Assembly: GCA_025451455.1 (NCBI GenBank)
Contig: JANWKI010000016.1
Span: forward strand, 1-52,576
Length of the DNA: 52,576 nt
Source: Ignavibacteria bacterium
Lineage (GTDB): Bacteria > Bacteroidota > Ignavibacteria > Tepidaquicellales > OLB5
Direction of reading: 5' to 3'
Positions within the stretch are counted from its first letter, which is position 1. The number at the start of each line of letters is the position of its first letter. The translations under genes and the position numbers were made by a program. A model generated the notes under the pieces. The model did no database searches and had not been told where the DNA came from. It saw only the letters and a program-made list of their open reading frames with translations. Of this stretch, positions 1-52,576 are shown in pieces.

Positions 1-156
1 CAGGGCAAAGAGGTTGCAAATCCGGTCGAAGAAAAGCTCTCAGCCGGGAGTTATGAGTTCAAATTTGATGCTTCGAAATTATCTTCCGGAACTTATTTCT
101 ATAAGATGATAACATCAGACTTTACGGAAACAAAAAAGATGATTCTCGTTAAATAA
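1..156 (+). CDS. C-terminal fragment of a secreted protein with a T9SS type A sorting tail (5' truncated by window edge)
   Basis: Frame 1 reads QGKEVANPVEEKLSAGSYEFKFDASKLSSGTYFYKMITSDFTETKKMILVK then TAA; the LSSGTYFYK...TKKMILVK ending is typical of T9SS tails. Confidence 0.85.
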   Translation, partial: QGKEVANPVEEKLSAGSYEFKFDASKLSSGTYFYKMITSDFTETKKMILVK

Positions 157-190
157 CCAAATAATAACAAACAGCAAGGGAGTCAAAAAA

Positions 191-2767
191 ATGAAAACAC
201 TTAATTTAATTACAGTATTCATATCGATGGTATTAATATTTCTTTTAAGTTCTGAACAATCCCAAAAGGCGGGAACAACGGAGAAGATCAATCAAGTAAC
301 TGAAGAAACTGAACACAAACTGGCCGAAACTGAAAAGAAGGAAGGACCAGAGCTCGAACAGGAATATTTCACTAGGTGGCATGAACCGTACGGGAACGTC
401 CTTGAGCCGGTTCAAATGAACCAGATCTGGGAAGATATAAACAGATTACCTAAAGAAACTGAACTTAATCAGCTCCCTGTTAATTCGTGGACATGTATTG
501 GACCTTATGGAATGTCTGTAATTAATACCAATGCTCGATATACAGGGCGCATACTCGATATAGATTTGCTTAACTCTTATCCTCAGTTTCAGCTGGATTT
601 CAGGGTTGCTTCGGCAAGCGGCGGTATATGGTCTTTGCTAACAATTCCGCTACCCGGTATACCTGTTTGTATATCAAACAATGATATTACTTCTCAGTCA
701 ATCAGCTGTGTGGCTACTCATCCCTTCAATACCGACATAATTTTCACCGGAACAGGAGAGTCCCAGCAAAGAGCAGGCACCGGGTTGTGGAAAACAACTA
801 ATGGCGGACAAAACTGGGAGCATGTTTCTATGGTACCGCAGCCGGGGGCTTTTTACAGGATAAAGTTCAATCCCGGCAACCCAACCAGGCTGCATACTGT
901 AACCGAACTCGGTTATTACCGTTCAGATAACAGCGGTTTAACATGGACAAGGTATTTTACCGGAAACGTAACAGATATGGCAATCAGGCCGGATAATCCA
1001 AACTATATCTTCATAACTAAAAACGGAGATAGTTTAACAGGCGGAGTATATTCTTCAGTCAACGGCGGAACAAACTGGACAAAGCTAACTTCCGGAATTG
1101 CCACTACAAATGTCGGACGGAGCTCCATTACTTTGTGCAGAACTAACCCAAATATTATCTATGCATCCCTGGGTCAAAGGGACGATAATTCATTGCTTGG
1201 TGTTTGGAAATCCATCAACAATGGAGCAAGCTGGTCAAATGTAACTCCTGGCTCTGATATAGGGGGGAATGCATGGTATAACAATGTTATTTCTGTTTCG
1301 CCAACTAATTCTAATGTAGTTCTGGTTGCAATGACACAGATGGCAAGGACAACAAACGGTGGAAGCTCATGGACTTTGATCAATGATGAAAATCTTCACG
1401 TCGACCACCATGCTTTAACGTGGAGAAACGGTGGTGACACAGTTTATTCAGGCAATGATGGTGGTTTTTCGCGTTCTGTTAATGGTGGAGCAACCTGGAC
1501 CAATACTTATAACAATTACGGAATTACACAATTTTATAATTTCGATGTAGGTGTAAGTAATACAGCAGTAATATTCGGAGGCTCCCAGGATAACGGTGTT
1601 TTGGGAACAACAACTTTTAACGGGGGAAGTGCGAACTGGCAGCATACTCTCGGCGGAGACGGAGCAGGTATTGCCATCGATCCAACAAATGCTGCAAGAA
1701 TTTATAGTGTGAACGGTGCATACGGCGGCTCATATCTTTTCTTTAGGCAAAAGTCCGGCAATACGGGCCAGAGCTGGAACAGCTTTAACAGCGGGCTTCC
1801 GGCAAACTCTGATTGGGCTCCCAAAATCAGAGCAGGTTTACAAAACCCTCCTGTTTTATATACTAATGTAACTAATTATGTGTATTCTTCATCCAGCCCC
1901 TATACTTCATGGACTCAATTTTCTGCAGCTTTTACAGGACCTGTAACTAACCTTATTGTACCTAATACAAGCAGTGATAGATTGTTTGCTTGCATTGGCG
2001 GTGGTACACAGAAACTGATGTATTATTATAGTGGCACCTGGCATGATATATCCGCCGGTTTGCCTTCAAATGGGCGTGTGAAGTCAGTACAATCCAAAAC
2101 CAATGTATTAGGAACATATACGTATGCAGTAATGAATGGTTTTTCACCCGGGCAGAAAATTTTCCGGACAACAGATGCAGGGGCAACATGGACAAATGTA
2201 TCAGGCGATTTACCAAATGTTCCTCTTTCAGATGTCGTTATTCATCCATCATTAACTACGAACATACTTTATTTGGGAAGCGAGTTTGGCTGCTACAGAA
2301 CTACTAACGGCGGGACAAACTGGCACAGATGGAATAACGGGATGCCGGAATCTAACATAGTAACTGAATTGAAATATATTGACAGTATCTCTGCTCGCAA
2401 TAAATTTTATATACTGGCAGCAACTTATGGCAGGTCTTTCTGGATACGTGAAATTGGGGGAGACGACCCTGTCAGTATTAATAATAATAATTCAGAAGTT
2501 CCCGATCATTATTCCTTAAGTCAGAATTATCCGAATCCATTCAATCCCGGGACAGTGATCAGCTATGGATTACCTGTTAACAGTTTTGTTACATTGAAAA
2601 TTTATGATGCAGTTGGCAGGGAAATCGAAACCTTGGTAAAAGGAAAATTTAACGCAGGATTGCATCAAGCAGAATGGAATGCAATAAATTACCCGAGTGG
2701 AGTATATTTTTACAAATTAGAATCAGAAGGGTTTATCACCACAAAGAAAATGATACTTGTGAAGTAG
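191..2767 (+). CDS. Secreted BNR/VPS10-sortilin-like beta-propeller protein with T9SS type A sorting domain
   Basis: Repeated WKTTNGGQNW / YRSDNSGLTW / RTTNGGTNW motifs; C-terminus YSLSQNYPNPFNPGTVISYGLP...SGVYFYKLESEGFITTKKMILVK; N-terminal signal peptide. Confidence 0.9.
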   Translation: MKTLNLITVFISMVLIFLLSSEQSQKAGTTEKINQVTEETEHKLAETEKKEGPELEQEYFTRWHEPYGNVLEPVQMNQIWEDINRLPKETELNQLPVNSWTCIGPYGMSVINTNARYTGRILDIDLLNSYPQFQLDFRVASASGGIWSLLTIPLPGIPVCISNNDITSQSISCVATHPFNTDIIFTGTGESQQRAGTGLWKTTNGGQNWEHVSMVPQPGAFYRIKFNPGNPTRLHTVTELGYYRSDNSGLTWTRYFTGNVTDMAIRPDNPNYIFITKNGDSLTGGVYSSVNGGTNWTKLTSGIATTNVGRSSITLCRTNPNIIYASLGQRDDNSLLGVWKSINNGASWSNVTPGSDIGGNAWYNNVISVSPTNSNVVLVAMTQMARTTNGGSSWTLINDENLHVDHHALTWRNGGDTVYSGNDGGFSRSVNGGATWTNTYNNYGITQFYNFDVGVSNTAVIFGGSQDNGVLGTTTFNGGSANWQHTLGGDGAGIAIDPTNAARIYSVNGAYGGSYLFFRQKSGNTGQSWNSFNSGLPANSDWAPKIRAGLQNPPVLYTNVTNYVYSSSSPYTSWTQFSAAFTGPVTNLIVPNTSSDRLFACIGGGTQKLMYYYSGTWHDISAGLPSNGRVKSVQSKTNVLGTYTYAVMNGFSPGQKIFRTTDAGATWTNVSGDLPNVPLSDVVIHPSLTTNILYLGSEFGCYRTTNGGTNWHRWNNGMPESNIVTELKYIDSISARNKFYILAATYGRSFWIREIGGDDPVSINNNNSEVPDHYSLSQNYPNPFNPGTVISYGLPVNSFVTLKIYDAVGREIETLVKGKFNAGLHQAEWNAINYPSGVYFYKLESEGFITTKKMILVK

Positions 2768-2800
2768 TAAATGTAAAGAGAGTTCAGTGATTTAAAATGA

Positions 2801-2827
2801 AAAACCCGTCTTAATAAGACGGGTTTT
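2801..2827. terminator. Bidirectional intrinsic terminator between convergent genes
   Basis: Perfect 12-bp inverted repeat aaaacccgtctt-aat-aagacgggtttt with flanking A/T tracts. Confidence 0.85.
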
Positions 2828-2889
2828 GTTTTATGGCATTTTTTATTTATTGGCCCGGAAGATTGAAACACCAGGTCATCTCTCAATAT

Positions 2890-3405
2890 CTACCTTGGTA
2901 ATGAACCACTGCCTGCGGCTAATACTATACCATCTCTTGTAGCCTGCCAGTTGAAATCCATGCTTGGTCTTCTGGTTATTTTAACATCGATCCAAAGCGG
3001 CCTTCCAATCTGCCCGGGTTGAATAGGCTGTCCGAACTGTCCTGCTTTTACACCTATTTTGCCTTTTGATCTGTCAGTTGTATTATTATCCATTATCCAT
3101 CCCGAAGGAAATGTGCTGAAACCGATTATTGCCGTTGTTGTATCAATAAATTGTACATGGAAATCATTGATGATTGTATCAGTCATATTATTGGTTACTT
3201 TAAAATAGTAACCGTCTACATTCCCTTTTACAACTTCGACGGAAATATTACTTGTAAGGTTACCGGTTTCGGTATTTATTGAAATTGATTCGTTCTGAGA
3301 CGGGCCAAAAATATTTGAATTTTCACTGCATGCTGAAAAAATTACCATTATTGCAAGTAATGCTGCAAATAACGCTGATTTTATGCTGATTTTTGTGTTT
3401 TTCAT
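2890..3405 (-). CDS. Putative lipoprotein of unknown function
   Basis: 171 aa; MKNTKISIKSALFAALLAIMVIFSACSENSN carries a lipobox-like FSAC. Confidence 0.75.
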   Translation of the reverse strand: MKNTKISIKSALFAALLAIMVIFSACSENSNIFGPSQNESISINTETGNLTSNISVEVVKGNVDGYYFKVTNNMTDTIINDFHVQFIDTTTAIIGFSTFPSGWIMDNNTTDRSKGKIGVKAGQFGQPIQPGQIGRPLWIDVKITRRPSMDFNWQATRDGIVLAAGSGSLPR

Positions 3406-3555
3406 TTTATTATCCTCCTTAGGATGTTTAATTTTTTACTTATACAAAGATATTTTTAAACCTTGCACAAACCTTATCAATTTCCTTAACACCTGAAATC
3501 AGCTTTGAAAATCATCTTTGTTGGTCTTATCACCGCCAACACGTATATTTGTAAT

Positions 3556-4788
3556 ATGAACTTACTGATTGAAAACGCAAAACAGATAGTAACTTGCCAT
3601 ACCAAAGGCAGAAAATACAAAGCAGGTAAATTCCAGTCCGAAATAGGGTTGATTGAAAATGCCAGCATTTATGTTGAAAACGGCAGGATAAAATGGCTCG
3701 GTAAAAAAATTCCCGCTTCCATTAAAAAGCTGAACATTAAGAAGATTGATGCAAATAATAAGACAGTTCTACCGGGTTTTATCGATTCGCATACTCATTT
3801 AGTATTTGCAGGCGATAGGGCAAATGAATACTCAATGAGGATTAAAGGAAGTACTTATGAGGAAATTGCAAAAGCCTGGGGAGGCATAATCAGTACCGTT
3901 AAGGCAGTCAGAAAAGCAGCAAAAATCGAGCTGAAAAAACTTGCCTTACGGAGGATTCTGTCATCTGTTTCTTTTGGAGTTACAACTATTGAGGCAAAAT
4001 CCGGTTACGGACTTGATACCAAAACAGAGATCAAAATGCTTGAGGTCATTAATGAACTCAACAGAGAAAGCCCTATTGATGTATATTCTACTTTCCTGGG
4101 AGCTCATGCATTTCCAAAAGATAAATCCGGAAGTGAATATATTGATGAGATCCTTTATGAAATGATACCATTAATAGCTAAGCGTAATCTTGCAACTTAT
4201 ATTGATGCTTTTTGCGAAAAGAATTATTTTTCGGTCAGTGAAATAAAAAAAATATTCAAGCAGGGCATTAGATTCGGCTTAGTGCCTAAACTTCACACTA
4301 ACCAGTTTTATTCAATTGGCGGAATAAAGGCAGCCGTAGAATGCGGTGCAATATCAGTTGATCATCTTGAAGTAATGAACAGTAAGGATATAAACGCACT
4401 TAGAGGCAGCGATACTGTTGCTTGTTTACTTCCGGCAGTGTCGTATTTTCTTGATATTCCCTATACCCCTGCAAGAAAACTAATTGAGAATAAAATACCA
4501 GTGGCTCTTGCTACTGACTTTAACCCGGGAAGCGCTATGAGTGAAAATATCCAGCTTACAATGAGCTTGGCTGTACAAATGTTAAAGATGAATATAGAAG
4601 AGACAATCAATGCTGTAACCATTAATGCTGCTGCAGCTCTTGGTGTATCGCATAATACAGGAAGCATTGAGCCCGGGAAACAGGGCGATATACTTATTTT
4701 TGATACACCGGGATACAGAGATATTATATATCATTTTGGAGTAAATCAGCTGGATAAGGTGATAAAACGCGGTAAAGTAATAAATTAA
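3556..4788 (+). CDS. hutI: Imidazolonepropionase
   Basis: Amidohydrolase motifs VLPGFIDSHTHLVFAGDRANEY, KSGYGLD, HTNQF, ALATDFNPGS. ATG at 3556 is preferred over the TTG at 3505 of the ORF track. Confidence 0.93.
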   Translation: MNLLIENAKQIVTCHTKGRKYKAGKFQSEIGLIENASIYVENGRIKWLGKKIPASIKKLNIKKIDANNKTVLPGFIDSHTHLVFAGDRANEYSMRIKGSTYEEIAKAWGGIISTVKAVRKAAKIELKKLALRRILSSVSFGVTTIEAKSGYGLDTKTEIKMLEVINELNRESPIDVYSTFLGAHAFPKDKSGSEYIDEILYEMIPLIAKRNLATYIDAFCEKNYFSVSEIKKIFKQGIRFGLVPKLHTNQFYSIGGIKAAVECGAISVDHLEVMNSKDINALRGSDTVACLLPAVSYFLDIPYTPARKLIENKIPVALATDFNPGSAMSENIQLTMSLAVQMLKMNIEETINAVTINAAAALGVSHNTGSIEPGKQGDILIFDTPGYRDIIYHFGVNQLDKVIKRGKVIN

Positions 4789-5074
4789 TTTGATGATTAA
4801 TAATTTATCTGAGATCCCCGATATTCAAATTTTGAAATATTGGTGAAAATGCAGGACAAAATAATCTGTCACCTTTGAATATATTTCTCTCAGACCCTAA
4901 CTCGAAAATAATAATCCATTTGACTGCATAATTACTTAAGAAATTACTCCTTTTACGGTGCGAGAATTATATACCATAATAGTTAGTATTGAGCTAAAAA
5001 TCATATTTTAACTGAAAAAACATGACTTTAATCCTTCACCTGTTCACGGTATTTACATCAAAGAAAAGACTGAC

Positions 5075-5082
5075 TAACTTTG
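5075..5082 (+). promoter_or_regulatory. Candidate Bacteroidota-type -7 element (TAACTTTG) upstream of a short transcript
   Basis: TAACTTTG matches TAnnTTTG; followed by a 24-aa ORF at 5111 and a strong terminator at 5302. Confidence 0.45.
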
Positions 5083-5110
5083 AATCAAATGAAAATGATG
5101 TACCCCACAA

Positions 5111-5185
5111 ATGAATAAGTATAAAGAAATTGCCGTAATATTTTACCTTACTTTGGCTTTTGTTTTACTAAATCTTGCAATCTGA
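5111..5185 (+). CDS. Candidate small hydrophobic peptide (24 aa)
   Basis: ATG..TGA encodes MNKYKEIAVIFYLTLAFVLLNLAI; lies between a candidate promoter and a terminator. Confidence 0.35.
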   Translation: MNKYKEIAVIFYLTLAFVLLNLAI

Positions 5186-5301
5186 AGCAGATTTTATTTA
5201 AATACTTTATTATTTGTTGACATTATTTTGTTACAAATGTTCTTACTTTCCCCAATGACTGTAAGAATTGTTTCAATATACGTACATTCATGCATTTCTC
5301 C

Positions 5302-5340
5302 TGAAACCCCGCTTTTTTTCAAAGCGGGGTTTCACTTTTT
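5302..5340 (+). terminator. Strong intrinsic terminator not adjacent to an annotated gene end
   Basis: Perfect 14-bp stem tgaaaccccgcttt-ttttc-aaagcggggtttca followed by cttttt. Confidence 0.85.
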
Positions 5341-5422
5341 CCGGAAATACATCCAAATAAAGTAATCATCATCATCTGTTATTGTGAATAAATCATACAT
5401 TTAAACAATCATTTTTAAATGC

Positions 5423-5430
5423 TAACTTTG
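5423..5430 (+). promoter_or_regulatory. Candidate -7 element (TAACTTTG) for ftcD
   Basis: TAACTTTG lies 27 nt upstream of the ATG at 5457. Confidence 0.5.
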
Positions 5431-5456
5431 TAAATAATTCTTAATTTTCCAATCTA

Positions 5457-7076
5457 ATGAGAAAAATTGTCGAGTGTGTACCAAATATTTCCGAAGGCAG
5501 GGATGAAAGTATTATTAATGCATGCGCTGATGCTGTCAGAGCAGTAGATGGTGTTACGCTTCTGGATGTTGACCCGGGGAAATCTACTAACAGAACCGTT
5601 TTTACATTTGTGGGTGATCCTGTTTCCATAGTTGAAGGTGCATTTCAATTTGCTAAAAAAGCATATGAACTTATCGATATGACAAAACATTCCGGCGCTC
5701 ATCCGCGCATGGGTGCTGTTGATGTTGTTCCATTTGTTCCGGTTTCGGGGGTTACAACTTCTGATTGTGTTGAGTGTTCTAAAAAATTCGCAAAGAGGGC
5801 AGGTGAAGAGCTTGGCGTACCCGTTTACCTTTATGAAGAGGCTTCAAAGGATCCGAAGAGAAAATCATTGAAACAGATCCGTGCAGGTGAGTACGAAGGT
5901 TTAAAAAATAAGATTGTAAAAAAGGAATGGAAACCCGATTTCGGCCCTCAGGAATTTGTTCCCTCATCCGGTGCTACTGTAACGGGTGCAAGATTCTTCC
6001 TTATTGCTTACAACGTAAATATACTTGGTACAAAAGAACAGGCGCACAGGATTGCACTAAATATCCGTGAACAGGGCAGGGGACCCAAAGATCCGGGTAA
6101 ATTAAAGGCAATAAAAGCTATCGGATGGTATGTTGATGAATATAACATGGCGCAGGTTTCTATCAACCTTGATAATTATAAAATTACTCCGCCTCATATT
6201 GTATTTGAAGAGTGCGTTAAGGATGCCATGGAAATGAACCTTGCTGCAGCAGGGAGTGAACTTGTGGGTCTTATTCCCCTGGAAGCGATGCTTATGGCTG
6301 CTGAGTATTACATAAAAAAGGAAAAGCTGTTTATAATTGATGAGAAGCAAAAGATAAGGCTTGCCGTTGAACGGCTTGGACTGAATTCAGTATCACCATT
6401 TATACCAGAAAAAAGAATAATAGAATATATGATATCAGAAAAGAAAAATGAACCGCTTGCTTCTATGACCGTCAGGGATTTCATCGAGCTTGTCGGGGCA
6501 AGAACTTCAGCACCGGGAGGCGGAAGCGTTTCGGCGCTTATTGCTGCAATGGGAGCAGCGCTTGGAGCTATGATGGGCTGGATGAGTTACGGGAGCAAGA
6601 AATTTGAGCATCTTGATTCCAAAATGAGGAAACTGATACCGCCTCTGCATGAAAATATGATGAAGCTTATCCCGATGATAGATGCTGATACGAATGCATT
6701 TAATGATTACATGACTGCAATGAAGCTGCCAAAAGGCACTGATAAGGAAAACAAGCTGAGAAATGAAAAAATGCAGGAAGGATTGAAAAAGGCCATTAAC
6801 GTACCGCTTGAAGTAATGCGGACTGCGGATTCATGCTGGCCGGAAATGACAGAGCTTGCTAAAATTGGGAATGTGAATTCAGCTAGCGATCTTGCAGTTG
6901 GTGCAAAATCGCTTGAAACAGGAATATGGGGAGCCTTTAAGAATGTTGAGATAAACCTTGTGCAAATTAAAGATGATAAATATAAGAAAGTAGTACTGAA
7001 AGAAGGAAATGAGATCATGAGTAGGGCTGCAAAGAATCTGGCAAACATTGAAAAAATATTACTTGGAAGAAAGTAA
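5457..7076 (+). CDS. ftcD: Bifunctional glutamate formimidoyltransferase / formimidoyltetrahydrofolate cyclodeaminase
   Basis: N-terminal MRKIVECVPNISEGRD formiminotransferase signature; C-terminal FIELVGARTSAPGGGSVSALIAAMGAALGAMM cyclodeaminase signature. Confidence 0.93.
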   Translation: MRKIVECVPNISEGRDESIINACADAVRAVDGVTLLDVDPGKSTNRTVFTFVGDPVSIVEGAFQFAKKAYELIDMTKHSGAHPRMGAVDVVPFVPVSGVTTSDCVECSKKFAKRAGEELGVPVYLYEEASKDPKRKSLKQIRAGEYEGLKNKIVKKEWKPDFGPQEFVPSSGATVTGARFFLIAYNVNILGTKEQAHRIALNIREQGRGPKDPGKLKAIKAIGWYVDEYNMAQVSINLDNYKITPPHIVFEECVKDAMEMNLAAAGSELVGLIPLEAMLMAAEYYIKKEKLFIIDEKQKIRLAVERLGLNSVSPFIPEKRIIEYMISEKKNEPLASMTVRDFIELVGARTSAPGGGSVSALIAAMGAALGAMMGWMSYGSKKFEHLDSKMRKLIPPLHENMMKLIPMIDADTNAFNDYMTAMKLPKGTDKENKLRNEKMQEGLKKAINVPLEVMRTADSCWPEMTELAKIGNVNSASDLAVGAKSLETGIWGAFKNVEINLVQIKDDKYKKVVLKEGNEIMSRAAKNLANIEKILLGRK

Positions 7077-7140
7077 ACATTTTAATTCTCATACCCGGGC
7101 CGTAGCTTAGGAATGAGAATATGAACTTAAAATATATATC

Positions 7141-10100
7141 TTACGGAAGTTTCTGATCCTTCTTATCAAACTCATCCCGTGTCATAAGCTTTATTCCGTT
7201 TGCGCCAAGACCTGCGTTTACTTTGCTCAGATAGTTCTTATAAACTTCGTCGATCTTTTTCACAGCAGACTGTATTTCAGTTTCAAACCCTCCAATTCTC
7301 TCAATCTGTGCTTCGGTAGGCCTGCCGTTAAACCAGGCTACAGAAGTATAAAGGTTGCCCAGTCTTTCTCTCAATTGTTCCTCGCCGGTAATCTGCCCTT
7401 CTTTAGTAGCAACAAGTTCTTTGCGGATCTCTTCCAGCTTATCTATTAGCGTTTTACCGGCTGATTTTTCTACTTTTCCTTCTTCAATTAATTTAGAAGT
7501 TTCAGTCTGCACTTTATTTATATTTTCAACCGCAAAAGCGAGGTCTTCCTCCATCTTAAAGATCTTCATGGAGGTTTCATACTGAAGTGCTATATCTTCT
7601 TTACTGTACGGCGAAAGCGGATTTACTTTAAGGTCAATAGTACCTTCAATAATTTTATTCCCAGCAAAGAGCTTAATCGGATATACCCCTTCCTGAACGA
7701 ACGGAGAAGCAAACCCGCTTTGATCCGGCCTGACGCCTTTTGCAACTTTTGGCGGTTTAACACGCATATCCCAGGTAATCCTGTTAATACCTTTTCTTTT
7801 TGTGCCGGGTATGGATTTAAGCATTACTCCGCTTTGGTCGTAAATTTCAACCTTAACATCGCCGGTAACTACCCTGTCCTTTAAATAATACTCAATTACT
7901 GCATCCTCAGTTGAATTCTCTCCAACATACGTACCTGCCTGATTGGGGAATGTACCTCCAAGGAATCCGCCGTAAGTATAGTTCTGTCTAGTAGGCAAAA
8001 AAGCAGCATCAGAGCCGAGTAATTCCTGTGAAATATTTCTGATCGCAGTCAGGTCATCAATGATCATTATACCTCTTCCGTGAGTAGCAAGCAGCAGGTC
8101 ATTTGTTTCCGGCTGGATTGCGATATCCCTTATTTCTGCATTCGGAACATTTGCAGAATATTGAGCCCAGCTGGCACCTCCATCGATACTGATAAACAAA
8201 CCAAATACAGATCCTGCAAACAGCAGGTTTGGACTGATAATATCCTGTTTGATCTTGTGTACGTACCCGTTAATATCATTTGTAGCAATTGATATCCATG
8301 TTTTTCCCAGATCAGTAGTCTTGTAAATATATGGCTTTTTATCTCCCATTGCATGATTATCAAAAGATACAAATGCAGTGTTCTTTTCAAATTTACTTGC
8401 ATCAATTCCTGATACCCACGCATTCTTGGGTAAGTTCGGAAAATTTTTGACAACATTTGTCCAGCTGGCTCCGGTGTTATCGCTTACCTGAACATTTCCG
8501 TCATCAGTGCCGACCCAGATAATATTTTCATCGGCCGGTGATTCGCAGATAGTAAAAATAGTACAGTGATTTTCCGCTGATGAATTATCGACTGAGAGCC
8601 CTCCCGATTCTTCCTGCTTCTGCTTTTCAGGATCATTTGTAGAAAGGTCAGGAGATATTCTGTCCCAGGTAGTTCCCTTATCCCTTGAACGGTATAAAAA
8701 TTGTGAACCGATATAAATTGTTCCTGGGTTAAGTGTGCTTTGATGTACAGCTGTATTCCAGTTAAACCTGAGCTTTAATGCGTTATCATGTGTCAGAGGT
8801 TTTATATCTCTGTTCTCATTAATTCTTTTATCGAACCTGGTTAAGCCGCCCCCCTGCCATTCCCAATAAATAATATTCGGGTCACTGAGGTCAGGCATGA
8901 CCTGAAAACCGTCACCGAAACCTACTGATTTCCAGTCGCTGTTTTTAATTCCTCCCGGACTGTTTGATGGGCCAAACCATGAACCGTTATCCTGCAAGCC
9001 GCCGTAAACATTGTAGAAAGGTTTGTTGAGATCATAATTAACATGATAGTATTGTGATAAGGGAAGATTGTTAAAGAATATAAAATTATTTCCCCTGTCG
9101 TAAGAAACATACAAACCTCCATCAGTGCCTAAATAAATGTTTTGGGGATTGTTTGGATTTATCCACAAAGCATGATGATCGCCGTGTACCCATCCGCCTT
9201 CAAATGAAGCATCACGGAAAGACTGCCCACCGTCATCACTCATCGATAGAGAAAATGCCGGTCTGTAGATTCTTTTTTCATCGGTCGGGTCAACAGCCAG
9301 TACACTGAAATAGAACGGTCTCGCCGTAACATTTCCGCTGGCGCTGTTTCTTTTCCAGGTGTTACCGCCGTCATTTGATTCAAACAAGCCTGTATTATGT
9401 GATTCAGCAATTGCATAAATTTTTTTCGGGTCTGATGGCGATATTGCCAGGCAGATCCTGCCCAAAATTCCGTCCTCAGTGAATGACTGGTCAATTCTAT
9501 CCCAGCTTTCACCACCGTCAATAGTTTTGTACAATCCGCTTCCTTCACCACCCGAAGAAAAAGCCCAGGGTTTTCTTCTGAATTGCCACATTGATGCGTA
9601 CAGTACCTTCGGATCCTTAGGGTCCATTACAACATCAGCGCATCCGGTTTTTTCATCTATATATAATATCTTTTCCCATGTCGCACCGCCGTCTTTTGTT
9701 TTATACAGTCCCCTGTCTTCGCTATCACCCCATAACGGGCCGGGTGCAGCAACATAAACCACATTACTGTTTGAAGGGTCAATTATAATTCTGGCAATAT
9801 GCTCTGTATTATCAAGCCCTGTTTTTTTCCAGTTGTCTCCGCCGTCATCTGTCTTATATATCCCATCACCAATTGCAACGCTGTTGCGCATGTTCGATTC
9901 ACCTGTACCAACCCATACAACGTTCGGATTCTTTTGGTCAATAGTAATAGCGCCAATAGACTGTGCATATTTATCAAAAACAGATTTGAATACAGCCCCT
10001 CCATTGAGTGTCTTCCATACACCGCCACCGGCAGCGCCAACGTACAGAATTCTTGGGTCACTGTTAACTCCGTCAATAGCCGTTATCCTTCCGCTCATAG

Positions 10101-10236
10101 TTGCAGGGCCGATCTGCCTTGACGTCAATGCTCCAAATAAAGCGGAATTTATCTTAACCTGTGCATTTACATGTAAAATACCGAGAAACAAAAATACAGG
10201 AAGGAAATATGATAATGATTTATTAACGATCTTCAT
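7141..10236 (-). CDS. Large secreted BNR/VPS10-type 'glycosyl hydrolase' beta-propeller protein without an obvious T9SS tail
   Basis: 1031 aa; SRQIGPATMSGRITAIDGVNSDPRILYVGAAGGGVWKTLNGG, many YKTxDGGxxW repeats, signal peptide. Confidence 0.88.
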   Translation of the reverse strand: MKIVNKSLSYFLPVFLFLGILHVNAQVKINSALFGALTSRQIGPATMSGRITAIDGVNSDPRILYVGAAGGGVWKTLNGGAVFKSVFDKYAQSIGAITIDQKNPNVVWVGTGESNMRNSVAIGDGIYKTDDGGDNWKKTGLDNTEHIARIIIDPSNSNVVYVAAPGPLWGDSEDRGLYKTKDGGATWEKILYIDEKTGCADVVMDPKDPKVLYASMWQFRRKPWAFSSGGEGSGLYKTIDGGESWDRIDQSFTEDGILGRICLAISPSDPKKIYAIAESHNTGLFESNDGGNTWKRNSASGNVTARPFYFSVLAVDPTDEKRIYRPAFSLSMSDDGGQSFRDASFEGGWVHGDHHALWINPNNPQNIYLGTDGGLYVSYDRGNNFIFFNNLPLSQYYHVNYDLNKPFYNVYGGLQDNGSWFGPSNSPGGIKNSDWKSVGFGDGFQVMPDLSDPNIIYWEWQGGGLTRFDKRINENRDIKPLTHDNALKLRFNWNTAVHQSTLNPGTIYIGSQFLYRSRDKGTTWDRISPDLSTNDPEKQKQEESGGLSVDNSSAENHCTIFTICESPADENIIWVGTDDGNVQVSDNTGASWTNVVKNFPNLPKNAWVSGIDASKFEKNTAFVSFDNHAMGDKKPYIYKTTDLGKTWISIATNDINGYVHKIKQDIISPNLLFAGSVFGLFISIDGGASWAQYSANVPNAEIRDIAIQPETNDLLLATHGRGIMIIDDLTAIRNISQELLGSDAAFLPTRQNYTYGGFLGGTFPNQAGTYVGENSTEDAVIEYYLKDRVVTGDVKVEIYDQSGVMLKSIPGTKRKGINRITWDMRVKPPKVAKGVRPDQSGFASPFVQEGVYPIKLFAGNKIIEGTIDLKVNPLSPYSKEDIALQYETSMKIFKMEEDLAFAVENINKVQTETSKLIEEGKVEKSAGKTLIDKLEEIRKELVATKEGQITGEEQLRERLGNLYTSVAWFNGRPTEAQIERIGGFETEIQSAVKKIDEVYKNYLSKVNAGLGANGIKLMTRDEFDKKDQKLP

Positions 10237-10306
10237 TTGTAATTATTTTTAAGTGATTTATAAAACAACAGCGCTTACAAAAAAGTTTTCCCCCGAAGAT
10301 ATAATT

Positions 10307-11041
10307 CTATTTCTTGGCTTCAGGCATTTTAAAAATTGAATCATCAATTTCAACATTCAATTCTACTTTTTCCATTATGCCGCTTTGCCCCTGCTGCTGC
10401 CCGACTTCCCTGAATTCCAGTGACATGGGGAATGTGATACCTTCTACCTGCTGGTAATTCCCATAAAGCGTCTCTGAATTAATTTCTTTCTCTTTTACTT
10501 TGCGTTTCTTGGTCTCTTTCAGTATCAGGTATGATTGACCATCCAGAAAATAATATGTAACATCACCGTCCTTATCGGTCAGCCTGACCTTGTATACTTC
10601 AGAACCTTCCATATCTTCCTTGCCCATTAGTTCTGCTGTGTAGCCTTTAACTTTGTAATTAACTAAGGGACCTTCAATATCTGCCTGTTCTCTCATCTGC
10701 TTCTCAGATTCAGCAGGCATCTTTTCTGGGTCTGTCTTTCCGCTCCATGGGCTTACCTGCCAGGCAGTTGTTCCGTCATATGCCTGGATCTGGCTGTTAC
10801 CCTGGAATGTTATATCCATTCTTACCATGTTCGGTCTCTTGATCAAATAAGTTACGGGTACTTCAAATCCGCCCCCTGAGAACTTACCGGTAAACTTTAC
10901 TGATTTTATCGCCAGTAGCTTGTCCATTCCGCCTATAGCATTTACGTGATTATCGATAACTTGATCGATAGTCTGGCTAAATCCTGATGTAATTAATGCA
11001 AAAAACAGCAATAATGATGTAAAAACGCTCAATTTTCTCAT
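10307..11041 (-). CDS. Outer-membrane lipoprotein-sorting (LolA-like) protein
   Basis: 244 aa with signal peptide; QTIDQVIDNHVNAIGGMDKLLAIKSVKFTGKF...DGTTAWQVSPW...YFLDGQSYLILKETKKRKVKEKE pattern. Confidence 0.65.
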   Translation of the reverse strand: MRKLSVFTSLLLFFALITSGFSQTIDQVIDNHVNAIGGMDKLLAIKSVKFTGKFSGGGFEVPVTYLIKRPNMVRMDITFQGNSQIQAYDGTTAWQVSPWSGKTDPEKMPAESEKQMREQADIEGPLVNYKVKGYTAELMGKEDMEGSEVYKVRLTDKDGDVTYYFLDGQSYLILKETKKRKVKEKEINSETLYGNYQQVEGITFPMSLEFREVGQQQGQSGIMEKVELNVEIDDSIFKMPEAKK

Positions 11042-11235
11042 AATATTATATTTTTAAAGTTTATTTCAATTGTTTGATTTGAGAATGGTATTATTACAAA
11101 CTCCGGCTTAAAGTATGGCAAATGATAAGCTGAGGGAGCTTCATCATTATTTAAGACCCTTCCGGAGATAAAATGGTTTCGTAAATATACTAAAATTTTG
11201 TCGTCAGGGCAAAGAAGATATTATGTCCTCACAAA

Positions 11236-11270
11236 AAAAAATTAACGCTTAATAAGTGACTCTAAGCGTT
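11236..11270 (-). terminator. Intrinsic terminator downstream of the 11342..11878 gene
   Basis: aacgctta...taagcgtt 8-bp inverted repeat; the minus strand then reads a long T tract (taatttttttttg). Confidence 0.65.
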
Positions 11271-11341
11271 TCGTAATATGTAATAAATGGCTGCTTTATA
11301 ACGGTCTTCGTAAAACCTGCGGATAGTAAAACTGCTTTGCA

Positions 11342-11878
11342 TTATGATGTACGCTTGTAACTTATTTTCCATTGGAGGTTCCATGTAGTACCATTATCAG
11401 AAGAAGATTCCCAATTCCACAAAAACCCGTTTTTGCTGATATCATAAAACACCATGCGCTGTGAGTGTTCATTTCCTTTCTTATCAATTATCTTCCTCGA
11501 AAATATTATTGTGTCACCGTATTTTCCCCCTGTGAAATCAAGATAGCTTCCGGTGTTATCTACCCATGTCTGCTTCCAGGTCTGCGTTCTGATATCAAAT
11601 ACAGAAAGGCTTTTTCCTTTGAATGTGCCGTCGGCAGTAGAAAAATTTTCCTCGATAACACAGCTTCCAAAAACCTTACTTATTGTATTACTTCCTTTTT
11701 CGGTTTTGCCTTCAGCATTTGTCCAATCAAGCTCCCAATTGCCAACCCAGAAATCAAGCCAGGATGCTGCGGGGCTGGAGCAGGGTGCGGTATTATCCTG
11801 TGAATAAACAACAGTGAAGGTTACCGGAAGAACCGATAACAGAATTAAAACAAGAACGAGTTTATGCATAAAATTCAT
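11342..11878 (-). CDS. Secreted DUF1579-like protein
   Basis: WLDFWVGNWELDWTNAEGKTEKGSNTI and WKQTWVDNTGSYLDFTGG motifs; start at MNFMHKLVLVLILLSVLPVTFTVVYSQ gives a good signal peptide. Confidence 0.65.
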   Translation of the reverse strand: MNFMHKLVLVLILLSVLPVTFTVVYSQDNTAPCSSPAASWLDFWVGNWELDWTNAEGKTEKGSNTISKVFGSCVIEENFSTADGTFKGKSLSVFDIRTQTWKQTWVDNTGSYLDFTGGKYGDTIIFSRKIIDKKGNEHSQRMVFYDISKNGFLWNWESSSDNGTTWNLQWKISYKRTS

Positions 11879-11980
11879 TTGTTTGTTTATATTGAACAGG
11901 CACCTGCTCAGAATCAAACCATACTCTGATGAAGTATGCCCTGATCGCCCTCTTTCATCTGAACAGACGCCTGAAATTCA

Positions 11981-13822
11981 TTATTTTATCAACATCATTT
12001 TCTTTGTTTCTGAGAAGCTTCCCGAAACTAGCCTGTAGAAATATGTTCCGCTTGAAAAGGATGCAGAGTTCCACTGGGTTTCGTATTTTCCGGGAGCAAG
12101 TTCACCGTTGACAAGCTCTGTGACCAGCCTTCCAAGAATATCATATACTGCAATTTGTGTTATATGTTTGAAACCTGACCTGTCAAAAGGTATGCTAAAC
12201 GTGATCTTAGTAGAAGGATTGAAAGGATTCGGATAATTTTGAGAGAGACTGAAATTTAATGGAATATCCTGCCCAAGCTGTGTTAAACCTATTATGACTT
12301 CGTTTAAACCCTGACCTTCAGTTGCTTTGTAAAATCTGTTTGGCTGAACATTTGTATAAACCTGTACCAGCCCCCTTGGCCATTTGATAACCAAAGAGTC
12401 AATTATGGCAGAATTGCCAAGCCCGAAATGTACATTGAGCATATTCATGGAATTAAAGCTGTTCTGCGCGTTTACTTCGCGAATCTGCCATATTGGGCTG
12501 CTGTTGATCGTGGATTTGACCTTTACAATAGTTCCAAGAGCGGAACGGTTTGAGAAGTTATTTCCCGGGCCTGAACCAACGCACCTAATGTTAATCCATT
12601 TGTTATTATTATTGGTTTCGTTGCGGTACAGGCCTTTTGAAACATTATTTGCTGCTACAAAAAGATCAAGATCGCCGTCACTATCATAATCTCCGCTTAC
12701 CGCTCCATATGAAGGGCCGCTGGTTATCATGGCAAGAGTATCAATTCGCGTGAAGAATCCCTGCCCGTTATTGCTGTAATACCTGTTCAGTCCGGCATCG
12801 GTAGTCAAGTAACAGTCAAGATCTCCGTCGTTATCAAAATCACCCCAGGTATTCGAAAGCCAGAGACCTGCATCAGTTACAATTGTGCCAACCTGTGCAG
12901 CAGTCATTTTAACATAGTAATAAGGGCCTTCGCAGCGGTACAGTCTGTTCAGTATGTTGGTTGAATAATTTGTGAGGAAGCCGTCAATATCGCCGTCATT
13001 ATCAATATCTATCCAGTTCCATATTTGTCCGTCAACAATATCGGTTCCGATAATTCCGGTATCAATCCTGTTGAAAAAGTATGAAGAGTTAAATTCTTTG
13101 AGCATATTCCGGTACAAATAATCTCTTCCCCCAATACTATTTGCAGGTCCGGTACCAATGAACAGATCAATATCCCCATCCTGGTCATAATCTGAGAACA
13201 TCGGAACCGTAAACGCATCGTTGGAATCTGTAGTTTGTGTAGTATCCACACGGGTGAAAGTACCATTGCCGTTATTGTTGAAAAGCCTGTTTGGGTGCAG
13301 CACGCCGCCAAAATTATATGCGGCAGCCAGGAAAAGATCAGTATAACTGTCATTGTTGATATCACCCCATACACAACCCCAACCTGTATTTGAAGCAGAA
13401 TCACCAATCTGCCCCTGGGTAATTTTTGTAAACATTCCGCTTCCGTCATTATTGTACAGATGGGAAAAGGGTGAAGCCTGGTTAGTGGAAATTACAAACA
13501 GGTCTATATCTCCGTCATTGTCGTAATCAGACCAGGAATTTCCCAGAACTGACCCCTGAAACGGCACTGAGCCGACCAGCTTGACAAAGTTACCATTACC
13601 GAGATTTCTGAAAATGTCCTTTCGGCAAATAAAAAGATCCAGCCGCTCATCACCGTCAACATCTACCCAGCTTGCTCCGTAATAATTGCCTGAAAGCGCT
13701 TCAGACACGATCGGATTGGCAGGATCGGTTACTTTGACAAAAAATTGAGAATGAGTAAATTCCGGATTTAAGAAAATGAAAGTTGAAAGGCTCAAAAGAC
13801 AGTAAAACCATAATTTTGACAA
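11981..13822 (-). CDS. FG-GAP/VCBS repeat protein with ASPIC/UnbV-like domain and T9SS type A sorting tail
   Basis: Repeats such as SDYDNDGDIDLFV and GDFDNDGDLDCYL; SALGTIVKVKS...HFGLGNSAIIDSLVIKWPRG; SLSQNYPNPFNPSTKITF...SGTYFYRLVSGSFSETKKMMLIK. Confidence 0.93.
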   Translation of the reverse strand: MSKLWFYCLLSLSTFIFLNPEFTHSQFFVKVTDPANPIVSEALSGNYYGASWVDVDGDERLDLFICRKDIFRNLGNGNFVKLVGSVPFQGSVLGNSWSDYDNDGDIDLFVISTNQASPFSHLYNNDGSGMFTKITQGQIGDSASNTGWGCVWGDINNDSYTDLFLAAAYNFGGVLHPNRLFNNNGNGTFTRVDTTQTTDSNDAFTVPMFSDYDQDGDIDLFIGTGPANSIGGRDYLYRNMLKEFNSSYFFNRIDTGIIGTDIVDGQIWNWIDIDNDGDIDGFLTNYSTNILNRLYRCEGPYYYVKMTAAQVGTIVTDAGLWLSNTWGDFDNDGDLDCYLTTDAGLNRYYSNNGQGFFTRIDTLAMITSGPSYGAVSGDYDSDGDLDLFVAANNVSKGLYRNETNNNNKWINIRCVGSGPGNNFSNRSALGTIVKVKSTINSSPIWQIREVNAQNSFNSMNMLNVHFGLGNSAIIDSLVIKWPRGLVQVYTNVQPNRFYKATEGQGLNEVIIGLTQLGQDIPLNFSLSQNYPNPFNPSTKITFSIPFDRSGFKHITQIAVYDILGRLVTELVNGELAPGKYETQWNSASFSSGTYFYRLVSGSFSETKKMMLIK

Positions 13823-13870
13823 GAAAACCTCCTTTTTTATTTCAACACAAATTTAGAGTATGGAGGGCTC

Positions 13871-14818
13871 TTATGCTATTTGAAAATTGACTTTTTTGAG
13901 GTGCTGTTTCCTGTGATTTTCAGGTGAGTTATTGTAACGTTTTCTGAAGACAAAGCTGAATGAACTTAGAGATTCATAGCCTGCATTAAAGCAAATATCT
14001 GTTATGGGGTCATTTGTATACTCGACCAGGTTTCTGGCCCTTTCCATCCTGATCGTTGTCAGGTATTGATGTGGAGTAACCCCTAAATAAGATTTAAATT
14101 TCCTAAGCAGGTGATGCGGACACATGCAGGCAACAGATGCAACTTTCTCAAGATCAACAGGCTCTGAGTAATTTGACTGCATATAATCCTTTGCAATATT
14201 CAGTCTTTTGTACAGCTCATACCTTGTAGAACGCTTTATGGAATTTATTGAATCAACTTCACGGGAATTCTTAAGCTGGAGCCTGAAAATATACCCGAGT
14301 ATTAAGTGCATTGATTCGTTTACCCTTCCGATCTCAGTTTCTTTCAGGGCAATTTGACTTTTCAGTGTTTGTATTTGCCGCTTAATTTTACTGTCATATT
14401 CATAGAGTTTCTGAAAAAAATTCACAGGGAACCTGTCTCTCAGCTCCGGGTAATCCATTAAATAATCATCCGGATTAAATGTTGAATAAAAAACATCGTC
14501 AACAAACCCTGAAGTAAAATTCAGCGTCAATGATTCAACCGGCTTTTCGGATTCAATCAGACTTTCATATACAGTATCGCGGTTTAGTATCAGGTATCTC
14601 TCATCATCAACACCGTATCTCATTTTATCCAGTATATAATGTTCATTACCTCCGAAGGCAAACTTAAGCGAAAGGTTTGTCCAGTGAATGGGGTAATATA
14701 GATAAGAGAATTTTCCGTTAAGTATAACGTTATTTTCAACGAACTGCCTGTTCCAACTGGCATAATTATAGTTGAAATCATTTATATCCGGAAATTTCGT
14801 AATTACCTTTACACTCAT
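13871..14818 (-). CDS. AraC family transcriptional regulator
   Basis: C-terminal YMQSNYSEPVDLEKVASVACMCPHHLLRKFKSYLGVTPHQYLTTIRMERARNLVEYTNDPITDICFNAGYESLSSFSFVFRKRYNNSPENHRK. Confidence 0.92.
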   Translation of the reverse strand: MSVKVITKFPDINDFNYNYASWNRQFVENNVILNGKFSYLYYPIHWTNLSLKFAFGGNEHYILDKMRYGVDDERYLILNRDTVYESLIESEKPVESLTLNFTSGFVDDVFYSTFNPDDYLMDYPELRDRFPVNFFQKLYEYDSKIKRQIQTLKSQIALKETEIGRVNESMHLILGYIFRLQLKNSREVDSINSIKRSTRYELYKRLNIAKDYMQSNYSEPVDLEKVASVACMCPHHLLRKFKSYLGVTPHQYLTTIRMERARNLVEYTNDPITDICFNAGYESLSSFSFVFRKRYNNSPENHRKQHLKKVNFQIA

Positions 14819-14866
14819 TTGTATTATAGCTGATTATTAAACAGAGGGGCTGTTTGAAAGGCAAAG

Positions 14867-17107
14867 TTAGGGATTTTTTAAATTCTTTTCAAAGAACTTC
14901 CAAATCCTTTTATATTGATCAAGCCAGCTTGATTGCAGGCGGAAACCATGATTTTCTTTCGGATAGTACATTACCTCAAAATCCTTATGAAGCTCGATCA
15001 GTTTCTGAGTCAACTGCGCCGACTGCTGGAAATAGACATTATCATCCAGCATTCCGTGTAAAAGCAGCAAAGGTCCCTGAAGACCTTCTGCATAAGTTAT
15101 TGGTGAAGATATCCTGTAATATTCTTTATTCTCTTCATTATTGTAATCACCAAGCCTTGCAAGCGTATACCACCTGTTGCTATAAAAATAATTTCCCCAG
15201 TCCGAAACGGCTCTGAGTGCGGCACCGCATTTGAATACATCTCCTCTGCGGAACATCGACATTAATGTTATAAACCCGCCATAACTTCCGCCATAAATCC
15301 CGACTCTTTCTTTATCAATATGTCCAAGCGAGTTCAGGTAGTTTATACCGCTTATGTAATCTGAGACTTCCCAATAACCCATATTTCGGTAAGTTTTATT
15401 GCGGAATTCCCTGCCATATCCAAGGCTGCCGCGGAAATCGACATCGAGAACAATAAAACCCTGTGAAGTGAGGAAAGTGTTCACAAGAAAATTATCACCG
15501 TAGGGACTGAATCCATATGTAACGTTTTGCAGATACCCTGATCCGTGCGCAAAACAAATCAGCGGGTATTTCTTCTTCGGATTGTAATTTTGAGGTTTGT
15601 AAACAAAAGCATAAATTAAAGCTCCGTCTTCTTCGCTGTTGAAATTTATGAGTTCCGGCACATTCCACTCAACCTGCAGGAATTTAGGAGAAATAGTACT
15701 TGTTACCTGTTTTCCAGTGTAATCTTCTAGATTTACATAATATAATTCATTGGGTTTATTGATATATGAATGAGTGTAAAACAAATACCTTCCGTCACCC
15801 GATAGCCTTAGATCCTGAACATCTCCGCTTTCTGAAGTAAGTTGTTTAAATGAATTGCCATCAAGATCTGTTTCATAGATGAAATACTCATACGGATGCT
15901 CCTTGTTTGCTGAAAAATATACTTTGCGTTTTGTTCTGTCAACAACTGATTCCAGTATTGTATATTCACCGCCTGCAATGATTGCAAACCCGGAGCCGTC
16001 TTTGTTGATCCTGTAAAGACTGTTATACCCTGATATTTCTGACTCAAATAAAATTTCGTCATTGCTGATAAAAGATGTGGTATTTGAATGCCTTTCAAAC
16101 CAGGCAGTATCTGATTCACTATAGATCTCTTTTACAAGGCGGGTATTATTATCGTAAATGAAAAGTTTCCTGTTATGTCTGTCGAGGGTTTCGGCATCGA
16201 GCAAAATTTCCTTTGCGTCCGGTGAATATGAAACGTAATTTGTTGAATACCTTACAGAATCAGGGTATTTGAATTCAGTGATAATCTGAAGTAATGAATC
16301 TTTACCGGCATAACGGATTGCATACTCGAAGTACTTTACTTTAGATATACCTCTTTTGCGTCTTTCTGCTTTAACAAATTCACCGGAATAATCTGGGATG
16401 ATATATTCATTTTTAGCTGAATTATCATACCTTGCAAACATCAGGCTTATCAATGTACGCGAATTTTCAGGATAAGTTCCGGAATTTGCTATCAGCTGGT
16501 AAGAGATAGAGTCCGATTCATCATTTGTCAACTGGAGCTCATTGGAAACAGCTTTCGTGCTGTCAAATCTTATAAGGAAATAATTCCCTCCCCGCCTGTA
16601 AATTGCAATATCATCAATAGCCACCGGAGAGTATTCATATTTTTCAGAAGATGTTAATTGTATATCTTTAGTAAATGTACGTGAGTTAACAAAATCACGG
16701 CTTATATAAACTTCGCCTTCTATTACCGATAGCGCATTACCGTTTTTCATTATTACATATTCGGATGCATCACTCCCGGTATCAGAATACTTAAATGTTT
16801 CGTCTGTAAGGTAATTGTAATCGAAGAGGCTTAAGCTGCCGTTATGATCATCATCGGCATAATAATACATTTTGGAAGCCCCGGAATTGATGAATTTTAA
16901 TGATGGGCGCGGATTGATAATACCTGTGTCCTGAAATATATATTCAAGGGATACATCCTGGGAAAAAGTTAATTGTGTGAGAAGTAATGCTATTCCAATT
17001 AATATCTGAAGAAGTGATCTGTATAATTGCCGTATATATTTTATCGATGAGATTGCCGAACTGCTAAAGTTCTCTTCAATACAAATATTAATAATGCAGT
17101 TCTTCAA
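14867..17107 (-). CDS. S9 family peptidase (prolyl oligopeptidase/DPP-like), exported
   Basis: GIYGGSYGGFITLM nucleophile elbow, LLLHGMLDDNVYF acidic residue, KENHGF histidine. TTG at 17107, overlapping the lysA 3' end by 20 nt, is the likely start. Confidence 0.88.
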   Translation of the reverse strand: MKNCIINICIEENFSSSAISSIKYIRQLYRSLLQILIGIALLLTQLTFSQDVSLEYIFQDTGIINPRPSLKFINSGASKMYYYADDDHNGSLSLFDYNYLTDETFKYSDTGSDASEYVIMKNGNALSVIEGEVYISRDFVNSRTFTKDIQLTSSEKYEYSPVAIDDIAIYRRGGNYFLIRFDSTKAVSNELQLTNDESDSISYQLIANSGTYPENSRTLISLMFARYDNSAKNEYIIPDYSGEFVKAERRKRGISKVKYFEYAIRYAGKDSLLQIITEFKYPDSVRYSTNYVSYSPDAKEILLDAETLDRHNRKLFIYDNNTRLVKEIYSESDTAWFERHSNTTSFISNDEILFESEISGYNSLYRINKDGSGFAIIAGGEYTILESVVDRTKRKVYFSANKEHPYEYFIYETDLDGNSFKQLTSESGDVQDLRLSGDGRYLFYTHSYINKPNELYYVNLEDYTGKQVTSTISPKFLQVEWNVPELINFNSEEDGALIYAFVYKPQNYNPKKKYPLICFAHGSGYLQNVTYGFSPYGDNFLVNTFLTSQGFIVLDVDFRGSLGYGREFRNKTYRNMGYWEVSDYISGINYLNSLGHIDKERVGIYGGSYGGFITLMSMFRRGDVFKCGAALRAVSDWGNYFYSNRWYTLARLGDYNNEENKEYYRISSPITYAEGLQGPLLLLHGMLDDNVYFQQSAQLTQKLIELHKDFEVMYYPKENHGFRLQSSWLDQYKRIWKFFEKNLKNP

Positions 17108-18365
17108 CTTTTTCTCTTTCACGGATGAGGTGATACTTGTCACCGTCAACCAGTACTTCTGCGGGACGGAGCCGCGCATTATAATTGGATGAAAGCGAAT
17201 ATCCATATGCGCCGGTTGTCATTACTGCAAACCTGTCACCCCGCTCAAGCTTCTGAATGCTGCGCTTTACTGCCAGGAAATCAGAGGTTTCACAAACGGG
17301 GCCAACTATATCTACAGTCTCGAAACCCGTATCTTTCAGGTTCAGCGGAACAACCTGGTGGTATGCCTGGTACAGGCACGGCCTCATCAGGTCGTTCATA
17401 CCCGTATCTGTTATTACAAATTTTTTGAGCTCTCCCTGCTTAATGTAAAGCACTTTACCAACAAGCACACCGGCATTTGCCACCAGCGACCTGCCCGGCT
17501 CAATAACTAATTTTTTATTATATGAGCTGAGAAGCTTAATTACTGATTCAACATGTTCTCCCAGGGACGCATATCCGGTTTCGGAGTCATCTTCCAGAGG
17601 TATATAACGGTGTGAGAGAACATTCTTATATTTAACGCCAAACCCGCCCCCGAAATTCAGGTAACTGATATGAATTCCCATTTTTTCAACTTTTTCTATA
17701 AGATCACCCAGGTATTTAACTGCTTCAATGTATGGATTAACCTCTGTTATCTGCGAGCCGATATGAGAATGAATTCCTATTACATCAATATTTGGCAGCT
17801 TGCTTGAGGTCCTGAATACCTCGAGAATATCTTTGCTGTCAATCCCAAATTTGTTTTCTTTCATTCCCGTTGTGATGTAAGGATGTGTCTTTGCATCAAT
17901 ATCCGGGTTAACCCTGATGGATATCCTTGCTATCACACCAAGATTATGGGCAATTTCCGAAATGACCTGGATCTCCTGGAGAGATTCAACTGTAAAATTA
18001 AAAATATTTTCCCTCAGGGCATATTCGATTTCCTCATCGGTCTTTCCCACTCCGGTAAAAGTGATCTTATTCCTGAGGTATCCGAACTTTAAAGCCAGGT
18101 ATAGCTCACCCCCAGATGCAACTTCAGCCCCTGCACCCTCTTCAGAAAGCAGCTTGAGTATTTCCGGGTTTGAATTAGCTTTAATTGCGTAACAATTTAT
18201 GAAATCCAGCTTTGAGCTCACAAGCGGCTGGTTAATTTCCCTGTAATTCCTCAATATCTGGTTCTTGCTGTATAAATACAGCGGCGATCCGAATTCTTTA
18301 ACCAGATCTTCAACCAGGAAATTTTCCGCGTACAGCCTGTTATCTTTTATATAAAAATGATTCAT
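17088..18365 (-). CDS. lysA: Diaminopimelate decarboxylase
   Basis: YAIKANSNPEILKLL (PLP lysine), GIHSHIGSQI, LNFGGGFGVKY, EPGRSLVANAGVLVG, GPVCETSDFLA. Confidence 0.95.
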   Translation of the reverse strand: MNHFYIKDNRLYAENFLVEDLVKEFGSPLYLYSKNQILRNYREINQPLVSSKLDFINCYAIKANSNPEILKLLSEEGAGAEVASGGELYLALKFGYLRNKITFTGVGKTDEEIEYALRENIFNFTVESLQEIQVISEIAHNLGVIARISIRVNPDIDAKTHPYITTGMKENKFGIDSKDILEVFRTSSKLPNIDVIGIHSHIGSQITEVNPYIEAVKYLGDLIEKVEKMGIHISYLNFGGGFGVKYKNVLSHRYIPLEDDSETGYASLGEHVESVIKLLSSYNKKLVIEPGRSLVANAGVLVGKVLYIKQGELKKFVITDTGMNDLMRPCLYQAYHQVVPLNLKDTGFETVDIVGPVCETSDFLAVKRSIQKLERGDRFAVMTTGAYGYSLSSNYNARLRPAEVLVDGDKYHLIREREKVEELHY

Positions 18366-18543
18366 ACAATAAATTTAGTTTACGATATTAAGTGCAAAAA
18401 TAAATCATTGTTTTGACTAATGAAATATACTAATTATTGAAACGGCCGGATGCCCGGCATTCAAAGAAAATTGAAATTTCAGGAAAAATAAAAGGAGCAG
18501 GGTGTAAAAAGGGTTTTCTTAAAACAATAAAAGACTTGATAAT

Positions 18544-18576
18544 AAAAAAAAACTGCCAACTATTTTGCCGGCAGCT
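18544..18576 (-). terminator. Probable intrinsic terminator downstream of the 18638..19039 gene
   Basis: Minus strand: ctgcc...ggcag stem followed by a 9-T tract. Confidence 0.5.
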
Positions 18577-18637
18577 GATGCAAATAACTTTGTATTTTTA
18601 ATACTTCATGAAGATTCTGATGTACAGCAAAATCTGA

Positions 18638-19039
18638 TTATTTTCTCAGCAATGAATATTCATCTGCAAGTTCTTCTTTTGCCTTGCTTAACAAACGGGT
18701 AACCTGTTTAATTCCGCTTATTTGCAGATCTTCATCGACGAACTTGTTAATATTTTCCCACATGCATTCTTCGAGAATGTTGATTGCAGTTTGTACTTCC
18801 TGCAGCTCGTAGCCTGATTCATGCCTGAGATCAGAAACCTTTTCAATATATTCCATCATTTCATCGCTTGAATTTATTTCGATGCTTTTGACAAGCATAT
18901 GGAAAAGATTCAGCATTTTGAATCTGATCTGCTCTGTTGTAAGCAGCTTGTAATGTTTCAATTGCGCTTTTTCCAGAGTATTTACAGAATCCTGCAGGAT
19001 CAGGTCACGTTTATAGTAGCATAATTCCAGTAATGTCAT
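18638..19039 (-). CDS. Small uncharacterised protein, tandem paralog A; resembles a stand-alone RsbRD_N-like domain
   Basis: MTLLELCYYKRDLILQDSV...HESGYELQEVQTAINILEECMW...; near-colinear with the 19191 protein. Domain assignment is by eye only. Confidence 0.7.
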   Translation of the reverse strand: MTLLELCYYKRDLILQDSVNTLEKAQLKHYKLLTTEQIRFKMLNLFHMLVKSIEINSSDEMMEYIEKVSDLRHESGYELQEVQTAINILEECMWENINKFVDEDLQISGIKQVTRLLSKAKEELADEYSLLRK

Positions 19040-19100
19040 TTTCTTATTCTCCCAAATCAACAGGGCTTACTTTCCTTGCCTGCTTTAAATTTTCTGTAAC

Positions 19101-19136
19101 AGTTAAAAAGGCTGTTAACCAATTATTAACAGCCTT
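19101..19136 (-). terminator. Intrinsic terminator between the tandem paralogs
   Basis: Perfect 11-bp stem aaggctgttaa (19108-19118) / ttaacagcctt (19126-19136); the minus strand continues cctttttaac. Confidence 0.75.
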
Positions 19137-19190
19137 CCCGGTTTGTAACTTGTGATCTCTTTACTGCCAATTTAAATACTGCCTGAAACT

Positions 19191-19607
19191 TCAGGAAGAA
19201 ACATATTCCTTGCTTAACATGGCGTATTCATTGGCAAGCTCTTCTTTTGCTTTGCCCAGCAGACATGATACCTGTTTCATTGCATTAGTCTTCTTATCAT
19301 CATCAACGAATTCAGATATCATTTTCCACAGACTTTCCTCAAGTATGTTAATAGCTGTTTGTACTTCATTCAGCTCAAAACCTACCTCAAATCTTTCATC
19401 GGAAACTTTATCCATAAATGTAACCATCGCATCACATGAATTTACTTCAATGCTTTTGACAAGCGCCTGGAAAAGCTTTAACAGCCTGAAACGTATAACT
19501 TCTCCGCTTAATTGTTTATAGTGAGGTAAGTGTGCCCTTACAAGGCAAGTCGTGGAATCGAGCAGTATTCGATCAGGCTTATTATAACAAAGTTCTAATA
19601 AAGTCAT
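19191..19607 (-). CDS. Small uncharacterised protein, tandem paralog B
   Basis: MTLLELCYNKPDRILLDST...FEVGFELNEVQTAINILEESLW...KAKEELANEYAML; start chosen by alignment to paralog A. Confidence 0.7.
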   Translation of the reverse strand: MTLLELCYNKPDRILLDSTTCLVRAHLPHYKQLSGEVIRFRLLKLFQALVKSIEVNSCDAMVTFMDKVSDERFEVGFELNEVQTAINILEESLWKMISEFVDDDKKTNAMKQVSCLLGKAKEELANEYAMLSKEYVSS

Positions 19608-19758
19608 AAGCTGATTCTCCTTAAAAGTAATCGATTTTCTTTTTTGATTACTATGCAAATTACGAAGAATTTGCGCCAGGAAAAATGATTTGAATCACAT
19701 TTTTCCCCTAAAAGAGCCTAAATATGCTAAATTTATGATAAATAGACCATCATTTTGC

Positions 19759-22248
19759 TTAAAAACCAAAGCCGTCTTCATTTTCGGGTTCGTTATTATT
19801 ATTATTTCCTTTTTTTCTCCGGTCCTGTTTTTTATCCTGCTGCCCGAAATTATATGTGATATTCAGAAACAGTGTTCTGGAGTCGCGGCTGCGTTCTGAA
19901 TTTTCACTGAAATCAACATCGTTGAGATTATATTTGAATTTCAACTGGTCAAAAAGGTCGCTTACCCTTAAAGTCAAACTTAATTTCTTATCGAAGAGAT
20001 CTTTCTTTACTGCCATATCAAAACTCTGCATCGGCTCAAATGTTCCCTGTGCTGTAACTCTTCTTCCGGAATAAAAGTAGGACATCTGTAAATTAAAGTC
20101 AGCAGGAAGTATAAATGTGCCCATTGCCCTTGCCATCCAGGAATCAGCCTTATTTGTCAGTCCCGGTTCCAGGTTTGTCGCATCAACCTCGCTTCGGTAA
20201 TAACTGAATGTACCATTAATGTTTATAAATTTTGCCGGCATCAGGTTCAGGATCATTTCACCGCCATATGACTTTGAGCTGTTATTGTTTACAAAACTTG
20301 TTAATGTAGATACACTGTCTATTAAAGTCCGCGTTCTGGAGATCTCATCCTTTGTATACCTGTAAAATATACTTGGTGTTATTGTTGCCCACGGCAGGAA
20401 CTGTATAAAACTGAATTCGTATGAATCGGTAAACTCCGGATTCAGTGTAGGATTACCTTCAGAATAATTGTTCGTGCTCCCAAATGATGTTGATCTGAAC
20501 GGATTCAACTGACCCATTCTTGGACGGTTTATTCTTCGGGAATAACTCAACTGGATCTCGCCGGTCTGGGTTATCTTTTGCGAAAGGCTTACGCTTGGAA
20601 AGATGTCAATGTAATTCTTGTCAAATGACTGTCCGGTAATGTAAAGAGCTCCTCTGACATATGTCTGCTCTACCCTTGTGCCGAGCGAAAAACCGAAATT
20701 TCCTATCTTATTTGTGTATATGCCGTAGAGTCCGTTTATCATCTCTTTATAAACGAAATTATTCGACTGGTTCAGGTCCGTTACAAAAAGACCGGAAGTA
20801 TAATCAAAGTTTTCAACTCTGTAATCATCTTCTCTGTTCTTGTATGTAATTCTATAGCCGGCTTCTATCTTAGAATCTTTGCTCAGCGGATGCACATAAT
20901 CGGTTTGCCCTGAAAATGCATCATTCTTTTCATTTGAATATTCATTCCTGAGAGGAGGGGTGGAATTAAGGGGAATAATATAAATACTTGAGGAATTATT
21001 CAATTCATCGTCACGATCACTTGAATATGATATATCTGCAGTCAATACCTGTTTTGGATCCTTGAATCGCATTGTATAATTTGCATTCAGATCGTAACTT
21101 TTTCCCTTATCATCACTCACGGTTGTGGAATAATAATCGGATATAAGAGAATTATTAAGATCAAATTCATTATACTGGCCGGTATTGGTCCGTCCGCGGT
21201 CATTATTCCTGTAATTAAATATAAGCCCCAGGGTATTCTGACGGTCAATAAAGTAATCAAACCCCAGCTTCAAATTATGAGATTTGCCTCTTCCGTCGCT
21301 TGTGTTGCTTTCATTAAGGGCACTTAATTGAGTATTATTGTAATATATTCGGTCACTGTAACCTGAGCCCTTATTGTTCCGCATGTTATAGCTGTAATTT
21401 CCGTAAACATTCATCTTTTCGTTCTTAAGTGTCAGGTTGAATTGCCCGTTGTATTTATCACCTGTTCCCAGATTTAATCCCACTGAACCGTTATATCCAA
21501 AGCCCTGATTGATACTTTTCTTCATAATGATATTTATGATCCCTGTCGAGCCTTCTGCTTCGTACTTTGCAGAAGGATTCGTAATGAGTTCAATGCTTTC
21601 GACCTCACTTGCCGGAGTTTGCTCGAGAATTGCTGTTCTTGACTGGCCTTCCAGCCCGAACGGCCTTCCGTCTATCATGATCTTGACACCTTCACCGCCT
21701 CTTAAACTTACATTATTATCCTGGTCAACAGTAACTGAAGGTATTTCCTTAAGCAGGTCGATAAGCATTCCGCCCTGGCTTGTCATATTTTTAGAAACAT
21801 TGAACACTTTCTTATCTGGCCGGAATTCTATCAGGTTTTTCTCTCCTTCAACCAAGATCTCACCGGTTGTTGTTGTGCTGTTTGAAAGTTTTATGGGATC
21901 CAATGTTACATTTAAGCTGTTTGGATTGACATTTACTCCGCTTACTACACTCAGGTTGTAACCAACCAGGTTTGCTTTTAAATAGTATCTTCCGAACGGA
22001 ACATCTCTCAGTGTAAATTTTCCGGATGCATCAGTATTTCCTCCTTTTACAAATGATGAATCCCTTACCCTGTGAATTGATACATCAGCTCCCTCTATCG
22101 CAATGCCGGTAGTTTTATCAACTACAGAACCGGTAATGCTTCCGGTTTTCTCCTGTGCTTTCAGATCTCCGGAAATTAATCCGGTCAATCCGGTCAGGAT
22201 CAATACAAATACCGTTTTGAGAGCCGAACTTCTGAATGATTTTCCCAT
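19759..22248 (-). CDS. TonB-dependent-receptor-like outer membrane beta-barrel protein with N-terminal carboxypeptidase-regulatory-like domain
   Basis: GSITGSVVDKTTGIAIEGADVSIHRV; plug-like IDLLKEIPSVTVDQDNNVSLRGGEGVKIMIDGRPFG; barrel segment SQKITQTGEIQLSYSRRINRPRMGQLNPF; aromatic C-terminus. Confidence 0.9.
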   Translation of the reverse strand: MGKSFRSSALKTVFVLILTGLTGLISGDLKAQEKTGSITGSVVDKTTGIAIEGADVSIHRVRDSSFVKGGNTDASGKFTLRDVPFGRYYLKANLVGYNLSVVSGVNVNPNSLNVTLDPIKLSNSTTTTGEILVEGEKNLIEFRPDKKVFNVSKNMTSQGGMLIDLLKEIPSVTVDQDNNVSLRGGEGVKIMIDGRPFGLEGQSRTAILEQTPASEVESIELITNPSAKYEAEGSTGIINIIMKKSINQGFGYNGSVGLNLGTGDKYNGQFNLTLKNEKMNVYGNYSYNMRNNKGSGYSDRIYYNNTQLSALNESNTSDGRGKSHNLKLGFDYFIDRQNTLGLIFNYRNNDRGRTNTGQYNEFDLNNSLISDYYSTTVSDDKGKSYDLNANYTMRFKDPKQVLTADISYSSDRDDELNNSSSIYIIPLNSTPPLRNEYSNEKNDAFSGQTDYVHPLSKDSKIEAGYRITYKNREDDYRVENFDYTSGLFVTDLNQSNNFVYKEMINGLYGIYTNKIGNFGFSLGTRVEQTYVRGALYITGQSFDKNYIDIFPSVSLSQKITQTGEIQLSYSRRINRPRMGQLNPFRSTSFGSTNNYSEGNPTLNPEFTDSYEFSFIQFLPWATITPSIFYRYTKDEISRTRTLIDSVSTLTSFVNNNSSKSYGGEMILNLMPAKFININGTFSYYRSEVDATNLEPGLTNKADSWMARAMGTFILPADFNLQMSYFYSGRRVTAQGTFEPMQSFDMAVKKDLFDKKLSLTLRVSDLFDQLKFKYNLNDVDFSENSERSRDSRTLFLNITYNFGQQDKKQDRRKKGNNNNNEPENEDGFGF

Positions 22249-22408
22249 ATTCTGAATATAGAATTTAAATACTTCTTAACATAAGATAACAACACACAAA
22301 GATAATACAGGGTTGCCCAATTTGCTGTAAAATTATGTAACTATATGGTATTTTAATGTAAAAAACCTGAAATATGGTGAAAAAGGATTATATGCATAAT
22401 CTGTGATT

Positions 22409-23572
22409 TCAATATGTGTTTTCCGGTATATAAATTTCGCTGCAACCCGAAAATTTTGCAAGCTGAAGGAGTTTCTTTTCAATTAAGCTGTAAAGTATGA
22501 GGCGCTTTTTTTTATTCATGCTGCTTTCCCAAAAAATATTAATAATTCTGAACTTGCCTGTTTTCCGGTCTGCTTTAGCGTCAAGCCTTCCGATAAATTC
22601 ATCACCATAGAGCAAAGGAAGGCAGAAGTAACCGAATTTCCTTTTATGTGAAGGCAGATAACACTCGATCACATAATCAAAACCAAACAGATTTTTAAGT
22701 CTTTTCCTCTGTATAACAAGATTATCAAACGGAGAAAGAATGTGGATCTGTTTCTCCGGTTGCTTGTTGTTAAGTTGTTTAAGTATGTTTGGGGTTGTAA
22801 AATATTCTTCTTTTGCCCTATGAATTTTTACCGGGATTATTTCTTTCTTCTCTGTCATCATGTTTATTACTGAAGATGTAGCTTTTGGATCGTGATGGCG
22901 AAGATAAGTCATTTCAGAAATTGAAACAATTCCCCCGGCATTAATTGATTTGAGTATCAAATGCTCAGAGAGTTCTTCAGGAGAGGGAGTACTTGTATCT
23001 GTACTTACCGGAAGTATTCTTTCAGTCAGATCATACACTTTCTGAAATCCTTTTCTTGCTTTTACCATAAGCTCTCCAGTGTGGAATAAATATTCCAGCG
23101 CATCTTTAGTCGGTTTCCAGTCCCACCAAATACCCCGTTTGGCCGGATGTTCAAAATCACGTGATTGTTTTGGCCCTTCGCTATGAATCTTATCTTTTAC
23201 ATATTTTATGATCTTTTTGTTTTTTACCGCCCACTCCCTGTATTTTTTGGCATATCTTATTTTTCTGTTCATTGAAAACCTGAAGTACTTCATCGGCAAA
23301 TATGCTGCAGAGTGATCCCAAAACTCAAAGATCTTCTTTTCTTTATCTATGAGATCATCAAGCATTTCGTTTTTGAAGTCCGGGAATCTTGTCCACAATA
23401 CATGCTTGTGTGCCCGTTCTATAATTGAGATAGTGTCTATCTGAATATAGCCCAGTTTTTCGATAATGCTCAGAACATCCTGCCGGGTTTTGAATTTATT
23501 ATCAGCCGTCAATAACTGATTGTAAAGGGCAAGATAACGTGCATCCTGAACAGAAATTTTTTGTATTTTCAA
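22409..23572 (-). CDS. Winged-helix YcaQ/AlkX-family DNA glycosylase-like protein (HTH_42)
   Basis: LGYIQIDTISIIERAHKHVLWTRFPDF (QID = QxD motif), EFWDHSAAYLPMKYFRF, LSPFDNLVIQRKRLKNLFGFDYVIECYLP. Confidence 0.88.
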   Translation of the reverse strand: MKIQKISVQDARYLALYNQLLTADNKFKTRQDVLSIIEKLGYIQIDTISIIERAHKHVLWTRFPDFKNEMLDDLIDKEKKIFEFWDHSAAYLPMKYFRFSMNRKIRYAKKYREWAVKNKKIIKYVKDKIHSEGPKQSRDFEHPAKRGIWWDWKPTKDALEYLFHTGELMVKARKGFQKVYDLTERILPVSTDTSTPSPEELSEHLILKSINAGGIVSISEMTYLRHHDPKATSSVINMMTEKKEIIPVKIHRAKEEYFTTPNILKQLNNKQPEKQIHILSPFDNLVIQRKRLKNLFGFDYVIECYLPSHKRKFGYFCLPLLYGDEFIGRLDAKADRKTGKFRIINIFWESSMNKKKRLILYSLIEKKLLQLAKFSGCSEIYIPENTY

Positions 23573-23573
23573 G

Positions 23574-24410
23574 TTAAGTAGAATAGAATGTTACTAAAAA
23601 TAAGATCATCCTGTATATTGCCAGTACGAAGAAAAAAGCTGCCGTAAAAATAATGCTTTTGATGATCAGGTTGATGCCTCGAAAGGCAAAAACTCTCCCG
23701 GATGCTATATAAAGATAACAGGAAAGAACAGCGAAGATGACGGCTGTCATAATTGAATCATTTAAAAGAACAGCCGGATCGAGCAGCCGGACTATAAAAA
23801 GGATCAGGGAGGTGATTATCAGAATAAATGAATAAATATGTATTGAGAATATTAAGCTCTCGCCGAAATATTTTCTTTTCCTGAAACTAAGGGCAAACAC
23901 TATCAAAGCATAAATCGGTATATTTACTAATATAAGAGATCTTGACAGTTTTTCGATGGTGGAGTTGAATTTGGCTCCGTAATCCTGAAGTGAAATGTTC
24001 TCTATGGAGATTTTTTCACTGACCATTTGCCCGGCAATTTTACTGTACATCTGCTCGTTCCGGTGTGAATCCAGGTTAGTGTTAAATACATTCAGAATTG
24101 TAAATGGCTGAATAAAGAAGTACAGAATATTGATAATCAGAAAGAATTGAAGCGGTTTCCTGTAGTTTATTCTTCTGCCGGATAAGTATTCAAGTGTCAG
24201 AAACCCGGGCCTGGAAACGAGATACCAAAAACTTCTGAAGAATTTTGAATCGAAATTGGAGAAAATATCAAGTGTCTGAGAAATGAACTTAAATAATGAA
24301 AGATCTTTGGGGTCCGTAATTTTTTCTCCGCATTGGCTGCAGTATTTACCATAGAGAATTTTGCCGCAGCTAGCACATTTATTTTCCGGGTTAATTGAGT
24401 TATCTTCCAA
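23574..24410 (-). CDS. DUF3667-type membrane protein with zinc ribbon
   Basis: CASCGKILYGKYCSQCGEKITDPKDLSLFKF...LTLEYLSGRRINYRKPLQFFLIINILYFF; several TM segments. Confidence 0.8.
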   Translation of the reverse strand: MEDNSINPENKCASCGKILYGKYCSQCGEKITDPKDLSLFKFISQTLDIFSNFDSKFFRSFWYLVSRPGFLTLEYLSGRRINYRKPLQFFLIINILYFFIQPFTILNVFNTNLDSHRNEQMYSKIAGQMVSEKISIENISLQDYGAKFNSTIEKLSRSLILVNIPIYALIVFALSFRKRKYFGESLIFSIHIYSFILIITSLILFIVRLLDPAVLLNDSIMTAVIFAVLSCYLYIASGRVFAFRGINLIIKSIIFTAAFFFVLAIYRMILFLVTFYST

Positions 24411-24702
24411 TTCTCAGTTTATCAAGAATTTCTGAAGAAAGTTCATCTGAATAGATTCCAAATGCATCAACCAGCACGCCCTTTAATCCCTCCTTTGACT
24501 CAATTGCATAAACAACTTCTTCATCCCCGGGGTTTGAATCACCTTCGAATCGGTAAAACTCAACAATTTCAAAATCTGCAGGGTGGAGCTGTAGATTCAG
24601 CTCTCGGCATTCAATTGCGTTACTTTGAATATTAAAGTCTGCGGTGAATCCCCGCATTTTAAGATCATTCAGCGCTTCAGTTACCGTTTCATATGAATAC
24701 AT
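24400..24702 (-). CDS. Small conserved protein (family often labelled 'phosphoribosylpyrophosphate synthetase' in Bacteroidota annotations; function unknown)
   Basis: 100 aa; ALNDLKMRGFTADFNIQSNAIECRELNLQLHPADFEIVEFYRFEGDSNPGDEEVVYAIESKEGLKGVLVDAFGIY; no PRPP-synthetase fold motifs. Confidence 0.65.
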   Translation of the reverse strand: MYSYETVTEALNDLKMRGFTADFNIQSNAIECRELNLQLHPADFEIVEFYRFEGDSNPGDEEVVYAIESKEGLKGVLVDAFGIYSDELSSEILDKLRIGR

Positions 24703-24941
24703 GACTTATGATGAAAAATTTCGTGAAGAAATTTCAAATTAATTCAAATATAACAATTAAATATTTATTTCTTCATATTAACACTATGAATCAATTTCGC
24801 AATCCCCCATGTCCTACAGGTTTTAGATGATGATCAAATCAGCATCTTTCTCAATTTCATTTAACTATAATATTGGTTATTATTGTCGATATTTTCTTAC
24901 AATTCGAAAATAAATAACTGATTTCTAATTTTATTGAGTAA

Positions 24942-25916
24942 ATGACTTCAAATCATACAAAACCGGTAATTAGCCTTAAGATTTTTGCAGGTAATATCAT
25001 TGATTACGCCGGGCTATTCCCGCCTGAAAGCTTGGGGCTTGGACAGGCATTTCATAATTACCTGTTTTACCGGCAGGGAGAAATGAAGTGGATGCTGAAT
25101 AAATTCATAATCCCTGCAAGCAGACTTGAAGAGCTCACAGACTTAATGAAAGATATGAAGATCGAAGGGCAGGTCTTATTTTCAGTGTTAGGTTCGGGCG
25201 GTGATACTGCCGAAAAATTCAAAGAGTCACTTGAAAAAGATATTAAGAATATTTCGGATTTTATTGAGAACCATGGTCAGCTTGTAAGCATAGATGCTTT
25301 TGAGGTAAAGCTTCCGAATGAAATTGTTAAGCCTGGCAGCGGTGATGATTTAATTAAGCTCATGAATGAAGTATCGGACTCTCTTGAAAAGGCACTCAGG
25401 AAGAATATTCCGGTTTATTTTGAAGCATCTTTAAAAGAAGAACATGAAGCTGTAATTCTCAGGGTTGTGGAATCTATAGCCGGACTTGGTAATGGGTGCG
25501 GTTTTAAGCTCAGGACGGGTGGTACAGAAGCTTCAGCATTTCCGGCCGCTGAACAAATTGCGTTCACTATAATGACATGCTGTGAATTCGAGGTGCCGAT
25601 GAAATGCACGGCGGGGCTTCATCACCCGATAAGGCACTACAATAGTGAGGTCTCTTCAAATATGCATGGCTTCCTGAATGTTTTCGGAGCGGGGATACTT
25701 GCTTACACAGATGGTTTTGATGAATCGGAATTGCTTGAAGTACTTGATGAAGAAGACCCATATGAATTTATTTTTGGTGAAGAAGGGTTTGAATGGAATG
25801 GTACAGCGGTGCCAATTTCGGAAATAAAGGAAGCCCGCGAAAAATTCATGATCTCTTACGGAAGCTGCAGCTTTGATGAACCAATTGAAGATCTTAAAAC
25901 ACTGGAATTATTATAG
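24942..25916 (+). CDS. Conserved protein of unknown function coupled to fahA
   Basis: 324 aa; GFKLRTGGTEASAFPAAEQIAFTIMTCCEFEVPMKCTAGLHHPIRHY; stop TAG directly abuts the fahA ATG. Confidence 0.8.
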   Translation: MTSNHTKPVISLKIFAGNIIDYAGLFPPESLGLGQAFHNYLFYRQGEMKWMLNKFIIPASRLEELTDLMKDMKIEGQVLFSVLGSGGDTAEKFKESLEKDIKNISDFIENHGQLVSIDAFEVKLPNEIVKPGSGDDLIKLMNEVSDSLEKALRKNIPVYFEASLKEEHEAVILRVVESIAGLGNGCGFKLRTGGTEASAFPAAEQIAFTIMTCCEFEVPMKCTAGLHHPIRHYNSEVSSNMHGFLNVFGAGILAYTDGFDESELLEVLDEEDPYEFIFGEEGFEWNGTAVPISEIKEAREKFMISYGSCSFDEPIEDLKTLELL

Positions 25917-27173
25917 ATGAAATCATTTATTGAAGTAAAACCGGATTCACACTTCCCGATACAGAACCTGCCATACGGAGTATTTAAACTGAAAGTCGGC
26001 AATGATCCCGTTTGCGGTGTTGCAATTGGCGAATATGTGCTTGACCTTTCAATGCTCGAAGAAAAAGGTTTTTTCAGTAATACAAACCTCGGAAAAGAAA
26101 TAATTTTTGAAACACCGAGCCTGAATAAGTTTATGCAAAAGGGCAGAGAAACGTGGAAACAGGTGAGAACATTATTGCAAATGGCTTTGAGTGACGAAAA
26201 CCCTATACTGCGGGATGACGAAGACCTGAAAAAGATCTCTCTGATACCAATGAAGGATGTGGAAATGTGTATGCCGGTTGATATTGGCAACTATACGGAT
26301 TTTTATTCATCCAGAGAACATGCAACAAATGTAGGCATAATGTTCCGTGGTAAAGAAAACGCACTCATGCCAAACTGGCTTCACATTCCGATTGCGTACC
26401 ACGGAAGAGCCAGCTCTATTGTAGTAAGCGGAACGGAAATTACCCGGCCAAAAGGGCAGACAAAACCTGCAAATGCAGAGACACCTATATTTGGTCCGAC
26501 TAAACTCCTTGATTTTGAACTTGAAACGGGATTTTTTGTAGGGCAGGGAAATTTGCTTGGAGAACCTATTGCAGTTGAAGACACTTATAACCATATTTTC
26601 GGGATGGTACTGGTTAACGACTGGAGTGCAAGGGATATACAGACATGGGAATACCAGCCACTTGGACCATTCCTTGCAAAAAATTTTGCAACATCAATTT
26701 CGCCATGGGTCGTTACCATGGAAGCTCTTGAACCATTCAGGGTAAGCGGACCGAAACAGGAACCCGAACCGCTTCCGTACCTGAGGTCAAAAGGGAATTG
26801 GGCGTATGATATTAATCTTGAAGTTGGAATAAGAACCTTGAAGCAAAAGGAAATGTTTACCATATCAAGGAGTAATTATAAATACCTGTACTGGAATATC
26901 TGCCAGCAGCTTGCGCACCATACCGTTAACGGCTGCAATACCATAACAGGTGATATGATGGCCTCCGGTACTATCAGCGGTCCGGATAAAGATTCATACG
27001 GCTCGATGCTTGAGCTCACCTGGCGCGGAGAAAATCCTTTAAAGCTTCCTAGCGGGGAAGAAAGAAAATTCCTTGAAGACGGCGATACGCTTGAAATAAG
27101 CGGTTACTGCCAGGGCGAGGGTTACAGGATCGGGTTTGGAAATGTATCAGGGAAAATATTACCGGCGAAATGA
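25917..27173 (+). CDS. fahA: Fumarylacetoacetase
   Basis: DFYSSREHATNVGIMFRG, LPIAYHGRASSIVVSG-like segment, VLVNDWSARDIQTWEYQPLGPFLAKNFATSISPWVV, TGDMMASGTISGP. Confidence 0.95.
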   Translation: MKSFIEVKPDSHFPIQNLPYGVFKLKVGNDPVCGVAIGEYVLDLSMLEEKGFFSNTNLGKEIIFETPSLNKFMQKGRETWKQVRTLLQMALSDENPILRDDEDLKKISLIPMKDVEMCMPVDIGNYTDFYSSREHATNVGIMFRGKENALMPNWLHIPIAYHGRASSIVVSGTEITRPKGQTKPANAETPIFGPTKLLDFELETGFFVGQGNLLGEPIAVEDTYNHIFGMVLVNDWSARDIQTWEYQPLGPFLAKNFATSISPWVVTMEALEPFRVSGPKQEPEPLPYLRSKGNWAYDINLEVGIRTLKQKEMFTISRSNYKYLYWNICQQLAHHTVNGCNTITGDMMASGTISGPDKDSYGSMLELTWRGENPLKLPSGEERKFLEDGDTLEISGYCQGEGYRIGFGNVSGKILPAK

Positions 27174-27191
27174 TTTATTAAAATATAATAA

Positions 27192-27299
27192 ATGTTTGAA
27201 TATATTATATACATAGTTGCTGCAGTATTTTTGCTGATATTCATTTATGCCGTTATTAAATTTATTTTAGCTTTCTTTTTTGGTAAAGATGCCGACTGA
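27192..27299 (+). CDS. Candidate 35-aa single-TM microprotein
   Basis: MFEYIIYIVAAVFLLIFIYAVIKFILAFFFGKDAD; overlaps the start of the next gene in another frame by 11 nt. Confidence 0.5.
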   Translation: MFEYIIYIVAAVFLLIFIYAVIKFILAFFFGKDAD

Positions 27300-27939
27300 A
27301 AACCACATTACAACTACCCGTACTGCAAGGTACTTCACTATCGGGGATTTAAACAGCAGCACAAAAGATATCTGGATATTTATCCACGGCCACAGGCAGC
27401 TTGCAGGAGATTTCATTAAGACATTTGAAGAAATGTCAGAAGCAGGAAGCTTTCTCATTGCACCTGAAGGATTAATGCGCTTTTATGTTAAAGGTGATAG
27501 CGGTGATGTCGGAGCTTCATGGATGACTAAAGAAGACCGTGATAATGATATTAAAGATTATGTTAACTACCTGGATAAATTGTTTTTTGAAATAATCGAA
27601 CCCAAAGCAAAGCAGTATAATTTAAAGATCAATGCACTTGGGTTTTCACAGGGTTCGGCAACACTTTCCAGATGGATCGCACTCGGGAAAGCGAAAATCG
27701 ATAAGGCTGTATTCTGGTGCGGAAGTATTGCGCATGATGTTGACTATTCCGTATCTGAGAATTTCAAACAAGCGGAAATTCACCAGGTATTTGCATCAAA
27801 CGATCCGTATTATGACTCCTCTTTTCCAAAAAAGCAGGCTGAAATACTTACAAATTCCGGTATCAAAACAAGTTCACATATATTTACCGGGGGGCATGAA
27901 ATTAGTGTTAGGCTAATGAGAGAGTGCGGTTTGATATAA
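27289..27939 (+). CDS. Alpha/beta hydrolase (phospholipase/carboxylesterase-like)
   Basis: INALGFSQGSATLSRWIALGKAKIDKAVFWCGSIA (GxSxG), IFTGGHEIS (His); ATG at 27289 preferred. Confidence 0.8.
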   Translation: MPTENHITTTRTARYFTIGDLNSSTKDIWIFIHGHRQLAGDFIKTFEEMSEAGSFLIAPEGLMRFYVKGDSGDVGASWMTKEDRDNDIKDYVNYLDKLFFEIIEPKAKQYNLKINALGFSQGSATLSRWIALGKAKIDKAVFWCGSIAHDVDYSVSENFKQAEIHQVFASNDPYYDSSFPKKQAEILTNSGIKTSSHIFTGGHEISVRLMRECGLI

Positions 27940-28010
27940 TTACTGTTTTCCCCATTTTTTCTGCAATTCTCCTTATGACATATATCATAAATTAATACGG
28001 TAATTTTCCA

Positions 28011-28018
28011 TAAATTTG
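28011..28018 (+). promoter_or_regulatory. Candidate -7 element (TAAATTTG) for tnaA
   Basis: TAAATTTG 24 nt upstream of the tnaA ATG. Confidence 0.45.
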
Positions 28019-28041
28019 TATCTGAATAAAATACTAATAAT

Positions 28042-29418
28042 ATGCCTTTTAAGACAATAATAGAACCATTCAGGATCAAAGAAGTAGAGCCGATAAGCGT
28101 AACAACAGAAGAAAACCGGAAGGTGTACCTGCGCGAAGCACATTATAATCCGTTTATGCTTAAATCAGAGCATGTGCTTATCGATTTTCTAACTGATAGC
28201 GGGACTTCTGCAATGAGCTCAAAACAATGGGCTGCGATGATGGAAGCCGATGAAGCTTATGCGGGCTCCAGAAGCTGGTTAAAAATGGAAGCAGTTATAA
28301 AAGACCTGACAGGTTATGAACACATATTGCCAACTCACCAGGGCAGGGCTGCCGAGAGAATACTATACGGCTACCTTGGTGGAAAAGGAAAAGTGTTCAT
28401 CAGCAATACACACTTTGATACTACAAGAGCTAATATAGAATTTTCAGGTGCTGAAGCAATTGATATCCCGGTCGAAGAATCAAATCACCCGATGCTTGAC
28501 CTTCCGTTCAAGGGAAACATGGATGTTAATGAGCTTGAAAGGCTTATCAAAAGACACGGACCTGAAAATATCGGCGGAGTTATACTGACAGTCACAAATA
28601 ACAGCGGCGGGGGACAGCCCGTCAGCATGGCAAATGCTAAAGATATAAAAACTATCTGCAATAAATATAAAGTAAATTATTTTCTTGATTGCTGCAGAAT
28701 TGCTGAGAACGCATATTTCATAAATCACCGCGAAGCAGGTTACGAAAACAAAACCTATAAGCAAATCGCACAGGAAATGTTTTCACTTGCCGATGGCTGT
28801 GTAATGAGCGCCAAGAAAGACGGACTTGTAAATATGGGCGGCTTTCTTGCTGTAAAAGATAAAGCGCTTTCTGATGCATGTACGAACCTGTTGATAATTA
28901 CCGAAGGGTTTGCAACATATGGGGGGCTCTCAGGCAGAAGCATGGAAGCAATGGCAGTAGGCCTGCAGGAAGTATTTGAACCTGACTATCTGAAGTACAG
29001 AATACGAAGCACGGCATACCTTGGCGAGAAATTATACAAAATGGGAATTCCGCTTATTTATCCAATTGGCGGACATGCAGTATATATAGATGCAAAAGCA
29101 TTCTACCCGCAGATACCGGTGAATGAATACCCCGGCCAGGCGCTGGTATGTGAACTTTACTTAAAGGGCGGAATACGCTCGGTTGAAATAGGTTCAGTTA
29201 TGTTTGGCAAATATGATGATAGCGGCAAACTTATACCTGCTCCAAATGAACTTGTAAGGCTTGCTATCCCACGACGTGTTTATACGCAAAGTCATATTGA
29301 ATATGTTATTGAAGTATTTGAATTGATCCTTGAAGGAAAAGAAAAAGTAAAAGGGCTTAGAATTACAGAAGAACCGGAGTTCTTAAGGCATTTTACAGCA
29401 AAGTTTGAGAGATTATAA
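28042..29418 (+). CDS. tnaA: Tryptophanase (tyrosine phenol-lyase/tryptophanase family)
   Basis: LLIDFLTDSGTSAMSSKQWAAMMEADEAYAGSRSW-like N-terminus, SAKKDGLVNMGG (PLP Lys), SVEIGSVMFG (VEIG rather than the TPL MERG-type segment), IPRRVYTQSHIEYVIE. Confidence 0.92.
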   Translation: MPFKTIIEPFRIKEVEPISVTTEENRKVYLREAHYNPFMLKSEHVLIDFLTDSGTSAMSSKQWAAMMEADEAYAGSRSWLKMEAVIKDLTGYEHILPTHQGRAAERILYGYLGGKGKVFISNTHFDTTRANIEFSGAEAIDIPVEESNHPMLDLPFKGNMDVNELERLIKRHGPENIGGVILTVTNNSGGGQPVSMANAKDIKTICNKYKVNYFLDCCRIAENAYFINHREAGYENKTYKQIAQEMFSLADGCVMSAKKDGLVNMGGFLAVKDKALSDACTNLLIITEGFATYGGLSGRSMEAMAVGLQEVFEPDYLKYRIRSTAYLGEKLYKMGIPLIYPIGGHAVYIDAKAFYPQIPVNEYPGQALVCELYLKGGIRSVEIGSVMFGKYDDSGKLIPAPNELVRLAIPRRVYTQSHIEYVIEVFELILEGKEKVKGLRITEEPEFLRHFTAKFERL

Positions 29419-29430
29419 AAAACGGGATAT

Positions 29431-29480
29431 GTGGTGTCAGGTATTTACCTGACACGCGTCGGGTGGATACCCGACGCCAC
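29431..29480. repeat. Double-palindrome intergenic element (two abutting hairpins)
   Basis: gtgtcaggta-tt-tacctgacac (29434-29455) directly followed by gcgtcgggt-ggat-acccgacgc (29456-29477), bounded by gtgg/ccac. Confidence 0.8.
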
Positions 29481-29527
29481 GAATCTAAATTTCTATATAA
29501 CTTAAACATCCTCATCTTTATTAATAT

Positions 29528-30037
29528 TCATTTTATAAGTGAAAAACTAACACTCATTTCCGGCGATGTCTTCAAGGTCTGGTACACAACACAATATCTT
29601 TCCGTCAGCTTTAACAAACTTTGCAATTGTTCCTCAGTTGCATCTGAATCCAGTTCGTAATTCAATCTGATATTTTTAAATCCAACCATAGCTTCCTTTG
29701 ATACTGCAAGTGTTCCCCTGAAATCAAGATCACCCTCAGCTTTTATCTTTCCTTCTCTGATCTCCACTCCAATTGCCGAAGCGACAGCTTTCATTGTAAC
29801 TCCCGCGCAGGCAACAAGCGCCTCAAGAAGCATATCCCCTGAGCACAGCTCCATACCCGTGCCGCCTGTTGCGGGGTGAAGTCCGGCAACTGCTGCAATT
29901 TTTCTTCCCGTTTCTACATTACAGGTTACTCCCTCACCAAGCAAACCTTCTGCATGAAGGGTAATTACTGCCGAAGAAGGGTTAGCCTTATATTTTTCTT
30001 TAAGTGGAGCCTGGATTGAACGAAGGTCTTTATTCAT
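29528..30037 (-). CDS. OsmC family protein
   Basis: TGRKIAAVAGLHPATGGTGMELCSGDMLLEALVACAGVTMKAVASAIGVEI. Confidence 0.88.
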   Translation of the reverse strand: MNKDLRSIQAPLKEKYKANPSSAVITLHAEGLLGEGVTCNVETGRKIAAVAGLHPATGGTGMELCSGDMLLEALVACAGVTMKAVASAIGVEIREGKIKAEGDLDFRGTLAVSKEAMVGFKNIRLNYELDSDATEEQLQSLLKLTERYCVVYQTLKTSPEMSVSFSLIK

Positions 30038-30126
30038 TTTCTGACTTATTAAATTGTTGACTGCAAAATTAATTATAAAAGTAAGGAATTACTATGTTTT
30101 TTATTTGAGGGGTTTACTAAAATGAA

Positions 30127-30162
30127 AAACCTGACAATCAGTGTTATTTGTTTGTCAGGTTT
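30127..30162 (-). terminator. Intrinsic terminator downstream of the 1246-aa oxidoreductase gene
   Basis: 11-bp inverted repeat aaacctgacaa / ttgtcaggttt; minus strand continues gtttttc. Confidence 0.75.
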
Positions 30163-30192
30163 GGAATTTCGAATCTTAAAAGTAAATATGAT

Positions 30193-33100
30193 CTAAACCG
30201 GTAATTCTCTTTCTGCCTGTTTGAACAGGTGATCGAACCAGAATTTGGTCAGTTTTTCAACTACAGTATTGTTCTTAAGCCTTGAATTCAGATTCTTGAA
30301 ATCAACAGTATTCATATTCTGATCCTGGTTAAAGCAGGTGAATACAAATGATTCCTTGCCGGTAACCGGGTCAACGTGCCTTTGCAGGCACTGCGCGCAG
30401 ACTTCCTTCATCATGCACTGCATCGGTGAGTTAATACTTGCAATAGCAACATGATCAGGCTTAAGGTACTGCTGAAGAACGCCGAACCTTGCTTCCTGAA
30501 TTGCCCGCATCATTCTATCGCTGCCGATGGCTATGATCCTGTCAACATTTTTCAGGTCAAACATTGGTTTCGCCCCGTCAGTTTCCATCTTTCCTTCCGC
30601 ATATGCCATCATTGACTGCACAATATTGGCAGTTATAGATCTATCCTGCGGCCTTCTGGGTTTTATCGTATCTCCAAAATCATTCGACCATATTACCTGG
30701 TGTGTTCCTTCTTCAACTTCATCCTGTTTAAAGAGGTCAATCGTGTTACGGTAACCTGCAAAATAAATTACTTTGTTGCCGTTATCTTTCAAGGCCTTTG
30801 CTACGGAAAAGAGCACAGCATTTCCGAGTCCGCCGCCTGCAAGCAGTACGGTTTCACCCTCCGGTATTTCTGTTGGCGTGCCCGTGGGACCCATAACAAC
30901 AACATGTTCCCCTTTTTTCAAATATCGGCATAACCTTGAGCTTCCCCACATTTCAAGTATTATAAGCCCAAGCAGTCCTTTTTCAACATCAACCCATGCC
31001 CCTGTTAATGCAATTCCTTCCATCATCATTTTGGAGCCTGCAACTGAGCGGGCGATCGTTTCATAATTCTGCAGCCTGTAAAATTGCCCCGGGTGAAATT
31101 TCTTTGCCTGTAACGGAGCTTTTACAACAACTTCAACTATTGTTGGAGTCAGTATATTTACTTCTTCAACAATGCCAAGCAGTTCATGATCAAGTGTCTG
31201 AACCAGTTTAGCATACTTATCTTCCAGGTGAATTCCCGGTTTTTCGAAGGTATCTTTATCAAATATTTTTATCAGTTCTTTATAACCATCTCTTGCAGAT
31301 GCCATGGCTTTAACAACATTACCTGCATATCGCGGATGATTATCACCATACACGGTTACAAATTTACCATTTTTGTTATACGATGTAAAGAAACCGGTTT
31401 CATTCTTTTCAGCTTTAACAAGCTTTTTATCTTCCCCCAGCCTGTAAGTCTGGAAAAATTGATCTCTTTCATCAAGCTGAAATGTGTCAGGATGCTCACG
31501 CTCATAAATTACGTTCGGCGAGGTTCCGGCTGCAACAATAACTGTTTTAGCGGGGAGCCTTACAGTTTCCCCGAGATCAATATATCTTCCGTCATCAGTT
31601 TTCCTCTGCCTCTGAAATACCATTTCTTTAACTGCGCCATTTTCATCAGGAATTGCTTCCTCAGGACTCAGTTTCTCCCAATAGTAAATTCCTTCTTCAA
31701 GAGATTTGATAATTTCCTCATGATTCAAACGGTAAGCAGGGGAGTCAGCAATACTTTTCCTGTAACACAGGGTAACACCGCCCCATTTCCTTACATATGG
31801 TATAAAATCCGGCTCTTCTCCTGCTTCTGATGCTCTTTTTCTCTCAGCCCTTATCTTTCTTCCGTGCTCAAGAAATGTTTTGGCAATTCCCTTTTCCTCG
31901 TCATCGTACATAGCCAGTATTGCCTCTTCTCCAAACTCCCTTACAGAGACTTCATACCGCTCAAGGAATTTTTCAACCTGTACGGGATAATATGCAAACG
32001 CCTCGGTTGTTGTATCTATAGCCGTTAAACCGCCGCCGATTACAATTGCCGGGAGCTGAAGCATTAGGTTAGCCATCGAGTCTTTTTTGGCTGCCCCTGT
32101 AAGCTGCAAAGACATGAGAAAATCAGATGCTTTGCGGATTCCGCGTATCAGATTATTTTTAATTTTTACAATTGTCGGTTTTCCCGCTCCTGTTGTTATA
32201 GCAATGTGATCAAATCCTAAATTCCAGACATCATCAATTTCAATTGTTCCGCCAAAACGAATTCCGTCATATACCTTGAAGTGTTTCCTTCTTGCAAGAG
32301 TTAAATATACAACTTTCAGGAAGTTTTTATCCCACCTGACTGTGATCCCGTATTCAGATACCCCGCCAAAACCTAGAAATATTCTCTTATCAAGCTCTTC
32401 CGTCAGAGTATTATAATCATATACCGGTTTCGGATAGACATATTCTCCGTTCTCATCAATTCCGCCTGTTACATCTTTATGAACATGTTCTATCTTTAGT
32501 CCGTCTATCCCGACAACACCGTAACCTTCATTGAGCAGGTATTGTGAAAGTGTATAACCGGCCGGACCCATACCAACAACCATAACATTTTTGCCGTTAT
32601 AGGGCAGTCCGTACGGTCTGAGTACATTTACAGGATTCCACCTTGTGAGCAGGGAGTATATCTCAAAACCCCATGGCAGATTTAAAACTTCTGTCAAAGC
32701 TCTTGTTTCTATCTGCGGTATATTCACGGGTTCCTGCTTCTGGTAAATGCATGCTTTCATGCAGTCATTGCAGATCCTGTGCCCTGTACCGGGGCACATA
32801 GGGTTATCGATCATAATCAAACTTAAAGCGCCTATAGATCTTCCTTCGTATTTGAGGTAATGCATCTCCGAGATCTTTTCACAAAGCGGGCATCCGTTTA
32901 AAGGAATTCCGATCGGATTTCGCTTTGCTGTCCCGTCTTTATCCCTAAGCCCTTTTGAACACGAATCTTTTTTTCTTTCGTGGCAGAATACACAGTATTC
33001 AACCTCGCTCATAACCTGGCGGTTATCGTACCTGTTATCGGTTAGTTTAAAACCATCGCGCCTTCTTAAAGTATCTTCTTCGCCGTATATTTTGCCGGGT

Positions 33101-33933
33101 TTATCGGGAACCTCCATTTTATTTAATACAAGATCACTGAAATCAACATTCAATGGCTGTTTATACAGTACCCAATCCCTGATAACAAGCTTCTGGACAT
33201 GGTCATGCATCCTTGCAAAACACCATTTTTGGACTATCTCAACTATGTTCTTCAGGTATTCATAGATAATCTTTTGTTCTTCAGATGCTTCCTTATTTTT
33301 ATATTCTTTTACTTCTAAGTTCTCAACAAATTGCTGCCCTCTTTTGCTTCCTTTCAAAGCTGTAAATGCTACCGTGGATTTCAGGCCTGCTTCTTCATCA
33401 AAAACAAAACCACTGGGCATTACTTCCAGGAAGTTCTTGTAATTGTTTTCCTGTTCTGCAAGATCACGTATCATAAATGCCGTTGACTTCTCTTCGTCTC
33501 CTATCCAGTCAAAATGTGAATAAAGTGTTTTTTTAATAATGGTGATTTTGAAATCAAGGTCTTCAAAATCCATTGCTTCCAGGTCAGCAGGTTTATACTT
33601 CTTCAGTACCCGCTTGATCATAAAGTCACTTCTTACTTTTAGAATCTCCCTTTCGGTTTCATTCTCTTCTTTCAGATCCTCAGCTTCTTTTGAAATACCA
33701 AATAGCCCGATTATGAATTTATCCAGTACTCTGCCGGATTCAATAATTATGCCGGATATTTCCAGTTCATCATATCCCGCACCTTTTGCATCGCTGTACT
33801 TTTTGAATTTTTCGAAAGAGATGGTGTCGGTCTCCCTGTAAAAATCGTAAAACTTTTCAGTCAATTCTCCCAGCTTTGTGGAATTGAATAGATCCTCAAA
33901 AGTGAAGCCAAAATTCAGAATTAAATCATTCAT
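30193..33933 (-). CDS. 1246-aa fused flavoprotein: novel N-terminal region + GltD/NfnB-like FAD-NAD(P) oxidoreductase + PyrK/NfnA-like FNR module
   Basis: Cys-rich YCVFCHERKKDSC...NGCPLCEKISEMHYL...CPGTGHRICNDCMKAC; NVMVVGMGPAGYTLSQYLL; VIGGGLTAIDT; FHPGQFYRLQNY; LLAGGGLGNAVLFSVAKAL; CMMKEVCAQCLQRHVDP...FTC. Confidence 0.85.
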   Translation of the reverse strand: MNDLILNFGFTFEDLFNSTKLGELTEKFYDFYRETDTISFEKFKKYSDAKGAGYDELEISGIIIESGRVLDKFIIGLFGISKEAEDLKEENETEREILKVRSDFMIKRVLKKYKPADLEAMDFEDLDFKITIIKKTLYSHFDWIGDEEKSTAFMIRDLAEQENNYKNFLEVMPSGFVFDEEAGLKSTVAFTALKGSKRGQQFVENLEVKEYKNKEASEEQKIIYEYLKNIVEIVQKWCFARMHDHVQKLVIRDWVLYKQPLNVDFSDLVLNKMEVPDKPGKIYGEEDTLRRRDGFKLTDNRYDNRQVMSEVEYCVFCHERKKDSCSKGLRDKDGTAKRNPIGIPLNGCPLCEKISEMHYLKYEGRSIGALSLIMIDNPMCPGTGHRICNDCMKACIYQKQEPVNIPQIETRALTEVLNLPWGFEIYSLLTRWNPVNVLRPYGLPYNGKNVMVVGMGPAGYTLSQYLLNEGYGVVGIDGLKIEHVHKDVTGGIDENGEYVYPKPVYDYNTLTEELDKRIFLGFGGVSEYGITVRWDKNFLKVVYLTLARRKHFKVYDGIRFGGTIEIDDVWNLGFDHIAITTGAGKPTIVKIKNNLIRGIRKASDFLMSLQLTGAAKKDSMANLMLQLPAIVIGGGLTAIDTTTEAFAYYPVQVEKFLERYEVSVREFGEEAILAMYDDEEKGIAKTFLEHGRKIRAERKRASEAGEEPDFIPYVRKWGGVTLCYRKSIADSPAYRLNHEEIIKSLEEGIYYWEKLSPEEAIPDENGAVKEMVFQRQRKTDDGRYIDLGETVRLPAKTVIVAAGTSPNVIYEREHPDTFQLDERDQFFQTYRLGEDKKLVKAEKNETGFFTSYNKNGKFVTVYGDNHPRYAGNVVKAMASARDGYKELIKIFDKDTFEKPGIHLEDKYAKLVQTLDHELLGIVEEVNILTPTIVEVVVKAPLQAKKFHPGQFYRLQNYETIARSVAGSKMMMEGIALTGAWVDVEKGLLGLIILEMWGSSRLCRYLKKGEHVVVMGPTGTPTEIPEGETVLLAGGGLGNAVLFSVAKALKDNGNKVIYFAGYRNTIDLFKQDEVEEGTHQVIWSNDFGDTIKPRRPQDRSITANIVQSMMAYAEGKMETDGAKPMFDLKNVDRIIAIGSDRMMRAIQEARFGVLQQYLKPDHVAIASINSPMQCMMKEVCAQCLQRHVDPVTGKESFVFTCFNQDQNMNTVDFKNLNSRLKNNTVVEKLTKFWFDHLFKQAERELPV

Positions 33934-34326
33934 CGGTTAAATTACTCCTTAAATTAAGTACTGATCAAACACTAACCCGGAGGATATGCAAATTTTCTTT
34001 GATATTATCGTGAAAACAGGCAAATATAGAGGTTTGGTCATAAAAAAACATGAGTTTTAGAGACAAAAACTGACGTATCAAAATTATGAATAATAATAGT
34101 GGAATTCAATGATTTATGTCATTTAAAAGTGTAACTGGAATGATTTTTGAAAGATTTTTTATTTCCCGGCTCTCTGATCATTTAAATATTGTGATAATAA
34201 ACCTGTGAAATTATCATTTCAATTGATTTAAGCCCATATTAAAGTTATTTTTGTTAAACTTTTCAGTATTTCCGGAAAAATTGCCTGCCTCAGGCACAAG
34301 CGGAAAGAAATAATACACGGGAGATT

Positions 34327-36537
34327 TTGTTGGATTTAGCCAGAGAGCTTAACATAGAGCAAAGGAAAGCTGTTGAGCAGATCGAAGGACCCTGCATGAT
34401 CGTTGCCGGAGCCGGCAGCGGTAAAACCAGGGTGCTAACTTATAAAATTGCTTTTTTAATTGAGTCAGGCATTAATCCTTTCGAAATGCTGGCGCTTACC
34501 TTTACGAACAAAGCAGCAAATGAAATGAAGCAAAGGATCCATAAGCTTGTCGGTCCCTCAGCCGAAAGTATCTGGATGGGAACTTTTCATTCGATATTTG
34601 CAAGGATACTCAGAATTGAAGCTCAATATATTGGCTTTGACCGGAATTTCACAATTTATGATGATGATGACAGCGAACGGCTGGTTGAGTCTGTCATGAA
34701 AGATCTTGGTTTTGCTACTGATAATCCGAAGCCTAAAGCGATTACCGGTTACATAAAGGGATTGAAAAATAAACTGGTACTGCCTGATGATTTTGTTACT
34801 TTGACTAACCCGTTTGAAAAGATTGTTGCACCGGTTTACAGAGAATACCAGAACCGGTTGCTGAAAAATAACGCAATGGATTTTGACGATCTATTGATAA
34901 ACCCAATCCTTCTTTTTCAGCGGAACCCTGATATACTTGCAAAATACCAGCAGCGTTTCAAATTCATACTTGTTGATGAATACCAGGATACCAATAAGGC
35001 ACAGTATGTAATTGTGACAATGCTTGCCCGCGGACACGGAAACATTTCTGTGGTAGGAGATGATGCGCAGAGTATCTACCGCTGGCGGGGAGCTGAGATC
35101 GAAAATATCCTGAAATTCGAATCGGATTTCAATGAATGTAATGTTTTTAAGCTTGAACAGAATTACCGTTCTACCAAAAATATACTTTCTCTTGCTGATG
35201 AAGTCATAAAAAACAATAAACGCCAGATCAAGAAGACTCTGTTTACAGATAATATTGAAGGCGATAAAGTTACGCTTACGGAAGTTTTGAGCGACAGGGA
35301 TGAAGGTTTGATGGTTGTGAAATGGATAATGCATGAAATACAGAACAGAAAACTAAACTTCAAGGACTTTGTAATATTATACCGCACCAATTCCCAATCA
35401 CGTGTAATTGAAGATGCACTGAGAATGAATTCAATTCCCTATATAATAGTTGGTGGTGTAAAGTTTTACCAGCGTAAAGAGATCAAAGATGTTCTTGCTT
35501 ATTTAAAGGTGCTCGTAAATCCAAGAGATGATGAGGCTATGACGAGGATACTTAAGCTCAGGGAAGGAGTCGGCGAGCAGACTATTGAGAAATTGAAGCG
35601 TGCTGCAAAGGAAATTGCAAAATCAATTGCAGAGGTCCTGCTTGCAATGCTGGATGAAAGAGACGGGCAGCAAAAAAGGCAGTCAAGGATCGAAGCTGAG
35701 TTGCTTCGGGTTGCGGCTCTCATTAAGAAATATAATGAAGTGAAAGAAGAGTTTTCTCCAAGCGAGCTTGCAAGGAGCGTTGTGGACGAGATCGGGATAC
35801 TGCGTGAGCTGAGAAATGAAGGTACGGAAGAATCCATGGACAGGATGTATAATGTGCAGGAACTGCTCTCAGGTATTTCTGAATATACTGATAATACTGA
35901 AGGCGCAACACTGGAGGGCTTCCTTCAGGAAGTAAGCCTTGTTACCGATATTGATAAGTACGATGACCAGAAAAACGCGGTTACTCTTATGACAACACAC
36001 TCATCCAAAGGACTGGAATACCCGGTTGTATTCATTACCGGCCTTGAAGACGGCATATTTCCGCTTTCGAGCTCTATGCTTGAGCAGGAAGAAATGGAAG
36101 AAGAACGCCGTTTGTTTTATGTGGCCATTACACGAGCCATGCAGAAGCTGTATATGACATATTCACTTCAGCGGTACCGGTTTGGCAGCGTAAGCTACCA
36201 ATTAAAATCACGTTTTCTGAACGAAATAGATTCTACTAAGCTGGAATACAATAAAAACCATACTGCATCAAGGCCCGGTCGGAGGAGTTACCAGGAAGAA
36301 GGAAGCTCCATACGCTATGAATATTATAAAGATAAAGGCTCAGATGATGTTTTAAATGAGATTTTCAGGGAAGATGTTGGTGTAAAAAAAGGAAGCACAG
36401 TATATCATAACAATTTCGGAAAAGGGAAAGTAATTGATGTTACCGGCAGGGGCGAAGGGAAAAAAGCCTCAATTCATTTTGATAAGGTTGGTATTAAAAA
36501 TATTATTTTAAAATATGCGAACTTGAGGATCGGATAA
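34327..36537 (+). CDS. UvrD/PcrA-family ATP-dependent DNA helicase
   Basis: LNIEQRKAVEQIEGPCMIVAGAGSGKTRVLTYKIAFLI; LALTFTNKAANEMKQRI; VDEYQDTNKAQY; GDDAQSIYRWRGAEI; TTHSSKGLEYPVVFITGLEDGIFP; C-terminal PcrA-like tail. Confidence 0.96.
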   Translation: MLDLARELNIEQRKAVEQIEGPCMIVAGAGSGKTRVLTYKIAFLIESGINPFEMLALTFTNKAANEMKQRIHKLVGPSAESIWMGTFHSIFARILRIEAQYIGFDRNFTIYDDDDSERLVESVMKDLGFATDNPKPKAITGYIKGLKNKLVLPDDFVTLTNPFEKIVAPVYREYQNRLLKNNAMDFDDLLINPILLFQRNPDILAKYQQRFKFILVDEYQDTNKAQYVIVTMLARGHGNISVVGDDAQSIYRWRGAEIENILKFESDFNECNVFKLEQNYRSTKNILSLADEVIKNNKRQIKKTLFTDNIEGDKVTLTEVLSDRDEGLMVVKWIMHEIQNRKLNFKDFVILYRTNSQSRVIEDALRMNSIPYIIVGGVKFYQRKEIKDVLAYLKVLVNPRDDEAMTRILKLREGVGEQTIEKLKRAAKEIAKSIAEVLLAMLDERDGQQKRQSRIEAELLRVAALIKKYNEVKEEFSPSELARSVVDEIGILRELRNEGTEESMDRMYNVQELLSGISEYTDNTEGATLEGFLQEVSLVTDIDKYDDQKNAVTLMTTHSSKGLEYPVVFITGLEDGIFPLSSSMLEQEEMEEERRLFYVAITRAMQKLYMTYSLQRYRFGSVSYQLKSRFLNEIDSTKLEYNKNHTASRPGRRSYQEEGSSIRYEYYKDKGSDDVLNEIFREDVGVKKGSTVYHNNFGKGKVIDVTGRGEGKKASIHFDKVGIKNIILKYANLRIG

Positions 36538-36575
36538 GCCGCAAATAATAAATAACAAATGGTAAATATCAAATT

Positions 36576-36983
36576 ATGGCAAATTTTCTATTAAAAACAG
36601 AACCCACGGTTTATTCATACGCTGATTTAGAGCGTGATAAAAAAGCAGTTTGGGATGGCGTTACAAGTCCGGGCGGAGTGTCCCAGATCAAATCCGCGAA
36701 AAAGGGTGATACTGCATTCATCTATCATACGGGCGATGAAAAGCAGGTTGTTGGGATTGCAGAAATTATCAGTGACCCGTATGTTGACCCCAAAGCAGGT
36801 AACCCAAGATTGTACGTGTTTGAGATCAAGCCGAAGAGGAAGCTCAAGAACCCGGTTACCCTGGGGCAGATAAAAGCTGATAAAAGATTTAAGGATTCGA
36901 GGCTGGTTAATGAGCCGCGGCTTTCAGTTCAGCCTGTAACTGATGATATGTGGAAAGCAATTCTTGAGCTATCAGGCAGATAA
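36576..36983 (+). CDS. EVE domain-containing protein
   Basis: MANFLLKTEPTVYSYADLERDKKAVWDGV...KKGDTAFIYHTGDEKQVVGIAEI. Confidence 0.92.
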   Translation: MANFLLKTEPTVYSYADLERDKKAVWDGVTSPGGVSQIKSAKKGDTAFIYHTGDEKQVVGIAEIISDPYVDPKAGNPRLYVFEIKPKRKLKNPVTLGQIKADKRFKDSRLVNEPRLSVQPVTDDMWKAILELSGR

Positions 36984-37044
36984 AGTGATAGTTTTTTCTG
37001 AAAATGTAAAGTAATTTTGAACAAACAACAAACAATAATTAATT

Positions 37045-37542
37045 ATGGCAGATACATACTCATTTGATATAGTTTCGGAAATCGACTGGCAGGAAATTGA
37101 TAATGCCGTTAACCAGGCAAGGAAAGAGATAATGCAAAGGTACGATTTTAAAGGCTCCAAAAGCACTATTGAATACAGCGAGAAGGAGAAAACCATAACA
37201 ATACTTGCTGATGATGATTACAAGCTGAAAGCTGTTATTGATATGCTCCAGAATAAATTCGTGAAGCGCCACATCCCCCTTAAATCCATGAAATATAAAC
37301 CGGCCGAACAGGCATCCGGCTCAATGATGAGGCAGTCCGTTGAAGTGCTGCAGGGAATAAGCAAGGATAATGCAAGACATATTGTTAAGATCATTAAAGA
37401 TTCCAAGATCAAAGTACAGGCAGCTATCCAGGATGAACAGGTAAGGGTCTCGGGAAGGGATAAGGACCTGCTTCAGGAAGCAATAGCGCTTGTAAAAGGG
37501 GCAGAACTTGATTTCGCAGTACAATTTACAAACTACAGATGA
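37045..37542 (+). CDS. YajQ family (UPF0234) nucleotide-binding protein
   Basis: [40 protein letters not shown]...[44 protein letters not shown]. Confidence 0.95.
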
Positions 37543-38336
37543 TAACAATGAACAATTATCAATTTTCAATGAACAATAATTTATACAAATCAGTAATTAT
37601 GATTCTGATTATGTTAATTGTTAATTGCTCATTGTTAATTGCTCAAAACAAGCTTGATGTTATTGTATTGGATGCAGGCCATGGAGGAAAGGACCCGGGC
37701 ACAATAAGTGACTTTTCAGGAATTCAGGAGAAGAACATTGTGCTGCCGATTACTATGAAATTCGGCAAACTGATTGAAGAAAAATTCCCAGGCATCAGAG
37801 TAATTTACTCCAGGACAACTGATGAGTTAATTGATCTGCATTTGAGGACAAAAATTGCTAACGATAATAAAGCTAAGCTTTTTATAAGCATACATGCCAA
37901 TCACAAGAAAAAAGAAGAAACCGAAAAAAACGGCTTTGAAATATATCTGCTCAACAGGGAAAGAATGCCGGAGGCGATTCAATTCACAATGAATGAAAAT
38001 ACGATTTTATCTTACCGCCAGTTCGGGAATGATTCTTTGGATAGATTTATCTTTGCCTCTCTTGCACAAAACGGTTATACCAGGTTCAATGAATATCTTG
38101 CTTCAATGATCGAGATCAATATGCTGAACCTTACGCAGCTTATGTCACGCGGTTCATTCCAGGCGGGGAACTGGGTAACTCTTGGCGCTTCTATGCCTTC
38201 GGTCCTGGTTGAAACCGGATACCTTTCAGATCAAAATGATGAAAAATATCTATCAAGCGAAAAAGGTCAGAATGAGATTGCAATAGCTCTGCTTAATGCT
38301 TTTCAGCAATACAAAATACTCTACGAAATACAATAA
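37539..38336 (+). CDS. N-acetylmuramoyl-L-alanine amidase (Amidase_3)
   Basis: [61 protein letters not shown]. Confidence 0.92.
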
Positions 38337-38440
38337 TTTCAATAGGTTACGATAGTAATTATTTTTTAAGGTTGCAATTCCTTTAATATGCTACTATATT
38401 TACAGTTAAGGATATGATATAAACCAATAATTTAATAATT

Positions 38441-39145
38441 ATGATTAACTACGTTAAATATATAGTAATCTTATTTGCATTAATCTTTGCAGTTGGCTGC
38501 TCAAAGGAAAATGCCGATACCAATAAAACCAGTTTCCAGATCCTGGCAGATAAGGAAAAAGAGCTAAGTGACAGGGAAGCAAGGATAAAGCTGAAAGAAA
38601 TTGAACTAGAGGAACGCGAGAGAAAAATGGGTGTTGTAGATAATACTAATACGCATCCTCAAACCGATACTGTAAAACAAATTTTAGAAGATTTAACGCA
38701 GCTGCAGAAGGATTCCGTAAAGAAGGTTGATATAGAGAAGAAGAAAGAAAAAAAGAAAGAAATACAGAAGGAAATTACGAAGAAATTTGAGAACCCCACA
38801 TCAACTGTAAAAGATTATTATGAATACATTCAGCGGGGAATAAACGAAGAGGGGAATTTCGACAGTAACATGAAGAAAGCCCAGAAGTACTTTCCTACCC
38901 GCCCGGTTGATAAACTGAAATCAGGTTACAGGAATACCAAGCAGTTTACAATTGTTGACGAACCAAAGGTATTAAGCCAGAAAGACGATAAGGCAAGTGT
39001 TGTAGCAAAAGTGAAGCAGACGAGCATTATTAAAAAGGACGGCAAGGATACTGAAGTAACAAAGACACTGACTGTTACTTATAATCTGGCTGCAAACAAG
39101 AATGGTGAATGGGTAATTGTTGGTAATACTGTTAAGGAAGATTGA
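38441..39145 (+). CDS. Putative lipoprotein with charged coiled-coil region
   Basis: MINYVKYIVILFALIFAVGCSKENAD lipobox; DKEKELSDREARIKLKEIELEERERKM. Confidence 0.75.
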   Translation: MINYVKYIVILFALIFAVGCSKENADTNKTSFQILADKEKELSDREARIKLKEIELEERERKMGVVDNTNTHPQTDTVKQILEDLTQLQKDSVKKVDIEKKKEKKKEIQKEITKKFENPTSTVKDYYEYIQRGINEEGNFDSNMKKAQKYFPTRPVDKLKSGYRNTKQFTIVDEPKVLSQKDDKASVVAKVKQTSIIKKDGKDTEVTKTLTVTYNLAANKNGEWVIVGNTVKED

Positions 39146-39185
39146 AATAGAATAAGAATTTTTAAAATATCAGCTGCCCATGCCT

Positions 39186-39210
39186 GCCCGGCGTTACCCC
39201 GGGCTTTTTT
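39186..39210 (+). terminator. Intrinsic terminator after the lipoprotein gene
   Basis: gcccgg-cgttacc-ccgggc followed by tttttt. Confidence 0.8.
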
Positions 39211-39305
39211 ATGCCCAATATTAATTGCAAAATTTTGACATAAAATTCCGCCTTTTTCTGTTATTTAAGCAAATATCTGGTATTTTTTCATAAGTTTAGA
39301 TTTTG

Positions 39306-39313
39306 TAAATTTG
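39306..39313 (+). promoter_or_regulatory. Candidate -7 element (TAAATTTG) for sucD
   Basis: TAAATTTG 50 nt upstream of the sucD ATG. Confidence 0.4.
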
Positions 39314-39362
39314 TATTACCACACAAAACATTCTAATACAATTATATAGAAAGCAGCTATAA

Positions 39363-40391
39363 ATGAGCATTTTAGTCAATAAAAATACAAGATTAATGGT
39401 GCAGGGTATCACAGGCTCGGAGGGTTCATTTCACACAAGACAAATGATAGAATACGGAACTAACGTTGTCGCTGGTGTAACACCCGGTAAAGGCGGCACG
39501 ATGTTTGATGATAAGGTCCCGGTATTCAACACATGCAAAGAAGCAGTTGAAAAAGCTGGAGCTAATGCATCTGTAATATTAGTGCCTCCTGCATTTGCGC
39601 TTGATGCAATTCTCGAAGCGGCAGGTTCCGGTGTTAACGTAATTGTTACTATTACTGAGGGTATCCCGACAAGTGACATGATTACGGTAAAGAACTATCT
39701 GGAAGATCTGGGCAGAAGCGGAAGAAATGTGAGAATGATCGGCCCGAATTGCCCCGGCATTATTACTCCGGGTGAATGCAAAATAGGAATCATGCCCGGC
39801 TTCATACATTTGAAAGGAAAAATCGGGGTAATTTCAAGAAGCGGTACATTGACCTATGAAGCAGTTGCACAGCTAACAGAATTAGAACTTGGACAATCAA
39901 CTTGCCTGGGTATCGGCGGCGATCCGATAATCGGCACACAGTTTACCGACGCTATGAAGTTATTCAATGAAGATAAGAATACTGAGGCAGTAGTAATGAT
40001 TGGTGAGATCGGCGGTAATGCTGAAGAAGAATGCGCAGCCTATGTAAAGAAGTATATGACTAAACCGGTAGTCGGCTTTATTGCCGGCAGGACTGCTCCT
40101 CCCGGAAGACGTATGGGGCATGCCGGCGCTATAATTGCCGGAGGAAAAGGAACTGCTGAGGATAAGATAAAAGCAATGCGTGCTGCGGGTATTTATGTTG
40201 CAGAATCGCCTGCTGATATAGGTGTTACAGTAAAAAAGGCTCTGGACGCTCTAAAGTCTAAAAAAGTAAAAACAAGATCAGCTGGTAAGAAAAAACCGAA
40301 ACCTGTTAAGAAGAAAAAGCCTTCAGTTAAGAAAACAATCAAGAGTTCCAAACCTAAGTCTAAGAAGCCAGCATCAAAGAAGAGAAAATAA
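39363..40391 (+). CDS. sucD: Succinyl-CoA synthetase (succinate-CoA ligase) alpha subunit with C-terminal lysine-rich extension
   Basis: [87 protein letters not shown] (phospho-His); then a 45-aa basic tail. Confidence 0.95.
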
Positions 40392-40491
40392 ACCTGGCTT
40401 AATAAAGCCGTTTAACACGCTGGATAAAGTAATTCATTAATCTAAAATTATCATCTCACCTGCGGGATCATTAGGGTGAATTAATAAAACT

Positions 40492-40866
40492 ATGAACTAC
40501 ACAATTATCAGGATTCAAAACGCCAGATTTTATGCTCATCACGGTGTGCTGGATGCAGAACGTATGAGCGGCGGTTTATTTGAAATTGATGTTGAACTGA
40601 CCTGTGATGTAACAGCAGCAGAAGTAGAGGATGTCCTGAAAAAAACCCTTGATTATGAACAGGCATATAAGTTCATTACAGAGGTTGTATCCGGCAAAAA
40701 GTTTTTTCTTATCGAAGCGCTTGCATACAGGATTGCGCAGAAGATAATTGATAATTTTTTTGTGGTGCAGAAAGTCACCGTCAAAGTCAGGAAACCTTCA
40801 CCTCCGCTTGGAGGTTTGACAGATTATGTAGAGGTTGAGCATTCCGAATACCGAAAACCCGGTTAG
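40492..40866 (+). CDS. folB: Dihydroneopterin aldolase
   Basis: ARFYAHHGVLDAERMSGGLFEIDVEL...LDYEQAYKFI...VRKPSPPLGGLTDYVEVEH. Confidence 0.93.
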   Translation: MNYTIIRIQNARFYAHHGVLDAERMSGGLFEIDVELTCDVTAAEVEDVLKKTLDYEQAYKFITEVVSGKKFFLIEALAYRIAQKIIDNFFVVQKVTVKVRKPSPPLGGLTDYVEVEHSEYRKPG

Positions 40867-40889
40867 CCTCAAAATAATAATATTGCATA

Positions 40890-41387
40890 ATGGTTGAAAA
40901 GGTAGTACTGGGTTTTGGATCGAACATAGGCAGCAGGCTGCGTAAAATTAATTCTGCCATAAAGATACTTTCGTTAAACAAAGATCTGGATCTGCTTGCC
41001 CTTTCATCGGTTTACGAGACAGAGCCATGGGGTTTCAAACATCAAAGGAATTTTCTGAATTGTGCTGCAGTTTTTCTCACAAAGTTATCCGCTGACGAAT
41101 TGTTTAAATTCATCAAAAAAACAGAAAAACAGGCAGGGAGACTAAAAAGAGATAAATGGCAGGCTCGGGAAATTGATATAGATATGTTATTTTACGGAAA
41201 CAAGATCATAGATCACAGGAATTTGAAAGTACCGCATAGGTATCTTCAAGAACGTAATTTTGTTTTAAACCCCCTTGCTGAAATATTACCGGGATTAATT
41301 CACCCTGTATTAAAAAAAAGTATTGCAGAATTATCCAGAATCTCAGAAGATACAGGAAAAGTAAAAGTATATAAAAGTCATAATTGA
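40890..41387 (+). CDS. folK: 2-amino-4-hydroxy-6-hydroxymethyldihydropteridine diphosphokinase
   Basis: VVLGFGSNIGSRLRKINSAI; VYETEPWGFKHQRNFLNCA; REIDIDMLFYGNKII; VPHRYLQERNFVLNPLAEI. Confidence 0.95.
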   Translation: MVEKVVLGFGSNIGSRLRKINSAIKILSLNKDLDLLALSSVYETEPWGFKHQRNFLNCAAVFLTKLSADELFKFIKKTEKQAGRLKRDKWQAREIDIDMLFYGNKIIDHRNLKVPHRYLQERNFVLNPLAEILPGLIHPVLKKSIAELSRISEDTGKVKVYKSHN

Positions 41388-42058
41388 ACGGAAATTCTTC
41401 AAATAACAGCCAGATAAGCTACATTGCAGTCGAAGGAGTCATCGGTGCAGGCAAAACTTCGGTTGCTTCCATGCTTGCCGAGAGGCTTAATGCTAAACTG
41501 ATACTTGAGAATTTTGAAGACAATCCGTTCTTAGAGAAGTTTTATATGAACCCGGATGAATATGCATTCAGGACTCAGATGTTCTTTCTGCTGGAAAGGT
41601 ACACACAGCTTCAGGAACTGCATCAAAAAGACCTGTTTCAGAACTTCATTATCAGCGATTATGTTTTCGAAAAGGATAAAATATTCGCATACCTTAACCT
41701 GAGCGATGACGAATTGAAAATATATGAACATGTAGTTCAGGGACTGGATAAAAATGTTGTTATACCCGATCTGGTCATTTATCTGCAGTCATCTGTCGAA
41801 AGATTGATGACTAATATCAATAAGCGGCAAAGAGAGATCGAAAAGGAAATAAGCGAAGAGTATATTGAAAATCTGAATGATGCTTATAATTACTTTTTTT
41901 CGAGATACAAGTCCTCAAAGGTCATGATAGTTAATTGCGAAGAGGTTGATTTTGTCAGCAACCCCGCAGATTTTGATGATCTTGTAAGTGAGATATTCAG
42001 ATCTGATATTTCAGCAATAAAATATTATAATCCTTCACTTAGAAAGACTGCCGAATAA
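41384..42058 (+). CDS. Deoxynucleoside kinase
   Basis: ISYIAVEGVIGAGKTSVASMLAERL (P-loop), FRTQMFFLLERYTQLQ, ISDYVFEKDKIFAYLNL, PDLVIYLQSSVERLMTNINKRQRE. Confidence 0.93.
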   Translation: MNGNSSNNSQISYIAVEGVIGAGKTSVASMLAERLNAKLILENFEDNPFLEKFYMNPDEYAFRTQMFFLLERYTQLQELHQKDLFQNFIISDYVFEKDKIFAYLNLSDDELKIYEHVVQGLDKNVVIPDLVIYLQSSVERLMTNINKRQREIEKEISEEYIENLNDAYNYFFSRYKSSKVMIVNCEEVDFVSNPADFDDLVSEIFRSDISAIKYYNPSLRKTAE

Positions 42059-42246
42059 TGCGTTATGTTATTATTGCAATATTGCTTTATATTTTTTACA
42101 TCATATTGAGAACAGTCCTGAAAAGTTTCCTCAATAATAAAACCACTGCTTCCCGGAAAGAACAGGAGAAACAAAAGCGTACGTATAATTTAGACAAGGT
42201 TCAGGATGCAGAATTCAGGGAAGTAAAGAAAGACCCTTCAATTTAA
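42058..42246 (+). CDS. Small membrane protein, DUF4834-like
   Basis: 62 aa, N-terminal TM; start ATG overlaps upstream stop (TAATG). Confidence 0.65.
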   Translation: MRYVIIAILLYIFYIILRTVLKSFLNNKTTASRKEQEKQKRTYNLDKVQDAEFREVKKDPSI

Positions 42247-42257
42247 GAATTGACAGT

Positions 42258-43358
42258 TTGAATAATTTTGAAAAAGTTTTTGGGTATGCAGCATTAAAGA
42301 TATTAAAAGGCTTTGTTCTGGAAAAAGATATTAACCCTTCTGAAATAGATCATAGTTCTGTAAAAAACATTCTTCTGGTAGTCCGGCATCAAATGGGAGA
42401 TATGCTGTGCACTCTGCCAATGATGCGCTCCATCAGGAACTTTTACCCTGATTCTCATATCATTCTTGTGACAAAAAAATCAACAAGTTTTGAAAAGATA
42501 TTCAAAGATAACAACTCACCGGTAAACGAGGTAAAGTATTATGAAAACGGTTTTGAAAATTTTATTAACCTTGTAAAAGAACTGAGAGATAAAAGAATTG
42601 ACTTATCAATTACTCCTTCAACGGTTTCTTTTTCTGCGACCAACCATCTTATAGCATATTATTCAAAAGCCAGGTACCGCGCGGGAGTGAGATCAAAAGA
42701 TTATGAACTTAACAGAATAGGGTACACTTTAAATATTAAAAATGATTTTTTGTGGGAACTCAACAAAGTACACCAGATAGAAAGGAACCTGGATATTATC
42801 AGGCAGTTGAGTATTACACCTTTTGAAAAAACGATCAGCTTATCACTTTACGAAGAAAATCTTGAGTTTGCCGGGAAGTTCTTCCGGAGCAATTTCCCCG
42901 ATAAAAACAGGATAGTAATCGGATTTCATCCGGGAGCAGGAAAAGAACATAACATCTGGCCAGCTGAGAAATTTGCAGAACTTGCTGTAATGCTTAAAGA
43001 AAGGCTGAATCCCTATTTCTTCATTTCTGAGGGCCCCTCAGACTTTAAATATACTTCAGGTTTGGAAGAATTTCTGAATAAACAAAATGGACTGGAATAT
43101 ACCAAACTAAGAGGTGAACTGGCTGACACAATGGCAATTCTTGCAAGGCTGAATTTGTTTATTACAAATGATACCGGGATAATGCATGTATGTTCAGGTT
43201 TCCAAACTCCTGTAATTGCTTTGTTTGGTCCAACTAATGCAAGTGAATGGGGAGTTATTGGAAGCAATAAAGTATCAATTCAATCCAGGGATGAAAATAT
43301 TAAAAATATTGATACTCATACTGTATTTGAAACCTGTTTGAGGTTGTTAAGTGTTTAA
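42258..43358 (+). CDS. Glycosyltransferase family 9 (heptosyltransferase-like)
   Basis: KNILLVVRHQMGDMLCTLPMMRSIRNFYPDSHIILVT; IGFHPGAGKEHNIWPAEKFAEL; LFITNDTGIMHVCSGFQTPVIALFGPTNASEWG. Confidence 0.92.
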   Translation: MNNFEKVFGYAALKILKGFVLEKDINPSEIDHSSVKNILLVVRHQMGDMLCTLPMMRSIRNFYPDSHIILVTKKSTSFEKIFKDNNSPVNEVKYYENGFENFINLVKELRDKRIDLSITPSTVSFSATNHLIAYYSKARYRAGVRSKDYELNRIGYTLNIKNDFLWELNKVHQIERNLDIIRQLSITPFEKTISLSLYEENLEFAGKFFRSNFPDKNRIVIGFHPGAGKEHNIWPAEKFAELAVMLKERLNPYFFISEGPSDFKYTSGLEEFLNKQNGLEYTKLRGELADTMAILARLNLFITNDTGIMHVCSGFQTPVIALFGPTNASEWGVIGSNKVSIQSRDENIKNIDTHTVFETCLRLLSV

Positions 43359-43408
43359 AATATTACAATTTGGCGGCAAAAACAGGCATTTTAAAGACAC
43401 ATTTTGTC

Positions 43409-43437
43409 TTGACATTTCTTACTTGTAAATATATATT
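43409..43437 (+). promoter_or_regulatory. Candidate promoter in the porU leader (TTGACA-N17-TATATT)
   Basis: TTGACA at 43409-43414, TATATT at 43432-43437; an aagaca/tgtctt inverted repeat overlaps the -35. Confidence 0.4.
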
Positions 43438-43541
43438 GCCTAATAATGAGGATGAAATTATAGAATAATTGTTAGAGGATTTTATTTCGGTTTTATAAAA
43501 CGGATGCCTTTAGCAATATATTCTGTAAAGTTTTTATAGAG

Positions 43542-43574
43542 CCGAATTGAACTATTTTCAATTTCGGTTTTTTT
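43542..43574 (+). terminator. Terminator-like hairpin in the porU leader
   Basis: ccgaattga-actatt-ttcaatttcgg (one bulged nt) followed by ttttttt; 28 nt before the porU ATG. Confidence 0.6.
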
Positions 43575-43601
43575 ATTTAAAACTCTAAAATTCTATAAGA
43601 A

Positions 43602-46600
43602 ATGAAAGCACTTAAATATTCCCTGATCGCTTTTTTGTTTTGTGCAGGAATAACTGTTTTTGCACAGGATGCTGATTTTCTTTCAAAAAATCCTGATTTA
43701 AGAAATAAGACCACAAACAATCCCGATATTTCAGATTTCCTGTTTAATGAGGTTAAACCTGACTACAAGATCATCAGTTCTAATTCATCATACATAGAAA
43801 TTGAATATTATCCTGCAGGCTCTGTAAAGAGGGAAATTGATGCCGGCCAGGAGCGTTTTTCAACCTATGAATTTCAAAGCGGTCTTGAGAAGGATGTGAT
43901 GAAGCAGGCCGGCAGCCCTGACTTGAGATATAGAAGTTTTGCCGTGATGCTTCCATCAGATAGAAATAATACTGTTCAGGTTATAGATTTTGATGTAAAG
44001 GAAGAACAAAGTGTAAATCTTGCACCGATCCCTCACATGAATGTTATTAATCCGAATATAAGGAGCTTCGAGAATATTTTCTATACTTACACAAGAGGCA
44101 GCGAGTACACAGTAAATAAATTCCAGCCTGAAAGTATTGCCTCTTTATCCAGTGTCGGCTCACTCAGAGATATTACAATTGGCAACCTTATCTTAAACCC
44201 GTACCAGTATAATCCTGTTACTAAAACGCTGAAATATTATTCCAGGATGCGTGTCAGGGTAAGTTTTGGTGAAAACCCTGTGCTGCTGAACCGTCCCAGA
44301 AGCAAACAGGAAATTGCCCTGCTCTCAAATACTGCCCTAAATTCTTTTACTGCAATGAACTGGGTTAACCCAAAGTATAAGAATATTTACAGAGATAATA
44401 ATGTTATAGAAAGTAAACTTAATACAGGTGACTGGTATAAAATAGAGATCAAGGATATCGGTGATAACAGTTCAAGTGAGGGCATTTATAAGATCACAAA
44501 AAGCTTCCTTACAGGTGCCGGCATCAATGTTTCTGGTGTTGACCCCAGGACTGTAAAGCTCTATGGAAACGGAGGCGAACTGCTGCCGGAAAGATTATAT
44601 GATCCAAGACCGTCTGATCTTGAGGAAATTGCTGTATATTTTGAAGGAGAACAGGATGGACAGTTTAATGACAATGATTTTATCCTGTTTTACGCAAGGG
44701 CAATAAATAACTGGAAGTATGATTCTGTTGCCAATTCTTTCAGGCATTACGTAAATTATTACAGCAGGTCAAACTATTACTGGATTTGCTTTGGTACTCC
44801 AAACAACGGTAAGAGGATGCAGCTTTCTCCTTCTGAAAACAGCGGCAGTGCAATAGTCCCTTCTTCTTTTTCTGAAAGAGTATTTTACGAACCGGAACAG
44901 GATAACCTGATAAGTGAAGGTAACCTGTGGCTGAGCTTTGGCAAGAGGCCGGGAGGCGCATTTGAATGGATCACAACCCTGACAGGGCTTGAAGCCAATT
45001 CAAATCTTTTGTACAGAATAAAGCTTGCATCAAGGTGCCTTGACCCCAATACAAATAATTTCCTGGTAAAAGACGATTATTCCAGCATGCCGGAATTGTT
45101 TTTCTTCATGGGTACTGTTCAGCCGGGGTTTGACAACTGGATATATACGGCCACTGATGAAGTAACGATCAATCAGTCTCAAAAAACAAACGGGGAACAG
45201 GTAAAATTAAAGTCTGTTTATTATGCATCTAATAGCGAAGCTGACGGATACCTTGACTGGTATGAAATAATTTATAAAAGAAGGTTCAACTCTGCCTCAG
45301 GTGATGTATTAAGTTTCGATTCACCGGATACAAATGCGATTGTAGAATATAATGTTTCGTCATTTTCCAATAATAACATTAAAGTATTTGATGCGACAGT
45401 CCATAATAATGTGAAGATAATACAGCCGCTGGCAGTGAGTTCTTCAAACGTAAGATTTCAAAGGACTGAAGTGAAAAACAACCTGAGCAAGTATTTTGTA
45501 GTTGGGCAAAACGGTTCCAAGATTCCAGCTCCGGGAAGCATATCTGCAAGAATACCGAACCAGGATCTGCACGGGATATCCGATGGCGCAAGTTTTGTTA
45601 TTATTACTCATAAAGATTTTATTTCAGCAGCAGATAGAATTAAGTCAAAAAGAGAACAGGGTGGCACTTCAAATCCGGATGACTTAAAGACAAGGATCAT
45701 TACTACTGATCAGATATTCAATGAATTCTCGGGTGGCGTATACGACGCGGTTGCATTAAGAGATTTTATCAAGTATGCTTTTGAGAACTGGAGTGAAAGA
45801 CCTGTTTATGTATGTTTACTGGGTGACGGTGGTTTTGATTATAAGAATATACTACAGATCCCGGGGGGGAATTTCGTACCAGCCTGGGAACTGACAAGTC
45901 CTTCAATTAACCAGGTACAGGGGCTCACAACGGATGACTATTTTGTTAATATTATAGGTGATTCTACATCACTAATTGGCAGGCCTGATCTTGCAATAGG
46001 AAGAATACCAGCGAACTTGGTTTCAGATGCTAATACATATATTGATAAAATTGACGCATATGAAAACGGTATAAACAACGGATACTGGAAAAACAGGATG
46101 ATGTTTGTTGCCGATGATTCGAAAACAACAGCTCCTGAATGCGAGTCTACTCCTCATTTGGCTCAGTGTGAATCACTTGCTGAATTATATACGCCTCCGG
46201 CAATTGATAAAATAAAGGTTTATCTTGTTAATTATCCAACAGTTATTACTCCGCAGGGCAGGAGAAAACCGCAGGTAAACTTAGATATTGCTAAGTACTG
46301 GAGCGAAGGTGTAATTAATATTCATTATACTGGCCACGGAAGCCCGGATGTTTGGGCTCATGAATATGTGCTTGAAAAGGATAATATTATGAGCCAGCTT
46401 ACAAACAGAAACCACTATCCGTTTGTTTCAATTGCCAGCTGTGATATGAGTAAATTCGATAACCCCAAAAACCAAAGCGCTGGCGAGCTTTTTATGATGT
46501 CTCCGCAAAAAGGAGCAATCGGAACAATGGCAGCCTCAAGGCCAGTATATGCTTCGAGTAATGCTGCACTGTTTTATGAGGTTTTCAATCAGCTTTACCT

Positions 46601-47795
46601 TCCAAGAGACACTTTACTTTTGCAGAAAAGGTTCGGAGGTGCAGTTTTTAATACTAAGCAGATAATTTTCAATTACTCGGATAATGATGCGAAGTTCATT
46701 TTAATGTGCGATCCGACAATCAGAACGCAGATCCCAAGATTCAAGTCTGATGTTGACAGCATCAGCGGGCTTGCAGGTGATACTATGAAAGCCCTGAGCC
46801 GGATCAAGATATACGGTTCAGTTATCCGCCCAGATTCATCATTATGGAATAATTATAACGGCAAGATCATACTGAAAATATATGATGTAGATAAGAATAT
46901 CGTGATTTATGAAGACTGCAATCCGCCCATACCTCCTCAGAATTTCAGGATAAACGGAGGTATCATTTATTCCGGAACTCAGAATATCGTGAACGGAAAA
47001 TGGGTTGTTGAATTTATTGTTCCGAAAGATATTTCATACCTTAACCAGCATGGAAGACTGATAAATTATTTTTATAATACTGAATTTGACGGCTCGGGGA
47101 TAAACAGAGATTTTATTGTGGGAGGTTTGAACCAGTCAGCTCCTGTAGATTCCATCGGTCCACGGATAAGTATGTTTCTGAATACGAGAAATTTCAGAAC
47201 GGGTGATATTGTGAACGAAAATTTTAAATTCATTGCCGATCTTTTTGATGAATCCGGGATTAACACTACGGGAACCATCGGTCATAAGATCGAAGGCGTC
47301 CTTGACGGGAATGAAAACAATAAGTATGATATGACGAATTTTTATAACAGCGATACTTCATATAAATCAGGGTCGCTGGAGTATGATTTTGCAAGTATTT
47401 CTGCAGGAAGACATACTTTGAAATTAAAAGCATGGGATACATATAACAATTCATCAGAGGCCTCGATTGAATTTGAAGTAGTTTCAGGCGGGGCATTGCA
47501 GGTATCAAATGTTTACAACTACCCGAATCCTTTCAGGGATAATACTGCTTTTACATTTCAGCACAACTATTCAGCTGATATAAATGTAAATATTAAAGTG
47601 TATACAGTTGCAGGCAGGCTTATTAAACAGATAGAGAGAAAGAATATTGCCGATAAGTTCGTTGTAATTAACTGGGACGGGAAAGATGAAGATGGCGAAA
47701 CATTGGGTAATGGTGTATATATTTATAAACTGATTGTTGAGTCTGCTGACGGTCTGACAAATACAAATACCGGCAAACTGGCTGTTTTAAAATAG
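43602..47795 (+). CDS. porU: Type IX secretion system sortase PorU-like (C25 gingipain-family peptidase)
   Basis: 1397 aa; NIHYTGHGSPDVWAHE (His) and FVSIASCDMSKFDNP (Cys); C-terminal YNYPNPFRDNTAFTF...NGVYIYKLIVES; adjacent porV-like gene. Confidence 0.9.
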   Translation: MKALKYSLIAFLFCAGITVFAQDADFLSKNPDLRNKTTNNPDISDFLFNEVKPDYKIISSNSSYIEIEYYPAGSVKREIDAGQERFSTYEFQSGLEKDVMKQAGSPDLRYRSFAVMLPSDRNNTVQVIDFDVKEEQSVNLAPIPHMNVINPNIRSFENIFYTYTRGSEYTVNKFQPESIASLSSVGSLRDITIGNLILNPYQYNPVTKTLKYYSRMRVRVSFGENPVLLNRPRSKQEIALLSNTALNSFTAMNWVNPKYKNIYRDNNVIESKLNTGDWYKIEIKDIGDNSSSEGIYKITKSFLTGAGINVSGVDPRTVKLYGNGGELLPERLYDPRPSDLEEIAVYFEGEQDGQFNDNDFILFYARAINNWKYDSVANSFRHYVNYYSRSNYYWICFGTPNNGKRMQLSPSENSGSAIVPSSFSERVFYEPEQDNLISEGNLWLSFGKRPGGAFEWITTLTGLEANSNLLYRIKLASRCLDPNTNNFLVKDDYSSMPELFFFMGTVQPGFDNWIYTATDEVTINQSQKTNGEQVKLKSVYYASNSEADGYLDWYEIIYKRRFNSASGDVLSFDSPDTNAIVEYNVSSFSNNNIKVFDATVHNNVKIIQPLAVSSSNVRFQRTEVKNNLSKYFVVGQNGSKIPAPGSISARIPNQDLHGISDGASFVIITHKDFISAADRIKSKREQGGTSNPDDLKTRIITTDQIFNEFSGGVYDAVALRDFIKYAFENWSERPVYVCLLGDGGFDYKNILQIPGGNFVPAWELTSPSINQVQGLTTDDYFVNIIGDSTSLIGRPDLAIGRIPANLVSDANTYIDKIDAYENGINNGYWKNRMMFVADDSKTTAPECESTPHLAQCESLAELYTPPAIDKIKVYLVNYPTVITPQGRRKPQVNLDIAKYWSEGVINIHYTGHGSPDVWAHEYVLEKDNIMSQLTNRNHYPFVSIASCDMSKFDNPKNQSAGELFMMSPQKGAIGTMAASRPVYASSNAALFYEVFNQLYLPRDTLLLQKRFGGAVFNTKQIIFNYSDNDAKFILMCDPTIRTQIPRFKSDVDSISGLAGDTMKALSRIKIYGSVIRPDSSLWNNYNGKIILKIYDVDKNIVIYEDCNPPIPPQNFRINGGIIYSGTQNIVNGKWVVEFIVPKDISYLNQHGRLINYFYNTEFDGSGINRDFIVGGLNQSAPVDSIGPRISMFLNTRNFRTGDIVNENFKFIADLFDESGINTTGTIGHKIEGVLDGNENNKYDMTNFYNSDTSYKSGSLEYDFASISAGRHTLKLKAWDTYNNSSEASIEFEVVSGGALQVSNVYNYPNPFRDNTAFTFQHNYSADINVNIKVYTVAGRLIKQIERKNIADKFVVINWDGKDEDGETLGNGVYIYKLIVESADGLTNTNTGKLAVLK

Positions 47796-47834
47796 AATAA
47801 GTTATAATTAATTATATTTAGGAGGAAAATTTAG

Positions 47835-48974
47835 ATGTTCAAACTTAAAATGTGCTTGCTGGCTGCTATTGTTGTGCTATCAGGAAATGTTTTTGCTCAG
47901 GGTGAGTCTGCGGTACCGTTCCTGCTTATCGGGCCTAATTCGTTGAATACCGGTATGGGTGAAATAGGAGCCGGAATGGTAAATGATGCCTCTGCAATGT
48001 TCTGGAATCCTGCCGGACTTGGCTTTCAGACAGGGACTGAAGTCTCTATTACTCACTCTCCATGGCTGCCGGGATTGGGTTTATCGGATCTTTTCTATGA
48101 CTTTCTCGCCGGAAAACATTATATCAAGAAACTTAAGGGTACAATTGGTGCAAGTATAACTTATTTGAATATCGGTAAGATCATCAGAACCGATGAGTTC
48201 GGGAATGAAATAGGAGATTACCAGGCATTTGACGGGGCTCTTGCCGTTGGATACGGAACAAAAGTTACAAAGGATCTTTCAGTGGGAATTGTTACCCGGT
48301 TTATTTACAGCAAACTTGCAGTTGACCCCGTTGCGGGCGAACAGGGAACCGGCACAGCATACGATCTGAGTTTTGATTTATCAACTCTCTGGAGGCCATT
48401 TAAAACTAAAGTAAAATTTATCAATAACAGGCTTGGTATCGGTGTGAATCTCTCAAATATCGGCCCGAAAGTTACATATGTTGATAATGCACAGGCTGAC
48501 CCCCTGCCTACAAATCTTCGCCTTGGATTTGCATATGATGTATATCAAAGTGAATACAATAACTTTACAATATCAGCAGATTTTTCCAAACTTCTTGTAA
48601 AAAGAGGGGAAAACGGAGAATCTGACCCTGTTTATAAGGGAATTTTCACATCATTTAGCGGAGGATTCGACAATGTGATGAAATCTATTCAATCATCAGT
48701 CGGGGCTGAATACTGGTATGGTAACCCTAAAGTTATCGGTTTAAGAGGAGGTTTCTTTTATGAAGATCCGGATAAAGGCAAAAGAAAATTCATTACAATG
48801 GGCGCAAGTATCAGGTACAGCTTGTATGGATTTGATTTCAGTTACATAAGCACAATAGAAGAGAATCATCCTCTTGCCAATACCCTGAGATTTACTCTTT
48901 CCGTAAATTTTGGTACTCCGGAAACAGTTAAAAAACCCGGGGAAAAGAAACCCGAAGATCAACCCAAGAAATAA
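47835..48974 (+). CDS. porV: Type IX secretion system outer membrane channel protein PorV-like
   Basis: SAVPFLLIGPNSLNTGMGEIGAGMVNDASAMFWNPAGLGF...ITHSPWLPGLGLSDLFYDFLAGKH; beta-barrel. Confidence 0.88.
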   Translation: MFKLKMCLLAAIVVLSGNVFAQGESAVPFLLIGPNSLNTGMGEIGAGMVNDASAMFWNPAGLGFQTGTEVSITHSPWLPGLGLSDLFYDFLAGKHYIKKLKGTIGASITYLNIGKIIRTDEFGNEIGDYQAFDGALAVGYGTKVTKDLSVGIVTRFIYSKLAVDPVAGEQGTGTAYDLSFDLSTLWRPFKTKVKFINNRLGIGVNLSNIGPKVTYVDNAQADPLPTNLRLGFAYDVYQSEYNNFTISADFSKLLVKRGENGESDPVYKGIFTSFSGGFDNVMKSIQSSVGAEYWYGNPKVIGLRGGFFYEDPDKGKRKFITMGASIRYSLYGFDFSYISTIEENHPLANTLRFTLSVNFGTPETVKKPGEKKPEDQPKK

Positions 48975-48979
48975 TTTAA

Positions 48980-51900
48980 ATGAAAATTTCAAGCTCGATT
49001 TTGCGGATATTAACAGTCACTGCACTGTTAATATCCGTTAATTTTAATATCAGTGCTCAGTTGATCCCGGCGAGTAAGATCAAACTAAGCCACCCCATAA
49101 ATAGTAACCCAAAACCACTTAATGAAAACGGGAATTACTACAATAATGCTTTGTTCCGCTCGCAGGTGCCGGAAACACTGAATGTTTATGCTATCAGGGT
49201 AGATTTTAAACCTGATAATAATTCTCAAACCACCGGAGACGGCAGATTTGATGTTTCCAGCAATTATCCAGATTCAGTTGATGCACCTCCCCATGACAGT
49301 TTATATTTTATTTACAAACTGGAATTCCTGAAGAATTATTATTTTAAGGCGTCAAAAGGGAGGCTCATTATCAATTATATATTGCTTCCGACCGTAAGAA
49401 ACCTTGGAAATGAAATGGAAGTGTACTCTCCGCGAAGAAACGAAAACATGCAGAGAATGGGTAATTTGTTTTTTGATGTTTGGCGTTCTGCAGACAGTAC
49501 AATAGATTTTTCAGGTATCAATACGAACAATTCTGCATTCGTAATTTTTCATGCAGGTGTTGGCAGAGATGTTGATCTTGCCTCACAGGGATTATTTGTC
49601 GGCGAGCTCGATCTTCCTTCGATCTATATGAGTAACGGAACTTTGAAATCTTTATACGGAGATACTACCCAGGGATACTATACAAATGAAGGAACAATCA
49701 TACGCAGCTCCTGCATGCTGCCTGAACAGGAATTCAGAATTATCAGTACTACATTCGGTGATGTTTACCTTGAGCTTGGATTGAACGGAATTGTGGTTGC
49801 AACTATTGGAAGCCATCTGGGGCTCCCGGATCTTTTTAATACCGAAACCGGCGGAACTGCTATCGGGCGATTTGGCTTAATGGACGGACAGGCTATTTTC
49901 AGCTATCTTGGGGTTTTCCCTCCGGAGCCATCTGCATGGGAAAAGCAGTACCTTGGATGGATCGACCCCGTTGTAATAAGCTCAAACGGCACTTATAATA
50001 CAAAAGCTGCTACACTGGATATTAACGGAAATGAATCAGTTCGTAAGATACTTATTAGCGGTAAGGAATATTTTCTTGTGGAAAACCGCAACCGCGATGC
50101 ATACGGCAACGGCCAAACCATATATTTCAGAAGAAATAATATTCTGGATTCAGTTAATTTTACACAGGATGTCGACGGGTTCAACAGCTCAGATATCTGG
50201 AAGCTTAAAGGAAGTATTGTAGATGTGGATGAACTGGACTGGAGCCTTCCCGGATTGAAAAATGATACCGCAGATTTTCAGGGCGGAATACTGGTTTGGC
50301 ATATTGATGAAAATGTAATTGATGCCAAAATTGAATCCAATACAATCAACAATGATATAGAGCATAAAGGCGTTGATGTTGAAGAAGCAAAAGGCTCTCA
50401 GGATATTGGTGTAGTTGTGCATACCCCGATAGGTGATATTATCAGCGATGGTTTCTTTGTTGATTTCTGGTATGACGGCAATCATTACAGGCCCTCAAAT
50501 ATATACCGGAATGAATTTACGCCGACAAGCTTCCCGAACTCCAAAAGCTATTCAAATACAAATTCAAGGGTTTGCATTACCGCATTTAGCCAAATTGGGC
50601 CTAACATGACTTTTAACTATCAGCAGTGCGGTAATATTACGAATATTAATACTTTCCCGAGATTAGTTGGAATAGATACTACAGGCAATGCACAGCCGAT
50701 AGGGTTTGATTATAACGGCAATGGGCTCGATGAGATGTTTGTGAACGTTAAAGACAGTCTGTACGGTTTCCGTGATAACGGTAATTCAATAAGGGTTGAT
50801 AAGCCTAATGGGTTCCTGAAAGACAGTGCAGCAGGTTTTATCGTTGGATATTATCCCAATACTGTAAACGGACAGACTAAGTTTGTAACCGGTGTATATG
50901 GCAATAAGATCAGTTTGATCAACTTTACTATTGATTCATTAACAGCGGTACCCTCAGTTATACAGTTTAATTCAAACAGTAATTTTTCAAGTCCCCAGCT
51001 GCAATTTCTGGGATCTCCTGACCAGTTAAGCTCTGGTACTGTAAGCGGGAAGATATTCAAACTTGATCTGGCTTCGCAGGGAATAACATATGATTCTGTT
51101 TCAAACAGGAAAATTATCCAGCTTGCGAAAGAAATAGTAAGTGTAAATCAGGTAATCCGTTTTATTGATGACGCAAATAAGTTTTTAGCCGAAACAGATG
51201 TAGTTTTGGCTCAACAAGTTGATATTCAAACAGAGCCTGTAATTGTTTCGGGTTCTAATTCAGTTTCTCTGGATGGCACAATAATTTCTCAGAATTTAAG
51301 TTTAACAAATGTATACTCATCTCCTGTTGCTGCTGATATTAACAAAGACGGGAACATTGAAATTGTGTTTACTGCCGATAACAAAGTATTTGCGATAAAT
51401 CAAAACGGGGTTTTATTAGATAATTTCCCGTTCACTGTACCTAATGTAAGCAGGATCTCAAGCGGCTGCTCAGTTGCAGATCTTAACGGCGACGGAATTT
51501 TTGAAGTGATATTCGGAACCGGTGACGGGCGTGTTTATGCATATGGTACCGATGGAAAAATTCTGGAAGGATTCCCGCTTACTACAGGCGGGGTAATAAA
51601 TTCGACTCCTGCAGTAATTAACACCGGTGGTAATTTCGGGCTGTTGGTATACTCTCAGGACGGATACCTGTACGGATATAAAACACCATGGGCATATGAT
51701 TCAACAAGGGTTATCTGGAGAAATTATCTCAGGGATAAGGATCACACAAACTCAAATTTGGATAGATTTTCTCCTTCAGCAAGCGGCCCATGTTTACCTA
51801 AGGAGAAGGTATATAACTGGCCTAATCCGGCATACGGTAAATCCACCAATATACGCTATTATCTAAATGGTGACGCATCAGGCATCGATATAAAGATCAT

Positions 51901-52072
51901 GGACCTTTCCGGTGAGCTTGTTACGACGCTTAAGGGTACGACCAATAAGGGCTTTGATAACGAAGTGCCATGGGATATCACCAACGTTCAAAGCGGTATA
52001 TATATAGCAGTCTTTGAAATGACAGGCGGCTGCAGTGAAACTGCATCCATCAAAATTGCTGTCGTAAAATAG
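48980..52072 (+). CDS. M6-peptidase-domain-like secreted protein with FG-GAP-like repeats and T9SS tail; HExxH absent
   Basis: FVIFHAGVGRDVD, TIGSHLGLPDLFNTETGGTAIGRFGLMDGQ, WEKQYLGWIDP, GGILVWHIDENVIDAKIESNTINNDIEHKGVDVEEAKG; DINKDGNIEIVF, ADLNGDGIFEVIF; YNWPNPAYGKSTNIRYYL...SGIYIAVFEMTG. Confidence 0.88.
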   Translation: MKISSSILRILTVTALLISVNFNISAQLIPASKIKLSHPINSNPKPLNENGNYYNNALFRSQVPETLNVYAIRVDFKPDNNSQTTGDGRFDVSSNYPDSVDAPPHDSLYFIYKLEFLKNYYFKASKGRLIINYILLPTVRNLGNEMEVYSPRRNENMQRMGNLFFDVWRSADSTIDFSGINTNNSAFVIFHAGVGRDVDLASQGLFVGELDLPSIYMSNGTLKSLYGDTTQGYYTNEGTIIRSSCMLPEQEFRIISTTFGDVYLELGLNGIVVATIGSHLGLPDLFNTETGGTAIGRFGLMDGQAIFSYLGVFPPEPSAWEKQYLGWIDPVVISSNGTYNTKAATLDINGNESVRKILISGKEYFLVENRNRDAYGNGQTIYFRRNNILDSVNFTQDVDGFNSSDIWKLKGSIVDVDELDWSLPGLKNDTADFQGGILVWHIDENVIDAKIESNTINNDIEHKGVDVEEAKGSQDIGVVVHTPIGDIISDGFFVDFWYDGNHYRPSNIYRNEFTPTSFPNSKSYSNTNSRVCITAFSQIGPNMTFNYQQCGNITNINTFPRLVGIDTTGNAQPIGFDYNGNGLDEMFVNVKDSLYGFRDNGNSIRVDKPNGFLKDSAAGFIVGYYPNTVNGQTKFVTGVYGNKISLINFTIDSLTAVPSVIQFNSNSNFSSPQLQFLGSPDQLSSGTVSGKIFKLDLASQGITYDSVSNRKIIQLAKEIVSVNQVIRFIDDANKFLAETDVVLAQQVDIQTEPVIVSGSNSVSLDGTIISQNLSLTNVYSSPVAADINKDGNIEIVFTADNKVFAINQNGVLLDNFPFTVPNVSRISSGCSVADLNGDGIFEVIFGTGDGRVYAYGTDGKILEGFPLTTGGVINSTPAVINTGGNFGLLVYSQDGYLYGYKTPWAYDSTRVIWRNYLRDKDHTNSNLDRFSPSASGPCLPKEKVYNWPNPAYGKSTNIRYYLNGDASGIDIKIMDLSGELVTTLKGTTNKGFDNEVPWDITNVQSGIYIAVFEMTGGCSETASIKIAVVK

Positions 52073-52101
52073 TTTGATTTAATTCGGATAATTGTTAATT
52101 T

Positions 52102-52127
52102 AGTCCCGTACAAAACGGGACTTTTTT
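52102..52127 (+). terminator. Intrinsic terminator abutting the next start codon
   Basis: agtcccgt-acaaa-acgggact followed by a T tract; ATG of the next ORF at 52128. Confidence 0.8.
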
Positions 52128-52576
52128 ATGGAAATAATAGTATATACAATACTCGGGCTTTATGCAGTTATGCATTTAATAATGCTTGCAGGTCTGTTAA
52201 ATAATAAACGCAGGCCTCCCGGCGGTGATTACGAACCCACAGTCTCGATAATAATATGTGCAAAGGATGAAGAAAGCTGCATGGATGATTGCATCAGGTC
52301 ACTTCTCCAGCTGAACTATCCGAAAGAGAAGCTTGAAATAATCCTTGTTAATGACCGCTCAGTTGACAGAACAAAAGAGATAATGCTGAGTTACCTCGTT
52401 GCAAACCCTCAGTTAATATATCTTGAGGCAGTTGAAAGTACCGGAAAGCTGAAAGGAAAAGCTAATGCCCTTGAACAGGCGCTTCGCACTGCATCAAATG
52501 ATATTATTTTTACAACTGATGCTGATATTGAGGTTAACAGGAACTGGGTTCAGGAAATTATCAAATATTACGATAA
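52128..52576 (+). CDS. Glycosyltransferase family 2 (3' truncated by window edge)
   Basis: PTVSIIICAKDEESCMDDCIRSLLQLNYPKEKLEIILVNDRSVDRTKEIM...GKANALEQALRTASNDIIFTTDADIE. Confidence 0.92.
   Translation, partial: MEIIVYTILGLYAVMHLIMLAGLLNNKRRPPGGDYEPTVSIIICAKDEESCMDDCIRSLLQLNYPKEKLEIILVNDRSVDRTKEIMLSYLVANPQLIYLEAVESTGKLKGKANALEQALRTASNDIIFTTDADIEVNRNWVQEIIKYYD

Follow-up and report, generated by a model that had tools for sequence, protein, structure and literature searches.

The locus raises the question of what a protein with the landmarks of an M6 metalloprotease, its zinc site replaced, does directly beside the sortase genes of a type IX secretion system (T9SS). The protein, M6i (T9SS-dependent M6-like inactivated metalloprotease), is encoded in the window, a 52,576-nucleotide stretch of Ignavibacteria DNA (contig JANWKI010000016.1, assembly GCA_025451455.1), by a 1030-residue open reading frame at 48980..52072 on the forward strand, and scores 769.8 bits against the NCBIfam model NF052323 (cut-off 600). 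It lies downstream of the genes for the PorU sortase (43602..47795, forward; NF033707, 902.3 bits, cut-off 420) and PorV (47835..48974, forward; NF033710, 271.8 bits, cut-off 250), so the placement directly after porU-porV given in the first-pass annotation stands on two matches above curated cut-offs. The porV stop lies at 48974 and the ATG start codon of M6i at 48980, a gap of 5 nucleotides. PorU retains, as read from its sequence, the catalytic-type motifs GHG (aa 911) and SC (aa 946-947). In 45 of 45 loci (L001-L045) porV directly adjoins M6i, and at L098, where the M6i-porV pair is inverted relative to porU, M6i is still with porV. Two tandem porU copies lie a few kb upstream of M6i on the same contig in G045:C104, G054:C140 and G147:C4.

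M6i opens with a probable Sec signal peptide, MKISSSILRILTVTALLISVNFNISAQ (48980..49060; read by eye, with a helix at residues 4-24 in the model), followed by an M6-like pseudopeptidase domain (aa 51-550; 49130..50629), a beta-propeller region with FG-GAP-like repeats (approximately aa 560-901; 50656..51682; Pfam FG-GAP_3, 31.1 bits, and a beta-rich propeller in the model) and a T9SS type A C-terminal sorting domain (CTD; aa 947-1030; 51818..52069), all on the forward strand. The tail is assigned to type A by Pfam Por_Secre_tail at 30.4 bits (cut-off 27), while TIGR04183 reaches 22.9 bits, just below its cut-off of 23; the TIGR04183 domain is present in 16 of the 17 aligned M6i homologs, and the seventeenth ends at a contig end. 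The intact frame and T9SS tail noted earlier are confirmed, marginally so for TIGR04183. The AlphaFold model of the full-length protein has a mean pLDDT of 60 and a pTM of 0.37, and its PDB matches are generic propellers. Judged by its sequence, M6i is probably exported by the T9SS and located at the cell surface.

Membership in the M6 family had been read from short landmarks (FVIFHAGVG, GLPDLFNTE, IGRFGLMDG, WEKQYLGW, ILVWHIDENVID and IEHKGVDVEEA), all of which are found in the translation, and it is borne out by profile and model comparison. Aligned by hhalign against 12 M6 proteins from the same class that carry HExGH (set A2), M6i gives a probability of 100 and E=2.5e-39 over aa 51-550; the reference set itself matches InhA 4yu5 at 3e-44. 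A low-confidence model of the domain (mean pLDDT 61, pTM 0.70; used for this match and not for site geometry) has InhA2 (4yu6) as its sole significant PDB match, at E=8.5e-7. The cut-offs of the standard M6 models are not reached: Pfam PF05547 gives no match to M6i, a genome-wide Pfam M6 search was uninformative in that its control gave no match either, and TIGR03296 matches M6i only by its C-terminal part, at 60.3 bits, below its cut-off of 110.8. A PDB search using the M6i profile returned no match. Because active M6 proteins and 4yu6 are matched while the site residues are replaced, M6i is a remote M6 homolog without the M6 site. By profile it has its fold in common with InhA1 and InhA2 (4yu5 and 4yu6), but both zinc-binding His and the catalytic Glu are replaced and the domain is followed by a propeller and a T9SS tail; about 50 of its residues (aa 379-427, ...DVDELDWSLPG...) have no counterpart in active M6 proteins. 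Several active M6 proteins of the class (L102, L103, L104, L105 and L122) have one extra zinc-motif residue (HEMGHSVFGLPD), a feature known from igalysins (PMC12237041).

The degenerate site lies at 49799..49831 (forward), where the DNA reads gcaactattggaagccatctggggctcccggat and the translation ATIGSHLGLPD (aa 274-284), exactly as claimed, with ATIGS (aa 274-278) standing where HExGH of the HExGHxxGLPD motif belongs. In the hhalign alignment A274, T275 and S278 fall under His, Glu and His, and D284, the retained Asp of GLPD, under the motif Asp. The HExxHxxGxxD zinc and catalytic motif of active M6 peptidases is absent from M6i, and HExxH occurs nowhere in its open reading frame. Across the phylum, HExxH is likewise absent at the site in 83 of 83 collected homologs; an intact motif in orthologs, named at the outset as possible counter-evidence, was found in none. 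The typical replacement is [AS][STN][IF][GA]S[HYF]LGLPD, and by column the 83 sequences have A/S/G/N, then S/T/N/Q (A and M once each), I/F/V/L, G/A (F once) and S/N/T, followed mostly by an aromatic residue or His and by L, G, L, P and D, of which P and D are invariant. At none of the three lost positions does any of these sequences carry His, Glu or Cys, and the single HExxH elsewhere in the homologs (L054, aa 139) is an unaligned chance motif. The same replacement is present in 13 Ignavibacteria MAGs at 67-80% identity.

In the closest genome pairs, omega was 0.02-0.046 for the M6 domain, 0.07-0.15 for the propeller and 0.04-0.065 for PorU, values that are approximate at a dS of about 1 or more. 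The order, with the M6 domain below both the propeller and PorU, holds in every usable pair, pairs with the window being unusable through saturated dS. Within M6i, constraint is strongest in the dead M6 domain. That M6i is a maintained pseudoenzyme and not a decaying gene, as first proposed, is strongly supported by the loss in 83 of 83 homologs, the conserved replacement, the low omega and the curators' own name, "inactivated"; the protein is probably without catalytic activity. The most divergent M6i (L099:6737-9976, reverse strand) has SSFFNFLEVPDLF and FGLMDP instead of GLPDLF and FGLMDG, and the motif may be relaxing in that lineage.

A pseudoenzyme of this type is already catalogued and hence no new kind. 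M6i matches NF052323 (T9SSA_dep_M6i) over its full length (aa 41-1030, model positions 18-1043 of 1043), the model is matched by all 17 members of the M6i alignment (A1), and its 600-bit cut-off is exceeded in 136 of 197 class genomes and 146 of 396 phylum genomes. Inactivation and dependence on the T9SS are both part of the model's name, and M6i is of the same kind; the model carries no function, and a literature search of partial coverage (M6 with T9SS, T9SS pseudoprotease, PorU2/M6i) returned no functional study of the family.

In many loci the gene directly after M6i encodes a protein of about 1025-1130 residues, here called the companion. Companion genes, with a gluzincin domain, a TolB-like propeller and a barrel-like C-terminus, lie at L016:11781-14855 and L015:11004-14150 and, on the reverse strand, at L097:3409-6639 and L099:3350-6691. 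The N-terminus is a gluzincin (PF13485) with HE[FYL][TVLI]H in 67 of 67 sequences and W[FL][AS]EG in 66 of 67, and the middle is a TolB-like PD40 propeller (PF07676). By this intact motif the companion is an active-looking metalloprotease. The C-terminus reads as Omp85-type and barrel-like (GGLxGMKGYPFYxIGGNE...), with a weak BamA match (E=0.085) and no barrel match in a PDB profile search, and is a probable outer-membrane barrel. No NCBIfam equivalog scored above its cut-off for the companion. The HEFTH-bearing frame downstream of M6i in many loci was considered as a tandem active M6 paralog and rejected, being a gluzincin with a TolB-like propeller that is unrelated to M6. Like M6i, the companion combines a peptidase domain, a propeller and a membrane- or export-related C-terminus; unlike M6i, it has an active-looking HE[FYL][TVLI]H...W[FL][AS]EG site in an unrelated peptidase fold and no T9SS tail. 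The N-terminal domains of Omp85 proteins are usually periplasmic, those of type Vd being an exception. Should the companion end in a barrel of the Omp85 type, its N-terminal domains may lie in the periplasm, across the membrane from exported M6i, and the side on which its peptidase lies therefore bears on direct contact between the two.

The companion is the strongest association of M6i, rather than the core T9SS. Among 396 phylum genomes, for each of which the 2-6 best candidates were scored and on which the absences rest, 151 have both genes, 244 have neither, one has M6i only and none has the companion only; in the class sample the corresponding counts are 85, 33, 1 and 0. The sole M6i-only genome is that of the window, which is 64% complete, and five of five other sampled congeners have the companion. 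On an rpoB tree of 76 genomes (quick FastTree, two antisense-frame rows removed before counting), M6i presence requires a minimum of five changes; the genomes with M6i and those with the companion form one identical set on this tree, so each change applies to both genes. One genome (G094, family f11, 67% complete) has both genes while its relatives have neither; as this may reflect a binning error, it was kept out of the count of independent events. Where positions were compared (77 phylum genomes), the two genes lie within 8 kb of each other in 60 and not in 17, the latter belonging to families f1, f2, f31, f35, f46 and f58 and to one f10 genome, possibly through a contig break; linkage has thus been lost in several families with both genes retained. 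The companion adjoins M6i in most lineages. The window's order has one other family, f2, and there all seven genomes read carry the companion immediately next to sprA/sov (TIGR04189, 915 and 829 bits); in f1, f31, f46 and f58 it adjoins neither M6i nor sprA/sov. The companion could not be seen from the window because it is unlinked in this lineage and missing from the incomplete genome. If whole clades lost many genes together, this pattern could also arise with no direct interaction between the two proteins. The co-inheritance of M6i with an uncharacterised gluzincin-propeller-barrel protein is new here, and the literature searched, with partial coverage, held no description of the companion or its synteny.

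The suggestion of a structural or accessory role in secretion holds in part. M6i is beside porV wherever the flank was read, and it is absent wherever PorU is absent; in the f33 lineage PorU is gone along with M6i and the companion. A PorU-bearing T9SS, however, persists without M6i (in f5, f7, f14, f15, f19, f30, f36 and others), and four lineages (f7/f14/f15; f30; f36; most of the f29-f45 group) keep PorU without M6i or the companion. A core component would accompany every PorU-type T9SS, and M6i does not; because PorU persists in lineages without the pair, M6i is neither a universal sortase subunit nor a core secretion part. In M6i-free loci of the same class (L080-L090; f5, f7, f14, f15, f19 and f24), porU-porV adjacency is mostly retained, with no M6i after it. 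PorU in these genomes is only about 29-32% identical to that of the window, which suggests that the M6i-free genomes with divergent PorU form a second T9SS lineage in the class.

We put at about 0.5 the probability that M6i and the gluzincin companion together form a T9SS accessory module restricted to certain lineages, with M6i as its pseudoprotease subunit at the surface. This reading is drawn from the loss of the site in 83 of 83 homologs, the constraint, the porV synteny, the CTD, the co-inheritance, the sprA adjacency and the intact companion motif. M6i would descend from an InhA-type M6 metalloprotease, have lost catalysis, and leave the cell through the type IX system by means of its own CTD to serve as a binding module on the cell surface. 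The M6 cleft, intact and strongly conserved, now centres on a fixed A/S-S/T/N-I/F-G/A-S; it may hold a partner protein or chain that it does not cleave, and the propeller may offer a second interaction surface. M6i would then act as one unit with the T9SS-linked, outer-membrane-type gluzincin (HExxH...EG, TolB-like propeller and probable barrel). Most simply, the two would be a protease pair acting on cargo as it leaves the SprA-PorV translocon, with M6i as the member that does not cut; the physical partnership and the cargo handling are presumed. The chances are about even that M6i and its companion are the dead and active halves of a protease module, hitherto undescribed, which works for the type IX translocon in the non-Bacteroidia lineages of the phylum and whose two genes were gained or lost together on at least five occasions.

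In the likeliest of the other roles M6i would resemble PorZ and belong, as PorZ does, to the attachment complex of PorU and PorV, as a surface-retained sortase helper not specially linked to the gluzincin. PorZ itself carries two propellers but lacks a peptidase domain. It belongs to the 440-kDa PorU:PorV:PorQ:PorZ complex of Porphyromonas gingivalis (PMC5562754), its structure has been described (PMC5121618), and the propeller and CTD of M6i, a candidate surface component of a T9SS organism that directly adjoins porV everywhere read, recall it. M6i nevertheless differs in bearing an M6-like domain, and a PorZ-type gene exists separately in the window genome: the PorZ-type N-terminal propeller PF21544 scores 33.6 bits at G000:C79:9305-9775 (L079), in an open frame of about 786 residues, so M6i as a PorZ replacement was set aside. 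As PorU does without M6i in the four lineages named above and the co-inheritance with the gluzincin is left unexplained, we regard this role as unlikely. Less likely still is that M6i is ordinary surface cargo, an adhesin or substrate-binding protein that has no part in secretion and is encoded with porU-porV by coincidence. Its CTD is of the cargo type, and HExGH-bearing M6 proteins with C-terminal tails look cargo-like elsewhere in the class, but cargo genes are usually scattered and fast-evolving, whereas M6i is single-copy, fixed in its porV synteny and more constrained than the sortase, and the companion adjoins sprA or porV-M6i and not nutrient-use genes. It is highly improbable that M6i remains an enzyme through another metal site or mechanism: the cleft region and the GLPD Asp are invariant, this Asp being the third-ligand position in HExxHxxGxxD zincins (PMC3890501), and a rearranged site is compatible with the weak domain model, but the residues at the lost positions and the want of any HExxH beyond the chance motif in L054 speak against it. 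That ATIGS reflects a recent mutation, a sequencing error or a decaying gene in the window genome has nothing in its favour but the incomplete assembly and is ruled out by the conservation in all 83 homologs, the 13 MAGs, the intact 1030-residue frame and the low omega.

One further member of a catalogued pseudoenzyme family changes little in itself. What changes is that the formerly blank function of M6i is now testable, tied as it is over about 150 genomes to one specific active-looking metalloprotease. The tie survives several losses of linkage, M6i is under stronger constraint than the neighbouring sortase, and the companion has as its neighbour either M6i or sprA, the gene for the T9SS translocon. 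If M6i and the companion do act together as an accessory module, the T9SS beyond the Bacteroidia would have a proteolytic accessory module that is missing in the Porphyromonas and Flavobacterium models.
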